From positions 1,116,001 to 1,180,000 of the forward strand of contig NZ_WYEU01000002.1 of NCBI RefSeq assembly GCF_015143595.1: 64,000 nt of DNA, read 5' to 3'. The notes beneath the pieces were generated by a model. The model saw only the letters and a list, made by a program, of their open reading frames with translations, was not told the DNA's origin and did not search any database. The stretch comes from Sneathiella sp. P13V-1 (GTDB lineage: Bacteria; Pseudomonadota; Alphaproteobacteria; Sneathiellales; Sneathiellaceae). Below, one piece after another: positions 1-64,000 of this stretch; the stretch's first letter is position 1; each line of letters begins with the position of its first letter. A program made the translations under genes and the position numbers.

Positions 1-1
1 A

Positions 2-289
2 CCTGAAAATGATGACAACGAACGTGATGACGATCCTGTTGTTGGTTACATCATGCGCGCCCTGCAATATGGTGACGAGGTTTCCCCAAACCATATCGCG
101 CAGGCAATTGCCCGCGACCGAGCCAAAGAGCACTCTCCGTCTGACTTCTGGCGCAAGTTCATGACAGCTGTTCGCCAGCAGGCCATCCACCTTGCCCGTA
201 AAGGAGAGATCGAAATCGTTCGTAAAGGTAAAGTTGCCGATCCTAACGACTTTAAGGGCCTGTATAAACTTCGTCTGCCTAAGAAATAG
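2..289 (+). CDS. DUF3253 family protein, 5' end cut by window edge
   Basis: Small basic protein resembling the DUF3253 family: a winged-helix-like domain of about 80 residues in which a short segment around SPSDFWRKFMTAVRQQA precedes a basic stretch and a C-terminal PNDFKGLYKLRL-type strand. No biochemical function is established for the family. The frame is open from base 2 and reads an acidic segment (ENDDNERDDDP) before the first ATG at 53, so the true start may lie left of the window. The ATG at 53 has no clear Shine-Dalgarno sequence, which favours an upstream start. It ends 255 bases before glnB and is probably a separate transcription unit. The family call is by pattern recognition; the truncation is seen directly. 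Confidence 0.6.
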   Translation, partial: PENDDNERDDDPVVGYIMRALQYGDEVSPNHIAQAIARDRAKEHSPSDFWRKFMTAVRQQAIHLARKGEIEIVRKGKVADPNDFKGLYKLRLPKK

Positions 290-472
290 CCAAGAAAAAG
301 CGGTTTTAATCAGTGGTGTGAATTAGCATTTTTCCTAATTCGTCCATTTTTTAGTCATTTGATTAAATTTTAGGCATTGTTTTTGATCATTTTTTTAGCA
401 CTTTCAGATATGTACTCTGAATTTTGCGCAGAAAAGCTACTTTTCAGAACAAGCCAACTGCAAATTTGAAAC

Positions 473-488
473 TGGCACGACTTATGCT
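473..488 (+). promoter_or_regulatory. Sigma-54 (RpoN) promoter of glnB-glnA
   Basis: TGGCACGACTTATGCT matches the RpoN consensus TGGCACG-N4-TTGC at every fixed position except one T. The GG and GC dinucleotides are 10 bases apart, as required. It lies about 60 bases upstream of the glnB start codon, placing transcription start near 498. RpoN control of glnB-glnA through NtrC is well known in proteobacteria. No convincing NtrC dyad was found between 290 and 470, so the activator sites are unassigned. Confidence 0.8.
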
Positions 489-541
489 TTATGAGAAGCG
501 GACATCAATGCCACGATCTGACGCAGCAACTGAAGAAGTGA

Positions 542-883
<342 letters not shown>

Positions 884-887
884 GCCA

Positions 888-922
888 ACCCAACAATAAC
901 TAATTGGGTGCGAAGAGCACCC
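888..922 (+). promoter_or_regulatory. Two overlapping hairpins in the glnB-glnA spacer
   Basis: ACCCAA (888-893) can pair with TTGGGT (904-909), while GGGTGC (906-911) can pair with GCACCC (917-922). The two stems share bases 906-909, so they are mutually exclusive in the RNA. No strong U-run follows, so this is more likely an mRNA processing or translation-balance element than a terminator. The geometry is seen; any regulatory role is inference. Confidence 0.35.
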
Positions 923-955
923 CCCCTTTGAATTCTAGATAACAGAGAGACTGAA

Positions 956-2362
956 ATGACAATTGCAGACGTTCTCAAACGCATCAATGATGAAGAAATT
1001 GAATATGTAGATCTTCGCTTCACTGACCCTAAAGGTAAGTGGCAGCACCTTGCGATGCACGCTGACGCGGTTGACGAAGACATGTTCGAAGACGGCATTA
1101 TGTTTGATGGCTCATCCATCACAGGCTGGAAAGCAATTAACGAATCCGACATGACACTGATGCCAGATGTGACAACAGTGACTGTTGATCCGTTTGCAGC
1201 TCGCCCAACATTGGTTATCTTCTGCGATATTCACGACCCAACCAGCGGTGAGCGTTACGAGCGCGACCCACGCTCCGTTGCGAAAAATGCTGAAGCGTAT
1301 CTTGCAAGTACAGGTATCGGCGACACTGCATACTTTGGTCCAGAAGCTGAATTCTTCATGTTCGATGATGTACAGTTCAGCAATGACAGCCACCACACAT
1401 TCTTCAAACTGGACGACGTTGAAGCCCCACACAATACTGGCGGCGAAATCGAAGGCGGCAACACAGGTCACCGCCCAAGAGTTAAAGGCGGTTACTTCCC
1501 TGTACAGCCAGTGGACAGCGGTGCGGATATCCGTTCTGAAATGGTTTCCATTGCTAAGGAAATGGGTCTGCTTGTTGAAAAGCACCACCACGAAGTGGCA
1601 CCTTCTCAGCATGAACTTGGCTTCAAATTCAAAACTATGGTTGAAGCTGCTGACGACATCCAGCGTCAGAAATATGTGATCCACAATGTGGCACACGCTT
1701 ATGGCAAAACAGCGACATTCATGCCAAAACCAGTTGCAGGTGACAACGGCTCCGGTATGCACGTTCACCAGTCCATCTGGAAAGACGGCAACCCAACATT
1801 CGCAGGCTCCGGCTACGCAGCGCTTTCTGAAACTGCTCTTTACTATATCGGCGGTATCATCAAGCACGCGAAAGCCATCAACGCCTTCACAAACGCTTCT
1901 ACAAACTCCTACAAGCGTTTGATCCCAGGGTTCGAAGCGCCAGTTCTTCTTGCATATTCTGCGCGTAACCGTTCTGCTTCTTGCCGTATTCCGTTTGCAC
2001 CATCACCAAAAGGTAAGCGTGTTGAAATCCGCTTCCCAGACTGTACAGCAAACCCATACCTCGCTTTTGCTGCAATGATGATGGCTGGTCTCGACGGTAT
2101 CCAGAACAAAATTCACCCAGGTGATGCGATGGATAAAGATCTGTACGATCTGCCACCAGAAGAATTGAAAGACATCCCAACAGTTGCAGGTTCTCTGCGC
2201 GAAGCTCTACAAGCTCTGGACGCTGACCGTGACTTCCTGACAAAAGGCGACGTATTCACAAACGACATGATCGACGGATACATTGCAATGAAATGGGAAG
2301 ACGTATACCGCTTCGAACATGCTCCACACCCAGCAGAGTTCGACATGTACTTCTCTTGCTAA
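956..2362 (+). CDS. glnA: Glutamine synthetase, type I
   Basis: Catalyses ATP-dependent condensation of glutamate and ammonia to glutamine, the entry step of ammonium assimilation; a cytoplasmic dodecamer. The 468-residue length is normal for GSI-beta. Visible signatures are the FDGSSITGW segment, the ATP-binding [16 protein letters not shown] motif, the glutamate-binding NRSASCRIP block and Tyr397 in KDLYDLP, the adenylylation site used by GlnE. The start ATG follows an AGAGAGACTGAA leader. It is co-transcribed with glnB from the sigma-54 promoter and followed by an intrinsic terminator. Regulation therefore appears both transcriptional (NtrC/RpoN) and by PII-GlnE adenylylation. Confidence 0.98.
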
Positions 2363-2389
2363 TTATGTTTTAGTATCAAGTACAAATCA

Positions 2390-2413
2390 GGGTCGCTTCG
2401 GCGGCCCTTTTTT
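2390..2413 (+). terminator. Intrinsic terminator of glnB-glnA
   Basis: A 7-bp stem, GGGTCGC with GCGGCCC, closed by a stable TTCG tetraloop and followed by six T residues. It lies 28 bases after the glnA stop codon. Confidence 0.9.
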
Positions 2414-2510
2414 GTTGCCCCTTTTTCGTAAGCTTGGTCACATTATCTTATTCTGAACAAGACATTGGGCGTTTCCTGAATATATAAAAAAGAACAAAGG
2501 GGTGACGAAA

Positions 2511-2795
2511 ATGACTGACTTTGATCCGAAAGAAGAAAAGGCTGCCCGCAGAAAAGTGCGGGAAATGCGGCATTTCTATTATCACTTGTCGATGTATGGA
2601 ATTATCATCGCGTTCCTGCATATTCTGAACTGGATGACTTCTTCATATTATTGGGCGATTTGGCCTACTCTCGGTTGGGGTGTTGCCATCGCCATGCACG
2701 CCGTCCGCACCCACGGCATGCTCAACTTCTTCGACGAAGAATGGGAGGAGCGAAAAGTGCAGGAACTTTTGGCCAAAAAAAGAGAGCAGCACTAA
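2511..2795 (+). CDS. 2TM domain-containing membrane protein
   Basis: Small protein of about 94 residues matching the 2TM-domain pattern: a charged N-terminus (KEEKAARRKVREMRHFYYHL), two hydrophobic helices around residues 25-45 and 48-68, and a charged C-terminal helix (FDEEWEERKVQELLAKK). Such domains sit in the inner membrane and are sometimes fused to kinases or regulators; no function is known for the free form. An in-frame GTG lies at 2502, but AAAGGGG at about 2496-2501 is correctly spaced only for the ATG at 2511, so that start was chosen. The gene is monocistronic between the glnA terminator and a convergent thioesterase gene. Confidence 0.7.
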   Translation: MTDFDPKEEKAARRKVREMRHFYYHLSMYGIIIAFLHILNWMTSSYYWAIWPTLGWGVAIAMHAVRTHGMLNFFDEEWEERKVQELLAKKREQH

Positions 2796-2830
2796 GTACC
2801 GCCCTGCTTCACTTATCAAAATTTCTAGAA

Positions 2831-3211
2831 TTAATCTTCTGCAGGAACTTCTCTTGGGCGGCCTTCTTCGTCGATCGCCACGAAAATATAGGTTCCTTCT
2901 GTCACCTTGATTTCTTCTGGATCCAGCTTGCGCACCACAATGGTTGTGAGTTTGACATGCATGGAAGTGCGCCCTACTTTTAAAATCTCACCGTAAATAC
3001 TGACGATATCACCAACCTTAATAGGTTGATGGAAAGTCATCGCCTCAACGGCAACGGTAACAACACGGCCCTTCGCGCGGCGGGCAGCCATGACGCCACC
3101 GGCGATATCCATTTGCGACAGCACCCACCCACCAAAGATATCACCGTTATTGTTTACATCCCGCGGCTGCGGGGCGGTGCGGATGATAGGATCTCTCTTG
3201 TCGTAACTCAT
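2831..3211 (-). CDS. Acyl-CoA thioesterase, hotdog fold (YciA-like)
   Basis: Hotdog-fold thioesterase hydrolysing acyl-CoA to free acid and CoA in the cytoplasm. Features of the YciA/acyl-CoA hydrolase branch are DVNNNGDIFGGWVLSQMD, carrying the family's catalytic Asp/Gly region on the long helix, followed by VAVEAMTFHQPIKVGDIVSIYGEI and VGRTSMHV. The start at 3211 (MSYDKRDP) was chosen over upstream starts because AAGGTGAG stands about six bases before it and homologues begin here, giving about 126 residues. It diverges from parE with about 120 bases between the starts. Substrate chain length cannot be read from the sequence. Confidence 0.85.
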   Translation of the reverse strand: MSYDKRDPIIRTAPQPRDVNNNGDIFGGWVLSQMDIAGGVMAARRAKGRVVTVAVEAMTFHQPIKVGDIVSIYGEILKVGRTSMHVKLTTIVVRKLDPEEIKVTEGTYIFVAIDEEGRPREVPAED

Positions 3212-3282
3212 GGGATACTCACCTTTTAAAAACATTGGAAACTTATAGAAATAATACACGTTCCTTGGTAATAAAGTATAGC

Positions 3283-3294
3283 AATCTATAGATT
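3283..3294. promoter_or_regulatory. Perfect 12-bp palindrome between thioesterase and parE
   Basis: AATCTATAGATT is a perfect palindrome in the divergent intergenic region, 38 bases before the parE start. It could be an operator or a chance AT-rich palindrome. Confidence 0.2.
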
Positions 3295-3331
3295 TTAATT
3301 ACGCGTGTTTATCAGGGGCCGTCTTTAGTTC

Positions 3332-5293
3332 ATGTCCGACCTATTTCAGCAAAACAATCCAGAAAATACCGAATACTCCGCTAAGGATATTGAAGTCCTT
3401 GAAGGGTTGGAGCCGGTTCGCAAACGCCCCGGCATGTATATCGGCGGCACAGACGAGCGGGCCCGCCATCACCTTGCCGCGGAAGTTCTGGATAACTCCA
3501 TGGACGAAGCCGTCGCCGGATTTGCAAACAGGATTGAGGTCGAGCTTTTCGCTGATGGATCTATCTCTATTCGCGATAATGGCCGTGGAATCCCCGTTGA
3601 TCCGCATCCGAAATTCAAAGATAAATCCGCGCTTGAAGTGATTCTGACAACCCTTCACTCAGGCGGTAAATTCTCTAACAAGGTCTATGATACCGCGGGT
3701 GGTCTTCATGGTGTGGGTGTTTCCGTTGTAAACGCCTTGTCTTCCAAGACCATAGTAGAAGTTGCCCGAGATAAAGTTCTGTGGCGTCAGGAATACTCCC
3801 GCGGCGTTCCGGTAACTGCGCTTGAAAAAGTGGGTGCGGCCCCTAATCGCCGCGGCACCATGATCCACTTCCGCCCAGATGATGAGATCTTTGAAGAAGG
3901 AACCGTTCTCCGCCCGGCCCGTCTTTACAAGATGGTGCGCTCCAAGGCGTATCTTTATCGCGGTGTAGAAATTCGCTGGAAGGCAGCGCCAGAACTTATC
4001 AAGGACGACACGCCCGCAGAAGCCACCCTGCACTTTCCGGGGGGGCTTGTTGACTTCCTTGCAGCCGCGACGGATGGCAAACAAATGGTGACTGCTGAAC
4101 CATTTGCAGGACGCGTTGAAAATGAAGGCAATAAAGGCCGTATTGAATGGGCCATTGCCTGGCCTGCGGATAATTCCACCTTCTTAAGCTCCTATTGTAA
4201 TACCGTTCCCACACCAGAGGGTGGCACCCATGAGAGCGGCTTTAGAACAGCGCTTGTACGCGGCCTGAAATCCTATGGTGAGATGGTCAACAACAAGAAG
4301 GCAGCCCAGATCACTGCCGATGACATCCTTGGCGGCGCAAGTGGTGTGCTTTCCATTTTCATTCCTGAACCGCAATTCCAAGGGCAGACTAAAGAAAAAC
4401 TTGCAACCCCTGAGGCCACACGCCTTGTGGATACAGCCATTAAAGATCACTTTGATAACTGGCTGGCCTCCGCCCCGGATCAGGCAAATAATCTCCTTAA
4501 CTGGATTATCGCCAAATCAGAAGAACGCCTGCGTCGCCGCGCTGAGAAAGAAACAAGCCGGAAAACAGCAACCAACCGTGTTCGCTTGCCTGGTAAGCTT
4601 GCTGACTGCAGTAAGCACGGCACAGAAGATACTGAGATTTTCATCGTTGAGGGTGATAGTGCGGGTGGTTCGGCAAAACAAGGCCGAGACCGCAAAACAC
4701 AAGCGATCCTTCCTCTTCGCGGTAAAATTCTGAACGTGGCATCAGCGGTAAGTTCAAAAATCAAGGCCAATCAGGAATTATCCGACCTGATGCAGGCACT
4801 GGGGTGCGGGACGCGGGACAAATATAGTCGTGATGCGCTCCGATATGACAAAGTTATCATCATGACCGATGCGGACGTGGACGGCGCGCATATCGCAACG
4901 CTCCTGATGACCTTCTTCTATCGGGAAATGCCCCAGCTTATTCGGGATGGTCATCTATACCTTGCGCAGCCACCGCTTTATCGTATTACACAGGGCGGCA
5001 AGACGGCCTATGCCATGGATGACGCCCACAAAGATCGCCTTCTGGAAACTGATTTTAAGGGGCGCGGTAAGATTGATATAAGTCGCTTTAAAGGGTTGGG
5101 TGAAATGCCACCTGCTCAGCTCAAAGAGACAACGATGAACCCCAAAAACCGCACCCTTTTACGTGTTCAAATTCCAATGGAAGAATTTGGGGAAACAGCT
5201 GACCGTGTTGAAAGCCTGATGGGTAAAAAGCCGGAGCTTCGCTTCACCTTTATTCAGGAAAATGCCAAATTTGCGGATAATCTGGATATCTAA
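3332..5293 (+). CDS. parE: DNA topoisomerase IV subunit B
   Basis: ATPase subunit of topoisomerase IV, which with ParC decatenates daughter chromosomes. Domain order is a GHKL ATPase (about 20-240; DNSMDEA, DNGRGIPV, GLHGVGVSVVNALS), a transducer domain, and a TOPRIM domain with EGDSAGGSA at Glu440 and the metal-binding DADVDG at 513-518. The 653-residue length and the absence of the large TOPRIM insert of Gram-negative GyrB favour ParE; the EGLEPVRKRPGMYIGG start is shared by both families. No parC is adjacent. The hydrolase gene on the other strand ends 13 bases downstream. Confidence 0.9.
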   Translation: MSDLFQQNNPENTEYSAKDIEVLEGLEPVRKRPGMYIGGTDERARHHLAAEVLDNSMDEAVAGFANRIEVELFADGSISIRDNGRGIPVDPHPKFKDKSALEVILTTLHSGGKFSNKVYDTAGGLHGVGVSVVNALSSKTIVEVARDKVLWRQEYSRGVPVTALEKVGAAPNRRGTMIHFRPDDEIFEEGTVLRPARLYKMVRSKAYLYRGVEIRWKAAPELIKDDTPAEATLHFPGGLVDFLAAATDGKQMVTAEPFAGRVENEGNKGRIEWAIAWPADNSTFLSSYCNTVPTPEGGTHESGFRTALVRGLKSYGEMVNNKKAAQITADDILGGASGVLSIFIPEPQFQGQTKEKLATPEATRLVDTAIKDHFDNWLASAPDQANNLLNWIIAKSEERLRRRAEKETSRKTATNRVRLPGKLADCSKHGTEDTEIFIVEGDSAGGSAKQGRDRKTQAILPLRGKILNVASAVSSKIKANQELSDLMQALGCGTRDKYSRDALRYDKVIIMTDADVDGAHIATLLMTFFYREMPQLIRDGHLYLAQPPLYRITQGGKTAYAMDDAHKDRLLETDFKGRGKIDISRFKGLGEMPPAQLKETTMNPKNRTLLRVQIPMEEFGETADRVESLMGKKPELRFTFIQENAKFADNLDI

Positions 5294-5306
5294 TCCAGGT
5301 TATCCG

Positions 5307-6011
5307 CTACCAGCTTAACCATTCCCGCAAAATTGTATTTGTCTCGAACGGGCGCTCCATTGTCGGAAGATGGCCACATTCATCAATGATGTGAAACTCC
5401 GCATCCGGGAAATGGGATGCCATTTTTTCCTGATGTGGTGCTGGGATCAATGCATCTTCATTCCCGGAAAGAACAAGAGTTGGACAAGTGATTTTTGACA
5501 ACTCATCTGTTCGATCCTTGCGGTTCATGATCGCTGTTTCCTGTCGAATAAATCCTTCTTTTCCAATATCTTGCGCCATTTTATAAATGCGGCTTGTAAG
5601 CTCTACATCTTTGAAACGGCTTGGATGAATTAAGATTGGTAGCAGGCTTTCGGTTACCCCTTTAAAGGTTGATCCACGCTGTACCAGGCGAATAAAATCC
5701 TGTCGTTTCTTCTTATCAGAGGGACTGTCCGGATCGGCACGCGTATCCAACAACGCAAAATGCGTAATTCTTGAGGGATCCCGAAGCGCTATTTCTAACG
5801 CGATATATCCCCCCATAGAAAGACCAGCCAAAGCAAATTTTTCTGGCGCATCTTTAAGGATATGGTCCGCAATCTCTTCAATGTTATCGTGCAGATGATG
5901 CTCCGGTACAGTCATGTCAGCAATATCAGACAGGGCCAGCAATTGATCACGCCAAAGCTCATCTGTACAAAGAAGGCCAGGAACAAGAATAAGCGGGATT
6001 TTTTCAGACAT
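5307..6011 (-). CDS. Alpha/beta hydrolase
   Basis: Alpha/beta-hydrolase fold of 234 residues. The nucleophile elbow GLSMGG places the serine at residue 65. A probable acid is Asp186 (GNEDALIP) and the base His214 (CGHLPTMERP), so the triad is complete. The oxyanion segment VPGLLCTDELW near the N-terminus is typical of the family. No signal peptide is present, so it should be cytoplasmic. The substrate cannot be inferred; the group includes esterases, lactonases and C-C hydrolases. It is convergent with parE and stands alone. Confidence 0.8.
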   Translation of the reverse strand: MSEKIPLILVPGLLCTDELWRDQLLALSDIADMTVPEHHLHDNIEEIADHILKDAPEKFALAGLSMGGYIALEIALRDPSRITHFALLDTRADPDSPSDKKKRQDFIRLVQRGSTFKGVTESLLPILIHPSRFKDVELTSRIYKMAQDIGKEGFIRQETAIMNRKDRTDELSKITCPTLVLSGNEDALIPAPHQEKMASHFPDAEFHIIDECGHLPTMERPFETNTILREWLSW

Positions 6012-6251
6012 GGAACTTAACGCCTAGAGACAGAAAAGAAGAATCTCAATTACTTAAAAACAAAGAAAATAAATATGGGTTGAAACAATTGAAATCGTAA
6101 AGACACATTTTTGTAAAAATAGACCACTAAATATAGTCCAGCCCTTGATTTCAAAGGCGAAACTAAAGGAAAAAATTGACAGAGCAACATATTTCACTAA
6201 ATTGCCTCTGGATTTTGAGTATTGAAGATTATTGGTGGTAATACACACAGC

Positions 6252-7661
6252 ATGACATTTGCAGATCTTGGCTTAAGCCCAGAAGTACTGAAAGCCGTTG
6301 AAGATTCCGGCTATACGCAACCGACTCCCATTCAGGAAAAAGCTATCCCGACAGTTCTGATGGGTCGCGATGTGCTGGGCACTGCTCAGACTGGCACAGG
6401 CAAAACCGCCAGCTTTACTCTTCCAATGATTGATATTCTGGCTTCCGGTCAGACTAAGTCCCGTATGCCGCGCTCTCTCATTCTTGAACCGACACGTGAA
6501 CTGGCTGCACAGGTAGCAGATAATTTCGAGAAGTATGGTAAATACAGCAAGCTCAGCATGGCATTGCTGATTGGTGGTGTTTCTTTTGGTGACCAGGAAG
6601 CAAAACTTGATAAGGGTGTAGATGTTCTCATTGCAACACCGGGGCGTCTTCTGGATCACTTTGAACGTGGCAAGGTTCTTTTGAACGGTGTTAAAACACT
6701 GGTGATTGATGAAGCGGACCGGATGATGGATATGGGCTTCATTCCGGATGTAGAGCGTATTGTTTCATTGATGCCCCCTCTGCGCCAGACTTTGTTTTTC
6801 TCTGCTACCATGTCAAAAGACATGCGCAAACTGGCAGACAAGTTCCTTATGAACCCAAAAGAAATTGAAGTTGAATCCCCCTCGTCCACAGCGTCTACTG
6901 TAACACAGGGTATGGTCCGGGTGTCACGTCATGAAAAGCGCCCTGCCCTTCGTGCAATGTTGAAAGACGAAACAGTTAAAAACTCCTTCATTTTCTGCAA
7001 CCGAAAAAAGGATGTTGATATCCTGCTGGGATCCCTCAATAAACACGGTTTTAATGCAGGTGCCCTTCACGGTGACATGACGCAATCTTCCCGTATGGAA
7101 ACACTGGCAAAGTTTAAAAGTGGTGAAATTGCCCATCTGGTTTGTTCTGATGTGGCGGCCCGCGGCATTGATATTTCAAATGTCAGCCACGTCTTTAACT
7201 TCGATGTACCCATGCATAGCGAAGACTATGTACACCGTATTGGCCGCACAGGACGCGCAGGCCAAGAAGGTCACGCCTACATGCTGGCGACAAAATCTGA
7301 CGAGAAGTTCCTCGATTCCATTTATAAAACAATCGGCAAAGAAATTCCGGTTATTACGCTGGATGCTATGGACGACATCAAAACGGAAGCAAGAGAAATT
7401 GCAGAACGCTCCCGCAATGGTAAAAGAGGCACCAGTAGCCGTACTTCCCGTCGTTCAGATAGCAAAGAGAATGAAGGTCGTAGTAGCGAGCGTAACCAGA
7501 CAGAAAGCAGGCGCGCGATGAGTGAGAACAAAACTCCAAGTAATCAAAATCGCAGACGCCGTAATAAATACGACAGAGACGAAGATGATACACCTGTATT
7601 GGGTTTGGGTGATCACGTCCCGGCATTTTTCAACATTCAATTGAAAAAAGCATCCTCATAA
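6252..7661 (+). CDS. DEAD-box ATP-dependent RNA helicase
   Basis: RNA helicase of the RhlE type that remodels RNA duplexes or RNPs, with likely roles in ribosome assembly or mRNA decay. Motifs in order: Q motif (GYTQPTPIQ, about 20-28), Walker A AQTGTGKT (45-52), DEAD at 153-156, SAT (FFSATM) and the motif VI segment HRIGRTGRAG. The C-terminal 100 residues are a basic, Ser/Arg-rich low-complexity tail (KRGTSSRTSRRSDSKE), a common RNA-binding extension. ATG 6252 was chosen because homologues start MTFADLGL; a TTG 30 bases upstream is in frame but less likely. A bidirectional terminator follows the stop codon. Confidence 0.93.
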   Translation: MTFADLGLSPEVLKAVEDSGYTQPTPIQEKAIPTVLMGRDVLGTAQTGTGKTASFTLPMIDILASGQTKSRMPRSLILEPTRELAAQVADNFEKYGKYSKLSMALLIGGVSFGDQEAKLDKGVDVLIATPGRLLDHFERGKVLLNGVKTLVIDEADRMMDMGFIPDVERIVSLMPPLRQTLFFSATMSKDMRKLADKFLMNPKEIEVESPSSTASTVTQGMVRVSRHEKRPALRAMLKDETVKNSFIFCNRKKDVDILLGSLNKHGFNAGALHGDMTQSSRMETLAKFKSGEIAHLVCSDVAARGIDISNVSHVFNFDVPMHSEDYVHRIGRTGRAGQEGHAYMLATKSDEKFLDSIYKTIGKEIPVITLDAMDDIKTEAREIAERSRNGKRGTSSRTSRRSDSKENEGRSSERNQTESRRAMSENKTPSNQNRRRRNKYDRDEDDTPVLGLGDHVPAFFNIQLKKASS

Positions 7662-7678
7662 AACTGAACAACAAAAAA

Positions 7679-7705
7679 AGCCCTCACAAATGCGAGGGCT
7701 TTTTT
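7679..7705. terminator. Bidirectional terminator between helicase and dksA
   Basis: AGCCCTC (7679-7685) pairs with GAGGGCT (7694-7700). T-runs follow in both directions: T6 on the plus strand, and the complement of A7 on the minus strand. It can therefore end both the helicase transcript and the dksA transcript. Confidence 0.88.
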
Positions 7706-7726
7706 CATGACTATTTCAACAGGGCT

Positions 7727-8143
7727 TTAATCATCCCGATAAACTTTTTCGCGGCGCTCATGCCGTTCCTGCGCCTCAAGACTTAGAGTAGCAACGGGAC
7801 GAGCTTCCAACCGTCTTAAAGAGATCGGTTCACCCGTTTCATCACAGTAACCATAGTCACCTTCATCAATCCGACGAAGGGCAGCGTCAATCTTGCCAAT
7901 TAACTTACGCTGACGATCTCTTGTTCTAAGTTCCAGTGCACGTTCTGATTCTGTAGATGCACGATCGGCGATATCCGGTTCTTTCACCGTTTCTTCCTGA
8001 AGATGTGCAATTGTCTGGCTTGCGTCCGCTAAAATTTCAGACCGCCACTGTGTTAGCTTCTTTCGAAAATACTCCAGCTGACGAGGGTTCATAAACTCTT
8101 CGTCCTCAGAAGGGCGATAATCTTCAGAAATATGAACATTCAT
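7727..8143 (-). CDS. dksA: RNA polymerase-binding transcription factor DksA, single-cysteine type
   Basis: DksA enters the RNA polymerase secondary channel and, with ppGpp, reprograms transcription during starvation. At 138 residues it has the coiled-coil (about 20-105, LEYFRKKLTQWRSEIL) with the tip region DIADRAS and a C-terminal globular domain starting GDYGYCDETGEPI. Of the four zinc-binding cysteines of E. coli DksA only the first remains; the others read Thr, Ser and Ala (ATLSLEAQERHE). This is the arrangement seen in alphaproteobacterial and DksA2-like proteins that do not depend on a full zinc finger. The start has a GGAG about eight bases upstream. Confidence 0.93.
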   Translation of the reverse strand: MNVHISEDYRPSEDEEFMNPRQLEYFRKKLTQWRSEILADASQTIAHLQEETVKEPDIADRASTESERALELRTRDRQRKLIGKIDAALRRIDEGDYGYCDETGEPISLRRLEARPVATLSLEAQERHERREKVYRDD

Positions 8144-8276
8144 TACGCAACTCCGGTTAGCGCATTAAATTTAGTTAATAGATTATAGTTGTGCCGCCAA
8201 ATATGGGCAACATTAGTTTTAAGCATTTTGTAGAAACATCAAGAAAGATTTATGACTGTTCACGTGACGGGGCGCA

Positions 8277-8693
8277 CTAAAATCCGAGCTTCGCCAGTTC
8301 TACCGCCGCACGCACTTCAATATCTTTAATAATTTCCGCCAGTTTCGGGTCTTCCACCGTACTATCAAGCTGCTCTAACGTTGCTTGAAGGTTCCGCAAG
8401 CCATCTATAGGGATGGCACCGATCAGCAAACCATGACGAATTTCTTCTAGTCTCTCTAGAATATCCATCCCTTTTTGCAGGGCTTTTTTATTGCTGGAAA
8501 CGGAATCATCCATTCCCTGCAACGCAACAATCGCATCAACAGACGCAATGGGAGAGGCGGAAGCCACATTAGTTGGGGTTGCAACTTCCGGCATCTGATT
8601 TGGAATTGAAAATTTCGCGCCCGCGCTTGAAGCAGACTTGGTGCCTTTGCTTTTCTGGGTTGTGCTAACGCGACCTGGACCGGTTACTCGCAT
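8277..8693 (-). CDS. fliX: Flagellar assembly regulator FliX
   Basis: FliX couples completion of early flagellar structures to activation of the sigma-54 activator FlbD in alphaproteobacteria. The protein has a low-complexity Ser/Ala-rich N-terminus (about 1-50) and a conserved helical C-terminal half (KKALQKGMDILERLEEIRHG, then the IGAIPIDGLRNLQATLE segment) characteristic of the FliX family. ATG 8693 was preferred to the TTG at 8699 because AGGA stands six bases before it; this gives 138 residues. It is divergent from flgI, the arrangement known in Caulobacter. FlbD itself is not in the window, but sigma-54 promoters and FlbD-like sites are. Confidence 0.88.
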   Translation of the reverse strand: MRVTGPGRVSTTQKSKGTKSASSAGAKFSIPNQMPEVATPTNVASASPIASVDAIVALQGMDDSVSSNKKALQKGMDILERLEEIRHGLLIGAIPIDGLRNLQATLEQLDSTVEDPKLAEIIKDIEVRAAVELAKLGF

Positions 8694-8749
8694 ATTCAAT
8701 CCTGTAAAGGTGTGTATTCATTCCCAAATGGGGCGCTACAACTGATTGT

Positions 8750-8762
8750 GGCAGCATTTTCC
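8750..8762. promoter_or_regulatory. Weak FlbD-like (ftr) site between fliX and flgI
   Basis: GGCAGCATTTTCC matches 8 of 10 fixed positions of the GGCAA-N3-TTGCC motif found three times upstream of the flaG-like gene in this window. It lies about 130 bases upstream of the flgI sigma-54 promoter, a normal distance for an enhancer site. The match is imperfect and could be chance. Confidence 0.25.
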
Positions 8763-8881
8763 CGATTTTCAAGAGGTTATTATTGCCCACTCACCCGGTA
8801 CATTCTACCCACGAGGCACTTTTTCACTTCTTCACTAACATTATTTCTATGTTTTTCAATAACTTAGATGAACTGCATTTT

Positions 8882-8897
8882 TGGCACAGTTTTCGCA
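8882..8897 (+). promoter_or_regulatory. Sigma-54 promoter of flgI operon
   Basis: TGGCACAGTTTTCGCA has GG and GC dinucleotides separated by exactly 10 bases and matches the RpoN consensus except at two positions. Transcription should start near 8908, about 50 bases before the flgI start codon. Sigma-54 control of late basal-body genes is standard in stalked and related alphaproteobacteria. Confidence 0.7.
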
Positions 8898-8958
8898 TTA
8901 ACTACAGCAAGACGATCCACGCCTTTAAAGAGAAGGCACAAGATACGGGTGAAGCAGT

Positions 8959-10119
8959 ATGAGATTTGATACCATTCAAAAGCTTGTCAGCAACAAAAGC
9001 AGCGTTATTGTGGCCGCCAAAAAAACACTGGCTGCCATAACACTCCTTTGCTTTACATTCAGTAATGCGCAGGGCGCATCTCGTATTAAGGACATTGCAG
9101 ATTTTGAAGGTGTTCGCGACAATATCCTTGTGGGGTATGGATTGGTCGTTGGCTTGGATGGTACAGGCGATGGCCTCAACAACTCCCCGTTCACACAACA
9201 AAGCCTTGAAGCCATGTTGGAACGCCTTGGTGTCAACACCCGAGGCGCAGATGCTAAAACAGACAATGTGGCGGCCGTTGTCGTAACGGCTACACTGCCT
9301 CCGTTCGCCCGACAGGGAACTACCATTGATGTCGCTATCAGTTCCATAGGTGATGCGGAAAGCCTGCTTGGCGGCACATTGATCGTCACTCCTCTTATGG
9401 CTGCTGATGGTGAAGTCTATGCCGTCGCACAAGGTTCGGTGAATGTTGCCGGTTTTAGCGCTGGCGGCGAAGCTGTTACAGTTACAAAAGGCGTACCAAC
9501 TGCCGGACGTATCGCAAATGGCGCCATTGTGGAGCGTGAACTAAGTTTCGATTTGGCAAGTATGTCTTCTTTGCGCATCTCTCTGCGTAATCCTGACTTT
9601 ACAACGTCTCGCCGTATTGAGCAGGCCATTAACAAGTTCGCAGGCAACAATATTGCCAAATCAACTGACCCTTCTACTGTGGTGCTTAACCTGCAAGGCA
9701 GCAAACGCAAAGATATGGTGTCGTTAATCACGGACATTGAACAACTAAAAGTTCAACCGGATCAAATCGCCAGAGTGGTAATTGATGAACAATCCGGGAT
9801 CATTGTCATCGGTCAGGAAGTGAAAGTCGACACGGTGGCAATTGCTCAGGGAAATCTCACCGTCAAAATCACCGAAACACCCCAGGTCTCTCAACCCACT
9901 CCTTTCTCTGAGGGAGGTGAGACAGTTGTTGTCCCTCGAACAGAGGTTGAGGTGACAGAAGATGAGGATCGGAAATTAACCGTACTCAGCTCAGGTGTTC
10001 GCCTTCAGGATCTCGTTGATGGTCTTAATGCTCTTGGCATTGGCCCACGTGACATGATTTCAATACTGCAAGCCATCAAGGCTGCAGGCGCCCTCCAAGC
10101 AGAAATCGAGTTGATGTAA
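8959..10119 (+). CDS. flgI: Flagellar P-ring protein FlgI
   Basis: Forms the periplasmic P-ring, the bushing around the flagellar rod. The 386 residues include a Sec signal peptide (about 1-40, with a hydrophobic AAITLLCFTFSNAQGA region). The mature start ASRIKDIADFEGVRDN and the GYGLVVGLDGTGD motif are diagnostic. The C-terminus LGIGPRDMISILQAIKAAGALQAEIELM matches the family end in separate segments. Its stop overlaps the start of the next gene by one base (TAATG), indicating translational coupling. Transcription is expected from the sigma-54 promoter just upstream. Confidence 0.97.
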   Translation: MRFDTIQKLVSNKSSVIVAAKKTLAAITLLCFTFSNAQGASRIKDIADFEGVRDNILVGYGLVVGLDGTGDGLNNSPFTQQSLEAMLERLGVNTRGADAKTDNVAAVVVTATLPPFARQGTTIDVAISSIGDAESLLGGTLIVTPLMAADGEVYAVAQGSVNVAGFSAGGEAVTVTKGVPTAGRIANGAIVERELSFDLASMSSLRISLRNPDFTTSRRIEQAINKFAGNNIAKSTDPSTVVLNLQGSKRKDMVSLITDIEQLKVQPDQIARVVIDEQSGIIVIGQEVKVDTVAIAQGNLTVKITETPQVSQPTPFSEGGETVVVPRTEVEVTEDEDRKLTVLSSGVRLQDLVDGLNALGIGPRDMISILQAIKAAGALQAEIELM

Positions 10120-10427
10120 TGACTGATCAAATTCACACTACTGGTCAGATAAGCCTTGTGAAGACGCAAGGCCCTACTGGCACTAAACAAAATGATCTGC
10201 AAGCCCGCAAAACGGCAGAAGAATTTGAAGCCTTCTTCCTAAGTCAGGTCCTCAACAGCATGTCAGCGGGCATCGAAACCGATGCAACCTTTGGCGGAGG
10301 CGAGTCCGAAAAGATTTTCCGCTCAATGCTCAATGATGAATACGCAAAATCAATGAGCAGATCAGGTGGCGGCGTGGGCATTGCAGATGCGGTCTACCGT
10401 GAAATCCTTGCACTGCAGGAGGTTTAA
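10119..10427 (+). CDS. Rod-binding protein, FlgJ N-terminal type (CheL-like)
   Basis: Short 102-residue protein carrying only the rod-binding domain of FlgJ, without the muramidase domain of enterobacterial FlgJ. The core is AEEFEAFFLSQVLNSM, a glycine-rich FGGGESEKIF segment and a SRSGGGVGIADAVYREIL helix. In alphaproteobacteria this stand-alone form follows flgI and is often called CheL or FlgJ-like; it aids rod assembly through the peptidoglycan. It overlaps flgI by one base and abuts the next gene, so all three are one operon. Confidence 0.88.
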   Translation: MTDQIHTTGQISLVKTQGPTGTKQNDLQARKTAEEFEAFFLSQVLNSMSAGIETDATFGGGESEKIFRSMLNDEYAKSMSRSGGGVGIADAVYREILALQEV

Positions 10428-10916
10428 ATGAACCAGATTATTCAACAACAGCACACTCAACAAAGAGCACCTGCTCTTTTGCCCCCAAAAGAACTTGCTG
10501 AAAAAATTGCGCGTTTGAAACAAATCCTGGAGTTTGAAAACGAACTGATTTCCTTGCGAAACGCAAAAGCAATGACTGAACACCAGTCTGAAAAAACAAG
10601 ATTGGTCGGCATTTACAATCAGCAGATGACGCTCATCAGCCGCAACCCGGAACAATATAAACGCTTTCCAAAGTCCGATGTGGATTATTTAAAAGAGGTA
10701 AGTCAGGAGTTTTATGAAGTTCTGGATACTCACTTCAGAAAGCTGTCTTCAGTGAAGAGTGTAACAGAAGGTATTGTTAAAGCCGTGGCAGAAGAAGCCG
10801 CCAAGAAAAAAGCGCCGCCGCCAACGTACAATGCTTCCGCGGCCATTAATAGTACCGTGTCCTCTACCAATCGACGAACTCTTGGCAGTGCCATTTCATG
10901 CAATGAGGTTGTATGA
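10428..10916 (+). CDS. Putative FlgN-like flagellar protein
   Basis: A 162-residue, mostly helical protein starting directly after the rod-binding gene with a GGAGG ribosome-binding site overlapping that gene's end. A long helix (about 20-60, KELAEKIARLKQILEFENELISLRNAKA) and a second helix around 85-115 resemble the FlgN chaperone fold, which binds hook-associated proteins FlgK and FlgL. The C-terminus is low-complexity and rich in Ser, Asn and Thr. The FlgN assignment rests on helical pattern and operon position; clear sequence identity is not visible. Confidence 0.5.
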   Translation: MNQIIQQQHTQQRAPALLPPKELAEKIARLKQILEFENELISLRNAKAMTEHQSEKTRLVGIYNQQMTLISRNPEQYKRFPKSDVDYLKEVSQEFYEVLDTHFRKLSSVKSVTEGIVKAVAEEAAKKKAPPPTYNASAAINSTVSSTNRRTLGSAISCNEVV

Positions 10917-10970
10917 ACAATATTTATGAAAGCTGCTCAAGCCATCAAAAAGGCGAGCACAAAGAAAGAT

Positions 10971-11005
10971 GTGTGAGAACAGTCAGCTAACTGCTGTTCT
11001 CACAC
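10971..11005. terminator. Long hairpin between convergent flgN-like and flaG-like genes
   Basis: GTGTGAGAACAG (10971-10982) is perfectly complementary to CTGTTCTCACAC (10994-11005), and the stem can extend by CAG/CTG with one bulged T. It covers the stop codon of the minus-strand flaG-like gene. There is no clean U-run on the plus strand; the minus strand continues into a pyrimidine-rich ATCTTTCTTT. It could act as a bidirectional 3' end or stability element. Confidence 0.5.
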
Positions 11006-11377
11006 TTCGCTATCTACAGCAATTCCTTCGAGCTCACGATAGTAAGCCACACGGCGAAGCACATAATCGCCAGGAAACTGCTTAACAACTTCACCAGTTT
11101 CAGAATTAACCAATCTGTAAACAAAGCGACCGCTGTCTCTATCTCTATCAATCGAAAACCGGCTATTAGGCTCACTCTCTTCTTCAAAGAAAACCCCAAT
11201 AGCTTGCTCCGCACGACGAACAGGATCCTCAATCTGAGTTTCAGATGCCTGTTGTTCTATCGCCTGCAAAGCGCCTGCTTCACCCTCTCGACGACTTCCG
11301 AATGCCTGGGTTCGACCCTCAGAACTCTTCACCTCGATCGGAGAAACCCCCGGTTTTGAAATCGGGGCTACGTCCAT
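11000..11377 (-). CDS. FlaG-like flagellar protein
   Basis: Protein of about 125 residues whose C-terminal half (about 75-115) carries the FlaG signature: FSIDRDRDSGRFVYRLV followed by NSETGEVVKQFPGDYVLR. FlaG proteins affect filament length and sit near flagellin genes; the molecular role is unclear. The N-terminal half is polar and probably disordered. ATG 11377 was chosen because GAGAGGAG stands eight bases before it; a TTG at 11398 is in frame but unlikely. It appears to be transcribed from a sigma-54 promoter about 330 bases upstream, leaving an unusually long leader. Confidence 0.65.
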   Translation of the reverse strand: MDVAPISKPGVSPIEVKSSEGRTQAFGSRREGEAGALQAIEQQASETQIEDPVRRAEQAIGVFFEEESEPNSRFSIDRDRDSGRFVYRLVNSETGEVVKQFPGDYVLRRVAYYRELEGIAVDSEV

Positions 11378-11398
11378 TATCGCAACTCCTCTCTTCAA

Positions 11399-11703
11399 AT
11401 AAACGCGTAATTATACGCAGGATTTCGTTACCAAATGGTAAAAGTCACGGTCCCCCGCTCCTTTCCCCCTTAAAACAGGGCCATATTTAGCAAATTCACG
11501 AACAACACACAATATACTGTCTTGTCACATAAATAATGCAATTTGGTAACAACGATTGGGAGAAATATCTGAAACAAGTCAGACTTAAGGAAAGGAATAG
11601 CCAGACTAGATAAATAATCTGCCTCGGTACAAACAACTTTAAGAAACTTCCCTATTCTTAGGTCAAAGCTACAGCTTCAGGTATTTTACCCGGTATACAA
11701 TTT
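11399..11703 (-). other. Long untranslated leader upstream of flaG-like gene
   Basis: No ATG-initiated reading frame of meaningful length exists on either strand. TTACCAAAT (from about 11428) and ATTTGGTAA (from about 11540) are complementary and could close a structure of roughly 110 bases in the RNA. TTACC-AAAT-GGTAA is itself an inverted repeat. If the sigma-54 promoter at 11704-11718 is used, this whole stretch is 5' UTR. No known riboswitch was recognised. Confidence 0.35.
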
Positions 11704-11718
11704 GCAAAAATAGTGCCA
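11704..11718 (-). promoter_or_regulatory. Sigma-54 promoter reading toward flaG-like gene
   Basis: On the minus strand the sequence reads TGGCACTATTTTTGC. GG and GC are 10 bases apart and 14 of 15 positions fit the RpoN consensus at its fixed bases. Predicted start of transcription is near 11692. FlbD-like palindromes lie 80-140 bases upstream, the usual enhancer distance. Confidence 0.7.
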
Positions 11719-11755
11719 ATTTAGAAATCAGCGTAAACTATTGTTTTTATTGAAT

Positions 11756-11770
11756 TTAACACTTAATTAA
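11756..11770. promoter_or_regulatory. CtrA-type box
   Basis: TTAACACTTAATTAA is an exact TTAA-N7-TTAA, the binding motif of the cell-cycle regulator CtrA, and is followed by CC as in many known sites. It lies between the sigma-54 promoter and the palindrome cluster. The AT-rich context raises the chance rate, so binding is an inference. Confidence 0.5.
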
Positions 11771-11784
11771 CCGCACCTCATCTA

Positions 11785-11848
11785 GGCAATATTTGCCTAT
11801 ATCGGCAAATATTGCCGAGGCATATCCAAAAAGCAGGCAATAATTGCC
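11785..11848. promoter_or_regulatory. Three GGCAA-N3-TTGCC palindromes, likely FlbD enhancer array
   Basis: Three 13-bp palindromes: GGCAATATTTGCC (11785-11797), GGCAAATATTGCC (11804-11816) and GGCAATAATTGCC (11836-11848). The first two are also exact reverse complements of each other, forming a perfect 13-bp-arm inverted repeat with a 6-base spacer. The GGCAA...TTGCC core resembles the ftr element bound by the flagellar activator FlbD as I recall it. Position upstream of a sigma-54 promoter fits an enhancer. Confidence 0.6.
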
Positions 11849-11850
11849 AC

Positions 11851-11887
11851 AAAAAACCCGGCTGATCCAATGATCAAATACCGGGTT
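11851..11887 (-). terminator. Intrinsic terminator of the ldtR-like gene
   Basis: On the minus strand AACCCGG pairs with CCGGGTT, with an inner TGATC/GATCA stem, followed by a run of six T. It starts 24 bases after the stop codon of the MarR-family gene. Confidence 0.85.
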
Positions 11888-11910
11888 AGGTTCTGCTGTT
11901 TTAGGAACTT

Positions 11911-12360
11911 TTAGATGCCGAAATGAATCTGATCTGCCCAAATTCTTTCAATTTGCCTCAACGCACTCCGAATAAGCTTCATATCAGGTGCCGGATCCGA
12001 ATTTGCCAGTTTTTGCGCCTGAGCTTCTTCGGACTTGTTCAGACGCTCAATAAGATCTAATCCTTTTTCAGAAAGACGGATCATTGTCGCTCGGCGATCT
12101 CTTTCAGATTTTTCCTGAATGAGATAGTGTTTCTGCTCCAACTTCTTAAGGTTATATGAGGCATTAGATCCTTGATAATAACCCCGTGCCATCAACTCAC
12201 GCACATTTACTTCTTCTTCACCGATATTAACCAGAAGAAGCGCTTGCACTGCGTTAATATCCTTCACACCGATCTGATCTAACTCAACGCGTACCACATC
12301 AAGAAAACGTCTGTGAAGACGTTCAATCAGCCGTGTCATTTCGCGATAATCTTCTACCAC
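11911..12360 (-). CDS. MarR-family regulator, LdtR-like
   Basis: Winged-helix MarR-family repressor or activator of 149 residues. The pattern LIERLHRRFLDVV, then INAVQALLLVNIGEEEVNVRELMARGYYQGSN and SYNLKKLEQKHYLIQ in separate segments, closely follows LdtR of Rhizobiales and Liberibacter, which controls an L,D-transpeptidase gene and stress tolerance. The wing contains ERDRRATMIRL, the conserved Asp-Arg-Arg of MarR proteins. No L,D-transpeptidase gene is adjacent, so the target is unknown. It is monocistronic with its own terminator. The GGCAA/TTGCC palindromes downstream are more probably FlbD sites than LdtR operators. Confidence 0.75.
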   Translation of the reverse strand: MVEDYREMTRLIERLHRRFLDVVRVELDQIGVKDINAVQALLLVNIGEEEVNVRELMARGYYQGSNASYNLKKLEQKHYLIQEKSERDRRATMIRLSEKGLDLIERLNKSEEAQAQKLANSDPAPDMKLIRSALRQIERIWADQIHFGI

Positions 12361-12906
12361 TGGATCCCCTTCGCAATCTTTCTTTGGGCATCAGCCCGCA
12401 ATAAGTCCCTCGTAACTTCTCTCAACAACATTAAAGAATAGTAAAACAGAACTGTTTTTCGCGAGAAAAGAGTCATGAGTAGAGAAAAACGAAATTACCC
12501 TAATCAATTTTCATCTAAAAATGCATTTCTAAGGCCACACATTAAGCAGTTAATTAATATTCAAATATAAAAGGGTTTTCTATTACCCAAAAACAAGACA
12601 ACAAAAACAATATCTAGATTGCCCCGTTAACCATACCACTAATCATAGTGCTGTATTCACATTTATCTCCAACACGCGTCTAATTTCTGATGGTTAATTC
12701 ACACGAATCAACTGTGGCATTTTCGCACACATTTCGCGATAAATTGATTAAAATTGAAATTTGAGTTGCAAAAACAAGCCGTTCAAAGGGTTAATGATTC
12801 TGCAAGAAAATTATGAATCACAACGGTTTATTAGCTTTTGCAATATAAATCTGAGGGGTCGATTCGCATAAAACTGCGACAAATGCCTCCAGAAGGAAGT
12901 GGTCTT
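12361..12906. promoter_or_regulatory. Intergenic region with CtrA half-sites and GANTC sites
   Basis: No coding sequence was seen in these 546 bases. Two CtrA-type 8-mers stand in opposite orientation, TTAACCAT at 12627-12634 and ATGGTTAA at 12690-12697. Three GANTC sequences, the CcrM methylation target, occur at 12705, 12796 and 12815. TTAATTAA around 12550 is AT-rich and near-matches the full CtrA box. It should hold the promoters of the ldtR-like gene (left) and the DUF2336 gene (right). Confidence 0.35.
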
Positions 12907-14067
12907 ATGGCTTTGAGTGAAGGTTTAGGTTTGAACGATCTGATCGCGCTATCCCGTAATGATAGCCGGGCCGCTCGTAGACGCCTTTTCGAAGATATGG
13001 GAAGTTTATTCCTCTCTGAAGAAGAGCGCATGACCGAGCAAGAACGCGCACATATTTCAGACATCATGACCAAGCTGATTAAGGAAGTAGAGATGTCAGT
13101 CAGACTATCTCTTTCAGAGAAACTCTCTGACCTTGAGGAAGCCCCAGAAGAACTTGTCACACTGCTTGCCAATGATGAAATTGACGTCGCCCGTCCGCTT
13201 CTAGTCAAAAGCCGCGTCCTTAAAGACCCGGATCTCCTCATGATTATCGAGCGGCGCAGCAAGGAACATATGCTTGCCATCACTGAACGGGATAGCATTA
13301 GCCCCCTTGTGAGCGACATGCTGATTGAACTGGGTGATGAAGATGTTATGGAACAACTTATCCGTAACAATGATGCAGAGATTTCTGAAGAGGCGCTCGC
13401 CTTATTGGTTGAGGAAAGCAGGCGTGTCGACGGTTTTCAAGAGCCCCTACTCGCAAGACACGACTTACCAACCGAACTTGCTCACAAAATGTTCTGGTGG
13501 GTATCCGCTGCTCTTAGAAGGCACATTATTGAGAATTTTAAAATCAATCCGGATTTCCTGGATCGGCAAATTCATAGATCAACTCAAGCAATATTGGACG
13601 ACGATAGCATTCCGGAATTTGGGGAGACACACGCTGATAGGCTGGCAGCACATCTTGAAGCACGAAATGATCTGACAGAGCGTACCTTGATCCAATCTCT
13701 CAAAAGCAATCAGATCAGGTTGTTTCTTGCGGGGCTTGCGATCAAATCAGGGCTGCCCCCGCAAACTCTGGGAGATTTCGTCCATAACCGAAATGCTGAG
13801 TCCATGGCGGTTGTCTGCAAGGCATTGTCATTTGATAGAAACAGTTTTTCGGCAATTTTTCTGCTCACTCGCCGTGGTGGAGCATCAACGTCAGATGGAC
13901 GCGCCGCGATCCAGCCGGCCGAGGTCGAGGCAGTTATGAAATTTTATGACAATCTGAATGTGGACAATGCACAGCTTGTGCTGGAACACTGGCGCATGAA
14001 CACAGGATATTCAGAGGCAATAGATCAAATCAACGGTAACGACAATGATCAGATGGTTTATCTATGA
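12907..14067 (+). CDS. DUF2336 domain protein
   Basis: A 386-residue, highly acidic and helical protein of the alphaproteobacterial DUF2336 family, whose function is unknown. Conserved elements are LVTLLANDEIDVARPLLV, a repeated helical region resembling HEAT-type repeats, and the PTELAHKMFWWVSAALR motif. No membrane segment or signal peptide is visible. ATG 12907 was chosen because AAGGAAGT precedes it by about six bases; an in-frame TTG at 12838 lacks this. It lies 63 bases before a histidine kinase gene and is a paralogue of the protein at 15853-16965, with the kinase between them. Confidence 0.85.
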   Translation: MALSEGLGLNDLIALSRNDSRAARRRLFEDMGSLFLSEEERMTEQERAHISDIMTKLIKEVEMSVRLSLSEKLSDLEEAPEELVTLLANDEIDVARPLLVKSRVLKDPDLLMIIERRSKEHMLAITERDSISPLVSDMLIELGDEDVMEQLIRNNDAEISEEALALLVEESRRVDGFQEPLLARHDLPTELAHKMFWWVSAALRRHIIENFKINPDFLDRQIHRSTQAILDDDSIPEFGETHADRLAAHLEARNDLTERTLIQSLKSNQIRLFLAGLAIKSGLPPQTLGDFVHNRNAESMAVVCKALSFDRNSFSAIFLLTRRGGASTSDGRAAIQPAEVEAVMKFYDNLNVDNAQLVLEHWRMNTGYSEAIDQINGNDNDQMVYL

Positions 14068-14130
14068 AGGCTGTTTTTAAGGTGAATTTGACAGGTGGGG
14101 AGTAATCAGCAGAAGCTGGTTGAAAACTAA

Positions 14131-15744
14131 ATGACAAAGAAAACATCAGGAAGTGTCGTATCATTGCGCGGTAGTGTTAAAAACACTGACAGTGCAACGA
14201 TATCAGGTATACAAAGCGCCATAAGCAGGGACTTTTTCGATGCTGTATTCGATCAAGCACAGGCGATGTATATTGCACGACCAGATGGATCAGTCCTTTA
14301 TGTAAACTCCGGTTATCAGGAAATCTTCTCCACCTCTTCCAACAGTCGCGCTAAAGACAAGTTATTCCCTTCCCTAAGCTCCGATCACCTTGAAATCATC
14401 AATCGCATTGCCGTCAGTAAGGAAGCGGAAACCAAACAGGTCGCTATAGAGACCGTAAAAGGGACGGAATATTATCTTTCTCGCCACTTCCCAATTACTG
14501 ACAATAACGACAACTTTATTGCAATTTGCGGCTCGTTTATTAATTCAACGCGTCAGGTAAATGCCGAAATACGTCTTCGCCTTGAAAAACGGCGTTTCTT
14601 GGATATTACTCGGGCAGCATCCGACTGGATTTGGGAAACAGATGCTGATGGCAGCCTCACCTATGTTTCCGATCGCGCTGTACAAGCCGTGGGCCTCCCT
14701 CCGCTTCTTCTGAAAGGGAAACAGCTTACAGATCTTGGTACCTTTAACGCAGAAACCGGCCGCTTGAGTAAGGCAGAAGCAGCTATTGCAAAGCATATCC
14801 CGTTTCGCGCTGTCCCCATGACAATCATAGGGCGTGAGGGAGATAAAAAAATCTTCAATATCAGCGGTGTACCTGTCTTCAACGAAAAAGGACGTTTTGT
14901 TGGCTACCGGGGAACAAGCGATGATATAACAGCGCGGCTTGTGGCGGAAGACGAAGCATCTTCTTCAAAAGCCGACCTTGAAATGGCCATAGCTGAAATT
15001 ACCCGCAAAAACATGCAGCTGGAAATGACCGCCAAGAAAGCTGTCGCGGCTGCACGGGCCAAAGATGAGTTTCTGGCAACCATGAGCCATGAGCTTAGAA
15101 CACCTTTAAATGCAATTATTGGTTTTGCAGAGGTGATGGGCATGGAGACCTTCGGCCCTCTTGAGGGGAAATACAAGGAATATGTGAGCGATATTCTTAA
15201 TTCTGGCCGACATCTGCTGTCGTTAATTGAGGACATCCTCGACATCGCACGTATTGAGAGCGATCGTATTCCAGTGGAAATTGAGAAAACATCTCTGCGC
15301 CAAATGATCGAAGACGCCACTTCTTTGGTCAGCAAGCACGCCGATGAAAAGTCCATCGATATCAGTGATTTTGTCGTAAATGAAGACTTTGACCTTAAGG
15401 TAGATCCGACACGCTGCTTACAGATTATCGTCAATATTTTGGGGAATGCTGTTAAATTTACCCAAAGCGGAGGAAGTGTCGGACTCGAAACACGTATTGA
15501 TGGTTCTAGCATTCTTCTAACTATTTGGGACACCGGTCCAGGTATCGATGCGTCTGAGCTTGATAATATCTTTGAAGCCTTTAGACAGGCGCATAACGGC
15601 ATCTACAGCCGAGGAGAGGAAGGCGTAGGCCTGGGCCTAACTCTTTCCCTTAAATTGGCACGTCTAATGGAGGGCGACATCACCGTCGAAAGTGAAGTTG
15701 GTGTAGGAAGTCGCTTTACAATTCGCTTACCACTAATGCTTTAA
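14131..15744 (+). CDS. Orphan PAS-domain sensor histidine kinase
   Basis: Cytoplasmic histidine kinase of 537 residues with no membrane segment. Order: PAS domain (about 35-135, QAMYIARPDGSVLYVNSGYQ), second PAS with PAC (about 155-265, DWIWETDADGSLTYVSD), a coiled linker (270-310), HisKA with the phosphorylated His320 in SHELRTPLNAI, and HATPase_c (about 420-535) with N, G1 and G2 boxes (NILGNAVKFT, WDTGPGID, GVGLGLTLSLK). It ends at the ATPase, so it has no receiver, and no response regulator is adjacent. Two DUF2336 genes flank it on the same strand, suggesting they act with it. PAS ligands are unknown. Confidence 0.92.
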   Translation: MTKKTSGSVVSLRGSVKNTDSATISGIQSAISRDFFDAVFDQAQAMYIARPDGSVLYVNSGYQEIFSTSSNSRAKDKLFPSLSSDHLEIINRIAVSKEAETKQVAIETVKGTEYYLSRHFPITDNNDNFIAICGSFINSTRQVNAEIRLRLEKRRFLDITRAASDWIWETDADGSLTYVSDRAVQAVGLPPLLLKGKQLTDLGTFNAETGRLSKAEAAIAKHIPFRAVPMTIIGREGDKKIFNISGVPVFNEKGRFVGYRGTSDDITARLVAEDEASSSKADLEMAIAEITRKNMQLEMTAKKAVAAARAKDEFLATMSHELRTPLNAIIGFAEVMGMETFGPLEGKYKEYVSDILNSGRHLLSLIEDILDIARIESDRIPVEIEKTSLRQMIEDATSLVSKHADEKSIDISDFVVNEDFDLKVDPTRCLQIIVNILGNAVKFTQSGGSVGLETRIDGSSILLTIWDTGPGIDASELDNIFEAFRQAHNGIYSRGEEGVGLGLTLSLKLARLMEGDITVESEVGVGSRFTIRLPLML

Positions 15745-15852
15745 TTCAGCTTAATTCTACATTGCCCGAAATTCATCTCGTCGATTTATCATTTATTAAG
15801 ATTACGGGGCGATCATCGGGGAATGGTATGATTTAAGTATTAGGCAAATAAA

Positions 15853-16965
15853 TTGAGTGCTCAAGGCTCTGATAACATAAACCAGATTTTGGGTCTGGTA
15901 GAACTAGCTGAGGACAGGTCTCCGACACAGCGAAAGTTCTTATACGAAAAAATCGGAAATTTTCTGATCGAAGATACTCACTCCTTCTCAACTGCAGAAA
16001 AGGAGTTGATGACGGATATTCTATGTAGAATCACGTCAGATGTTGAACATTCTATCCGTGCTCATTTTGCAAAACACATCGCCAACAAGGAAGGTATTCC
16101 TCATGACCTTCTTGTTTTCCTGGCTAATGATGAGATTGAAATTTCGCTCCCAATCTTGAAAGATTGCGGATTGTTAGATGAAACTGATCTCATTCAGGTA
16201 GTGCATACACGTTCAGTTCAGCACCAGTTAGCAATTGCTGCACGATCCAACATAAGTGGAACAGTATCAAAGGCTCTTTGCGATACTGGAAATGAAAAAG
16301 TCTGTATTGAACTTTTGAATAATCATACAGCAACCATCAACGAGAGCGAGCTCGAGTTTCTTGCGTTAAAATCAGAAAATATCGTCCCCTATCAACGCCC
16401 CCTTCTAAACCGACCATTTCTACCAGAACATATCGCCATCAAAATGTATCGTTGGGTATCGATCGCCCTGAAAGAGTTTATTAGTGAACATTTTGACATC
16501 GATCCCAGCCTTCTCCAAGTTGATCAAGCGGAACGTGAAGAAACCATTCGCTCTATTTCTGCTGAAAGCGACCCTTCGCAAATGCTTGTCAACAAATTGC
16601 ACCGTGCAGGCGAACTCTCAAATGGTTTCTTGATGAAATCTCTCAGGCAGGGCGAAATTGACCTGTTTGAAATAGGCTTTGCAAAATTGCTGGATGTAAG
16701 CAGATCAGAAATTCAAAAAATCCTATATAGTGAAGATATGCAGGTTATAGCTGTGGCATGCCGCGTTATTGAGCTGGATAAAGCCGTCTTTTCGACCCTG
16801 ATTGATCTGGTATCAAGCATCCATGAGGAGAGCGCCCCACTTGAGACAGAGGAGAAACAGGATCTGATTGCATTCTTTACGCTTCTCAAGCCGGAAGCCG
16901 CCGCGCGCGCCATTGTGAATAAATCCTTCATCAATGGTGATATCCGTTACTACGAGACAAATTAG
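15853..16965 (+). CDS. DUF2336 domain protein (second copy)
   Basis: A 370-residue helical protein clearly paralogous to the DUF2336 protein at 12907-14067: LVFLANDEIEISLPIL, LAIAARSNISGTVS and HIAIKMYRWVSIALK align with the equivalent segments there. Identity is moderate, so the copies are diverged rather than a recent duplication. A TTG start at 15853 is preceded by TAGG about eight bases away; no upstream in-frame ATG is available. The spacer from the histidine kinase is 108 bases. Function is unknown; synteny suggests shared signalling. Confidence 0.8.
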   Translation: MSAQGSDNINQILGLVELAEDRSPTQRKFLYEKIGNFLIEDTHSFSTAEKELMTDILCRITSDVEHSIRAHFAKHIANKEGIPHDLLVFLANDEIEISLPILKDCGLLDETDLIQVVHTRSVQHQLAIAARSNISGTVSKALCDTGNEKVCIELLNNHTATINESELEFLALKSENIVPYQRPLLNRPFLPEHIAIKMYRWVSIALKEFISEHFDIDPSLLQVDQAEREETIRSISAESDPSQMLVNKLHRAGELSNGFLMKSLRQGEIDLFEIGFAKLLDVSRSEIQKILYSEDMQVIAVACRVIELDKAVFSTLIDLVSSIHEESAPLETEEKQDLIAFFTLLKPEAAARAIVNKSFINGDIRYYETN

Positions 16966-17057
16966 CCAGCAGCATTCACTTGCAAAAACCACATTTGATT
17001 GTACCTTGTATTTAGTCCGTATTGAATCGCGACTTAAGAATGTAAGGGAAAAACAAC

Positions 17058-18050
17058 GTGATTGATCCGTTTGGCAGAGAGGTTTCATATCTTCGGGTAT
17101 CCGTAACAGACCGTTGCGATTTCCGTTGCACCTACTGCATGGCGGAAAATATGACCTTCCTGCCAAAAAAAGATGTCCTTTCACTTGAAGAATTAGAAGC
17201 CATTACCGCTTCCTTCATCCGCAAAGGGGTCAAAAAGGTACGCCTGACCGGTGGAGAACCTCTGGTTCGAAAAGGAATTATGGAGCTCATCAATAATTTG
17301 GGTCGCTATATCGATAGTGGCGAGTTGCATGAACTCACCCTTACAACAAACGGCAGCCAACTTTCCAAATATGCGAAAGATCTCTATGCTGCCGGTGTAC
17401 GCCGAATTAACGTCTCTGTAGACACGCTTGATCCTCATTTATTCACGATGGTAACGCGATGGGGAGACCTGAGTAAGGTTCTAGAGGGACTGGATGCCGC
17501 TCAAGAGGCAGGATTAAAAATTAAAATTAATACGGTTGCCGTCAAAGGGGTGAATGATCACCAACTTGACGAAATGGTTGAGTGGGCTGGCGGCAGAGGT
17601 ATGGATCTGACATTTATCGAAACAATGCCAATGGGTGCAATAGATGAGCTGAGATCAGAGAAATTCCTATCGCTTGAGGAAGTAAAAAAATCACTTTCTC
17701 AAAACTGGACTTTCCAAGACACTGACTACAAAACAGGTGGTCCAGCCGATTACGTCATTGTTCAGGAAACCGGTCAGCGTTTAGGATTTATCACCCCCCT
17801 CTCCCATAATTTCTGCGAAAGCTGTAACAGAGTGCGCCTGACCTGTACCGGAATGCTGTATATGTGCCTCGGGCAAAATGACAATGCAGACCTTAAACAG
17901 GTTATTCGTAGTACAAATGGATACGAGAAACTGGATGCGGCGATTGACGAAGCCATTGGCCGCAAACCTAAAGGCCATGACTTCATGATCGACAGGAAAA
18001 ATGATCAAAAGCCAGCTGTGGCCCGTCACATGAGTGTCACTGGGGGTTAA
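17058..18050 (+). CDS. moaA: GTP 3',8-cyclase (molybdenum cofactor biosynthesis)
   Basis: Radical-SAM enzyme converting GTP to 3',8-cyclo-GTP, the first step of molybdopterin synthesis. The SAM-binding 4Fe-4S cluster is held by Cys20, Cys24 and Cys27 (CDFRCTYC); the second, substrate-binding cluster by Cys253, Cys256 and Cys270 ([10 protein letters not shown]...MC). The C-terminal GlyGly tail needed for activity is present (MSVTGG). The start is GTG. Length of 330 residues is normal. moaC is not nearby; nadK follows 54 bases downstream on the same strand. Confidence 0.96.
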
Positions 18051-18104
18051 ACACCTAAATCAGGTTCGATACGCAACCCGCCCAGATGGCAGGGAATAAT
18101 AAAG

Positions 18105-18872
18105 ATGCAAAAACACCGTATTCATTTTACAGCCAGTGACACTGATGATGCCCAATCGGCCTGTAGACGCCTGATCCATCAGTATGGCCAACATCGCTCT
18201 AATGAAGCGTCTGTTATCGTCGCCTTGGGTGGTGACGGCTTCATGCTGGAAAGTATGCACCGCTTCATGGAAAGCAAATTGCCTATTTATGGTATGAACA
18301 AAGGCACAGTTGGCTTCCTGTTGAACAACTATGCTGAAGAAGACTTGTTCGACAAAATTGAAACAGCAAAAATTACGCGCCTTCACCCTTTGAGAATGAT
18401 TGCAGAAGACACCCGAGGCGAAATCACTGAAGCTTTGGCTATCAACGAAGTGTCCCTACTAAGAGAAAGCCGTCAAACAGCAAAAATTCAGATCTCAATT
18501 GATGGAAATGTGAAGGTCGACGAATTAACATGTGATGGCGTACTGGTGGCAACACCGGCCGGCAGCACAGCATATAATCTGTCTGCACACGGTCCCATTC
18601 TCCCAGTTAATGCCGGTGTCCTTGCCTTAACCCCCATTAGTGCCTTCAGACCCAGAAGATGGCGTGGGGCAATCTTACCGAGGGAAGCACATATCCAGTT
18701 CGACATTCAGGATAGCCTTAAAAGACCAGTAAGTGCTGTGGCTGACGCTGTAGAGGTTAGAGATGTCAAAACTGTGAAGGTGGAAGAAGCGCCTGAAATA
18801 ACGATAAATCTGCTGTTCGACCCGGAACATAATCTGGAACAACGGATTCTTGATGAACAGTTCATGCTATAA
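18105..18872 (+). CDS. nadK: NAD kinase
   Basis: Phosphorylates NAD to NADP using ATP. The active-site GGDG is at residues 42-45 (VALGGDGFML) and the NEVSLLRES motif follows about 70 residues later. The 255-residue length is at the short end of the family, typical for alphaproteobacteria, and lacks the N-terminal extension of other NadKs. The substrate loop TPAGSTAYNLSAHGPI is intact. It is probably co-transcribed with moaA upstream and with the enoyl-CoA hydratase, whose start lies 13 bases after the stop codon. Confidence 0.95.
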   Translation: MQKHRIHFTASDTDDAQSACRRLIHQYGQHRSNEASVIVALGGDGFMLESMHRFMESKLPIYGMNKGTVGFLLNNYAEEDLFDKIETAKITRLHPLRMIAEDTRGEITEALAINEVSLLRESRQTAKIQISIDGNVKVDELTCDGVLVATPAGSTAYNLSAHGPILPVNAGVLALTPISAFRPRRWRGAILPREAHIQFDIQDSLKRPVSAVADAVEVRDVKTVKVEEAPEITINLLFDPEHNLEQRILDEQFML

Positions 18873-18885
18873 AAAGGAAATAAAC

Positions 18886-19653
18886 ATGAGCCAGTATGTA
18901 GATGTAAAAACAGAAAATGGCATTCAACTCATTACACTGAACCGCCCTGATAAGAAAAATGCGCTTCTACAAGAAATGTATGCAGTAATGGCAGACAGCC
19001 TGATTGCCGCGGATGACGATCCTAATATTCGTGTTACGGTGATAACTGGAACAGCAGATAGTTTCACTAGTGGTAATGATCTGGGAGATTTCTTGAATAA
19101 TCCCGCTCAGAACGATGAAACTCCAGTCGCTCGATTTATCCGTTGCCTGGCTGAAATCAAAAAGCCCCTTATCGCTGCTGTGAATGGCCTTGCCGTTGGC
19201 GTGGGAACGACCATGCTGATGCATTGCGATCTGGTTTACGCCTCAACAAATGCTAAATTTTCGCTTCCATTTGTAAATCTGGCGCTCGTCCCAGAAGCAT
19301 CCTCGAGTTATTTGATGCCAAAAATGCTCGGCCACCAGCGTGCATCGGAATTACTATTACTTGGGGAACCCTTTGACGCTGAGAAAGCGCAACGCTATGG
19401 CGTCATTAATGAAATCACGTCAACTGAAGATCTCCTTCCCAAAGCAATGGAAGCTGCTGCGAAAATCGCCTTGAAGGCCCCCGAAGCTGTGCGCTTGGCA
19501 AAAGCTCTGCTTAAGAACGACCAGGAAGCGGTTTTGAATCAGATGAATGTAGAGAGTGAAGTTTTCCGTGATCGCCTTCATTCTGCAGAAGCCAAGGAAG
19601 CATTTATGGCATTTATGGAACGTCGCGCCCCGGACTTCAGCAAATTCAACTAA
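18886..19653 (+). CDS. Enoyl-CoA hydratase/isomerase family protein
   Basis: Crotonase-fold enzyme of 255 residues. The oxyanion-hole segments are SGNDLGDF and NGLAVGVGTTML. The catalytic region reads ALVPEASSSYLMP, closer to enoyl-CoA isomerases and PaaG-like hydratases than to the short-chain hydratase with two Glu. ATG 18886 has AAGGAA at good distance; an in-frame ATG at 18850 overlaps nadK and is unlikely. Role is most likely in beta-oxidation or aromatic acyl-CoA breakdown, but the substrate cannot be fixed. A strong terminator follows. Confidence 0.85.
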   Translation: MSQYVDVKTENGIQLITLNRPDKKNALLQEMYAVMADSLIAADDDPNIRVTVITGTADSFTSGNDLGDFLNNPAQNDETPVARFIRCLAEIKKPLIAAVNGLAVGVGTTMLMHCDLVYASTNAKFSLPFVNLALVPEASSSYLMPKMLGHQRASELLLLGEPFDAEKAQRYGVINEITSTEDLLPKAMEAAAKIALKAPEAVRLAKALLKNDQEAVLNQMNVESEVFRDRLHSAEAKEAFMAFMERRAPDFSKFN

Positions 19654-19680
19654 CCGACTTATTCAAGTATAGAGACAGGA

Positions 19681-19704
19681 AGGGCCTTAACCGGCCCTTT
19701 TTTA
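19681..19704 (+). terminator. Intrinsic terminator after enoyl-CoA hydratase gene
   Basis: AGGGCC pairs with GGCCCT across the loop TTAACC, followed by six T. It separates the moaA-nadK-hydratase unit from the ParA operon. Confidence 0.9.
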
Positions 19705-19878
19705 TTGCCTTTATTGAAAATTTTATATTTTATTTATTAAAAAAATACTCAAGTAATTGTACATTTTTACTTTATAAATATTTACTTTCTAAATCTAAAT
19801 TAATTTTTTTATTTAATACTCATCGGATAGTTCTAAAAACAACTGCTGTATCAGCGGTGAACATATTGGAGAAATTCG
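19705..19878 (+). promoter_or_regulatory. AT-rich leader and inverted repeat upstream of ParA operon
   Basis: About 120 bases (19705-19825) are made almost only of A and T, in sharp contrast to the surrounding coding DNA. Close to the start codon, ACTGCTG-TAT-CAGCGGT (19842-19858) is an imperfect inverted repeat with 6 of 7 arm positions paired. This could be an operator for the downstream ribbon-helix-helix protein or a centromere-like site. GGAG at about 19868 is the parA ribosome-binding site. Confidence 0.4.
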
Positions 19879-20577
19879 ATGAAAGTCATTGCAGTTGCGT
19901 CACAAAAAGGTGGATCGGGTAAAACGACACTTGCAGGACATCTTGCCGTTCAAGCTGAAGCCGCTGGCGCAGGTCCGGTAGCCCTCGTTGATACAGATCC
20001 TCAAGGTAGTTTGTCAGAGTGGTGGAACGAAAGGGAATCAGAAACACCTCTATTCGCCAGAACCACAATTGATAAGCTGCAAGGTGATATCGCCCGTATG
20101 GCACAAATGGGCATCAAATTGCTGATCATTGACACACCACCAGCAATTACAGACACAATTGCAAATGTCATTCGACTATCAGATCTACTGATTATTCCAA
20201 CCAGACCCAGCCCACACGATTTGCGCGCTGTTGGGGCAACTGTAGAGCTTGCTGAAGGATTGGATACCCCTCTTGTATTTGTTGTCAATGGTGCAACGCC
20301 ACGTGCTCGCATCACCGGAGAAGCCGCAATTGCCCTGTCCCAACATGGCACCCTTGCCCCTTCCATTCTGCATCAAAGAGTGGACTTCGCCGCCAGTATG
20401 ATTGATGGCCGCACTGTTATGGAACTTAATGCGAGTTCTCGTTCTAGCGAAGAAGTTGTCAAACTGTGGGATTACATCAGAACACGAATTGATCGTCCAA
20501 ATCGCGGTTGGCACGATCAGAGATCACCTAGCATGAAACCTCAAACTGCTTATGGCCACAGCATGGCACAAGCTTAA
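19879..20577 (+). CDS. ParA/MinD-type ATPase (orphan)
   Basis: Deviant-Walker ATPase of the ParA/McdA group, which forms ATP-dependent dimers that bind DNA and position cargo. The KGGSGKTT motif with the signature lysine lies near residues 10-17; VALVDTDPQGS is switch I and LLIIDTPPA the Walker B region. The protein lacks the N-terminal HTH domain of type Ia ParA and is 232 residues, a type Ib or McdA-like size. No parB or parS-binding gene is adjacent. The next two genes on the strand (RHH-like and PAS-like) are the likely partners. The C-terminal 25 residues are a polar extension. Confidence 0.9.
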   Translation: MKVIAVASQKGGSGKTTLAGHLAVQAEAAGAGPVALVDTDPQGSLSEWWNERESETPLFARTTIDKLQGDIARMAQMGIKLLIIDTPPAITDTIANVIRLSDLLIIPTRPSPHDLRAVGATVELAEGLDTPLVFVVNGATPRARITGEAAIALSQHGTLAPSILHQRVDFAASMIDGRTVMELNASSRSSEEVVKLWDYIRTRIDRPNRGWHDQRSPSMKPQTAYGHSMAQA

Positions 20578-20603
20578 GTTTCAAGTTCAAGAAAGCAGGT
20601 ACC

Positions 20604-21062
20604 ATGAAAGAAGCAGCATTTCTATCTAGCTCACTTATAAGTGCTAAAGGCATGGCCGGTCCGGCAACAAGGGCTCAGCCGCCGCAAGAAATTTTAGCTC
20701 GGAAAAGTCATCTTTCGCCGTCAACTATGGCAAAAGAAGTTCGTCCTTCTTCAAATGTAATAGAAACGCCTTCCAGAAAGCCGGTGGCCCAGGCAGCACC
20801 GATTGGCAAGTCAGCGTCAGAGCAAAATGTAAGAAAACTCCAAGCTGAGAATAAAAAGCTCAAACGAGATCATCTGGGGCGCGTCCGTATGAGTTTGCGC
20901 CTCTCACCCGATGAACATTTGACGCTCAAACTACTGAGCGCCTACGCAAACGAATCCGCACAGCATATTCTGGAAGAGGCACTGAAAGAATATGTCATCA
21001 AACATGGCGATAAAATTCTTCCACAAACATGCCATTGCATACGTGATCGCGTATTCAAATAA
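20604..21062 (+). CDS. Putative ribbon-helix-helix partner of the ParA ATPase
   Basis: A 152-residue protein not recognised as a named family. The first 75 residues are rich in Pro, Ser, Ala and Lys and look disordered. A short charged helix follows (about 78-93, VRKLQAENKKLKRDHLG), possibly a coiled coil. The C-terminal part reads GRVRMSLRLSPDEHLTLKLL and then SAQHILEEALKEYV, a basic strand followed by two helices as in ribbon-helix-helix DNA-binding proteins. Partition CBPs such as ParG share this plan: flexible N-terminus, RHH C-terminus. It starts 26 bases after the ParA gene with its own AGCAGGT. Function as adaptor is inferred. Confidence 0.55.
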   Translation: MKEAAFLSSSLISAKGMAGPATRAQPPQEILARKSHLSPSTMAKEVRPSSNVIETPSRKPVAQAAPIGKSASEQNVRKLQAENKKLKRDHLGRVRMSLRLSPDEHLTLKLLSAYANESAQHILEEALKEYVIKHGDKILPQTCHCIRDRVFK

Positions 21063-21076
21063 CCGAGGGAAAAACC

Positions 21077-21754
21077 ATGCAGGAAACAGTCAGAGGAGAT
21101 GAGTACGAAGTTGCCAGTAATGCTGCATCCCTGGCCCGTATCCAAGTGCGCAAATCCAAAGGAATGGAATTTGGATCAGTGCGCAAAAAAGCAGGAGACA
21201 TTACCGATAGATTGGCAATCCTCGCCAATGAACTGGAACAACAGGTCTCTCAGCCGGATCCTTCTCCAGATTTAAAGGGGTATTATCATGCAGAAGCATC
21301 GACTGTAGCTCCCCTACCACGGCAAATTGGTCCTGTACCAAAGGATATTCTAGAATATTGGATGCAAATCAGGGATGGGCGCAGATACCCGTCTTGGTCT
21401 GCCTTGAACCCAGATATTATTGGCGCCAACTGGCCCAATTGTGTGCTGATCCACATAAACAAGGAAATTGGCCGCCTGCAGGTCAAGTACGAATTTACTA
21501 ACGCAATCAGGAAAGCAGCTACCGAATTGGTGCCCGAAGAAGCCATTCTGGGCCACATCGAATTTACACCCATGGTAATAGACTGGATACTCGCCCAAAG
21601 CCGGAGCGTGGCGGCAAACGGGAAACCCTGTCATGATACAGACTATTTCCCGTCGCTCACCGGTGAAGATCCCCTGAGAGTGATTGCACTGCCGCTTAGT
21701 GATAACAACCGCTCAGTGGATCATGTTCTCTGCTATTTGCAGAAATTAAACTAG
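21077..21754 (+). CDS. PAS-like (PAS_5 type) protein in ParA operon
   Basis: A 225-residue protein whose central region (about 85-200) resembles the alphaproteobacterial PAS_5 family: DILEYWMQIRDGRRYPSW, SALNPDIIGANWPNCVLI and a final strand DHVLCYLQKLN. The usual PAS_5 proteins are cytoplasmic and of unknown ligand. The N-terminal 60 residues are helical and charged. It begins 14 bases after the RHH-like gene with GAGGG as ribosome-binding site, so the three genes form one operon. It ends one base from the convergent Spx/ArsC-like gene. Its role may be sensing or cargo binding for the ParA system. Confidence 0.6.
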   Translation: MQETVRGDEYEVASNAASLARIQVRKSKGMEFGSVRKKAGDITDRLAILANELEQQVSQPDPSPDLKGYYHAEASTVAPLPRQIGPVPKDILEYWMQIRDGRRYPSWSALNPDIIGANWPNCVLIHINKEIGRLQVKYEFTNAIRKAATELVPEEAILGHIEFTPMVIDWILAQSRSVAANGKPCHDTDYFPSLTGEDPLRVIALPLSDNNRSVDHVLCYLQKLN

Positions 21755-22102
21755 TCAGCTTTCCAGCAAAGCCTGCTTCTCAATTTCTGTAAACCCAACC
21801 ATAATAGACGTCCCGTCGTCAAAAACGGGACGTTTCATCAATGTCGGGTTATCGGACAACATCTGAAACGGTGTATCACCTTCCAAAACAGATTTTTCAT
21901 TCTCCGTTAGCTTTCGATAAGTTGTGCCGCGTTTATTAATCAACTTCGCACGCCCAATAACCTTCTCCCATCGTTGGATGTCTTCCGAAGCAACAGGGTC
22001 CTTCCTGAAGTCCTGAAATTCAAAACTAAGGTTGTTTTCTTCTAACCATTTCAGAGATTTGCGAACCGTATCGCAGTTCTTAATTCCATATACCTTTAGC
22101 AT
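21755..22102 (-). CDS. ArsC/Spx/YffB family protein
   Basis: Thioredoxin-fold protein of about 115 residues. The N-terminal VYGIKNCDTVRKSLKWLEE contains the single conserved cysteine, and the C-terminal NPTLMKRPVFDDGTSIMVGF is the family's Arg-Pro segment. It is closer to the YffB branch of ArsC-related proteins than to true arsenate reductase; no ars genes are nearby. ATG 22102 follows GTAGG and matches where homologues start; a longer ORF begins 57 bases upstream. It is convergent with the PAS-like gene. Physiological substrate unknown. Confidence 0.85.
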   Translation of the reverse strand: MLKVYGIKNCDTVRKSLKWLEENNLSFEFQDFRKDPVASEDIQRWEKVIGRAKLINKRGTTYRKLTENEKSVLEGDTPFQMLSDNPTLMKRPVFDDGTSIMVGFTEIEKQALLES

Positions 22103-22207
22103 CAACCTACCCTGTTTTTTTCCTAGTTTATGTTTATTCCCTAAGGATTTGCAACGCAATCAGCTTTCACAAACTTTAAACCCTGGCGTCCACAAACTGG
22201 AGGCGCC

Positions 22208-23440
22208 ATGAAATTTTTACATCTTCTTCTGTCAAAATTTGATCATTCAATTGATGAAGCCAGTATTGAAAAGCTAAACCTATCTACCGCATTTCAAAAT
22301 ATTCGATTGATTGTTATTTCTTCCTCTGAGAACAGCATTCATCTGAACAAAGAGGATCTGTATATACTTATCAAGGCCCAAAAAAAATACGAGGACGGCT
22401 CTCTAACACCAGAAGAAGAAGTTGAGTTCTGGATTGCTTATCGGCAAGTGTCCGCTCAGTTGAAACCCATTACCATCAGCAGCATCAAAGCGAATTTCGA
22501 GTCCGGCGTAGCTCAGAGCAAGTTTTTCATCCCCTTTATTTATGATAAACGTCCATTGTCGCGAAAATGCGCTTCCAACTACAAACTCCTCTCTCTGGTG
22601 ACTTTGGTTCTTTTAATAGGAATTCAAATCTATTGGTATATCGGTTGGACACTGACCAATGACATTAGCGCACAGGCAAATTCCGTCCTCAAGATGCAAC
22701 GTCAGTTGGCACAAATTGAGTCGGAATATGAGGCCTCAAAAGCAGTTAGTGAAAGAGTTGTCCCTGACGCCCGTGTTCAACAAATTGCAGAATTGAGACA
22801 AAGAATCAAAGAGCATAGTGATTGGAAAGACGCTGCCTCAAACCATTTGGAAAACTGGAATGAGGTCTGGTCAAACCTTGATCTTCTTACGTTGCAGCCA
22901 TGGCAAGTCGATCAGTATCTGACATTACCTGAAGAGGTTCAAAGGCGCATCCAGTTTGTAGCTGCGGACAACATCTTGGCAGCTATCACAAGCTATATTC
23001 TGCCTATATTGTATGGATTAATAGGGGCGTGCTTCTATATCTTACGGCAATTACCAAAAGAGATAGAAAACCTGACCTTCTCCATGAATTCCTATATTGA
23101 ATACAGTCTGCGCATGGCCCAAGGCCCGCTGGCCGGAATGATGGTCAGTTTCTTTTTCGCCTCTGAGGATGCGGACCCTGCAACAATAACGAACAGTATA
23201 CAAACGCATTCTGTAGAGACGAATCTCTCTACGCTAAGTCCGTTGGCTCTGGCCTTTTTAGCCGGGTATAGTGTGGAGTTCATCTTTAAACTGATTGACC
23301 GAATGCTTTCGACAGAAGAAATACAATCAGAAAAATCTGCTAGCACAGCCGTAAATAAAAATTACTACAGCATTGAAAACAATACCAAAAAAGAAGGTAT
23401 CAAACCTCGCTCGAATAGCGAGAAAGAGAGTAATACTTAA
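22208..23440 (+). CDS. Unrecognised multi-pass membrane protein
   Basis: A 410-residue protein I do not recognise. Residues 1-120 are soluble, with an acidic helical segment (TPEEEVEFWIAYRQV). Transmembrane helices are visible near 125-148 (LLSLVTLVLLIGIQIYWYIGW), 262-285 (LAAITSYILPILYGLIGACFYIL), a short one near 308-322 (PLAGMMVSFFF) and 345-365 (LALAFLAGYSVEFIFKL). Between the first two lies a long coiled-coil (about 155-205) followed by tryptophan-rich sequence. The C-terminal 40 residues are polar. It stands alone, with GGAGGC just before the start. A mechanical or ion-channel-like role would be speculative. Confidence 0.7.
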   Translation: MKFLHLLLSKFDHSIDEASIEKLNLSTAFQNIRLIVISSSENSIHLNKEDLYILIKAQKKYEDGSLTPEEEVEFWIAYRQVSAQLKPITISSIKANFESGVAQSKFFIPFIYDKRPLSRKCASNYKLLSLVTLVLLIGIQIYWYIGWTLTNDISAQANSVLKMQRQLAQIESEYEASKAVSERVVPDARVQQIAELRQRIKEHSDWKDAASNHLENWNEVWSNLDLLTLQPWQVDQYLTLPEEVQRRIQFVAADNILAAITSYILPILYGLIGACFYILRQLPKEIENLTFSMNSYIEYSLRMAQGPLAGMMVSFFFASEDADPATITNSIQTHSVETNLSTLSPLALAFLAGYSVEFIFKLIDRMLSTEEIQSEKSASTAVNKNYYSIENNTKKEGIKPRSNSEKESNT

Positions 23441-23499
23441 GTAAGCCATTGTATTACATTTTAATAATTTTTTAAGTTTTTGCGTTGATTATGAAAACT

Positions 23500-23579
23500 G
23501 TCCAAGGTTGATCGAAGTCGTTGCTACCTATTTCCAAGCCCCCCCTACTGGAGTAGCAGCGGCTTCGGTTGCTTTTTTT
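23500..23579 (+). ncRNA. Possible small RNA with C-rich loop
   Basis: TGCTAC (about 23522) and GTAGCA (about 23553) can form a 6-bp stem enclosing a loop with seven consecutive C. A terminator stem AGCAGC/GTTGCT with seven T follows at 23555-23579, overlapping the first stem. A C-rich loop could bind Shine-Dalgarno sequences, as in some alphaproteobacterial sRNAs. No promoter was identified, and the terminator could simply end the transcript of the membrane protein 115 bases upstream. Confidence 0.3.
23555..23579 (+). terminator. Intrinsic terminator
   Basis: AGCAGC pairs with GTTGCT (one G-T wobble) across a 7-base loop, followed by seven T. It belongs either to the upstream membrane protein gene or to the possible small RNA. 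Confidence 0.65.
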
Positions 23580-23696
23580 CAGCAGAAAAAACCTTCCAAC
23601 ATTTTCCACTTCTAACTTAACGAAATGGTAATAGTAGCAGTGCAAGTATACCGTCACATTATTGTTTTATGAACGCCACGAGTGGAATAAAAAAAA

Positions 23697-24908
23697 TTGC
23701 ATCGCATTGAAATCAAAAAAGGGGATTTGGTTTTAGCCGATCAGGATAACGCTACATGTGCGTATATTGTGGAAGCTGGAAAAATTGCGATTGATGATCG
23801 CGCATCCAGCACTCCCACCTATTCGGTTGGTCCCGGTGAAATGTTTGGAGAATACGGCATCATTGGAGATGCGGTACATTATTCCACGGCAAAAGCGCTT
23901 GAGGACAGCATTCTCATGGTTGTCACTCAGGAAGAAATCGAAGAGAAGAGCGAGCAAGCCGATCCAATGGTGCACCTCTTCCTGAATTTCTTTATGGATC
24001 GTTGCCACAGTTTAACGGTTCGTAGTTTGGGAAGTGACGATCAAGTCCAACATTTCACATCTCGCCGTAAACACTGGCAAAACAACATTCAAACAATCCA
24101 AGAACAACTTCTTGAGCAGTTCAAGTTGAAAGACGAACTTGAACGCGCTCTCGCAAATGAAGAATTTGTTCTGCACTTTCAGCCGATTATTTCCCTAAGG
24201 GGAGGCTTTACGGCAGGCTTTGAAGCCTTGATCCGCTGGCAACATCCAGATCGCGGGCTTCTTTCGCCTTTTTTCTTCATCGACACAGCTGAAAACACAG
24301 GGATGATAAACGCGATCGGTCAATGGGTTTTCAAAGAATCATGTCGTTTCAGTCGCATTTTTAATGAAAAAGCTGCCAATAGCAGAAGCCCTGAAATCTT
24401 TATCAGTGTGAATATTTCTGCGCGTCAATTCGAAGAAGACGACATGGTAGAAAATTTTAAAGCTAGTCTGGAAGAAACCGGTGCAGATCCGGCAAAAATT
24501 CAGCTGGAAATCACGGAAAGTGTCTTGATGACAGATACTGACCGTGCGCAAAAAATGTTGTACGAGCTGAAATCAATGGGCTTTCAGATTGTACTTGATG
24601 ACTTTGGAACAGGGTACTCTAGCCTCAGCTACCTCCACAAGTTCCCTATCGACAAATTGAAAATCGACAGGTCTTTCACCCATTCCATGCTGGATGATCA
24701 GGACAGCCAGGAAATTGTCCGCGCGATTGCTGGCCTTTCCCATAACATGGATATCGAAGTCGTTGCCGAAGGTATCGAAACCATGGAGCAACTTTCAATG
24801 TATCGGGATCTTGACTGCCACTATGGGCAGGGCTTCTTGATCGCGAAACCGCTGCCAGTGGACGAAGTTTATGGCATTCTCGGTACAAGAATGAAACTGA
24901 ACGGATAA
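23697..24908 (+). CDS. Cyclic-nucleotide-binding-fold / EAL c-di-GMP phosphodiesterase
   Basis: Two-domain cytoplasmic signalling protein. Residues 1-110 form a CRP-like cNMP-binding beta-barrel (KKGDLVLADQDNATCAYIVE, GEMFGEYGII). The phosphate-binding cassette lacks the usual Arg: the position before the TxA reads Ser, so cyclic nucleotide binding may be lost. A helical linker spans 120-155. Residues 155-400 are an EAL domain with all catalytic residues: EAL at 176-178, NISARQF, the ITES Glu, DDFGTG at 301-306, KIDRSF and AEGIET. It should hydrolyse c-di-GMP to pGpG. The start is TTG with GTGGA upstream. Confidence 0.88.
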   Translation: MHRIEIKKGDLVLADQDNATCAYIVEAGKIAIDDRASSTPTYSVGPGEMFGEYGIIGDAVHYSTAKALEDSILMVVTQEEIEEKSEQADPMVHLFLNFFMDRCHSLTVRSLGSDDQVQHFTSRRKHWQNNIQTIQEQLLEQFKLKDELERALANEEFVLHFQPIISLRGGFTAGFEALIRWQHPDRGLLSPFFFIDTAENTGMINAIGQWVFKESCRFSRIFNEKAANSRSPEIFISVNISARQFEEDDMVENFKASLEETGADPAKIQLEITESVLMTDTDRAQKMLYELKSMGFQIVLDDFGTGYSSLSYLHKFPIDKLKIDRSFTHSMLDDQDSQEIVRAIAGLSHNMDIEVVAEGIETMEQLSMYRDLDCHYGQGFLIAKPLPVDEVYGILGTRMKLNG

Positions 24909-24910
24909 GA

Positions 24911-26041
24911 TTATAGGGGATCTATATCCCCTTGCTCTTGCGCGGCATGAAACTCCAAAGCGAAATCCGCCAAAGCCCCCGCCTCAATTGCATTTCTCAT
25001 ACCTTCCATCAAATCCTGATAGTAGTGCAAATTATGCCAGGTAAGTAGAACCGAACCTAGTATCTCCTTCGCTCGGAATAGGTGATGCAAATAAGCCCGT
25101 GAGTAATTCGTACAGGCAGGGCATCTACATTCCGCATCTAACGGCCTTGGATCTTCCTGATGGCGTGCATTGCGCATATTAATAGTGCCGTAACGTGTAA
25201 AGGCTTGTGCATTTCTTCCAGAACGTGTCGGAAGAACACAATCGAACATGTCTACGCCCCGCATAACACCACCAACCAGATCGTCCGGTTTACCAACGCC
25301 CATCAGGTAGCGAGGCTTGTCAGTCGGCATATAAGGTGTTGTGACCTCAAGGGTACTGAACATATTATCCTGCCCCTCACCCACTGCGAGACCACCGATT
25401 GCATAGCCTTCAAAGCCGATATCTGTAAGGGCATCAATGGATTCGCTTCGAAGGTCTTCATAAATGGATCCCTGCACGATGCCAAATAACCCATAGCCAG
25501 TACGATGTTCAAACGCATCACGTGATCGCTTTGCCCACCTCATGGAGCGTCGCATACTATCAGCGGCAACCTCATGGGTGGCTGGAAACGGCGTACATTC
25601 GTCAAACGCCATGGTAATCGTCGCATCCAGATCATTTTGGATCTGCATCGAACGCTCTGGTGTCAGTTCAAATTTCCTACCGTCAATATGGGATTTGAAC
25701 GTCACACCATTTTCATCCAATGTGCGCAACTCATTAAGGGACATAACCTGAAATCCACCTGAATCGGTCAGGATAGGCCGTTCCCAATTCATGAATTTAT
25801 GAAGACCGCCCATTTTGCGTACCCGCTCAGATCCTGGGCGCAGCATCAAATGGTAGGTATTCCCGAGAAGGATATCCGCGCCTGTCTGACGAACAGCTTC
25901 AGGTGTCATGCCCTTCACAGTCGCAACAGTACCGACCGGCATGAAGGCTGGCGTACGGATATCACCGTGAGCAGTCTTCAAAACACCGCGTCTTGCCGCG
26001 CCATCCTGTGCCAGTACATTAAATTTGAATTCCTGCGTCAT
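24911..26041 (-). CDS. tgt: tRNA-guanine transglycosylase
   Basis: Exchanges guanine for the queuosine precursor preQ1 at position 34 of tRNAs with GUN anticodons. Visible motifs are [11 protein letters not shown] with the catalytic base Asp, the [13 protein letters not shown] segment with the nucleophile region, and the zinc site [18 protein letters not shown] near residue 310. Length of 376 residues is normal. It begins by overlapping queA's stop codon by one base (TAATG), so the two are translationally coupled and queuosine synthesis is coordinated. The convergent EAL gene ends two bases away. Confidence 0.97.
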
Positions 26042-27078
26042 TATTCCGGGTCTTTCTTGAACAATAATGAACTATCGCCGTAGGAATAAAAGCGGTAGCT
26101 GTTATCAATGGCGTGCTGATAGGCATCTTTCATTTCAGATAGGCCACTAAAAGCAGAGACCAACATAAACAAAGTTGACTTAGGCAGATGGAAGTTTGTC
26201 ATCAGGACATCTACTGCTTTAAACTGATAGCCCGGGGTGATGAAGATATCTGTCTCCCCTCTGAAAGGTTGAACAACGCCTTCGTCATTTGTTGCGCTTT
26301 CCAGAAGGCGTAAACTTGTTGTTCCAACGGAAATAATGCGCCCACCGCTCTGACGGATTTCATTTAGCTTTGCCGCAGCCTCTTCTGTGATCTCACCATA
26401 TTCGGCGTGCATTTTGTGATCATCAGTATTGTCCGCCTTCACAGGAAGGAACGTCCCTGCCCCTACATGCAACGTTGTCGCAACTGTTTGCACCCCTTTT
26501 TCAGCAATGCGTGCCAACAATTCAGGTGTAAAATGCAGTCCCGCAGTTGGCGCAGCTACCGCACCTTCTTCACGCGCAAACACGGTTTGGTAGTCTTCTT
26601 TATCCTGCTCATCTACAGGACGGATCGAACTGATATAGGGTGGCAGCGGGATCTCACCATAGGTAACCAGATTTTCCATGAGTTTGGCACCGGCAACATT
26701 AAAGGCAAGGACAACCTCCCCGCCTTCCAGTTTCTGAGAAACCATTGCATTAAAACCATCTGCGAACTCAATAACATCACCAGCTTTCAGTTTCTTAGCA
26801 GGCTTTGCAAATGCGTGCCATGTATCCAAACCAACATTTTTATGAAGTGTCACTTCGATTTTGGCGGTTCTCCGCATCCCCCGAAGCCGGGCAGGAATTA
26901 CCTTTGTGTCATTAAACACAAGTACATCCCCTTCTTCCAGAAAGTCTGGAAGATCACCAACGGTTGAGTCAGATAGTCCCCCATCCACGATAAGCATCTT
27001 CGCTGCTTCGCGGGGAGTTACAGGACGATCCGCAATTCGTTCATTTGGAAGATCGAAATCAAATTCTTCAACAAGCAT
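26041..27078 (-). CDS. queA: S-adenosylmethionine:tRNA ribosyltransferase-isomerase
   Basis: Transfers the ribosyl group of SAM to preQ1-modified tRNA, forming epoxyqueuosine. The start at ATG 27078 ([11 protein letters not shown]) matches the family and is preferred to an in-frame TTG 15 bases upstream. Family segments [41 protein letters not shown] and [14 protein letters not shown] are present. It is the gene before tgt, which overlaps its end. Confidence 0.97.
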
Positions 27079-27153
27079 AGCTTTAAACAGCAAACGAACG
27101 GCGCTTCAAAAATGAAGGCCGTTCGCTGCATCCCATTATGGAAATTTCTATAG

Positions 27154-27636
27154 TTAAGCTACGTCAGCCGCGACTTTCATGCTGACAATTTTGTCAGGAT
27201 CAGTCACAGAACCATTCATCATACCATCACCTTTTTTGATGCTATGAACATGTTCCATGCCTTCTGTAACCTGACCCCAGATTGAATACTGGCTATCCAA
27301 ATGAGGAGCAGGCGCGAACATGATAAAGAACTGGCTGTCAGCACTGTTTGGATGTGCAGCACGCGCCATAGAACACGTACCTTCTACATGTGCTTCACCT
27401 GAAAACTCTGCATCCAGATTCTGACCGGAACCTCCAGTACCATTTCCAAGCGGGTCACCAGTTTGAGCCATAAAGCCGTCGATCACACGATGGAAAACAA
27501 TTCCATCATAGAAGCCTTCACGTGCCAATTCCTTGATACGTGCGACGTGATTTGGGGCCAGATCGGGGCGCATTTCGATCACAACACGTCCATCTTTCAA
27601 TTCAAGATACAGCGTGTTTTCAAGATCTGCAGACAT
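27154..27636 (-). CDS. Peptidyl-prolyl cis-trans isomerase, cyclophilin type
   Basis: Cytoplasmic cyclophilin of about 160 residues without a signal peptide. The catalytic region is FHRVIDGFMAQTGDP with the conserved Arg and Phe, followed by QFFIMFAPAPHLD and SIWGQVTEGM. ATG 27636 was chosen because CAGGAG stands seven bases upstream; another ATG 21 bases earlier includes this ribosome-binding site in its coding sequence. It assists protein folding. It lies between coaD and queA, a conserved alphaproteobacterial arrangement. Confidence 0.95.
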   Translation of the reverse strand: MSADLENTLYLELKDGRVVIEMRPDLAPNHVARIKELAREGFYDGIVFHRVIDGFMAQTGDPLGNGTGGSGQNLDAEFSGEAHVEGTCSMARAAHPNSADSQFFIMFAPAPHLDSQYSIWGQVTEGMEHVHSIKKGDGMMNGSVTDPDKIVSMKVAADVA

Positions 27637-27675
27637 TTCGTTGCTCCTGTTTGCCATTAACGGGCAATGTTTAAC

Positions 27676-28188
27676 TTAACCTTTTTCGGTGCGGATTTTT
27701 GCCACCCGCTCCACAATACTCTTGGCTGTCTCAGGCGAGACAAATTTTGTAATATCACCATCCAGAAATGCGATCTCTTTCACAAGGCTGGAGGCAATAA
27801 ACTGATGTTGATCAGATGCCATCAGAAATACTGTTTCAATTTCAGAATTCAAGCGGCGGTTCATTCCGACCATCTGAAATTCATATTCAAAATCTGAGAC
27901 AGCCCGCAGACCACGGACAATAATGCTGGCGTTGCATTCCTCCGCAAAATGCATCAGCAGATTATTGAAGGGTCTCACTTCAAAGTTAGTTCCTGGAAAT
28001 TCCAAGGTCATTTTCTTGACCATCTCAACCCGCTCTTCGACAGAGAAAAGTGGGTTTTTTCCAGGGTTCATGGCGACACCGATAACCAATGTATCGACCA
28101 ATTTCGCCGCCCGTTTGATAATATCATAATGTCCCAAAGTTATGGGATCAAAAGTACCGGGGTACAGTCCTACGCGTTCTGTTGACAT
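27676..28188 (-). CDS. coaD: Phosphopantetheine adenylyltransferase
   Basis: Catalyses the fourth step of coenzyme A synthesis, joining 4'-phosphopantetheine to AMP. The nucleotide-binding PGTFDPITLGHYDII motif near residue 9 carries the TxGH signature, and the LVKEIAFLDGDITKFV segment forms the C-terminal part. The 170-residue length is standard. It follows gyrA in the same direction and precedes the cyclophilin gene. Confidence 0.97.
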   Translation of the reverse strand: MSTERVGLYPGTFDPITLGHYDIIKRAAKLVDTLVIGVAMNPGKNPLFSVEERVEMVKKMTLEFPGTNFEVRPFNNLLMHFAEECNASIIVRGLRAVSDFEYEFQMVGMNRRLNSEIETVFLMASDQHQFIASSLVKEIAFLDGDITKFVSPETAKSIVERVAKIRTEKG

Positions 28189-28246
28189 GAGGGGGTTCCT
28201 TTCAGATTCGCTATTTCTATGCTAGCTTCAATCAAATTCGCACCAA

Positions 28247-30991
28247 TTACTCTTCGGCAGTATCGCCATTATCAGGGGCTTCTGTCATAGCCCCATTTTC
28301 CTGCTCATAATCGTCCCCATTTTCATCATCAGAGTCAGATTTCGCCTCTTCCAATGCGGTTACAGATACGACTTTTTCTCCCTCGGCAGTCTTGAACAGG
28401 GTTACACCCTGTGTGTTACGTCCCGCAATGCGGATGTCTGTTACAGGTGTCCGGATCAACTTGCCACCATTTGTAACAAGCATGATCTGATGGTCCTCAG
28501 TGATCGGGAATGTCGCGGCAACCTGTCCATTGCGCGCGGATGTTTCAATATTGATAATCCCTTGACCACCGCGGTTTGTCACCCGGTATTCATATGCATT
28601 TGTTCGCTTGCCATACCCATTTTCAGTAATGGACAAGAGAACCTCTTCTTTTTCCAGAAGTTCCTGATAACGCGCTTCATCAAGGCCTGCGTAATCAGTG
28701 ACGTTACCGTCTTCATCGACGGAGCGGCGTGCCTTCAGATATGCATCACGCTGTTCTGTTTCCACGTCAACATGCCCAAGAATAGACATGCCAATAACAC
28801 TGTCGCCAGCGGCCAGCTTCATGCCGCGGACACCAGATGAGTCGCGACCTTTAAACAAACGAACATCGGTAGCCTGGAAGCGAATACACTTACCGCCCTG
28901 AGCCACCAGTAGAACGTCTGATTGATCCGTGCAAAGTTGGACGCCGATAAGTTCGTCATCATCATCCAGCTTCATCGCAATCTTACCGTTGGATTTCACG
29001 TTAGAGAAATCACTCAGACGGTTACGACGGACACCACCTTTGCCTGTAGCGAACATAACCTCGTAATCATTCCAAGTCTCTTCATCTTCCGGCAACGGCA
29101 TCATGGTGGAGATGACTTCACCATTTTCAAGCGGCAACAGATTGATAATCGCTTTGCCAAGGCTCTGCGGAGAACCAAGTGGCAGGCGATACACCTTCAT
29201 CTTGTAGACGCGACCGAAGGAGGAGAAGAAAAGAACAGGTGTGTGAGTATTCACCACAAAGACCTGCGTTACAAAATCCTCATCGCGGGTCTGCATACCT
29301 GCCCTGCCCTTACCACCACGGCGCTGTGGACGATATGTGGAAAGTGGTACACGCTTGATATAACCCTTGTGGCTCACTGTCAGAACCATATCCTCACGCT
29401 GGATCAGGTCCTCAATATCATGCTCGAACTCGTTTTCTTCGATAACTGTCCGACGAGGTGTTGCGTACTTCTCTTTCATTTCGAGAAGCTCATTTTCAAT
29501 AATGCCAATCAGTCGGGCACGGCTTGACAGAATATCAAGATAATCCAGGATCTTGGTTCCAAGACCTGTCAGTTCATCACCAATTTCATTCTGCCCAAGA
29601 GCCGTTAGGCGTTGTAGACGCAGATCAAGAATGGCACGCGCCTGAAATTCAGACAGACGATATGTTCCATCATCATTGATAGGATATTCTGGATCATCTA
29701 CAAGACGGATCAGGCTTTCAATTTGAGTTGCCGGCCAATCTCGGGACATCAATTCCGCACGCGCTGTCGCCGGATCTGGCGCACCGCGAATAACCTTGAT
29801 GATCTCATCAATATTGGCAACTGCAATTGCCAAACCGATCAATACATGGGCCCGCTCCCGCGCTTTGCGAAGGAGGTATTTTGTACGGCGAGTTACAACT
29901 TCTTCACGGAAATCAATAAAGGCTTCCAGAAGCTGCTTCAGGTTCATTTGTTCAGGTCTGCCGCGATTAAGCGCCAGCATATTAACGCCAAATGATGTTT
30001 GCAGTGATGTGAAACGGTAAAGTTGGTTCAAGACAACTTCAGCAACCGCATCACGCTTCAATTCAACAACAACGCGCACACCATGACGATCAGATTCGTC
30101 ACGAAGGTCCCCAATACCTTCCACTTTCTTGGAGCGCACCAGATCGGCAATTTGCTCTACAAGACGGGATTTGTTTACCTGATACGGAATTTCAGTAACA
30201 ATCAGGGCATGGCGGTCTTTGCGGATTTCTTCGATATCCACTTTGGCGCGCATAATTACTGAGCCGCGGCCCGTTGTCAGACCACTGATAGATCCTGAAC
30301 GTCCAAGAATTGTACCGCCTGTTGGGAAATCTGGCCCTGGAACATATTCCAGAAGATCTTCTGGTGTGAGTTCTGGTTTTTCCAGCAAAGCAACACAGGC
30401 ATCCACCACTTCACCCAAGTTATGAGGTGGAATATTTGTTGCCATACCAACCGCAATACCGCCTGCACCATTTACCAGAAGGTTCGGATAACGCGCTGGT
30501 AGAACTGTGGGTTCTTGTTCGGAATCGTCGTAGTTATTTGCAAAATCGACAGTTTCCTTGTCGATATCATCAATCAGGCTTTCCGCAGCTTTCTGAAGGC
30601 GTGCTTCAGTATAACGCATGGCGGCGGCTTTATCACCGTCCATGGAGCCGAAGTTACCCTGCCCTTCGATAAGGCGAAGGCGCATGGAGAAGTCCTGCGC
30701 CAAACGAACCATTGCATCGTAAATCGCGCTATCACCATGAGGATGATAACGACCCATTACGTCACCGACGACACGAGCAGACTTGCGGAATGGCTTATCA
30801 GAAGTATAGCCGTTCTCATACATCGCATAAAGAATACGGCGGTGAACTGGCTTAAGACCATCACGTGCATCCGGAAGAGCACGTGAGACAATCACGCTCA
30901 TGGCATAATCCAGATAGGATTTGCGCATTTCCTCTTCGATTGTGACAGGAACGATATCTTTATCGGTAGGTGTCGCGGTTGTGTCGTTCAA
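28247..30991 (-). CDS. gyrA: DNA gyrase subunit A
   Basis: Breakage-reunion subunit of gyrase, which introduces negative supercoils. Catalytic tyrosine is Tyr127 in [10 protein letters not shown]. The quinolone-determining region reads [10 protein letters not shown] with Ser88 and Asp92, equivalent to E. coli Ser83 and Asp87, i.e. the sensitive residues. The GyrA-box [10 protein letters not shown] near residue 570 confirms gyrase rather than ParC. The last 40 residues are strongly acidic. Length is 914. It begins the block gyrA-coaD-cyclophilin-queA-tgt, but ssb, its usual upstream neighbour, is 8 kb away. Confidence 0.98.
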
Positions 30992-31134
30992 AGCAAACTT
31001 CCAGATCGTTAAAAAGACCCGGATCTCCCTCGACCGGATCTTGCATTTCTACTCTTTAGTCTTTTTCCGCCATGTGGCGTTTATTGACCTTAACTTCTAC
31101 AAGATATTGAACGGCATCGCAACCTATTGCAAGT

Positions 31135-31181
31135 GCGAATAGCCCATCCGAAAGGGGCTTTTTACTGTCAAGGTTATTCGC
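31135..31181 (-). other. Hairpin at the trkH 3' end
   Basis: GCGAATA (31135-31141) is complementary to TATTCGC (31175-31181), with an inner AGCCC/GGGCT stem. It includes the trkH stop codon. There is no U-run on the minus strand, so termination is uncertain; it may protect the mRNA 3' end. Confidence 0.3.
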
Positions 31182-32586
31182 GCCAGAAACGGGGCGTTAA
31201 AAAGATGAGAAGCGTGAAGATTTCAAGTCGTCCCAAAATCATTTCAAGGGATAGTATCCATTTGGCTGCCGTAGGAATATCTGCAAAATTTCCGGCGGGG
31301 CCGATAATGTTACCAATTCCCGGCCCCACGTTGGTAATCGCAGCCGCGGACCCGCTAACCGCTGATTTAAAATCCATCCCCAATGCCATCAGGATAACGG
31401 CAAACACCGCAAAAGTTGCGATGAATACGAAAACAAAACTAGCAACACCCGTAAAAACGCCGGTTTCAATTTTCTTACCCTCATATTTCTCAGCAAAAAT
31501 ACCGTTTGGGAAGACTTGCTTTCGAATGATCTGACGGATCATTTTTGCACTGATAATAAAGCGTAGAACCTTAATACCGCCCGTTGTCGAGCCGGTACAC
31601 CCGCCTGAGAAAATCAGGAAAAAAAACAGCAACGCAGAGAAACCGCCCCATGCAGAGTAATCAGAAATACCGAACCCGGATGTTGTCACCACAGAAATGA
31701 CACTAAATGTGGCATGCAATAGCGCATCATAGAAAGTGAAATCTTTGCGAAACACCAACCAAAGCACCAGCATCGTAATGATGATGACAAGTGAAATGGA
31801 ATAAAGTTTTAGCTGTTCACTATTGAAGCGTCGCACCCGAATGGCCCGGATATACCAAAGGAAAGGCACGCTTCCCAAGAACATAAATAAAATACAGGTC
31901 CAGTAAATCCAGTGATTTTGGAAATACCCGATTGACGCATCGTGGGTAGAAAAGCCGCCCGTTGCCACCGTTGTAAACGAATGGGCAATGGCATCAAAAA
32001 CAGTCATACCTTCGACCAAGTATGCCATCGCACAGGCAACTGTCAGGCCTATATAGACCCATAATGTGGTGGACGCGAGTTTCGCCGCTGACGGCAGCTC
32101 TTTTTCAGAGCTTTCGGAGCTTTCAGTCCTGAAAAGCTGCATACCACCGATACCCAGAAACGGCAGCATGGCAATGGCTGTCACAACGATACCGATGCCA
32201 CCCAGCCATTGCAGGAAAGCGCGCCACATCAACAAACTATGGGGAAGGTAGTCCATCCCCTCAAGAACGGTTGCCCCTGTTGTGGTGATCCCTGATGTCG
32301 CCTCAAACACGGCATCCGCCAAAGGCATACCATACATATAAAAGGGCAAGGTTGCGGCGGATGTAAGGACCAGCCAAATTGAAGCCGTGAGGATAAAGAT
32401 CTGTTTGTGGGAGAAGTTGACCTGCCCACCACGCGCGGCGAGCATCAGACCAACACCGACAAAAATGATAACCGTAAAGGCCTTGAGGAACGGCAAATCC
32501 GCCCCTCTGTTCAGTGTTTCAATCAGCAACAAAGGCAGAGATATGATTGAAAGAACCGCGCCATTTACAAAAAGGATAGGTCGCAT
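31174..32586 (-). CDS. Trk-type potassium uptake membrane protein
   Basis: Inner-membrane potassium channel subunit of the TrkH/KtrB superfamily, 470 residues with about ten hydrophobic segments. The four selectivity-filter repeats are visible: TSGITTTGATVL, TTVATGGFSTHD, VTTSGFGISDYS and ITNVGPGIG. TrkH works with the cytoplasmic NAD-binding TrkA, which is not in this window. It is the first gene upstream of gyrA on the same strand with a 180-base gap, so they are probably separate units. TrkH is a more likely name than KtrB by length. Confidence 0.92.
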   Translation of the reverse strand: MRPILFVNGAVLSIISLPLLLIETLNRGADLPFLKAFTVIIFVGVGLMLAARGGQVNFSHKQIFILTASIWLVLTSAATLPFYMYGMPLADAVFEATSGITTTGATVLEGMDYLPHSLLMWRAFLQWLGGIGIVVTAIAMLPFLGIGGMQLFRTESSESSEKELPSAAKLASTTLWVYIGLTVACAMAYLVEGMTVFDAIAHSFTTVATGGFSTHDASIGYFQNHWIYWTCILFMFLGSVPFLWYIRAIRVRRFNSEQLKLYSISLVIIITMLVLWLVFRKDFTFYDALLHATFSVISVVTTSGFGISDYSAWGGFSALLFFFLIFSGGCTGSTTGGIKVLRFIISAKMIRQIIRKQVFPNGIFAEKYEGKKIETGVFTGVASFVFVFIATFAVFAVILMALGMDFKSAVSGSAAAITNVGPGIGNIIGPAGNFADIPTAAKWILSLEMILGRLEIFTLLIFLTPRFWRE

Positions 32587-32700
32587 TGACTGTTTATCGA
32601 TCCAATGGATTTAGGATCGATTAATCCCCCATTTAATTCATTTCCATGGGCGATTTATGCGATGTATGCCGCTGCAGGTCAACGGCTTTCATCTTGAGCT

Positions 32701-32955
32701 TTAAGAGCTGACGACTTTACCGCGCTCTTCAAATGGCGCTTTTACAACGCGGTTTGTCACCATTCTAGCGTGCAGTTTGTTGATGATTCCACTTGCAGTT
32801 TTCTCAAACATAAATGGAAGTATAGCATGAACCGTTGCACAAAATGCGGCGGCGAAAAGAGAGATCGCAAAGCTGCCTGACATATACATGTGCTCAGTAT
32901 AGGTCTCATTTACAGAATTTGGGTGCTCGGTAAAAATATTTTTAAGACCAGACAT
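32701..32955 (-). CDS. DUF6356 family small membrane protein
   Basis: An 84-residue protein with the pattern FTEHPNSVNETYTEHMYMSG, then a hydrophobic segment (FAAAFCATVHAILPFMF) and a basic end with LHARMVTNR. This pattern is that of DUF6356, conserved in alphaproteobacteria with no known function. The start at 32955 has GGAG six bases upstream; the longer frame from 33039 is less likely. It is divergent from the Lrp gene. Confidence 0.7.
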   Translation of the reverse strand: MSGLKNIFTEHPNSVNETYTEHMYMSGSFAISLFAAAFCATVHAILPFMFEKTASGIINKLHARMVTNRVVKAPFEERGKVVSS

Positions 32956-33093
32956 TTTACGCTCCATCACGAGATAATTTCTAGAATTAGTTTCCCGCAT
33001 CTCATCTGAAATTATTTCCTTATTCTTGACAAACAACACACCTAAATGGGAATATTTTCACAATATATTTTAATTATTAGGAACAAACGTTTC

Positions 33094-33546
33094 ATGGATG
33101 CACTTGATAAGAAAATTCTGAGACAATTGCAGACCGATAACAGAACACCCGTCAATGATCTTGCGGAAATTGTCGGTTGTTCCCGTACTGTTTGCTGGAG
33201 GCGGATCAAATCTTTAGAAGAAGCAGGCATCATTCGCGCCAATGTTGCTCTGCTCTCACGGGATAAGGTTGGGCTTCCCGTTACAGTTTTTGTAAACGTC
33301 AAAACAGCGTCTCATGAAACGGGATGGCTTGAGAAATTTGCCCGCGCCGTTGAAACCTTTCCGGAAATTACCGAATTTTACCGCATGAGCGGAGACGTAG
33401 ATTACCTTCTGAAAGTCGTTGTGCCAGATATCGCATCATATGATGAATTTTACCGTCGGTTGATCACTGCTATTCCTTTAAGTGATGTCAGTTCCAACTT
33501 TGCCATGGAAGAAATCAAATTCACGACTGCCCTGCCCGTACGTTGA
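33094..33546 (+). CDS. Lrp/AsnC-family transcriptional regulator
   Basis: Feast/famine regulator of 150 residues. N-terminal helix-turn-helix (DALDKKILRQLQTDNRTPV, then GCSRTVCWRRIKSLEEAGII) and a C-terminal RAM effector domain (YRMSGDVDYLLKVVVPD). The start ATG 33094 is where homologues begin, with AGGAAC upstream; a frame extending to 33046 is unlikely. It stands 86 bases before an ABC transporter operon on the same strand and is the likely local regulator. Effector amino acid unknown. Confidence 0.9.
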   Translation: MDALDKKILRQLQTDNRTPVNDLAEIVGCSRTVCWRRIKSLEEAGIIRANVALLSRDKVGLPVTVFVNVKTASHETGWLEKFARAVETFPEITEFYRMSGDVDYLLKVVVPDIASYDEFYRRLITAIPLSDVSSNFAMEEIKFTTALPVR

Positions 33547-33632
33547 TCCACCTCCGCCCACGAATTTAATTGATTGACCTCCACCTATTTCGTAGGCTCG
33601 GGGAAAATTAATCGAAGTATCGGGAGGAAAAA

Positions 33633-34670
33633 ATGAACCCCTTAAAATCTATCTCAATGACACGCCGCCTTGTTTTGGGTGCCGCCGCTGGCGCTGCAAC
33701 AATGGTTGGCTTGATGAGCGGTGCAGTTGCCGCTGATAAAATCACCATCGGTGCCCTTCGTTTCACATCACACTCGCCTTCTTTTATTGCCGTTGAAAAA
33801 GGTTACTTCAAAGAAGAAGGACTGGATGTTGAACTGAAATTCTTCCAAGCTGCTCAGCCAATTGCCGTCGCTATTGCATCTGGTGACATTGATTTTGGTG
33901 TGACAGCTCTTAGCGGTGGTTTTTACAGCCTGGCGGACAAAGGCGCACTTAAAGTTATTGGCGGACTGATGTCAGAGAAAAAAGGTGCCCCTGGCAACAC
34001 CATCATCGTATCGAACAAAGCCTATGATGAAGGCGTTAAAACACCTGCTGACTTGAAAGGTCGTAGCTGGGCCATGACCCAGCAAGGATCATCCTTCCAC
34101 TACATGGCAGGTATTATTTCTGAAGCAAATGGCTTTACCACGAAAGACATGCAACTGAAACCACTTCAAAAAGTGGGTGCCATGATCGGTGCCTTGAAGT
34201 CTGGTCAGGTTGACGGCATGGCGATCGTTCCGCATATCGCATCCGCACTTGCTCGTGGTGGAGCCGTAAAAGTTATCGGCAAAATTCAGGACATGAGTGA
34301 CTATCAGGTGACAACGATCTTTACTTCCACGAAAAATACAACAGACCGTAAAGACGTTGTGCAACGTTTCTTGAAGGCCTACTCGAAAGGTATCGCGGAT
34401 TATCACGCTGTTATGCAAAATCAGGATAAAGACCCAGCCGCGACCGAAGCAATGGTCGATCTGATCCACAAATATGTATACACAAGCCGCCCACGTGAAA
34501 AAGCAGCTCCATCCATTAAAGCAGGTGCAGTTTACCTGAACGAAGGTGCGGCCTTGAACGTTAAAGATGTAGAACGTCAGCTTAAATGGTTCCAGGACAA
34601 CAAACTGGCACCTAAAAGCCTAACAATCGACAAAATGGTTGATGCAAGTTTCGTAAAAACAATCAACTAA
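33633..34670 (+). CDS. ABC transporter substrate-binding protein (NMT1/SsuA-like)
   Basis: Periplasmic solute receptor of 345 residues. The N-terminus MTRRLVLGAAAGAA followed by a hydrophobic stretch and AVAADK is a signal peptide with a twin-arginine-like pair, cleavage near residue 34. The mature protein has the NMT1/SsuA two-lobe pattern: SHSPSFIAVEKGYFKEEGL, ASGDIDFGVTAL and SGQVDGMAIVPH. Substrates of the group include sulfonates, nitrate and pyrimidine precursors; the motifs do not decide among these. A strong hairpin separates it from the ATPase gene, probably to keep the receptor in excess. Confidence 0.88.
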   Translation: MNPLKSISMTRRLVLGAAAGAATMVGLMSGAVAADKITIGALRFTSHSPSFIAVEKGYFKEEGLDVELKFFQAAQPIAVAIASGDIDFGVTALSGGFYSLADKGALKVIGGLMSEKKGAPGNTIIVSNKAYDEGVKTPADLKGRSWAMTQQGSSFHYMAGIISEANGFTTKDMQLKPLQKVGAMIGALKSGQVDGMAIVPHIASALARGGAVKVIGKIQDMSDYQVTTIFTSTKNTTDRKDVVQRFLKAYSKGIADYHAVMQNQDKDPAATEAMVDLIHKYVYTSRPREKAAPSIKAGAVYLNEGAALNVKDVERQLKWFQDNKLAPKSLTIDKMVDASFVKTIN

Positions 34671-34680
34671 TCCAAACTCC

Positions 34681-34701
34681 AAGGGGGCTATCAGCCCCCT
34701 T
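34681..34701 (+). other. Intercistronic hairpin between receptor and ATPase genes
   Basis: AAGGGGGCT and AGCCCCCTT form a perfect 9-bp stem with the 3-base loop ATC, followed by CTCCTTA rather than a U-run. Such hairpins stabilise or partly terminate transcripts, allowing more receptor than transporter. Confidence 0.65.
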
Positions 34702-34731
34702 CTCCTTACCAAGTAAAGCGGCAGTTTTTCC

Positions 34732-35499
34732 ATGGATCTTCGGCTTGACCATATTACCCATCGTTACGATACGACGGATGTACTTAGCGATATCGAACTT
34801 GATATTCAGTCTGGGCAAATTGTTTGCATCATTGGGCCTTCAGGCTGCGGAAAATCGACGCTTCTCCGGTTCATTGGCGGCCTTGAACAGCCAACTGAAG
34901 GAAAGGTCTTTCAAATCGGTGACGCGCCCGAGGATAGTTTAAACCCCCTCACCTACATATTTCAGGACTTCGCGCTTCTACCGTGGCGAACCGTTTCCGG
35001 GAATATCAGCTTGGTGTTGGAAGATCATGGGATCAAGGGGAGCGCCGCAGATGACATTATTTCTGATGTCCTGAAACGCACAAAGCTCTCAGATTTCGCG
35101 AACGCCCTTCCCAAACAACTCTCCGGCGGAATGAAACAACGTGTTGCCATTGCCCGCGCTCTTGCTGTTCGCCCTGCATGTTTGCTGATGGATGAGCCCC
35201 TTTCCGCCCTCGACAGCCAAACACGTGAACTCTTGATGGATGATCTTGTCGATCTATGGCTTAAAGAAAAATACACGGCCGTTTATGTCACTCACAATCT
35301 GAATGAAGCCGTTCGCTTGGGCCATAAAGTTGTTGTTCTGTCACGCCGCCCAGGTCGCATCCGGGAAATTGTGGATATCGACATCCCACTTGATCAGCGC
35401 CAAGACAATGAAGCCTTGTTGAGCGACAAACAATCCTATCTTTGGGAACTCATGCGCGAAGAAGCCATCGCCGCAGATCAGGAGCTGACGAATGCCTGA
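34732..35499 (+). CDS. ABC transporter ATP-binding protein (SsuB/TauB-like)
   Basis: ATPase of 255 residues energising the importer. Walker A GPSGCGKST at 35-43, Q-loop YIFQDFALLPWR, signature LSGGMKQR, Walker B CLLMDEPLSALD and the switch His in VYVTHNLNEA are all present. The pattern matches nitrate/sulfonate/taurine-type transporters. It overlaps the permease gene by eight bases, so the two are translationally coupled. Confidence 0.93.
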   Translation: MDLRLDHITHRYDTTDVLSDIELDIQSGQIVCIIGPSGCGKSTLLRFIGGLEQPTEGKVFQIGDAPEDSLNPLTYIFQDFALLPWRTVSGNISLVLEDHGIKGSAADDIISDVLKRTKLSDFANALPKQLSGGMKQRVAIARALAVRPACLLMDEPLSALDSQTRELLMDDLVDLWLKEKYTAVYVTHNLNEAVRLGHKVVVLSRRPGRIREIVDIDIPLDQRQDNEALLSDKQSYLWELMREEAIAADQELTNA

Positions 35500-36292
35500 C
35501 ACAAAACACTCCAAACCAGTTCCCTATCGGGGTGGTGGCTTTAATCCGCGCCAATCCAGATGGGTTGCGCCAGTTGTTTTTGCGTGTCTACTCACCTTTT
35601 GGGAAACAGGGTCCAGACTTGAATGGATCAGCCCCTTGATTCTGCCCGCACCTTCTTCTGCCTTTATAGCCTTTATGGATCTGGCAGAAAGTGGTGATTT
35701 GGGAAAACATATTAGCGCGTCATTGCAACGATTGATCATAGGCTGGTTTTTCGGAACCCTCCTTGGTGTCACATTTGGTGTCGCTGCAGGGCTTTTTACC
35801 CTTGCTCGCGGGGGGATCGTCCCCTTTGTAGCCGCGATCTTCCCGATCCCAAAAATTGCCCTTCTGCCGTTATTTATTATCTGGTTTGGGATCGGTGAAG
35901 AATCGAAGATCGCAACCATTCTGTTTGGTACGTTCTTTCCAACTGTGATTGCTGTTTACGGGGGCGTAGATAACGTTGACCGCGGCCTCATTCGGATGGG
36001 TCAGTCTTTTAATCTTAGCTGGTGGTCGATCGTCAGGAAGATCATCTTACCAGGTGCCCTGCCCGCCATGTTATCGGGTTTCAGGATTTCCGCCTCTATC
36101 GCCATTATTCTTCTGGTAGCCGCAGAAATGATTGGTGCTGAGTATGGTATTGGCGCCTATATTCTGCTTGCAGGTAACCTGATGGCTATGGATCAGTTAG
36201 TGGCTGGCGTGACCATGCTTTCCATTATGGGACTAACCGTCAGCTGGCTTATTGGGCGCGCAGAGAAGTATCTACTGAAATGGCGTGTATAA
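35492..36292 (+). CDS. ABC transporter permease (SsuC/TauC-like)
   Basis: Inner-membrane permease of 266 residues with about six transmembrane segments. The ATPase-contact loop is the typical SsuC-type sequence NVDRGLIRMGQSF...IVRKIILPGALPAMLSGFRI. It overlaps the end of the ATPase gene and completes the transporter. The substrate is unresolved, as for the receptor. The convergent SRPBCC gene ends 19 bases downstream. Confidence 0.92.
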   Translation: MPDTKHSKPVPYRGGGFNPRQSRWVAPVVFACLLTFWETGSRLEWISPLILPAPSSAFIAFMDLAESGDLGKHISASLQRLIIGWFFGTLLGVTFGVAAGLFTLARGGIVPFVAAIFPIPKIALLPLFIIWFGIGEESKIATILFGTFFPTVIAVYGGVDNVDRGLIRMGQSFNLSWWSIVRKIILPGALPAMLSGFRISASIAIILLVAAEMIGAEYGIGAYILLAGNLMAMDQLVAGVTMLSIMGLTVSWLIGRAEKYLLKWRV

Positions 36293-36311
36293 AACCCGCC
36301 ACCTCAAATAG

Positions 36312-36812
36312 TTATTGTCCAATTTTCATCTCTTCCAACAACTCATCTATAAGGGAATAACCTGCCCCCCAACCGCCTTTCATGCCTTCTTTCATTTGGG
36401 CAAAGCATTCTATTTCACCAGGTGTCGCATCCACCGGCACCTGAGACAAGGTTACAGATGTTTTGCCTTCTTTTTCGGCAAAAGTAACTGTTGTCAGAAG
36501 AATACGCGGCCAATTTGGCATCATGGGGTTTGCAGTCACGTTCCAGTTTTCATCCGCAGAACAATGATGCCAAACAAGTTTTTGTTCAGGCACTATTTCT
36601 TTGAAGATCACTTTTTGAAAGTTTGACCCATTTGGAAACTTCATTTCGTTCAGCCATTCCCCATCCGGCTGAAGATCGAATTTGTGGATAACAGTTTCCA
36701 GATTTGGGCCATACCATTTTGCCAAATACTCAGCTTCGGTCCACACTTTCCATACCAGCGAAACCGGAGCATCAAAATCCCGCGTAAAACTGAAAACAGG
36801 CAAGTCATTCAT
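36312..36812 (-). CDS. SRPBCC (AHSA1-like) domain protein
   Basis: START-like SRPBCC fold of 166 residues, with the conserved beginning FSFTRDFDAPVSLVWKVWTEAEYLAKWYGP and the ending GWGAGYSLIDELLEEM. Members of this AHSA1-like group are typically encoded beside ArsR regulators, as here, where the ArsR gene ends three bases upstream. They bind small hydrophobic ligands; no enzyme activity is established. Confidence 0.88.
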   Translation of the reverse strand: MNDLPVFSFTRDFDAPVSLVWKVWTEAEYLAKWYGPNLETVIHKFDLQPDGEWLNEMKFPNGSNFQKVIFKEIVPEQKLVWHHCSADENWNVTANPMMPNWPRILLTTVTFAEKEGKTSVTLSQVPVDATPGEIECFAQMKEGMKGGWGAGYSLIDELLEEMKIGQ

Positions 36813-36815
36813 AGT

Positions 36816-37178
36816 TTATTCCCCCTCATTTTGTTTCGAGTTCATTTGAATAAGCAGTTCATCAAGTTGGTCGAAACTGGTCCCCCATAACGGTCTGAAA
36901 TCTACAAGCCAGCCAACCGCAGTTTTCAAGTTCTCAGCCTTCAGTTTAGCGGGACGCCGCTGCTCGTCGATATTCCGCTCAACCAAACCTGCTTTTTCCA
37001 AGACTTTTAAATGTTTTGAAATAGCAGGCTGACTAATATCAAAAGGCTCCGCAATTTCGCTTACGGACGCTTCCCCGTTCATAAGACGAGTTAAAATTGC
37101 CCGCCTCGTTCCATCCGCCAGAGCATGAAATACAGCATCTAGATTTACAGATGCCTCTACATAACCATTTTGTTCCAT
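36816..37178 (-). CDS. ArsR-family regulator, SRPBCC-linked
   Basis: Winged-helix repressor of about 120 residues. The core DAVFHALADGTRRAILTRLM, SEIAEPFDISQPAISKHLKVLEKAGL and the wing ERNIDEQRR are clear. No cysteine metal-binding motif is present, so it is probably not a metal sensor. It is translated just ahead of the SRPBCC gene. Start is uncertain: ATG 37178 and ATG 37184 and a TTG at 37217 are all in frame, none with a good ribosome-binding site. A perfect 16-bp palindrome covers the two ATGs and probably serves as autoregulatory operator. Confidence 0.88.
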   Translation of the reverse strand: MEQNGYVEASVNLDAVFHALADGTRRAILTRLMNGEASVSEIAEPFDISQPAISKHLKVLEKAGLVERNIDEQRRPAKLKAENLKTAVGWLVDFRPLWGTSFDQLDELLIQMNSKQNEGE

Positions 37179-37192
37179 AACCATATGGTTAT
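37177..37192. promoter_or_regulatory. Palindromic operator over the arsR start codon
   Basis: ATAACCATATGGTTAT is a perfect 16-bp palindrome overlapping both candidate ATG starts of the ArsR gene. ArsR-family proteins bind such imperfect or perfect dyads to repress their own operon. Confidence 0.55.
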
Positions 37193-37217
37193 TATTAATT
37201 GAAAATTCAGTCAACAA

Positions 37218-37247
37218 ATAAAAAGGCCCTTCTAGTGAAGAGCCTTT
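37218..37247 (-). terminator. Intrinsic terminator of the acyl-CoA synthetase gene
   Basis: On the minus strand AAAGGCTCTTC pairs with GAAGGGCCTTT (one G-T wobble) across the loop ACTA, followed by TTATTTG. It lies 18 bases after the stop codon and just before the ArsR gene. Confidence 0.85.
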
Positions 37248-37264
37248 TCAAAGAAAGTCGCTGA

Positions 37265-39142
37265 TTAAATCCAGTCTATCTCGTGGTGGAATGTGTAGGC
37301 GCCAATTTTATGGTGGATTTCCTTTTCCAACTCTTCATTTTTCCCACCGCTGACTTTAAGGCGGGCGGTTAGGCCAAAGTTTGGATGGTTTTCCATTTCC
37401 ACATCGATATTGCCGCTACTATTTTCGAAATTCGCAAGCTCTAGCTTTACAACACGTTCTGTAGCCTCCATCCGCAAGGCGGGCTTAAATATTTTACCAA
37501 CACCTGTAAGCGGCATTTCATCGATGATGTTGATCTCAGCTGGGTTGCCGGCACGCTCAACAATGCGTTCTCTCGCAAATTCTTTCAGCTCATCTTCCGT
37601 TACAGACATGCCCGGTTTTAACTGAACATAAGCAATGGGCATCTCACCAGTGTAGTTATCAGGGCGACCGATAGCCGCTGCAAGTTCAACTGCTGGATGC
37701 TCATGTAAAGGCTCTTCAATCAAAGCAGGGTCAATGTTATGACCGCTTCGAATTATCAGGTCTTTGGCGCGACCGGTCAGCCAGATGTAACCATCTTTAT
37801 CAACACGCCCGAGGTCACCACTATTGATCCATCCGTCACTGGTAAAGGCTTTGGCATTGTGCTCTGATTGCACGTAACCCGGCATTACAGTCGTGCCTTT
37901 CATAACGATAACACCAATTTCGTCCACATCTGCATCACGCACAATATTGCCAGCATCATCAAGAATGACAGCTTTGACATCTACATAAGGTTGGCGCACA
38001 CCGATGGAACCAAATTTTGGCTCTGCATCACGTGGCATAAGGGTGGTGAATGACGTCACCTCTGTCATGCCATAGCCTTCAGCCATCATCACACCAGATT
38101 TTTTAGTGATTTCTTTCAAGACTTCAACCGGCGCGGCGGATCCGCCTGTTGCGCCAATACGCAAAGTACTGACATCCGCATCCCCAACAGGAATATTCAA
38201 AAGCGCCGATAGTACAGTCGGGACTGCTCCTAAGACAGTAATCGAAAACTTATCAACCAGATTCCAGTAGTTCCCTACGACAAGAGGATCCCTAAATCCA
38301 ATAGGGCTTGGTACCACAAGGGTAACGCCGATAAGTAATGGCACCATGCCAACGACAATTGATCCACTGATATGGAACAGTGGAAGGGCCCCGATCATGG
38401 TGTCCTTCTCGCTATATCCAAGAAGGAAACCCGTACCAGCCCTTTGCAGCAGTTGCATCCGGTTGGTATGCGGAGCCAATTTTGGAACCCCCGTTGTTCC
38501 TCCTGTGTGATAATATCCAACAATGTCATCCAGACTGCGGGCTGGCAGACCTTTTATCCTTTCAGATCGTTGAACTTCCATTGTTTGGGTAAATGGCTTG
38601 ATAAACTCGCCATCACATTCAGAACTTCCACCCAGCAGGATCACAGCTTTCAGCTCAGGAAGATGCCTAATGATATATTCAACTTTTTCCCAGATCTCTG
38701 CGCTAAGGGCACGTCCTGGGGCGACCAGAATACGGCTTTTGGCCGCTTGCATAATGCCAACAATATGTTCTGGCTCCAGCATCGGATTAACAGAATTGAT
38801 AATCCCAACACTTTCGGCCGCGAATAGGGTGTAATACGCCTCAGCAGTCAGGGGGAGGAGGTTTGTTACAGACTCATCTGGCGCCAAGCCAGCTTCCAAA
38901 AACATGTTGGCGGTCTGATGAATTTTACCCTTCAGTTCCCTAAAAGTAATGTGCTTCCCCTCTCCTAAGGGATCACCCATTGGCTGAATGATCAACGCAT
39001 CCTTTGTTGGAAACCTTTCTGCAGTTTCACAAAACGCATCATAAACAGTGTTGTTTCTCAGCCAGTTTTCCTCTGGAATTTCCTCGAACTTTTTGACGTC
39101 CTCAATTCCACGAAAGGGAATATCCAGTCGTTGTGAAGCCAT
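37265..39142 (-). CDS. AMP-dependent acyl-CoA synthetase
   Basis: Adenylate-forming ligase of 625 residues activating a carboxylic acid to its CoA thioester. The P-loop YYHTGGTTGVPKLAPHT near residue 212, the GYGMTE core, the SGDLGRVDKDGYIWLTGRAKDLI hinge and the catalytic Lys in PLTGVGKIFKPAL are present. The extra 60-residue C-terminus after the catalytic lysine is longer than usual FadD. It starts with a GGAGG ribosome-binding site. The substrate is unknown; a medium or long fatty acid is likely. Acts in fatty acid or xenobiotic degradation. Confidence 0.87.
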   Translation of the reverse strand: MASQRLDIPFRGIEDVKKFEEIPEENWLRNNTVYDAFCETAERFPTKDALIIQPMGDPLGEGKHITFRELKGKIHQTANMFLEAGLAPDESVTNLLPLTAEAYYTLFAAESVGIINSVNPMLEPEHIVGIMQAAKSRILVAPGRALSAEIWEKVEYIIRHLPELKAVILLGGSSECDGEFIKPFTQTMEVQRSERIKGLPARSLDDIVGYYHTGGTTGVPKLAPHTNRMQLLQRAGTGFLLGYSEKDTMIGALPLFHISGSIVVGMVPLLIGVTLVVPSPIGFRDPLVVGNYWNLVDKFSITVLGAVPTVLSALLNIPVGDADVSTLRIGATGGSAAPVEVLKEITKKSGVMMAEGYGMTEVTSFTTLMPRDAEPKFGSIGVRQPYVDVKAVILDDAGNIVRDADVDEIGVIVMKGTTVMPGYVQSEHNAKAFTSDGWINSGDLGRVDKDGYIWLTGRAKDLIIRSGHNIDPALIEEPLHEHPAVELAAAIGRPDNYTGEMPIAYVQLKPGMSVTEDELKEFARERIVERAGNPAEINIIDEMPLTGVGKIFKPALRMEATERVVKLELANFENSSGNIDVEMENHPNFGLTARLKVSGGKNEELEKEIHHKIGAYTFHHEIDWI

Positions 39143-39231
39143 TTTATCCTCCCCTAATTCTGCTGATTACCCCGTTTGTCTCAGTCGGGATTTTCTTTTT
39201 ATTATGAGGATAGAATAACAAGGATCAGATC

Positions 39232-39263
39232 AAAAAAAAGCCCGCATTGAAGTGCGGGCTTTT
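39232..39263. terminator. Intrinsic terminator after ssb
   Basis: AAAAGCCCGCA (39236-39246) pairs with TGCGGGCTTTT (39253-39263) with loop TTGAAG. On the minus strand it is followed by eight T, so it ends the ssb transcript. T-rich sequence also follows in the plus direction. Confidence 0.92.
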
Positions 39264-39285
39264 CTTTTGTTTTCTATACAAAATC

Positions 39286-39804
39286 CTAAAACGGGATATC
39301 GTCGTCGAAATCGCCGCCTGATGGGCCACCACCGAAACCGCCACCTTGACCGCCGCCGCCAAAGCCACCGCCCTGATTACCACCACCAAAACCGCCGCCC
39401 TGGTTATTGTTATTTCCGCCGCCGAAGCCGCCGCCCTGGCCACCACCTTGCCCCCCCGCACTGTCAAGCATGGTAAGGTTTGAATTGAAGCCCTGCAGAA
39501 CAATCTCGGTTGAGTATTTAGTAATGCCATCCTGTTCGTACTGACGGGTCTGAAGTTGCCCTTCCAGATAAACCTTGGATCCTTTACGCAGGTAGTTTTC
39601 TGCTACACGGCACAGGCCTTCGTTGAAGATAACAACACGATGCCACTCTGTTCTTTCTTTGCGTTCACCCGTTGCCCGGTCATTCCAGTTTTCAGATGTG
39701 GCAATTCTCAAATTACAGACAGGTTTCCCGTTCTGCATGTGCCGAACTTCCGGATCTGCCCCCAAATTACCAACCAGAATTACTTTATTGACGCTGCCTG
39801 CCAT
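39286..39804 (-). CDS. ssb: Single-stranded DNA-binding protein
   Basis: Tetrameric OB-fold protein covering single-stranded DNA in replication, repair and recombination. N-terminal OB domain about residues 1-110 ([37 protein letters not shown]). A Gly/Asn/Gln-rich linker of about 45 residues follows and the conserved acidic tail DDDIPF ends the protein. It is divergent from uvrA, an order common in alphaproteobacteria and often under LexA control. Confidence 0.97.
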
Positions 39805-39901
39805 ATCTTTCGTGCTTTCAGTTTCTGAATAAACAAATTTTCGCCTACTTTACCTTGTGAAGGACAGACTGACCAGCCAAAATTGACCCGTTTGTAGCAT
39901 A

Positions 39902-39916
39902 GAACAAAATAGAAAC
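39902..39916. promoter_or_regulatory. Candidate LexA box between ssb and uvrA
   Basis: GAACAAAATAGAAAC fits the alphaproteobacterial SOS motif GAAC-N7-GAAC with one mismatch. It lies between the divergent ssb and uvrA genes, both classical SOS-controlled genes. Confidence 0.45.
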
Positions 39917-40000
39917 TTTTTTTAATGTAGAGACTGGAAATTTGCGCCGAACAAAGCTACATTCCCCGTCAAATAACATTAAACCCCAGGCTCATCCATC

Positions 40001-42922
40001 ATGCTTAAAGAAATCAGTATCCGCGGCGCAAGAGAACATAACCTGAAGAATGTGAACGTGGATATCCCACGGGACAAGCTGGTTGTGATTACCGGACTTT
40101 CAGGATCAGGTAAGTCGTCCCTCGCCTTTGATACGATATACGCTGAGGGTCAACGCCGGTATGTGGAAAGTCTCTCTGCATATGCACGTCAATTCCTTGA
40201 GATGATGCAAAAGCCGGATGTAGATCATATTGATGGTCTGAGCCCGGCAATTTCCATTGAGCAGAAAACCACATCGAAAAATCCGCGTTCTACGGTTGGT
40301 ACTGTTACTGAGATATACGATTACTTGCGACTGCTATACGCACGTATCGGTATTCCATACTCCCCTGCGACAGGGCTTCCTATTCAAAGCCAAACAGTGA
40401 GCCAGATGGTGGATCAGGTGATCGCGTTGGGTGAAGGAAAACGTCTATATTTGATGGCCCCAATTGTCCGGGGACGCAAAGGCGAATACCGCAAAGAATT
40501 TCTGGATCTTCGTAAAAAAGGTTTTCAACGTGTCAAGGTAGATGGAGAAATCTACGACATCGAAGACGTTCCAGAACTGGACAAGAAACTGAAACACCAC
40601 ATCGACGTTGTTGTAGACCGAGTTGTTATCGCAGAAGATATACAAAGCCGTCTTGCTGATTCCATTGAAACTGCGCTTGAACTTGCTGATGGGTTGTTTG
40701 TTGCGGAAGATGCAGACAGCAAGGAACGCAAGATGTTCTCTGCCAAGTTCGCTTGCCCGGAATCAGGCTTTACCATCGAAGAGATTGAACCACGTATTTT
40801 CTCCTTCAACAATCCTTATGGTGCATGTCCGGCATGTGGTGGTCTTGGAACAGAAATGATGTTTGATGCGGAACTTATTGTTCCGGATGTAACCCTATCC
40901 CTTCGCGAGGGTGCAATTGCCCCTTGGTCGAAATCTGCGACACCGGCCCCCTATTATATGCAAACGCTGGAAGCATTGGGTCGTCACTACGGATTTAACA
41001 CCACAACACCATGGGAAAAAATACCGGAGGAACACCAAGATAAAGTCCTCCACGGTACAGGTGATGAGAAAATTCAGATCACCTTTGATGATGGTATGCG
41101 TACCTTTAAAACAAACAAACCTTTTGAGGGTGTTATTCCGAATGTGGAACGTCGCTATCGCGAAACTGACAGTAGCTGGGTTCGCGAAGATCTCGAGAAG
41201 TATCAAGATAAAACCCATTGTAAGACCTGTAATGGCCATCGCCTCAAAACTGAGGCCCTTGCAATCAAGATTGATGGTTTGAATATTGGTGAGGTGGTTT
41301 CCAAATCCATTCTGGATGCACAGAAATGGTTTGATAATCTCAAGAGTACACTTTCATCCAAAGATCTTTCAATTGCTGAGCGAGTTCTAAAGGAGATTAA
41401 CGAACGCCTGGGGTTTCTGGTTGATGTGGGACTTGAGTATCTGACATTGTCCCGCAACTCGGGCACGCTATCTGGTGGTGAAAGTCAACGTATTCGCCTT
41501 GCCTCGCAAATTGGATCAGGTCTTACAGGTGTTCTCTACGTTCTGGATGAACCTTCTATTGGTTTGCATCAGCGGGATAATGCGCGACTATTGAAAACGC
41601 TCGTCAACCTTCGAGATCAAGGCAACACTGTGATTGTGGTTGAACATGATGAAGAAGCCATGACTATCGCAGACCATGTTATTGACATGGGGCCGCGCGC
41701 AGGCGCACTTGGTGGTCGTCTGATTGCACAAGGCACGCCTGAAGACATTATGAAGGTCGAGGAAAGTATCACCGGCAAATATTTGTCTGGAGAAATGGAA
41801 GTTCCTCTTCCTGAGAAACGCCGTAAAGTCATTGACGCCCGTCAGCTTCGTATTGTTGGTGCACGCCACAATAACCTCAAACGTGTTAATGTAAATGTTC
41901 CACTCGGCACATTCACTTGTGTTACTGGTGTATCTGGCGGTGGTAAATCTTCTTTGATTATTGAAACCCTCTACAAGGCGATTGCGAAAAAACTCAATAG
42001 AAATCGCAACCATCCGGGGCCACATGATCGTATCGAAGGCATTGAATGGCTTGATAAAATTGTTGATATTGACCAAAGTCCAATTGGCCGTACACCACGC
42101 TCAAACCCTGCCACTTATACCGGTGCCTTTACGCCAATTCGTGAGTGGTTCGCGGGTCTTCCAGAAGCCAAAGCCCGTGGATATAAATCCGGTCGTTTCT
42201 CTTTTAACGTAAAGGGGGGCCGCTGCGAAGCTTGTAAGGGTGATGGCGTTATTAAAATTGAAATGCACTTTCTGCCGGATGTTTATGTTCAATGTGATGT
42301 CTGTCAAGGTAAGCGCTATAACCGCGAAACTTTGGAAGTCACCTTTAAGGATAAAAGCATTTCCGACGTTCTGGATATGACCGTTGATGAGGCTGCTGAA
42401 TTCTTTAAAGCAGTTCCTGTTGTTCGCGAAAAGTTTGAAACGCTACAACAAGTGGGACTTGGCTACATACATGTGGGCCAACAGGCAACGACCTTGTCAG
42501 GCGGTGAAGCACAACGTGTAAAACTCGCCAAAGAGCTTTCAAGAAAAGCGACAGGCCGTACCCTCTATATTTTGGATGAGCCGACCACAGGTCTTCATTT
42601 CGAAGATGTCCGGAAATTGATGGAAGTGTTGCAAGCGCTCGTTAATGCCGGAAATAGCATTCTCGTCATTGAACATAATCTGGAAGTTATCAAGACAGCT
42701 GACTGGGTTATCGACATGGGACCAGATGGTGGCGATGCCGGTGGATATTTAGTGGCAGAAGGCACACCAGAGCAAGTCGCCGAGGTTGAAGCAAGCCACA
42801 CAGGACGTTATTTGAAAGAAATCCTTTCCAGACGCCCTGCTGTCCCTGTAGAAGATGGCAGCGATAAACCTGCCAAGAAAACAGGCAAAGCAAAAACTAC
42901 ACGGAAAAACAAAGTGGCCTAG
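40001..42922 (+). CDS. uvrA: Excinuclease ABC subunit A
   Basis: Damage-recognition ATPase of nucleotide excision repair, 973 residues. Two ABC modules: Walker [10 protein letters not shown] near residue 33 and GVSGGGKSS near 647; signatures LSGGESQR and LSGGEAQR. The second zinc finger (CEACKGDG...CDVCQG) is intact. In the first, the C-x2-C half reads CPESG with Ser for the second Cys, though the distal CPACGG is normal; as I recall alphaproteobacterial UvrAs, this substitution is common. The C-terminus is basic ([13 protein letters not shown]). The spacing to trmFO is 25 bases. Confidence 0.97.
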
Positions 42923-42947
42923 TGGCCACCTCTGATTGGTAAAAGTT

Positions 42948-44288
42948 ATGACTGAGAAAACAGCTCCGGTTCACGTAATTGGTGGTGGCCTTGCAGGCAC
43001 CGAAGCCACATGGCAACTGGTATCAAAAGGCATCCCTGTCATTTTGCACGAAATGCGTCCTGAAAAGGGAACCGATGCCCATATCACCAATACATTGGCG
43101 GAACTGGTCTGCTCCAACTCTTTCCGATCAGATGACGCAGAAAATAATGCGGTCGGTCTCCTCCATAAGGAAATGAGAGAACTTGGATCTCTCATTATGG
43201 AGAGTGCAGATATTAACAAAGTGCCTGCGGGCGGTGCTCTTGCTGTCGATCGACATGAATTCTCCGGTTACATTCAGAACAAACTGGAAAACCACCCATT
43301 GGTTACCGTGGAGCGCGGTGAAATTGCGGGTCTTCCACCAGAAGAATGGGGTAATTGCCTGATTGCAACCGGTCCCCTCACCTCAACACCGCTTGCCGAA
43401 GCAATCCACAGTGCCACCGGTGCGGATGCCTTGTCTTTCTTTGATGCTATTGCACCCATTATTTACAAAGACAGCATTAATTTTGATATCGCCTGGTTTC
43501 AATCCCGTTACGACAAAGGTGAAGGCACAGACTATATCAACTGCCCTATGACAAAAGAGCAGTATGAAGAGTTCATTCAAGACCTTCTTGAGGGCGAAAA
43601 AACTGAATTTAAGGAATGGGAGAAAGACACTCCTTACTTTGACGGCTGCCTTCCCATTGAAGTTATGGCAGAACGTGGCCCGGAAACACTACGCTATGGC
43701 CCGATGAAGCCGGTTGGCCTCACTAACCCGCGGGATCCGGAGGTTAAACCACACGCGATCGTCCAATTGCGCCAGGACAACAAACTTGGAACGATCTACA
43801 ATATTGTCGGTTTTCAGACAAAACTGAAATATGCCGACCAAAAGCGTGTCTTCCAGAAAATTCCTGGGCTTGAAGGGGCAGAATTTGCGCGTCTCGGTGG
43901 TTTGCACCGCAATACCTTTATCAACAGCCCCGAAGTTCTGGATAACCAGCTTCGCCTAAAAAATCTCCCACGTCTGAGGTTTGCTGGTCAAATCACAGGA
44001 GTTGAAGGATATGTGGAAAGCACAGCTGTTGGACTAATGGCCGGCAGGTTAATGGCTGCCGAAGCTTTAGGAGAGAATTTCTCCATCCCTCCACAAACAA
44101 CTGCATTTGGTGCGCTGCTGGGTCACATTATGGGAGGGGCAGACGCCAAAACCTTCCAGCCGATGAACGTTAATTTCGGACTATTTCCACCATTAGAACA
44201 ACGAGTTAAGAAAAAAGAACGTAAACAGGCATACACAAAACGGGCCTTTACAGACTTTGAGATGTGGAAAGAAACTATTTCCGCCTAA
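42948..44288 (+). CDS. trmFO: Folate-dependent tRNA (uracil-5-)-methyltransferase TrmFO
   Basis: Methylates U54 in the T-loop of tRNAs using methylenetetrahydrofolate and FADH2, in lineages lacking TrmA. The FAD-binding [11 protein letters not shown] motif starts the protein, followed by [13 protein letters not shown] and [12 protein letters not shown] with the catalytic cysteine region. The ending segment GFQTKLKY...[14 protein letters not shown] is typical. ATG 42948 was chosen; a TTG at 42936 is in frame. It is downstream of uvrA on the same strand and probably co-transcribed. Confidence 0.95.
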
Positions 44289-44415
44289 TTCTTAATTCAA
44301 AACGTGATCTGGTAACCATTTGAAAACCATATCCGGTTTATCTTGATTCACATATTGGGCTTTTGCAAAATAGCCTTGTAGATTTGGTATCGTTGAACAG
44401 AACCTCAGGACTTAT

Positions 44416-45384
44416 ATGTCTGAAGCAGAAGAAAAAAGCAGTGAAGCTGGAGAAAAATTAGATCCAAGCACTCACTTTGCGTTCGAGCACAAGATTTTCT
44501 CCGTCCCTGGCGCGCATTTTAAGCTCACCCACGGATCGCGTGAACCCGCGCTTTATGTCAAGCTGGGCGAAATTCAGGGTGCCGTACCCGTCTCTTCGAT
44601 ATGTAATGAATTTAACATCGACGAAGAAAGCAACGATGCCGAGCTTCTGCGCACCATCACGGGTTCACTTAAGTTCGTCAAAGAGATTCATCCTGGCGAC
44701 AGCATTCCTACAGAACTTTTGACCGGAGAAGCCTCCTGGACAATTGAAGAAGTGCACCGCATGGTCGCACGCGGACGTATTACGATGCAATTGGTTTCCT
44801 GGCTTTCAGGGTCAGAAGAAATCATCACAAATTCGGGTGAACTTGAAGCCATTGCATCAGATCCTGAAACAAAAGAAAAAGTACAATCTGCGTTCAAGGA
44901 AATTGCTAAAAAACTTGGAATTACCAAGGACGATGTTATCGAAAAAGTCGATGACATCATCCGCGAGCTCTCCTACATCGAAGCACTTAGAGATCACTAC
45001 AACCTGATCCGCAAAATCAACAGTAACATTGACACCCTCAAGGTAGTTTATCGTCGAGATCGAGGCATGATGGAAGATCTGAGCCGCATTCACGCCCTCA
45101 TTACGCCTGTCATACAGGCCTTTGACAGATCCTTTGACGAGGTTGACGCGCAGACTTGTGAAGTTCTGACGATCCTGAAAAATTTTGACCCAACCGTTGA
45201 ATTTGTTCGTCGTACTCGCGATGATCTACACCAGCGTTTTATGGTTTGGGATGAGATGGTCAAAGGGTGGAAAAACCTGATGCCAGAAGAAGGTCCTCAA
45301 GTGGAACGCCAACTGAAAGAAACGTATCGCTTCTTGGCTCAGAACTTTATGCAAGGCCAATCCTGGCGCCTTGGCAATATGTGA
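44416..45384 (+). CDS. Conserved protein of unknown function, helical
   Basis: A 322-residue soluble protein that I do not recognise. The first 20 residues are acidic and disordered. A middle part (about 20-110) has strands and the pattern ALYVKLGEIQGAVPVSSICNEFNI. From 140 onward it is helical and strongly charged (ETKEKVQSAFKEIAKKLG, KVDDIIRELSYIEALRDHY, RRDRGMMEDLSRIHALI). Four aromatic residues near the end (RFLAQNFMQGQSW) may form a conserved motif. It is convergent with the NDUFAF6-like gene, which ends five bases away. No signal peptide or membrane segment. Role unknown. Confidence 0.7.
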   Translation: MSEAEEKSSEAGEKLDPSTHFAFEHKIFSVPGAHFKLTHGSREPALYVKLGEIQGAVPVSSICNEFNIDEESNDAELLRTITGSLKFVKEIHPGDSIPTELLTGEASWTIEEVHRMVARGRITMQLVSWLSGSEEIITNSGELEAIASDPETKEKVQSAFKEIAKKLGITKDDVIEKVDDIIRELSYIEALRDHYNLIRKINSNIDTLKVVYRRDRGMMEDLSRIHALITPVIQAFDRSFDEVDAQTCEVLTILKNFDPTVEFVRRTRDDLHQRFMVWDEMVKGWKNLMPEEGPQVERQLKETYRFLAQNFMQGQSWRLGNM

Positions 45385-45388
45385 TCCA

Positions 45389-46237
45389 TTAAAATCCGAA
45401 AGTACGGTATCGGTACAAGGCCAGAACTTTACGTGTTGGCCCAAGCCTCCCTGCAATCTTTTCTGGATCAAAACCATGCTTTCTGAACATTCCAAGGAGC
45501 AATGGCCCATAGGCGTTTGGTAATAGGGCTGTTCTGCCCACCCCTTCTATGCTTTTGGCAAGCCTTCTGGCGTCTGACAACTCGGAGGCCGCGAGATCCG
45601 TCATGCTCTCAACAATGTTATATAAACTGCTGGCATGCTCTTTGGTCAGCAGACTGTTTTCAGTAACCCCATATTTCGCCATCCGTTGCTTTGGAACCAA
45701 TACAAGGCCATTACGGCCATGAAAAGGGATTGCCTGTAATATTCCAAAAAGCCCATAAGCGCGGCCAGCAAGCGAAACAGCTTCGATAGACTTGCTATCC
45801 TCACAACCGACCAATGCGCGGTATAAAAGACGCTGCACAGCACCGGCTGTCATATCAACATAAATGATCAACTGTCCGTCTGTCGTGTTGGGGACAGGAT
45901 CAAGGTCTTTTGCCCGCATATCGACCATCCCCTGCATCAGGGCAAGATCTAAGGGTATTTCCTGGTGAAGGCGATACAAAGCTTCGACGGTTGGATGTTT
46001 CTTCACCGCCCCTGTGTCAATACCGGCAAGCGCATCTCGCCACCATTGCAGGCGTATATCCCCAAGTAGAGGCTCGCTGACTGTTTCGCGAATACGTGAA
46101 ATCTCGCTATTGAAAGATAGCAGAGCAAATAGATGCTCTCGCTTTTCTGCAGGAGCAAAAAGGCAGGTCAGCCAACGGTCATAATCATATTGTTTCACTT
46201 CTTTTGAAAGCAATGATTGGTCGTTTTCGGTTGCCAC
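45389..46237 (-). CDS. Squalene/phytoene synthase-fold protein, NDUFAF6-like
   Basis: A 282-residue protein of the trans-isoprenyl diphosphate synthase fold. It resembles mitochondrial complex I assembly factor NDUFAF6 rather than phytoene synthase: DYDRWLTCLFAPAEKREHLFAL, RIRETVSEPLLGDIRLQWWRDAL. The DxxxD metal-binding motifs of active synthases are not seen (the first site reads NSEISRIRE), so catalysis is unlikely. It is separated from the NDUFAF3-like gene and Sec genes by sodB. Complex I assembly is the inferred role. Confidence 0.78.
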   Translation of the reverse strand: MATENDQSLLSKEVKQYDYDRWLTCLFAPAEKREHLFALLSFNSEISRIRETVSEPLLGDIRLQWWRDALAGIDTGAVKKHPTVEALYRLHQEIPLDLALMQGMVDMRAKDLDPVPNTTDGQLIIYVDMTAGAVQRLLYRALVGCEDSKSIEAVSLAGRAYGLFGILQAIPFHGRNGLVLVPKQRMAKYGVTENSLLTKEHASSLYNIVESMTDLAASELSDARRLAKSIEGVGRTALLPNAYGPLLLGMFRKHGFDPEKIAGRLGPTRKVLALYRYRTFGF

Positions 46238-46364
46238 GTTGCCTATCCCTACAATAGCACCAGATGAGTATAAGGACTGTCTTAGCAGAAAGCTTCTTTG
46301 GAATAATTAAAAAAATGGGTGAACGGCGAACAAAAGTTGCTATATAAATCTCATTGTAGTCACG

Positions 46365-46378
46365 GTGATTAACATCAC
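46365..46378. promoter_or_regulatory. CRP/FNR-type site upstream of sodB
   Basis: GTGATTAACATCAC is a perfect dyad that fits both GTGA-N6-TCAC (CRP half-site) and TGAT-N4-ATCA (FNR/FixK core). It lies 61 bases before the sodB start codon, where a CRP/FNR-family regulator could act. Confidence 0.4.
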
Positions 46379-46438
46379 GGGTGCAGGCATACATAAAAAT
46401 ATACGGTTTGAGACTGTAATTACAGGCAAGAGGATAAA

Positions 46439-47032
46439 ATGGCTTACGAACTTCCAGATCTTCCATATGCAAAAGACGCATTGGCTCCACACATCTCAGA
46501 AGAAACTCTGAACTTCCACCATGGCAAACACCACAACACTTATGTTGTGAACCTCAACAACCTTCTGGATGGCGATGACAGCAAATCCTTGGAAGAGTTG
46601 ATGAAAGAAACAGCTGGCGATGCTTCAAAAGCGGGTATCTTCAACAACGCAGCTCAGGTTTGGAACCACACATTCTATTGGAACTCCATGTCTCCAAATG
46701 GCGGTGGTAAACCAACTGGCGCGATCGCAGCAAAAATCGACGAAGATTTCGGTTCTTACGAAAAATTCGCTGAAGAATTCAAAACAGCCGGCGCAACTCA
46801 GTTCGGTAGTGGCTGGGCATGGCTGGTTCTTGACGGCGGTAAGCTGAAAGTGACAAAAACACCAAATGCTGAATGCCCACTGACAGATGGTGCCACACCA
46901 CTGATCACAATGGACGTTTGGGAACACGCATACTACCTGGACTTCCAGAACCGTCGTCCAGACTACATGGGTGCCTTCCTTGAAAGCCTCATCAACTGGG
47001 ACTTTGCCAACGAAAATCTGGCAAACGCTTAA
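46439..47032 (+). CDS. sodB: Superoxide dismutase, Fe/Mn family
   Basis: Disproportionates superoxide. The 197-residue protein begins YELPDLPYAKDALAPHIS; metal ligands are the first His in FHHGKHHNTYV, His in WNHTFYW and Asp/His in DVWEHAYYLD. The sequence pattern is that of iron-type enzymes, although metal use cannot be proved. No signal peptide, so cytoplasmic. A GAGGA ribosome-binding site precedes the start. It interrupts the complex I assembly-factor/sec cluster on the opposite strand. Confidence 0.95.
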   Translation: MAYELPDLPYAKDALAPHISEETLNFHHGKHHNTYVVNLNNLLDGDDSKSLEELMKETAGDASKAGIFNNAAQVWNHTFYWNSMSPNGGGKPTGAIAAKIDEDFGSYEKFAEEFKTAGATQFGSGWAWLVLDGGKLKVTKTPNAECPLTDGATPLITMDVWEHAYYLDFQNRRPDYMGAFLESLINWDFANENLANA

Positions 47033-47056
47033 GTTTCAGATCTAATTGATCAAAAG

Positions 47057-47084
47057 AAAAGGCGCCGATTTCGGCGCCTTTTTT
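47057..47084. terminator. Bidirectional terminator after sodB
   Basis: AAAAGGCGCCG pairs with CGGCGCCTTTT across ATTT, followed by six T on the plus strand. On the minus strand the same hairpin is followed by TTTTCTTTT and can end the sec operon transcript. Confidence 0.92.
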
Positions 47085-47104
47085 ATTACCTGAATGAAAG
47101 ACCG

Positions 47105-47482
47105 TTATACGGCAATCAATGCAGCTGCAACGCGGCGCCCTTCAAGAAGAAGGACATTATATGTTCGCATGGCCGCCCCACTGTCCATACTGTCAATGAC
47201 GATACCCGCAGCACGGAAATCATTGCGAATAGCTTCATCAATAAAGGCCATATTCGCGCCACAACCGATCAGAAGGATTTCAACGGCAGGGTCCGCCTCC
47301 TTCACCGCCTTAAGGTGATCTAGCGTCAGCTCTTCAATAGATGTCAGATCCCACGCTTGAGTTTCCTTTGGGAATACCAGAACACTTCCTTCATGCCGAA
47401 CACCACTGATCCGGAAACCACCGTCCCCATATCCATTGATCAGTTGTTGCCCGGCTTCGGGAAGGCCTGAAATATCCTGCAT
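47105..47482 (-). CDS. Mth938-like (DUF498) protein, NDUFAF3 homologue
   Basis: A 125-residue protein of the Mth938 fold. The pattern GDGGFRISGVRHEGSVLVFP, then LLIGCGANMAFID and MRTYNVLLLEGRRVAAALIAV matches the bacterial relatives of mitochondrial complex I assembly factor NDUFAF3. These genes follow secD-secF in alphaproteobacteria, as here: it starts 10 bases after the secF stop, with AAGGT overlapping that stop codon. The role in NADH dehydrogenase assembly is inferred from the mitochondrial orthologue. Confidence 0.88.
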   Translation of the reverse strand: MQDISGLPEAGQQLINGYGDGGFRISGVRHEGSVLVFPKETQAWDLTSIEELTLDHLKAVKEADPAVEILLIGCGANMAFIDEAIRNDFRAAGIVIDSMDSGAAMRTYNVLLLEGRRVAAALIAV

Positions 47483-47491
47483 GACGTTACC

Positions 47492-48451
47492 TTATGCCTT
47501 CGTTTCAAACGCATCATCATCTGATGGTTTGAACCCGTCCTCTTCTTCGTTGTGATGGTCCAGACCAACTTGCAGCAGAATTGGAGCCGCCACAAAGATG
47601 GAGGAATATGTACCAACAACAACACCAAAGATCATTGCGGCTGCGAAACCACGGATAACCTCACCACCGAACACAAACAGAGAAACCAATGCCAGCAATG
47701 TGGTGACAGAAGTGATCACTGTACGGGACAGGGTCTCGTTAATGGAAAGATCCAGAAGGTCTTTGACTTCCATTTTCTTGTAACGGCGGAAGTTTTCGCG
47801 GATACGGTCATACACAACCACCGTATCGTTGATGGAATAACCGACAATGGTCAGGATCGCCGCAACGGAAGCAATGTTAAACTCAATACCCGTAATGGCA
47901 AACATACCGATCGTCAGGATGACGTCGTGCACCAAGGCCGCAATCGCACCAATGGAATAGTGCCATTCGAAGCGCAGCCAGATATAGATCAGGATTGCGA
48001 GAACCGCGACTAATACCGCTTCAAAAGCTGTTTGAACAAGTTCACCTGAAACGGTTGGTCCTACAAATTCAATACGGCGATAGGAAATCTCTTTTCCATA
48101 TTGGCTTTCAAGCTGCACTTTGACCTTCTCCACCGCCGCAGTCTGGGCTTCACTGCCCCCTTCCTGACGCTGTACGCGGATCAGAATATCGTCTGGTGCA
48201 CCAAATGTCTGAAGGTTAACCTGACCAAGCCCCAAGCCACCAAGTGATGACCTCATTTCACCAAGATCAGGGGATTCAGGGAAGGCAACTTCCAGCATGA
48301 TACCGCCTTCAAAGTCGATGCCCTTATTGAGACCTGGCCCAAAGAACATAACCGCAGACAAAATCATCAGAACTGCTGAAATGCCAAATGCGATAAATCT
48401 GCTTTTCAGGAAAGGCAGGTTTGTACGCTCTGGAATAATTTTGAACTTCAT
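47492..48451 (-). CDS. secF: Protein translocase subunit SecF
   Basis: Inner-membrane subunit that, with SecD, uses the proton gradient to pull proteins through SecYEG. The 319-residue sequence has six hydrophobic segments; the start KGIDFEGGIMLEV and the core SINDTVVVYDRIRENFRRYK are diagnostic. Twelve bases separate it from secD. A large acidic C-terminal tail (NEEEDGFKPSDDDAFE) is present. Confidence 0.96.
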   Translation of the reverse strand: MKFKIIPERTNLPFLKSRFIAFGISAVLMILSAVMFFGPGLNKGIDFEGGIMLEVAFPESPDLGEMRSSLGGLGLGQVNLQTFGAPDDILIRVQRQEGGSEAQTAAVEKVKVQLESQYGKEISYRRIEFVGPTVSGELVQTAFEAVLVAVLAILIYIWLRFEWHYSIGAIAALVHDVILTIGMFAITGIEFNIASVAAILTIVGYSINDTVVVYDRIRENFRRYKKMEVKDLLDLSINETLSRTVITSVTTLLALVSLFVFGGEVIRGFAAAMIFGVVVGTYSSIFVAAPILLQVGLDHHNEEEDGFKPSDDDAFETKA

Positions 48452-48463
48452 CCTCGCCTCCCC

Positions 48464-50044
48464 TTATACGTTTAATGTCTTTGGACGTGTCTTCAACGCC
48501 CACATGGAAATAAGCATGCGTGACAGCAGAATTGCTGTGAACATGGAGCAAACAATGCCGATCCCCAAAGTGACGGCGAAACCCTTAATCGGCCCAGTAC
48601 CCATGACAAACAGGATTACAGCGGCAATACCGGTTGTCACGTTCGCATCCACAATGGTGGTAAAGGCACGTTTGTAACCCGATTCAATGGCGTTAAATGG
48701 CGTCTTACCATTTCGCGTTTCTTCACGGATACGTTCAAAGATCAAGACGTTAGCATCTACCGCCATACCAATGGTCAGGATAATACCGGCAATACCTGGA
48801 AGAGTGAGAGTTGCACCCAACACAGATAACAGCGACATGATCATGAAAATATTCATGGTAAGCGCTACATTGGCAACTAAACCAAACAATCCGTATGTCA
48901 CGATCATAAAGATCACAACTGCGACCAGACCAATGATACCCGCGATCTCACCAGCGGCAATACTGTCAGCACCCAAGTCCGGGCCAACTGAGCGTTGCTC
49001 CAAAACGGTAAGAGGTGCAGGCAATGCACCTGCCCGAAGCAACAATGCCAGGTCTTGCGCTTCCTGCACAGAGAAGCCGCCGCTGATAACTGCGCTACCT
49101 GTCAGGATCGGCTCGTTAATGCGTGGTGCGCTAACGACTTTACCGTCCAGAACAATGGCAAAAGGACGTCCTACATTTTCCTGTGTTACACGAGCAAACT
49201 GCTTACCGCCGAGGCTGTTAAAGCGAATAGAGACAACTGGCTGTCCTTGCTGGAAAGTCGCCTGTGCATCTTCCAGATTTTCACCAGAAACCATCACGCG
49301 GTTTCGAACCGCAACAGGGCGCTCTCCTTCGGTATGGGGTGGTAAAATCTTCGTTCCCGCAGGCGCGTTTCCTTTAAAAGGATCAACCGAGTTATTGACA
49401 AGATGGAAAGTCATCTGCGCGGTTTTACCGATCAGATCGATTACACGCTGAGGATCACCAAGGCCTGGAATCTGGATCAGGATCCGATCCTTGCCCTGCC
49501 TCTGAATGGTAGGCTCGGTGAGACCAATCTCATTCACTCGGTTATTCAGAATTTCAATCGTCTGATCCACCACCGAACTGATACGATCCGCGACCGTTTG
49601 CTCACTAGGTGTAATTGTGATCCGGCCATCATCAAATGTTTCGATAAGATGGCTCCGTTGGCCTGTTGGAGTAATTGACGAAATAGACGCAAGTTTTTCA
49701 CGCGCAATTTCACGGTCAGCGATATTTCTAAGCGTTAAACTCACAACACCATTTGTTGCTTTCAGATTACGATAACCAATACGGTCGTTACCGCTTCTGA
49801 GGTTGGAACGAACGGAATCAATGAGGCTTTCACTCATTTTTTCCTTCACACTTTCCGTTTCAACCTGCATCAACAGGTGAGAGCCCCCCTGCAGGTCGAG
49901 CCCAAGGGTAATCTGATCTTTGGGTGCCCAGTCAGGCAGCCCTTCCATCGATTTCTGGTCCACAAAATTGGGGATGGTGTAAACCACCCCCAATAGGCAC
50001 ACCAGAATTACCAGTGCGCTCTTCCATTTCGGGAAGCTAATCAT
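48464..50044 (-). CDS. secD: Protein translocase subunit SecD
   Basis: Partner of SecF in protein export; 526 residues. It has an N-terminal membrane helix, a large periplasmic part starting TLGLDLQGGSHLLMQV, and five C-terminal membrane helices with AVDANVLIFERIREETRNGK. The periplasmic domain is shorter than that of E. coli SecD, as usual for alphaproteobacteria. It lies between yajC and secF in one operon. Confidence 0.96.
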   Translation of the reverse strand: MISFPKWKSALVILVCLLGVVYTIPNFVDQKSMEGLPDWAPKDQITLGLDLQGGSHLLMQVETESVKEKMSESLIDSVRSNLRSGNDRIGYRNLKATNGVVSLTLRNIADREIAREKLASISSITPTGQRSHLIETFDDGRITITPSEQTVADRISSVVDQTIEILNNRVNEIGLTEPTIQRQGKDRILIQIPGLGDPQRVIDLIGKTAQMTFHLVNNSVDPFKGNAPAGTKILPPHTEGERPVAVRNRVMVSGENLEDAQATFQQGQPVVSIRFNSLGGKQFARVTQENVGRPFAIVLDGKVVSAPRINEPILTGSAVISGGFSVQEAQDLALLLRAGALPAPLTVLEQRSVGPDLGADSIAAGEIAGIIGLVAVVIFMIVTYGLFGLVANVALTMNIFMIMSLLSVLGATLTLPGIAGIILTIGMAVDANVLIFERIREETRNGKTPFNAIESGYKRAFTTIVDANVTTGIAAVILFVMGTGPIKGFAVTLGIGIVCSMFTAILLSRMLISMWALKTRPKTLNV

Positions 50045-50059
50045 CTAAAAGCCTGTAAC

Positions 50060-50401
50060 TTATTTCTTGAATTTTCCGAGGAAACCGCCGGACTCTTTTT
50101 CTTTGTTGTCAGCCACGCCGTCTGCTGGCTCGCTTTTACTGCGAACATCAGAAAGCGTAGATTTAACAACATCAACACGCACATCAGGGGCAATTTCCAC
50201 CTGAACCATGTTATCATCGCGAACTTTGATCACTTTACCGGCGATACCGCCTGCGGTAACAACGCTGTCGCCACGGCGTACGGCTTCAATCATCGCCTTA
50301 TGGTCCTTAACACGTTTCTGTTGCGGACGGATTAGCAGGAAGTAAAAAACCACACCGATCAGGATCAGCGGCACGAATTGCGCAAATTGTTCGTTCATCA
50401 A
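50060..50401 (-). CDS. yajC: Preprotein translocase subunit YajC
   Basis: Small inner-membrane accessory of SecDF, 113 residues, with one transmembrane helix (VPLILIGVVFYFLLIRPQQKR) near the N-terminus and a soluble domain GDSVVTAGGIAGKVIKV. It is the first gene of the yajC-secD-secF-NDUFAF3-like operon. Confidence 0.95.
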   Translation of the reverse strand: MMNEQFAQFVPLILIGVVFYFLLIRPQQKRVKDHKAMIEAVRRGDSVVTAGGIAGKVIKVRDDNMVQVEIAPDVRVDVVKSTLSDVRSKSEPADGVADNKEKESGGFLGKFKK

Positions 50402-50641
50402 ATAAACCCTTAAACTTATGCCTGATAAATCAAGCTGTATGGCGGGGATTTCCTGTCATGATAGCCCCCGCAAAAATCATGAAGAACTTTTATAGTTGAC
50501 CTGTCTGTCAATGCAAGTGCCAATCAGAACAGCCCGTACGCCAACTTCAAATTCAATGTAAAAACATCCGGAATTTTATGTTGGGCATTTTCCTCAAGCC
50601 AGATAGATTGGGATTCAATTCTTACTTTTCAATCAGGTCTC

Positions 50642-51502
50642 ATGAGTACAAAAAAAGAAATTCTTGCCCAGCTAACACGCATTGCAGATACACTGGATCG
50701 TATCGCCCCGGAAGATCAGCATGATATTGACCTTTCTACCGGAACAGCCTTCGTTTGGCATGCAGAGGAAAATTCACTTCGCGACATTCCAAAAGTCAAT
50801 CACGTCGACATGGGAATGCTCAAGGGTATCGATCAGGTCAAAGATATTCTGATAGATAACACCATGCGGTTTGCCAAGGGTTTTCCTGCGAATAACGCCC
50901 TTTTGTGGGGCGCGCGCGGTATGGGGAAAAGCTCCCTGGTGAAGGCGGCACATGCGCTTATCAACGCAGAACTTGGCGACAGCTTGGTGCTTGTTGAAAT
51001 TCATAGAGAGGACATTCCCTCCCTCCCCGACCTGCTACGTATCCTTCAGGTGAGCGATCGACGGTTTATTCTTTATTGTGATGACCTGTCTTTTGATGGC
51101 GATGACGACACATATAAGTCCCTGAAGACTGTTCTGGATGGCGGTCTGGAAGGCAGACCTGATAATGTTATATTCTATGCAACATCAAACAGACGTCATC
51201 TTATGCGCCGCGATATGATTGAAAATGAGCGGTCAACCGCTGTTATGCCGTCAGAGGCCATAGAAGAAAAAGTCTCTCTCTCCGATCGTTTCGGGCTTTG
51301 GCTGGGCTTCCATAGCTGTTCTCAAGATGAATATCTGGATATGATTCGTGGCTATGTCGCCCATTTCAGCATCCCCATTGAAGAGGAAGAGCTCAAACGT
51401 GATGCTATTGAATGGACACGGACACGCGGCTCTCGTTCAGGCCGTGTGGCGTGGCAGTTCGTTCAGGAGCTCGCAGGGCGCACTGAAACACACATCAAAT
51501 AA
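50642..51502 (+). CDS. DUF815 family AAA ATPase
   Basis: ATPase of 286 residues with Walker A GARGMGKSS near residue 90 and Walker B RRFILYCDDLSFDGDD. The C-terminal lid follows SLSDRFGLWLGF with sensor residues. DUF815 proteins are conserved near yajC and nlpD in alphaproteobacteria; no biochemical function is known. The start ATG follows TCAGGTC. It is divergent from yajC and convergent with the nlpD-like gene. Confidence 0.9.
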   Translation: MSTKKEILAQLTRIADTLDRIAPEDQHDIDLSTGTAFVWHAEENSLRDIPKVNHVDMGMLKGIDQVKDILIDNTMRFAKGFPANNALLWGARGMGKSSLVKAAHALINAELGDSLVLVEIHREDIPSLPDLLRILQVSDRRFILYCDDLSFDGDDDTYKSLKTVLDGGLEGRPDNVIFYATSNRRHLMRRDMIENERSTAVMPSEAIEEKVSLSDRFGLWLGFHSCSQDEYLDMIRGYVAHFSIPIEEEELKRDAIEWTRTRGSRSGRVAWQFVQELAGRTETHIK

Positions 51503-51513
51503 TCTTTAGAGAA

Positions 51514-52743
51514 TTAGCGTTGCGCCAAATGCAGGGTGGGGTTTTTGGCGCGACCATTTTTTCTGATTTCAAAGTGAAGCTGCGCACGATCCACATCGCC
51601 AGTAGCACCCGCCACGCCGATCACATCTCCTTTTAAGACCTGATCGCCTTTTTTGACCCACGCCTCCCCCAAATGGCCATATGTGGTCACATATCCATCA
51701 GCGTGTGAAATCAAAACCAAGTTGCCAAAAGAACGCATTTCATTCCCAACATAGGAAACAATTCCGTTTTCAGCGGCATGAATTGGTGTGCCAGGATTCA
51801 GTTTAATATTAATACCGTCATTCTGCAGTCCGCTGTCTTTTTTACCAAATGACGACAGCAAGGGCCCTTGCGCAGGCCATCCGAAAATCTTACCAGCCCG
51901 CGCAGGGGGATGTTTGATACTGTATTTGTTTCTCGGCAGCGGCGGCAACTCTGCGGTTGGAATTGCGTCCCCACCCAACACTATTGGTGTTTCTTTTGGT
52001 AAAGAGGCAACAACGGTTTCTTTCGGGGAAGGTGCAGGTGGCTCAACCGCCCTGACGATTGGTTTAGGAGCCGGTGCGGGTGCAACTACTGGAGGTGCTG
52101 CCAACTCACTTTTGGCGACACCAGCTTTTGACGCCCAATCTGTTTTACCCTGAGGGGTAGAAGATATTTTTGGTTCTTCTTGAGCTTTGGGAACAACCCA
52201 CCCGCTATTCCCAATGGACGCAACCCTTGTTGTACCTTGATCGATATCCGACGGGATACGCAAGGCAGTACCGGGTTGCAGTGAATTAAGTGAAGCGATC
52301 TGATTGAAATGCAAAACCTCGTTCACTTCCACATCATACAGGCGAGAAATTGCATACAGTGTCTCCCCTGATTTCACCTTATGCTGACGGAAAACAGGAA
52401 CTTTGATTTGCTGGCCCGGGTAAATCCGATTTGGGGAAATAGAAGAGTTAAGTGACAGTACTGCTTCAACAGGAATGCCGTGACGACCCGCGATAAGGGA
52501 CATACTGTCCCCCCGCCTCACAGTTACATGAGTATATGACAGCTTCTTGTAATAACCGCTCTCCATAGGAAGAGACGCTGTGCGAAGAGTGTTATCTGTC
52601 TTAGGTGAGGCCGTATTCACTACAACCGGTTTAGCGCTTTGAGATTGATTGAGATAGCGATCATACATGCAGCCTGAAAGGCCCAGTGACAGAGCACTAG
52701 CCATCAAGACGGGCCGACCAAATTGTATCAATACCGCTTTCAT
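51514..52743 (-). CDS. LysM/LytM lipoprotein with degenerate peptidase domain (NlpD-like)
   Basis: Outer-membrane lipoprotein of 409 residues. Lipobox LSGC puts the acylated Cys at 25. Two LysM peptidoglycan-binding motifs occupy about 70-165 (VTVRRGDSMSLIAGRHGI and HKVKSGETLYAISRLYDV), a low-complexity Pro/Ala linker follows, and an M23/LytM domain ends the protein. The zinc ligands appear lost: HxxxD reads NDGIN and the HxH motif reads QLH. It is thus probably an amidase activator like NlpD rather than a peptidase. It lies directly before pcm-surE-serS. Confidence 0.87.
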   Translation of the reverse strand: MKAVLIQFGRPVLMASALSLGLSGCMYDRYLNQSQSAKPVVVNTASPKTDNTLRTASLPMESGYYKKLSYTHVTVRRGDSMSLIAGRHGIPVEAVLSLNSSISPNRIYPGQQIKVPVFRQHKVKSGETLYAISRLYDVEVNEVLHFNQIASLNSLQPGTALRIPSDIDQGTTRVASIGNSGWVVPKAQEEPKISSTPQGKTDWASKAGVAKSELAAPPVVAPAPAPKPIVRAVEPPAPSPKETVVASLPKETPIVLGGDAIPTAELPPLPRNKYSIKHPPARAGKIFGWPAQGPLLSSFGKKDSGLQNDGINIKLNPGTPIHAAENGIVSYVGNEMRSFGNLVLISHADGYVTTYGHLGEAWVKKGDQVLKGDVIGVAGATGDVDRAQLHFEIRKNGRAKNPTLHLAQR

Positions 52744-52802
52744 AATCGGAATCTTATACCAAAAAACAGGAGAATCGCAAGGATAATCGTTTCAGCAAAG
52801 AC

Positions 52803-53450
52803 TCAAGACTCTACTGCAAGCCCTTGAAGTAGTGGCACGAATCTAACAGGAATAAGTTCTTCCTCCGCCATCATACCGTGATGATCCTTTGTGATTTTGA
52901 GGATTGTCTGATCCCCCGACTCAGGGCCAACAGGAATTATCATGATGCCATTATCATCTAGCTGATCAACGAGCGCACCAGGCACATCTTCAGCGGCTGC
53001 TGTGACAATTATGTGTTTAAACGGTGCCTGTTCTTCCCACCCTTTGTAACCATCCCCCAGCTTGGAGGTGATATTGGTTATCTTAAGTTTTTCAAAGAGT
53101 TGCATGGCTTCAAGATGAAGAGATCGGTAACGTTCAATCGAATATACCCGGCGGAATAATTTGGAGAGGACCGCCGCCTGATAGCCTGAACCGGTCCCCA
53201 CCTCCAGCACTTTATGACGCTGGTTAGGTTCCAGCATTTGAGTCATATAAGCGACGATGTAAGGCTGGCTAATTGTTTGCCCATTATTAATTGGCAATGC
53301 CGAATTTTCGTAAGCATGTTCCCTGAAAGGGCGCGGTATAAAAGCCTCACGAGGCACACGCTCCAGTGCCGAAAGAACTTCCGTATCAGTAATTCCCAGG
53401 CGCCGAAGCTCCATAATCAGTTTTATTTTTTGTGCCGAGTAATCGTTCAC
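52803..53450 (-). CDS. pcm: Protein-L-isoaspartate O-methyltransferase
   Basis: SAM-dependent enzyme repairing isoaspartyl residues in aged proteins; 215 residues. Motifs are NGQTISQPYIVAYMTQ, the SAM-binding EVGTGSGYQAAVLS and LGDGYKGWEEQAPF. It starts 12 bases after surE, its classic partner in proteobacteria, consistent with a joint stress-survival function. Confidence 0.95.
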   Translation of the reverse strand: MNDYSAQKIKLIMELRRLGITDTEVLSALERVPREAFIPRPFREHAYENSALPINNGQTISQPYIVAYMTQMLEPNQRHKVLEVGTGSGYQAAVLSKLFRRVYSIERYRSLHLEAMQLFEKLKITNITSKLGDGYKGWEEQAPFKHIIVTAAAEDVPGALVDQLDDNGIMIIPVGPESGDQTILKITKDHHGMMAEEELIPVRFVPLLQGLAVES

Positions 53451-53462
53451 ACCGCAATCGCC

Positions 53463-54218
53463 TTAGCTTAGCGCCTCATTCAGATCGCCCATAAGACCTT
53501 TATCAGTCAAGTTCAGGTTAAGGGGGGTAATGGCCACTTTACCAACACTGACCGCATGAAGGTCTGATCCCTCCCCAGGCTCACCCAGTGAAGGGCGATA
53601 TCCCAACCAATAGTAATCACGCCCCCGCGCATCCACACGTGAATCAATCAATAGATTGGAAAGGTCACGTTGTCCTTGAACAGTAACTTCTGTTCCCCTC
53701 ACTTCCTCGACCGGTACGGGCGGGAAGTTAATGTTGATCAAGGTGCCTGCACCCCAATCTTTTTCGAGAAGCTTTTTAATAATTTCTGGCGCCAGTTTCT
53801 CGGTTGTTTCCCAATAGATCTGTTCAGCATCCAAAATGCACTGACTGATAGCGATGGATTTTACCCCAAGCAAAGTGCCTTCACTGGCAGCGGCAACAGT
53901 TCCGGAATAAAGAACATCTTCACCCAGATTGGCACCACGGTTTACGCCAGACAGGATTAGATCCGGCGGATTATCTTTAAACAAATTGTTGAGCGCCATC
54001 ATAACACAGTCAGTTGGCGTTCCTTCAACAGCATATTCAGTATCAGAGAATTTCTGTATTCTGATCGGGTCATGCAGTGTAAGAGAGCGCGATGCCCCAC
54101 TTTGCTCTTTCGCCGGAGCAACAACAATCACATCGTCAGACAATTTCGCAGCAATGTTGCGAAGGACCTGCATACCCGGAGCGTCATACCCGTCATCATT
54201 ACTAAGCAGAATTCTCAA
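53463..54218 (-). CDS. surE: 5'/3'-nucleotidase SurE
   Basis: Metal-dependent nucleotidase acting on nucleoside monophosphates in stationary phase, 251 residues. It begins MRILLSNDDGYDAPGM with the metal-binding Asp-Asp, followed by SGASRSLTL and the SGVNRGANLGEDVLYSGTV core. Located between serS and pcm in the conserved order. Confidence 0.96.
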   Translation of the reverse strand: MRILLSNDDGYDAPGMQVLRNIAAKLSDDVIVVAPAKEQSGASRSLTLHDPIRIQKFSDTEYAVEGTPTDCVMMALNNLFKDNPPDLILSGVNRGANLGEDVLYSGTVAAASEGTLLGVKSIAISQCILDAEQIYWETTEKLAPEIIKKLLEKDWGAGTLININFPPVPVEEVRGTEVTVQGQRDLSNLLIDSRVDARGRDYYWLGYRPSLGEPGEGSDLHAVSVGKVAITPLNLNLTDKGLMGDLNEALS

Positions 54219-54242
54219 TTCACTAATCCTATCTTTTTGTTT

Positions 54243-55514
54243 TTATTTACTAATTTCTTCCAAACCGCCCATATATGGACGCAATGCCTCAGGAATAACG
54301 ATAGATCCGTCTTCCTGTTGATAATTTTCAAGAACAGCAATCATGGTTCGCCCTACAGCAAGCCCAGATCCGTTCAATGTATGGACGAATTTGTTTCCTT
54401 TGCCTTCTTCCGGACGGTAACGCGCTTTCATGCGGCGGGCCTGAAAATCACCACAGGTGGAACAGCTTGAAATTTCGCGATACTTGTCCTGACCCGGAAG
54501 CCATACTTCGATGTCGTAAGTTTTGCGGGCGCCAAAACCTGTATCACCGCTGCATAGGGTGACAACACGGTATGGAAGCTCAAGACGTTTCAGAACTTCT
54601 TCGGCGCAACCGACCATACGCTCCAGCTCATCATCTGAAGTCTCTGGTGTCGTGATAGAGACCATCTCGACTTTGGCAAACTGATGTTGACGTAACATAC
54701 CAGCAGTATCTTTACCTGCAGAGCCCGCCTCAGAGCGGAAGCAAAGAGTGTGCGCAGTAAAACGAAGCGGCAATTCTGCTTCCGTCAGAATGCTATCTGC
54801 CACAAGATTAGTAAGCGGCACTTCTGCTGTTGGGATCAGGTAACTTCCTGTATCCAACTGATAGAGATCTTCAGAGAATTTCGGAAGCTGGCTGGTACCA
54901 AATAACGCCGTATCACGAACAATCACCGGAGGTGAGACTTCCTGATACCCATTTTCCGTAGTATGCAGATCCACCATGAAAGCAGCCAATGCGCGCTCAA
55001 GACGGGCCAACTGACCGCGGTTTACGACAAAGCGGCTACCGGATAGTTTGGCTGCACGCTCAAAATCCATAAGGCCTAGATCATTGCCAAGCTCATAATG
55101 CTCTTTCGGCTTGAAATCAAAGGACTTAGGTGTTCCAACTTTACGAACCTCAACATTATCTTCTTCGTCAGCACCATCAGGCACTTCATCTTTCAAGATG
55201 TTAGGAATGGAGGCAAGTTCCTGATCCAGTTTCTCCGCCAGCTCCCGATCGAGCGCTTCCATCTTCTGAACGGCACCCTTAAGATCTGCGACTTCCTTAA
55301 TCAGCGGTTCTGCATCCTCGCCAGAAGATTTTGCTTTACCAATGGCTTTGGCGGCTTCATTTCTGCGGGCTTGTGCCGTTTGCAATTCTGTCTGATTTTC
55401 GCGTTTCTTTTCATCCAGTTCCAGCAGGGATGAAGACAAAGGTTCCACACCGCGGCGCGCAAGCGCCTTATCGAAGTCTTCGGGGTTTTCGCGGATCCAT
55501 CGTAAATCTAACAT
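54243..55514 (-). CDS. serS: Seryl-tRNA synthetase
   Basis: Class II synthetase of 423 residues charging tRNA-Ser. The N-terminal coiled-coil arm spans about 25-105 ([24 protein letters not shown]). Catalytic motifs are [12 protein letters not shown], motif 2 [21 protein letters not shown] and motif 3 [16 protein letters not shown]. It starts after a 133-base spacer from tatC that contains a strong hairpin. Confidence 0.97.
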
Positions 55515-55564
55515 TTTCCAATATCCATCAGGATTAAAGAGGTTGGTGGTTGATGTATAAGCAC

Positions 55565-55591
55565 CAGGACCACTGGCGTCCAGTGGTCCTG
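55565..55591 (-). other. Perfect 12-bp hairpin between tatC and serS
   Basis: CAGGACCACTGG pairs exactly with CCAGTGGTCCTG across CGT. No U-run follows on either strand, so it is more likely an mRNA stability or processing element than a terminator. Confidence 0.6.
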
Positions 55592-55647
55592 TGAATTGAG
55601 GAGAAGTAATTGGTGATCAAACGGTATTTTGTTGCTTAAAAGCCCGT

Positions 55648-56532
55648 TTAGTCATCATCTTCCGCGTCGAGTTCTGCCTGGCGCTCGGCCCGTTTCTTCT
55701 CGACCACCTTCACGCTTAAGATCGACAGTCCGTAGAGAATGATAATTGGGATCGCCAACGTGATCTGCGACAACGGATCAGGTGGGGTCAAAATGGCCGC
55801 CGCGATAAAGGCAAACACCACGGCATATTTAAATTTGGCCTTCAAACCGGCAGAGGTCACAAGCCCAACACGCCCAAGCAAAGTGAGTAGCACAGGCAAC
55901 TGGAAACAGAGACCAAAGGCAAAGATCAGCTTCATGGAAAGACTTAGATATTCCCCTACCCTTGTCTCCGCCTGAATAGGCAGTGCCACTTCAGCTGAAG
56001 GCGCTGGCAGATAATTTTCCATTGCAGGCCATTGAGCCACCAGAGAGCTGAAAGCCTGCGAATAAAGAGATGCTTCCCCATTGCTTTCAAAGCTGAGCAA
56101 AAACTTCCAAGCAAGTGGCATTACCAACTCATAAGCCAAAGCACCGCCAAGGAAAAACAGAATAGGTGTCATCACCAAAAATGGCAGGAACGCTTTCTTT
56201 TCATGCTTGTAAAGCCCCGGCGCGACAAATGCCCAGATCTGGGTTGCTATCAACGGGAAGGAAACAAATAGCGCTACAAAAAACGCAATCTTGATATAGG
56301 TAAAGAAGGCTTCGTGCAGACCCGTAAAGATCATGCGGCGCCCTTCTACATCATCACCAAAAGCCTGTTCCAATGGCCTGACTAGGAACGCGAAAAGCTC
56401 TGCTGAAATGAGATAACAAAGAATGAAGGCGACGAGTAGCGTAACAACCGAGTAAACCAAGCGGTTTCGAAACTCGATAATATGCTCCATCAAAGGAGCC
56501 TTGCTGTCATCAATTTCACTGTCAGAATGCAT
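55648..56532 (-). CDS. tatC: Twin-arginine translocase subunit TatC
   Basis: Core of the Tat pathway exporting folded proteins; 294 residues with six transmembrane segments. The start APLMEHIIEFRNRLVYS and the ATQIWAFVAPGLYKHEKKAFLPF loop are family-specific. The C-terminus is acidic. Its start overlaps the tatB stop codon by one base. Confidence 0.96.
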   Translation of the reverse strand: MHSDSEIDDSKAPLMEHIIEFRNRLVYSVVTLLVAFILCYLISAELFAFLVRPLEQAFGDDVEGRRMIFTGLHEAFFTYIKIAFFVALFVSFPLIATQIWAFVAPGLYKHEKKAFLPFLVMTPILFFLGGALAYELVMPLAWKFLLSFESNGEASLYSQAFSSLVAQWPAMENYLPAPSAEVALPIQAETRVGEYLSLSMKLIFAFGLCFQLPVLLTLLGRVGLVTSAGLKAKFKYAVVFAFIAAAILTPPDPLSQITLAIPIIILYGLSILSVKVVEKKRAERQAELDAEDDD

Positions 56533-56912
56533 CAGGATGGAACTTTTGTCTCAGATGAACCGGTCTCGCCGGAGGAAGAAGTTCCTGAAGTTTCTGCATT
56601 TTCCACCTGATCTGTAGAGGTTTTCTTTTTCTCACCATCAAACACAACGCCAAAGTCGCCGGTTGGATCAACCGCGTCTTCAACCTGTTTTTTGATATCA
56701 AAATCTTCACCTTTGATGGTCTTTTTCAGATCATCCAGATCGGCTTCGCGAGCGATGTCATCAATGCCTGACTGAAATTCCCGTGCCATACCGCGCAACT
56801 TTCGCACATATTTGCCGACAGTCGCGATTGCACGAGGAAGATCTTTTGGGCCAATCACCAGAACGGCAATGATGGCCACGAACACCATCTCTGACCAGCC
56901 AATATCAAACAT
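56532..56912 (-). CDS. tatB: Twin-arginine translocase subunit TatB
   Basis: Sec-independent translocase protein of 126 residues with one N-terminal membrane helix containing the conserved GPKDLP (FVAIIAVLVIGPKDLPRA), an amphipathic helix and an acidic polar tail. It sits between tatA and tatC with a one-base overlap with tatC. Confidence 0.95.
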   Translation of the reverse strand: MFDIGWSEMVFVAIIAVLVIGPKDLPRAIATVGKYVRKLRGMAREFQSGIDDIAREADLDDLKKTIKGEDFDIKKQVEDAVDPTGDFGVVFDGEKKKTSTDQVENAETSGTSSSGETGSSETKVPS

Positions 56913-56961
56913 GGCTCACCATTAACTTCATAAAATGGAACTAAACGATATAGCAGCCCGA

Positions 56962-57189
56962 TTAGCTCTGGGCTGCTTTATCCTTATCGTCGGCCGTTTC
57001 TTTGGCAGACGCATCTGAGCTGATTTCCTTTTTCTCTTCAGCAGCGGCGGTATCTTCGTCATTCATACCTTTTTTGAAGTTCTTGATACCTTTTGCCAGG
57101 TCACCTGCAACCCGTGGCAATTTACCTGCGCCGAAAATAATGAGCACAATGACAAGGATCAAGACGATCTGCCAAGGACCAATACTCAT
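56962..57189 (-). CDS. tatA: Twin-arginine translocase subunit TatA
   Basis: Pore-forming Tat component of 75 residues. The short N-terminal helix ([20 protein letters not shown]) is followed by the conserved [19 protein letters not shown] amphipathic helix and a charged tail. It is the first gene of tatABC; the next gene upstream is the inserted ABC transporter. Confidence 0.94.
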
Positions 57190-57364
57190 GATAACACTCC
57201 TGGTCTCAATATAAGAGACATCGAAAAACTAAAATCTCCGCAGCGCCCCGGCTCCCAGCCCGTATTTGAGCGCATGCGACTCCCATGGACTTATATAACC
57301 ATGAATTACCGAAGATACGACAGTTATTTTTTTTATTAGTTGGATATATTGACGCAGAAAAAGA

Positions 57365-58408
57365 TCAAAACAGGAAAATCTGTTTTCGATCAAGGGAAAT
57401 AGCGCATTTCTCACCCACTTCCGGGGTTAGAATACTTGCAGCTCGTGCGGTCACTAACGCGCCGGACGGCATCCGCAAATCAATAATGGAAAATGGCCCG
57501 AGATTCCGAGTTGTTTCCACCATACCAAAACTTTCCCCCTCATCTTTGAAAGGAGACAGACGAATAGCTTCAGGGCGCACCAGAATATCGGCAGTTGCCT
57601 GAAGATTATGGGTATCTGGCCAGGCTATTTGTCCAAGTTCGGACACCAAGATCCCCTCTTCCACTTTTGCAGGCACTTTGTTCACGTCACCTAGGAACGA
57701 GGCCACGAATTCATTTTTGGGCTGGCTATACAGTTCTGCGGGCGTTCCCTGCTGGACAACTTCACCATCCTTCATCAGGATAATTTGGTCTGCCATGCGC
57801 ATGGCTTCTTCCGGATCATGGGTCACCAAAAGAGTTGTCGTGTTTTGGCTTTTCAATATCCGAAGGGTCTCATCCCTAACATGATTGCGAAGCACTGTAT
57901 CCAGGCCTGAAAAAGGCTCGTCCATAAGAATAACACTTGGATTGGGTGCCATGGCTCGGGCCAGGGCAACGCGCTGCTGCTCACCGCCTGAAAGTTCATG
58001 GGGGAATTTCGCGACATAATCGGCAAGACCCAATTGTCTCAGGATCGCAACCGCTGCATTTTCTTTCTCTGTCCGATCACCAGACCTGAGCCCAAACATC
58101 ACATTATCCAGAACATTCAAATGCGGAAAAAGTGCATAATCCTGAAATACGAGGCCTACATTCCTGTCTTCTGCCGGTACAAATGAACTGCCGCCTGCGA
58201 CTTGTCTGTCGCCGATCTTAATCTGGCCAGCGTCTGGCATTTCAAGCCCTGCGGCAAGACGAAGTGTTGTAGATTTTCCGCAGCCCGATGGCCCCAACAA
58301 ACACACGATATCACCGGATGCCAGATCCAGCCTGTCGATTTTGACGACAAAATCCTCGCTATTTCGATGCAGGATATTGGTTAGTTGGAGCGTGTTCATC
58401 ATCACCAT
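57365..58408 (-). CDS. Iron(III)-type ABC transporter ATP-binding protein (FbpC-like)
   Basis: ATPase of 347 residues. Walker A GPSGCGKST near residue 36, signature LSGGEQQR, Walker B VILMDEPFSGLD and the switch VTHDPEEA are followed by an OB-type C-terminal domain. This length and pattern fit ferric iron or related transporters of the FbpC/AfuC group. It starts four bases after the permease gene. No receptor gene is nearby. Confidence 0.85.
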   Translation of the reverse strand: MVMMNTLQLTNILHRNSEDFVVKIDRLDLASGDIVCLLGPSGCGKSTTLRLAAGLEMPDAGQIKIGDRQVAGGSSFVPAEDRNVGLVFQDYALFPHLNVLDNVMFGLRSGDRTEKENAAVAILRQLGLADYVAKFPHELSGGEQQRVALARAMAPNPSVILMDEPFSGLDTVLRNHVRDETLRILKSQNTTTLLVTHDPEEAMRMADQIILMKDGEVVQQGTPAELYSQPKNEFVASFLGDVNKVPAKVEEGILVSELGQIAWPDTHNLQATADILVRPEAIRLSPFKDEGESFGMVETTRNLGPFSIIDLRMPSGALVTARAASILTPEVGEKCAISLDRKQIFLF

Positions 58409-58412
58409 TGAA

Positions 58413-60113
58413 TTATTTTGAACCCGGCCGTGAGCGGCTAATGGCCCGGCTTAATATAATTACGGGAATAATACCAGCCAAAACAATAGAGATGGATGGA
58501 CCCGCAGCCTCCGCAAGTCTTTCATCAGAGGCAAGTTCATAAGCACGTACCGCCAATGTTTCAAACCCAAAGGGTCGCATGATGAGGGTTGCCGGTAATT
58601 CTTTCAGCACGTCCACAAAAACAAGAAGCAATGCGGTTAAGACACTTCCTGACATAATGGGTATATGCACTCTGAACAGGGCTTTCAGGCCAGTTACACC
58701 CATTGTCTGCGCAGCCCGCTCCATATTTGGCGTAATTTTTTCTGCGCTCGCTTCAACGGTGTTCAACGAAATAGCTAAGAACCTAACGACATATGCAAAA
58801 ATCAACGCCACCATTGTACCGCTCAAAATGAGCCCGGTTGAAACGCCGAAACTTTCTCGCATGAAATGATCGACACTGTTATCGATAAATCCAAACGGAA
58901 TCAGAATACCAACCGCCAGTACTGGCCCCGGTATCGCATACCCCATCGCAGCGGTACGAATACAGAAATAGCGAATTTTTGAAACTACTGCACTGGCCGC
59001 TTGGCGCTGTGCAAAAACTAGGAATATCGCGACCACCAACGCAATGAAACTTGCCGCAACAGCCACACTCAGACTGCTTGTAAGTAAAGCCGGAAATTCA
59101 GAGTTGAGAACTGTTTCGGGGTACAAAAAGCTTTTGCTGAGAAGCCACATGACAGGCAACAAAAACCCGAAAAATACCGGCAAAAAACACCCAACAAAAA
59201 CTGCGAGGCTTTTTAACGGAGGCAGTTTAACGCGCCTGATTTCCTGATATCGGCTTCCTGTATGATAGAATTTTTTCTTACCGCGATATCGGCGTTCCAG
59301 CATTACCAGAAAAAACACAAATGCCATCAGGACACCTGCCAACTGAGCTGCAGCAGCAGGCTCCCCGAGGCCTAACCAAGTTCGATAAATGCCCGTAGTA
59401 AAAGTATCCACTGCAAAATACTGAACAGTGCCGAAATCCGCTAGCGTTTCCATTAATGCTAAGGCGAGGCCTGTCACGATGGCTGGACGTGCAAGCGGCA
59501 GGGCGATCTCAATAAACACCCTAAACGGGCTCCGCCCCAATGTACGGCCTACTTCCAAAGCAGCCACTGATTGTTCCAAAAATGCAGCGCGAGAGACCAT
59601 GTAAACGTAAGGATATAAAACCAATCCGAACATAAGTGCCGCACCGCCCACCGATCTCACTTGTGGGAACCAATAATCCTGCCGTCCCCAATCAAAGGTT
59701 TCCCGCAAAAAAGTTTGCACCGGCCCGGCGAAATCAAACATTCCTGTATAGGTATAGGCAATGATGTAAGCCGGCATGGCAAGGGGTAGGAAAAGCGCCC
59801 ACGTGAATATTTTTCTGCCCGGAAATTCATACATGGTGACGAACCATGCAGCCCCAACACCGATGGACAGTACCAAGAAAGAGACAGCGACCATCATAAA
59901 AGCTGTATTGGAAAAATATCGCCACAGAACAGTATCTATTAGATGGGACCAGATTTCCGTCGCGGGAATAAACATGAAACCAGCAACCACCAAAATAGGT
60001 GTGGCGACACAAGCCGCGACGATAAGTGCGCCTATTGCAGTCGCCCAGCCACCACTTTGTCTCCGGATATCAATCCAGCTTTTGCTAACTTCAATATTTT
60101 CGGTGACTGCCAA
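58413..60113 (-). CDS. Iron(III)-type ABC transporter permease (FbpB-like, fused double permease)
   Basis: Permease of 566 residues with about twelve hydrophobic segments, i.e. two binding-protein-dependent transport domains in one chain. The two ATPase-contact loops are ALEVGRTLGRSPFRVFIEIALP near residue 190 and ERAAQTMGVTGLKALFRVHIP near 480. The fused form is typical of FbpB/SfuB. With the ATPase it lies between tatA and scpB, breaking a usual neighbour pair. The periplasmic receptor must be encoded elsewhere. Confidence 0.85.
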   Translation of the reverse strand: MAVTENIEVSKSWIDIRRQSGGWATAIGALIVAACVATPILVVAGFMFIPATEIWSHLIDTVLWRYFSNTAFMMVAVSFLVLSIGVGAAWFVTMYEFPGRKIFTWALFLPLAMPAYIIAYTYTGMFDFAGPVQTFLRETFDWGRQDYWFPQVRSVGGAALMFGLVLYPYVYMVSRAAFLEQSVAALEVGRTLGRSPFRVFIEIALPLARPAIVTGLALALMETLADFGTVQYFAVDTFTTGIYRTWLGLGEPAAAAQLAGVLMAFVFFLVMLERRYRGKKKFYHTGSRYQEIRRVKLPPLKSLAVFVGCFLPVFFGFLLPVMWLLSKSFLYPETVLNSEFPALLTSSLSVAVAASFIALVVAIFLVFAQRQAASAVVSKIRYFCIRTAAMGYAIPGPVLAVGILIPFGFIDNSVDHFMRESFGVSTGLILSGTMVALIFAYVVRFLAISLNTVEASAEKITPNMERAAQTMGVTGLKALFRVHIPIMSGSVLTALLLVFVDVLKELPATLIMRPFGFETLAVRAYELASDERLAEAAGPSISIVLAGIIPVIILSRAISRSRPGSK

Positions 60114-60225
60114 TTAAGTGACCCACTGGTAATTTACTTCTTTCCCTGAAATAAGGCGGTCAAGCAAAGATGTAAATAATAATCACTCGCATGGGCGAAA
60201 ATGACGCAGATTCATACGTGAACTA

Positions 60226-60825
60226 TTAATCTTCGTTTTCTTCAACATCCAATGGTGTCGCTGCATCTTCTTCGAAAGTATCAAACAAACCTGTAGGTTC
60301 AGTATTTAGAAGCCCACTTGCCTTCATCTCATCAAAACCAGGCAAATCACGCACATCATCAAGGCCAAAGTGGATCAAGAACTCTTCTGTTGTTCCGTAG
60401 GTGACCGGCTTGCCTGGTGTTCTACGCCGCCCCCGCGGACGGATCCAGCCAGCTTCAAACAAGACGTCCATCACCCCTCGGCTTAGGCCTACGCCCCTGA
60501 TCTCTTCAATCTCGGTTCTTGTTATGGGTTGGTGATAGGCAACAATCGCAAGGGTCTCCAACGCCGCTCGGCTAAGTTTGCGGCTGGTTTCTTTCTCCTC
60601 CTGCAGCAGCCAGGATAAATCCGGCGCTGTCATAAATAGCCATTTCCCTGCCACTTGGGTCAGATTAAACCCTTTATGCTGATATGTTTTCTGAATTTGC
60701 TCCAATATTTCAGGAAGTTCCGCATCTTCAGGAACTCTCGCGGCGATGGATTGAATGTCCAGAGGTTCCTTTGCGGCAAACAGCAATGCTTCCACCATTC
60801 TCATATGTTCGGGGTTAATACTCAT
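60226..60825 (-). CDS. scpB: Segregation and condensation protein B
   Basis: Winged-helix kleisin partner that, with ScpA and SMC, condenses and segregates the chromosome; about 199 residues. Patterns MRMVEALLFAAKEPLD, LAIVAYHQPITRTEIEEIRGV and YGTTEEFLIHFGLDDVRDLP are characteristic. ATG 60825 was chosen, four bases after the scpA stop, with GGAGG upstream; a frame running 36 bases further is less likely. Confidence 0.95.
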   Translation of the reverse strand: MSINPEHMRMVEALLFAAKEPLDIQSIAARVPEDAELPEILEQIQKTYQHKGFNLTQVAGKWLFMTAPDLSWLLQEEKETSRKLSRAALETLAIVAYHQPITRTEIEEIRGVGLSRGVMDVLFEAGWIRPRGRRRTPGKPVTYGTTEEFLIHFGLDDVRDLPGFDEMKASGLLNTEPTGLFDTFEEDAATPLDVEENED

Positions 60826-60829
60826 AACT

Positions 60830-61636
60830 TTAATCCTCCCGATGCCTTGCACGTACCTCAATAGGGCCGAAAGTAGTCGCCTGACGCAACTCCATCTCCC
60901 CCTCTTTCACTAACTGAAGGCTTGCAAGCAATGTGGACGCTTGAGCGGACCGAATTGAAAAAGGGTCTTTCAGGTTTGCGGGTAAATATTCCCGAAGGTC
61001 CGACCAGTCAGGGATTTTACCCAGCATATTCTCCAACCGCTCCAGCGCAGCTTCAACGGAATAAACAGCAGCCCGCATCAATCGCAGCGGATTTGAGATC
61101 CCTTTGCGCTCCTCATGCTGAACGTATGCCTGCAACAGCTCACGAAGGCTGCAATCGTATTTTGAATGACGGACAACGGTCACGCCCTCCGGCATACCCC
61201 GCCGAACTCGATCACGCCCTGTCACGATACCATTGATGAGTTTTTCGGCTGCACCTCGCATGGCTTCCAGCTTTCTAAGCTGAAACGCCAATCTATCAGC
61301 AAGCTCCTGCCCCGATGGACCTTCAGCCTCTTCTTCAGGGGGAAGCAATAATCTGGATTTCAGATAAGCGAGCCACGCCGCCATAACCAGATAGTCAGCA
61401 GCTATTTCGAGGCGAAGTTTTCGAAGCTCCTCGATAAACGCGAGATATTGTTCAGCTAGCTCCAGGATAGAGATTTTTAAAAGGTCTACTTTTTGGTCTC
61501 TTGCAAGCACAAGAAGGATGTCCAACGGCCCTTCAAAACCATCAAGATCAACCACCAAGGCATTTTCAGACGGGATTTGAGAAACCTCGCCGGCAAATTC
61601 ACTCTTCTTATCAAACAGACCTTTTTCTGATGTCAC
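60830..61636 (-). CDS. scpA: Segregation and condensation protein A
   Basis: Kleisin subunit bridging SMC heads, 268 residues. The N-terminal VDLDGFEGPLDILLVLARDQKVDLL and YLVMAAWLAYLKSRLLLPP helices and the C-terminal winged-helix segment are present. It precedes scpB by four bases in the operon. Confidence 0.95.
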   Translation of the reverse strand: MTSEKGLFDKKSEFAGEVSQIPSENALVVDLDGFEGPLDILLVLARDQKVDLLKISILELAEQYLAFIEELRKLRLEIAADYLVMAAWLAYLKSRLLLPPEEEAEGPSGQELADRLAFQLRKLEAMRGAAEKLINGIVTGRDRVRRGMPEGVTVVRHSKYDCSLRELLQAYVQHEERKGISNPLRLMRAAVYSVEAALERLENMLGKIPDWSDLREYLPANLKDPFSIRSAQASTLLASLQLVKEGEMELRQATTFGPIEVRARHRED

Positions 61637-61674
61637 TCCTCGCCCCTTGAGCAGTCAGATTACGTGCCGAAAGC

Positions 61675-62352
61675 CTAATTCAATCCCGCCATTTTCGCAA
61701 TGAAAGATACAACAGAGGAAATGGGGCCTTCAAAAAGCCAATCCATAATACTCACGTTATACCCTAGTTGCCGGCCGATCATGGGGATTAGAAAAATTGC
61801 AGCGATCAAAATCAAAAATCCATACTTTTCAAGTCTTGCAAGTGGCAGTGCAAGTGCGTTGGGCAAAATACCAACCGCAATACGCCCTCCATCCAATGGT
61901 GGGATTGGCAGCAAATTGAAAACACCAAGCACCACATTGAGCAGGATCCCCTTGTAGAAGCACTCAATTGCCCATTGTCCCACCTCGAAGGGGAGCAACG
62001 GAATAATGTGCATTGAAAGCGCAAAGAGAAATGCCAGCAGGAAATTCATGGCGGGACCGGCGAGTGCCACCCAAACCATATCTCTTCGAGGCTGATGAAG
62101 TCTGCCAAAATTGACGGGAACAGGCTTCGCATATCCAAATAAGAATGGGGCCCCAATCAATAGCAGTGCGCCAGGGATAAAAATTGTTCCCATAGGATCG
62201 ATGTGCTTAATAGGGTTCAGTGTCACACGTCCTAAAGACTTTGCTGTAGGATCTCCCAGTTTCCATGCCGCGTAAGCATGACCAGCCTCATGCAGTGTGA
62301 TACCCAAAAGGGCGGGAATGACCCATGTTGACGCGGTATACAAAATTTCCAT
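61675..62352 (-). CDS. Site-2 protease family (M50) membrane protein
   Basis: Intramembrane zinc metalloprotease-like protein of 225 residues. HEAGH at 21-25 in the first membrane helix and LLPIPPLDGGRI in a later one form the metal site, so catalysis is possible. It has about five transmembrane segments and lacks PDZ domains. This minimal form is common between nagZ and scpA in alphaproteobacteria; substrate unknown. Confidence 0.9.
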   Translation of the reverse strand: MEILYTASTWVIPALLGITLHEAGHAYAAWKLGDPTAKSLGRVTLNPIKHIDPMGTIFIPGALLLIGAPFLFGYAKPVPVNFGRLHQPRRDMVWVALAGPAMNFLLAFLFALSMHIIPLLPFEVGQWAIECFYKGILLNVVLGVFNLLPIPPLDGGRIAVGILPNALALPLARLEKYGFLILIAAIFLIPMIGRQLGYNVSIMDWLFEGPISSVVSFIAKMAGLN

Positions 62353-62360
62353 ATTGAGAC

Positions 62361-63407
62361 CTAATCAAGAAGCTCTAGCAGTGAAGCAAGCTCATCTTTT
62401 TTCTGAGAGATGTTATTCAGCACAGGAATACTATCCTCATCAGGAAGTTGAGCAGCACCCTGCTTAACGCGATATATAACTTTTTCGCTCATTTGCGGAA
62501 TAGCAGATGCAATGTCCTTCATTTCGTCCATCTTACCTGAGCAATGAAGAAGAATATCAATGCCCGCATCGAAGGCTCTCACCGCCCTCTCCCTCAAACT
62601 TCCCTTGAGGGCATTCATATTCAGATCATCTGATAGCAAAAGACCATCAAAACCGATTTCACCGCGAATAATCTCTTCAATTACTTTTTGAGATTGCGTT
62701 GCAGGGTTATCAGGATCGATCTGATCAAAGACAATATGTGCCGTCATCCCCCAAGGCGCCGCCGATAGCGACTTAAATGGCTTAAAATCAGATGCTTTTA
62801 GTTCTTCGAGCGTTGCGCTGACCGTAGGTAATTCATGATGGCTATCAACGGTTCCCCGCCCATGCCCGGGAATATGTTTAATAACCGGCATGATGCCATT
62901 TTCGACATAGTAATCCATGATAGTTGCAGCCAATTTGACAAGAACATCATTGTCCTGATGCAGCGCGCGGTCGCCTATTACATTGGATGTTTCTGCGCGT
63001 GGCAGATCAAGACACGGACTGCAATTCACATTAAATCCGACAGATTTCAGATCATTGATAATCAGTTCAGTTGCTAGAACTGCTGCTCTTTCCGAAATGG
63101 CAGGATCTATATCGTAAAGTGCACCAATTTTCCCGAGAGCAGGTGCCTGAAACCAATGGGGCGGACGCATGCGCTGCACCCTACCCCCTTCCTGATCCAC
63201 AAGAACCGGGGCGTCACTTCGCTCTACGCAACTGCGCAAGTCTGAAATCAACTGTCTAAGTTGATCTGGATTATCAACACTTCGGGCAAACAGAATAAAG
63301 CCGAAAGGCTTCTCTGACTGAAAGAACGATTTCTCCTCCGCCGAGAGTTCTGTCCCCGCAACGGAGAAAATGATCGGCTTTACACCTGAAAGATCAGTTT
63401 CGTGCAA
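62361..63407 (-). CDS. nagZ: Beta-N-acetylhexosaminidase (peptidoglycan recycling)
   Basis: Glycoside hydrolase family 3 enzyme removing GlcNAc from muropeptides in the cytoplasm. The signature KHIPGHGRGTVDSHHELP holds the catalytic His and the nucleophile Asp is in LLLSDDLNMNAL. Length of 348 residues is normal. Its start overlaps the end of the SPOR gene by 14 bases. It begins the conserved nagZ-scpA-scpB-tat block. Confidence 0.95.
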   Translation of the reverse strand: MHETDLSGVKPIIFSVAGTELSAEEKSFFQSEKPFGFILFARSVDNPDQLRQLISDLRSCVERSDAPVLVDQEGGRVQRMRPPHWFQAPALGKIGALYDIDPAISERAAVLATELIINDLKSVGFNVNCSPCLDLPRAETSNVIGDRALHQDNDVLVKLAATIMDYYVENGIMPVIKHIPGHGRGTVDSHHELPTVSATLEELKASDFKPFKSLSAAPWGMTAHIVFDQIDPDNPATQSQKVIEEIIRGEIGFDGLLLSDDLNMNALKGSLRERAVRAFDAGIDILLHCSGKMDEMKDIASAIPQMSEKVIYRVKQGAAQLPDEDSIPVLNNISQKKDELASLLELLD

Positions 63408-64000
63408 TGAGGCAGTCCTGTTTAACTTTTTTCAGGTTTGTACAAAGCTCATTTGCTCCGCCGCGATCTGCGTATGCACCTGCCTGCAATCTATAGAACA
63501 TGCCCTTGCCGGAGATTTCGATCGACTGAACTTTGTGCGGTAGCCCTTGAAGCAATGCATCATGTTTCTTTTGCAAGTCCAACCATGCTTTTTCTGCGGC
63601 ATCAGTGGATCTGAAAGCCCCAAGCTGAACACGGTATGCAGGGCCCTTAATCGCAGGTTCTTTTGGAACTGCGACAGCTACTTTCTTCGCTTCTTTTTCA
63701 GCCTCGATTACTTTTTCAACTTTTGTCTCAGAGGTCGGGGTAGAAGAAGATGAAGTACCTGTTACAGCTGTGGCAGTGTCTGTCACTTCTTTGACGACAT
63801 CTTCCACCTTCTCCTTGGCAGTGGTCGCGACGCTTTCTGTTGCTTTTGCAACTTCGGTTACTTTTTCTTCAACAGCAGAATTTACTTCTTCTGCTTTCTT
63901 CTCTACCGATTTTGCAACATCAGCGGCTTTTTCCTCAGCCTTCTTCATAAGATTTTCTGCTTTGCCTACCAACGAAGATGCAGGTTTCTCATCTTCCGAA
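63394..64000 (-). CDS. SPOR-domain protein, 5' end cut by window edge
   Basis: The C-terminal 75 residues form a SPOR peptidoglycan-binding domain (YRVQLGAFRSTDAAEKAWLDL, then FYRLQAGAYADRGGANELC). Before it lies a long Lys/Glu/Ala/Val-rich segment, probably a flexible or helical periplasmic linker. The frame remains open to base 64000 and reads an acidic SEDEKPASS upstream of a TTG at 63972; the true start with the expected membrane anchor lies outside the window. Such proteins localise to division sites. It is just upstream of nagZ, a known alphaproteobacterial arrangement. Confidence 0.85.
   Translation of the reverse strand, partial: SEDEKPASSLVGKAENLMKKAEEKAADVAKSVEKKAEEVNSAVEEKVTEVAKATESVATTAKEKVEDVVKEVTDTATAVTGTSSSSTPTSETKVEKVIEAEKEAKKVAVAVPKEPAIKGPAYRVQLGAFRSTDAAEKAWLDLQKKHDALLQGLPHKVQSIEISGKGMFYRLQAGAYADRGGANELCTNLKKVKQDCLIARN

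Follow-up and report, generated by a model that had tools for sequence, protein, structure and literature searches.

A DUF2336 protein and a PAS sensor kinase as a candidate signalling pair in Alphaproteobacteria

A soluble histidine kinase encoded between two DUF2336 paralogues raises the question of whether these proteins work together and, if so, which of the two belongs to the kinase and in what role. Such a locus was found in the marine bacterium Sneathiella sp. P13V-1, within a 64-kb window (the whole stretch of DNA analyzed here, to which all coordinates refer), where DUF2336 protein A, the kinase and DUF2336 protein B follow each other on one strand. Protein A (12907..14067, + strand; 386 aa from an ATG with AGAAGGAAG upstream) and protein B (15853..16965, + strand; 370 aa, TTG start as listed) were taken from the ORF list and matched the DUF2336 profile (PF10098) at about 13186-13983 and 16141-16908, respectively, with 210.9 and 182.5 bits (gathering cut-off 34.6). 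Over 338 residues the two are 29% identical (E 1e-47).

Architecture of the locus and its proteins

The kinase (14131..15744, + strand; 537 aa) is not hybrid and has a PAS-PAS-HisKA-HATPase_c architecture, as judged from its ORF, profile matches and predicted model. Profiles were matched for HisKA, HATPase_c and one Pfam PAS (residues 165-268), whereas the N-terminal PAS (about residues 45-138) was visible in the predicted model and, in the orthologue from Oceanibacterium, received a score as PAS_8. The second PAS (PAS2; 14623..14934, + strand) is of the SDWIWETDA type. The HisKA (DHp) domain (15058..15261, + strand) carries the phospho-accepting H320 within HELRTP, and the N-box and the G1 and G2 boxes of a HisKA-type kinase are present. 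No segment was hydrophobic enough for a membrane helix (maximum Kyte-Doolittle mean 1.04), a profile search found no receiver domain in the kinase, and ORF list and profile search together revealed no response regulator between or beside A, kinase and B. ORFs, profiles and hydropathy therefore agree with the original prediction of a soluble PAS-PAS kinase without response regulator between two same-strand DUF2336 paralogues. The genome as a whole holds 5 DUF2336 genes, 47 HisKA matches and 51 receiver matches. Searches with the kinase returned generic histidine kinases, DivL included, from the PDB, and only generic kinases of less than 60% identity from plasmids (tblastn). Two neighbors lie outside the module: a MarR-type regulator (11911..12360, - strand), divergent from A with a common promoter region, whose nearest NCBIfam model is LdtR (142 bits, cut-off 250), and moaA (17058..18050, + strand), the constant neighbor 3' of B by ORF and synteny.

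DUF2336 was present in 201/387 sampled alphaproteobacterial genomes, about half. Its function had been called unknown, which still holds for the Pfam family itself, although one branch has been named SpbR by NCBIfam. A literature search returned no mention of DUF2336 (PF10098, COG5330, IPR019285, UCP035865) and no test of it as a kinase partner. The predicted DUF2336 structure was all helical (pLDDT 75, pTM 0.49) and suggests a HEAT/ARM-like helical solenoid. Among the VIA matches listed, most were HEAT/ARM-type or designed helical repeats, the best having Z 8.8 and rmsd 3.6 over 147 residues, a range that unrelated helical repeats can also reach. Foldseek gave nothing at E < 0.001, and a PDB sequence search gave no convincing relative, engineered repeat proteins being the best hits (E 6e-4, 8e-3). 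The fold search returned no known DUF2336-specific fold, and absence from such a list is no proof of novelty.

Linkage of DUF2336 genes to one kinase clade and one PAS type

The A-kinase-B triad was kept in all 14 full loci (L035-L048) from Sneathiella-type bacteria and Oceanibacterium. In a DUF2336-centered survey, which put the proposed association at risk, a same-strand kinase lay 0-2.5 kb downstream in 26/134 loci where about 1 was expected, and the remaining eleven same-strand 1-kb bins held 0-4 kinases each. Adding 60 A-like regions brought the count to 49 DUF2336 genes with a kinase downstream, in 20 family groups. The linkage between DUF2336 and kinase is strong, runs with DUF2336 first and the kinase second, and is not due to chance. 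Measured stop to stop between open frames, the gap between A and kinase was at most 126 nt in 69/70 cases and negative in 37.

The window kinase sits in a 28-member clade (support 0.989), of which 25 members were labelled DUF2336-adjacent, two (L028, L096) proved adjacent on inspection and one (L049) ends too close to judge. Distances for A and kinase were correlated (r 0.87), the partial r being 0.82 after allowing for SpbR from the same genomes (n = 22), and the two trees agree beyond the genome background. B has another history. The symmetric arrangement had been taken to mark both DUF2336 proteins as inputs or targets of the kinase; A is indeed the kinase's regular partner, but the symmetry misleads, as the branch of B adjoins moaA even in loci that have no A-kinase pair. 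B is an older moaA-linked gene that lies beside that pair. A first FastTree suggested three separate origins of the second DUF2336 gene; mixture-model trees grouped the window B with its counterparts in f2, f67 and f78 and with solitary moaA-linked genes (support 95; 80), and f30 B alone stayed with f30 A (support 98-99). With this grouping, and with a single origin of all B not rejected by the AU test (p 0.31), convergent triads were dropped and no convergence is claimed. Against reading the agreement of A and kinase as a sign of contact, the common history of adjacent genes alone yields agreement, whether or not the products touch.

Two loci (L312, L103) couple DUF2336 to a PAS-GGDEF-EAL protein in place of the kinase, and the PAS of these proteins is 40-43% identical to PAS2 of the window kinase. 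They are the only output swaps known, one of them with a DUF2336 gene cut short by the end of its contig. DUF2336 linkage tracks the PAS type and not the output domain, and since A is coupled to a GGDEF-EAL protein with the kinase's PAS type, its role most likely lies with the PAS sensor module.

An adjacent kinase was lacking for 154/249 DUF2336 genes examined, and many FtsY-linked A-type genes have no kinase partner, so that A must also work unlinked. The former count also speaks for a different reading, namely that the three genes are operon mates of the CtrA regulon without mutual action, A and B being SpbR-like pole proteins and the kinase working alone; so do CtrA-type boxes of the TTAA-N7-TTAA form in the SpbR branch (upstream of 18/80 genes, kinase-free ones included). 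We regard this as unlikely: DUF2336 linkage was found in every testable member of the window's kinase clade and was often missing in more distant relatives, the agreement of A and kinase distances exceeds the SpbR background, and the linkage follows the PAS type rather than the output domain.

A further reading makes the DUF2336 proteins targets or outputs of the kinase rather than inputs, either phosphorylated by it or bound by its phosphorylated regulator. Downstream effectors encoded in one operon with orphan kinases are common, B does lie downstream of the kinase, and the conserved residues of DUF2336 include N112, D113 and H144, which could in principle carry chemistry. The regular partner A, however, is encoded upstream of the kinase, DUF2336 persists where the kinase has given way to a GGDEF-EAL enzyme with that PAS, which cannot phosphorylate it, and the predicted model resembles a repeat scaffold and not a receiver or HPt. 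The PAS-keeping output swap favors A as an input or adaptor over a phospho-target, and we give a target role a decidedly low probability.

CtrA-type boxes and flagellar neighbors

CtrA-type boxes upstream of DUF2336 genes are a new observation. TTAA-N7-TTAA was found upstream of 47/244 DUF2336 genes, while other spacings averaged 3.6 (range 1-9), and the N7 count was reached by none of 200 shuffles in 4/5 groups and by 1/200 in the fifth. Outside the Sneathiella-group loci, N7 boxes preceded 29/213 DUF2336 genes versus 1/87 other genes of the same loci; within the group, they preceded A in 11/15 loci (window counted). Perfect boxes occur in the culturable S. chungangensis, S. litorea and S. 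sedimenti. From these counts we infer that CtrA often controls the transcription of DUF2336 genes. The A promoter of the window itself has no TTAA-N7-TTAA, and a motif scan of this locus gave nothing beyond TTAACCAT sites and one N6 variant. One TTAACCAT, a published CtrA half-site form, lies about 275 bp 5' of A (12627..12634, + strand) and a second at 12690..12697 (- strand); TTAA-N6-TTAA lies between kinase and B (15741..15754, + strand). Motif forms were taken from PMC3692519 and PMC6180460, and a six-base spacing of CtrA sites has been described in Rhodobacter and Magnetospirillum. The 64-kb window contains three TTAACCAT sites where 2.2 are expected, two of them upstream of A, which is weak alone. 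Co-occurrence with PopZ was not used, as PF10691 is found in 320/387 genomes and hardly discriminates.

That A, kinase and B tune the flagellar assembly encoded next door is improbable and was dropped as a general explanation: the window does have flagellar genes at distances of up to 4 kb, FlgI/FlgJ/FlgN/FlaG lie nearby in 11/14 Sneathiella-type and Oceanibacterium loci, FlaG has a CtrA-type box, and FlgI occurs in 176/201 DUF2336 genomes versus 231/387 overall (a co-occurrence confounded by lineage and genome size), but such neighbors are absent from all 55 loci with an adjacent kinase that lie outside the Sneathiella group, and 25 DUF2336 genomes lack FlgI. The flagellar or cell-cycle link first suggested from the neighborhood finds its support instead in the CtrA-type boxes and the flagellar gene co-occurrence; flagellar neighbors are confined to the Sneathiella group.

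Proposed module and known systems

We consider the chances somewhat better than even that A and the kinase form a dedicated two-gene signalling module within the CtrA programme, with a DUF2336 adaptor on a PAS sensor, to which B was added. DUF2336 proteins, modelled as HEAT/ARM-like solenoids, would be protein-binding adaptors; A may dock on the kinase's PAS sensor part, or lie beside it, and so set or localize the activity of the kinase. The kinase is intact and, with its HELRTP motif, is probably bifunctional. Its substrate may be a regulator from another locus; the DivK/PleD type is the most plausible because the kinase's phosphoacceptor domain is PleC/DivJ-like, a weak pointer because many kinases of the genome share this style. 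B would be a related adaptor that had long stood beside moaA before it joined the pair as third gene. CtrA control of DUF2336 genes would place the module in the CtrA cell-cycle and motility programme, with a closed feedback loop as a possible result.

Kinase pairing across many alphaproteobacterial families and frequent CtrA boxes together make DUF2336 a testable part of cell-cycle signalling. More tentatively, and on balance doubtfully, DUF2336 proteins may be class-wide CtrA-controlled scaffolds for one PAS type, borne by histidine kinases or c-di-GMP enzymes, forming an undescribed feedback arm of the alphaproteobacterial cell-cycle network (CtrA to DUF2336-sensor to DivK/PleD or c-di-GMP and back to CtrA). 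DUF2336 gains a partner (one PAS kinase clade), a candidate docking surface (the common PAS) and, in CtrA, a candidate regulator; all three lend themselves to direct tests in Sneathiella strains that can be cultured. Should these assignments be right, a bacterial cell-cycle circuit that ranks among the best studied would have one more, so far unrecognized, input.

SpbR is said to have been described in Caulobacter crescentus by Wang and Bowman in 2019. A and B share with it the DUF2336 domain, whole-length similarity (NF052659; 150 and 151.5 bits) and CtrA-type boxes upstream of both branches. Both nevertheless score far below the equivalog cut-off of 400, and a separate SpbR orthologue with 452 bits lies on contig 5, so an assignment of A or B as SpbR was rejected; the SpbR branch is also seldom kinase-linked (5/85). 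SpbR, a Caulobacter pole protein, is also mentioned in PMC12700997, and our literature search did not find SpbR together with PopZ.

The phosphoacceptor domain of the window kinase presumably resembles the PleC/DivJ/PdhS style, and PAS sensing, an orphan gene and the lack of a receiver domain are further likenesses. The kinase differs in its linkage to DUF2336 and reaches only 167.6 of the 1000 bits set as equivalog cut-off for DivJ and 145.4 of the 2000 bits set for PdhS. Its phosphoacceptor motif (HELRTPLNAIIGF...FG.L..Y..Y..DI..SG.HLL.LI.DILD) recurs in many kinases of the same genome, and on that account a regulator is only suggested, not assigned, from it. DivK kinases are described in PMC7003649 as having a highly conserved HisKA with His and, four residues on, Thr; this pair is present in the window kinase and likewise in many other kinases of the genome.

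Several histidine kinases have a dedicated accessory protein, as KinA has KipI and CpxA has CpxP. The A-kinase pair resembles these in that the gene of a proposed tuner lies beside the kinase gene, but here the partner is a protein of 370-390 aa with a predicted HEAT/ARM-like fold, and the PAS type that it accompanies is also found on a GGDEF-EAL enzyme.

Architecture of the module and its neighbors

The histidine kinase (14131-15744, + strand) lies, as originally predicted, between two diverged DUF2336 proteins on the same strand, A upstream (12907-14067, +) and B downstream (15853-16965, +). Both matched PF10098 (211 and 183 bits, respectively) and shared 29% identity in pairwise sequence comparison. 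The kinase was also correctly described as a soluble PAS-PAS protein, with a PAS-PAS-HisKA-HATPase_c architecture in which the H, N, G1 and G2 boxes are all intact; no receiver domain was found in it by domain search. Upstream of A are a divergent MarR-type gene, for which LdtR was the nearest model (142 bits against a cut-off of 250), and flagellar genes encoding FlgI, a rod-binding protein, FlaG and a product that we take to be FlgN-like. Judging from its sequence, the gene downstream of B is presumably moaA.

A was modeled as an all-helical protein (pLDDT 75, pTM 0.49; 34 alignment rows). The VIA-align matches listed were mostly HEAT/ARM repeat and designed helical-repeat proteins, the best being 6fsq (rmsd 3.6, 147 residues) with a Z of 8.8, a value that can be generic for helical repeats, and Foldseek produced no match below E 0.001. 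The predicted fold would fit a protein-binding scaffold.

Linkage and joint inheritance of DUF2336 and kinase genes

Kinase-centered retrieval yielded 79 loci (L-numbers), those nearest to the window among named records being from Sneathiella species. DUF2336 was present on both sides of the kinase in all 14 of the best-matching two-flank loci (L035-L048: eight records titled Sneathiella or Sneathiellales, a single one from Oceanibacterium hippocampi and five other alphaproteobacterial or proteobacterial records). More distant matches with DUF2336 were L050, L056, L059, L065, L095, L096 and L103, the last being a match to a GGDEF-EAL protein; most others were without it. The synteny survey suggested with the original prediction recovered the association more widely: a same-strand kinase catalytic domain was encoded 0-2.5 kb downstream of DUF2336 in 26 of 134 regions, which were among the best-scoring DUF2336 matches listed rather than a random draw and excluded the Sneathiella rows as well as a few congeners that were near-duplicates. 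With same-strand kinases sorted into 1-kb bins, the 1-2 kb bin contained 26 and the remaining eleven between 0 and 4 apiece. A further 60 regions were picked for similarity to A and are hence enriched by design. Across the 249 DUF2336 domains of all labeled loci, a kinase was downstream of 70, upstream of 25 and in neither position for 154, and the 49 kinase-downstream cases in survey loci represented 20 family groups (f-numbers). Complete triads (A, kinase, B) occurred in seven survey loci, from f2, f67, f78 and f30 (four loci). In L229 (genome G370), a kinase preceded by one DUF2336 gene is followed by a DUF2336 match in two pieces, which may be the remnant of a third triad gene.

Kinase linkage was concentrated in one part of a midpoint-rooted FastTree phylogeny of 244 DUF2336 domains. 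A 159-member branch contained both A and B together with almost every kinase-linked gene (62 with the kinase downstream, 23 upstream), and 27 of the 29 members of A's own group had a kinase downstream. An 85-member branch, which includes the genome's orthologue of the Caulobacter pole protein SpbR, had 4 downstream and 1 upstream; these five are L145 (genome G058), L153, L168, L208 and L213. The genome's fourth DUF2336 (L004) fell in the large branch with FastTree and beside the SpbR branch in a mixture-model tree. The window kinase, represented by an identical copy in L003, belonged to a 28-member clade (support 0.989) containing 25 members labeled as DUF2336-adjacent, two unlabeled yet adjacent (L028 and L096), and L049, which starts 696 bp from a contig end so that adjacency cannot be judged. 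In 22 genomes that carry an SpbR locus as well as the A-kinase pair, distances between A proteins were correlated with those between the kinases (r 0.87; 0.82 with the SpbR background removed, permutation p ≤0.0005). At the level of sequence distances this shows joint inheritance of A and the kinase; A-kinase contact would explain the correlation but is not required by it.

Probable sensor association and the origin of B

In two loci, L312 (f89) and L103 (a Rhodospirillales MAG), a PAS-GGDEF-EAL protein is encoded in the kinase's place (L312:3843-5993, -; L103:336-3446, +), directly after a DUF2336 gene that its own gene overlaps or adjoins. The first PAS domains of these proteins were 40% and 43% identical, respectively, to the second PAS (PAS2) of the window kinase. 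When 163 kinase frames and the two GGDEF-EAL proteins were ranked by similarity to PAS2, 43 of the top 45 were DUF2336-adjacent (40 labeled, plus L028, L103 and L312); of the other two, L052 lacks an adjacent DUF2336 gene and L049 could not be assessed. Because DUF2336 loci are overrepresented in this set, the ranking is suggestive and does not give a rate. It implies that DUF2336 goes with the sensor rather than with the output domain. The swap is documented in two loci only, one of which (L103) has its DUF2336 gene cut by the contig end.

A 12-row branch (support 95) united window B with B proteins from other families and with DUF2336 genes that stand alone. The lone genes of f67 (L253, L255, L257 and L274) lie between an LdtR-like gene and moaA, and those of f56 (L311, L313, L314 and L315) adjoin moaA, L315 being the only one of these four included in the mixture-model tree, whereas L217 (f67) has the full order LdtR-A-kinase-B-moaA. 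B is thus the resident gene at the moaA locus, where it is the A-kinase pair whose presence varies. Other lineages have the A-type gene next to mtaB-ftsY; many of these loci include the kinase, and at least ten do not. A-type genes linked to ftsY (mostly mtaB-ftsY) and lacking an adjacent HisKA kinase were seen in L222, L250, L273, L292, L301, L306, L307, L317, L325 and L329; in those inspected, the next ORF encoded no kinase. A convergent origin of triads, our first impression, was withdrawn (AU p 0.31).

Proposed mechanism, CtrA-type boxes and flagellar association

Taken as a whole, the most likely mechanism is one in which A would act as a dedicated adaptor of the kinase's PAS sensor, the kinase would pass its state to a regulator encoded elsewhere (DivK or PleD would be our guess), and DUF2336 genes would often be under CtrA control. 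On this reading the module would belong to a known type of arrangement, in which an orphan sensor kinase is served by its own family of accessory proteins. A highly conserved phosphoacceptor domain is described for PdhS kinases (PMC7003649), and that of the window kinase appears to resemble theirs; however, this likeness is shared by many other kinases of the genome, and the window kinase falls far from both the DivJ and PdhS cut-offs. The literature searched contained no mention of DUF2336 or its database synonyms, and among the matches listed for SpbR only PMC12700997 concerned the Caulobacter protein.

Published CtrA sites are TTAA-N7-TTAA(C) and TTAACCAT (PMC3692519, PMC6180460, PMC11527210, PMC7003649). 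The N7 box occurred in 47 of 244 DUF2336 upstream regions (each up to 410 bp, related species counting repeatedly), compared with 1-9 for each control spacing (N2-N6 and N8-N13; mean 3.6). By group, it preceded 11/15 Sneathiella-group A genes, 7/24 B genes, 18/80 of the SpbR branch (11/45 families), 7/51 other A genes (5/24 families) and 4/74 others; dinucleotide shuffles gave 0.2-0.6 expected per group, and 200 of them never reached the N7 count except once for the last group. Outside Sneathiella-group loci the box preceded 29/213 DUF2336 genes versus 1/87 other genes of the same loci (moaA, NAD kinase, ftsY, mtaB, azlC and azlD; Fisher p 0.0005). Within the Sneathiella group it was also found before FlaG (6/12) and before LdtR (9/21, in part because LdtR and A share a divergent promoter). 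In the A-promoter alignment, the block ATTAAC(G/C)GGAATTTAA was kept in eight loci despite non-aligning flanks, and TTAA-N7-TTAA of Oceanibacterium aligned with it. The CtrA reading is weakened for the window itself because a motif search found no N7 box upstream of A. Its promoter holds two of the three TTAACCAT motifs in the window (2.2 expected), and an N6 variant precedes B. The genome's SpbR orthologue (contig 5, 85944-87020; 452 bits) has TTAA-N7-TTAA upstream. A perfect TTAA-N7-TTAA also lies at 11756-11770, ~360 bp upstream of the FlaG gene (11000-11398, -).

The proposal that the module possibly acts near the flagellar network encoded next door draws on window neighbors that were not generally conserved: they were present in 11/14 Sneathiella-type or Oceanibacterium loci and in 0/55 other kinase-adjacent loci. 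At the genome level, with lineage and genome size uncontrolled, DUF2336 and FlgI occurred together in 176 of 387 genomes (25 DUF2336 alone, 55 FlgI alone, 131 neither). This co-occurrence fits the published account of two Caulobacteraceae lineages in which SpbR is one of 26 developmental regulators lost with flagellar and holdfast genes (PMC12700997).
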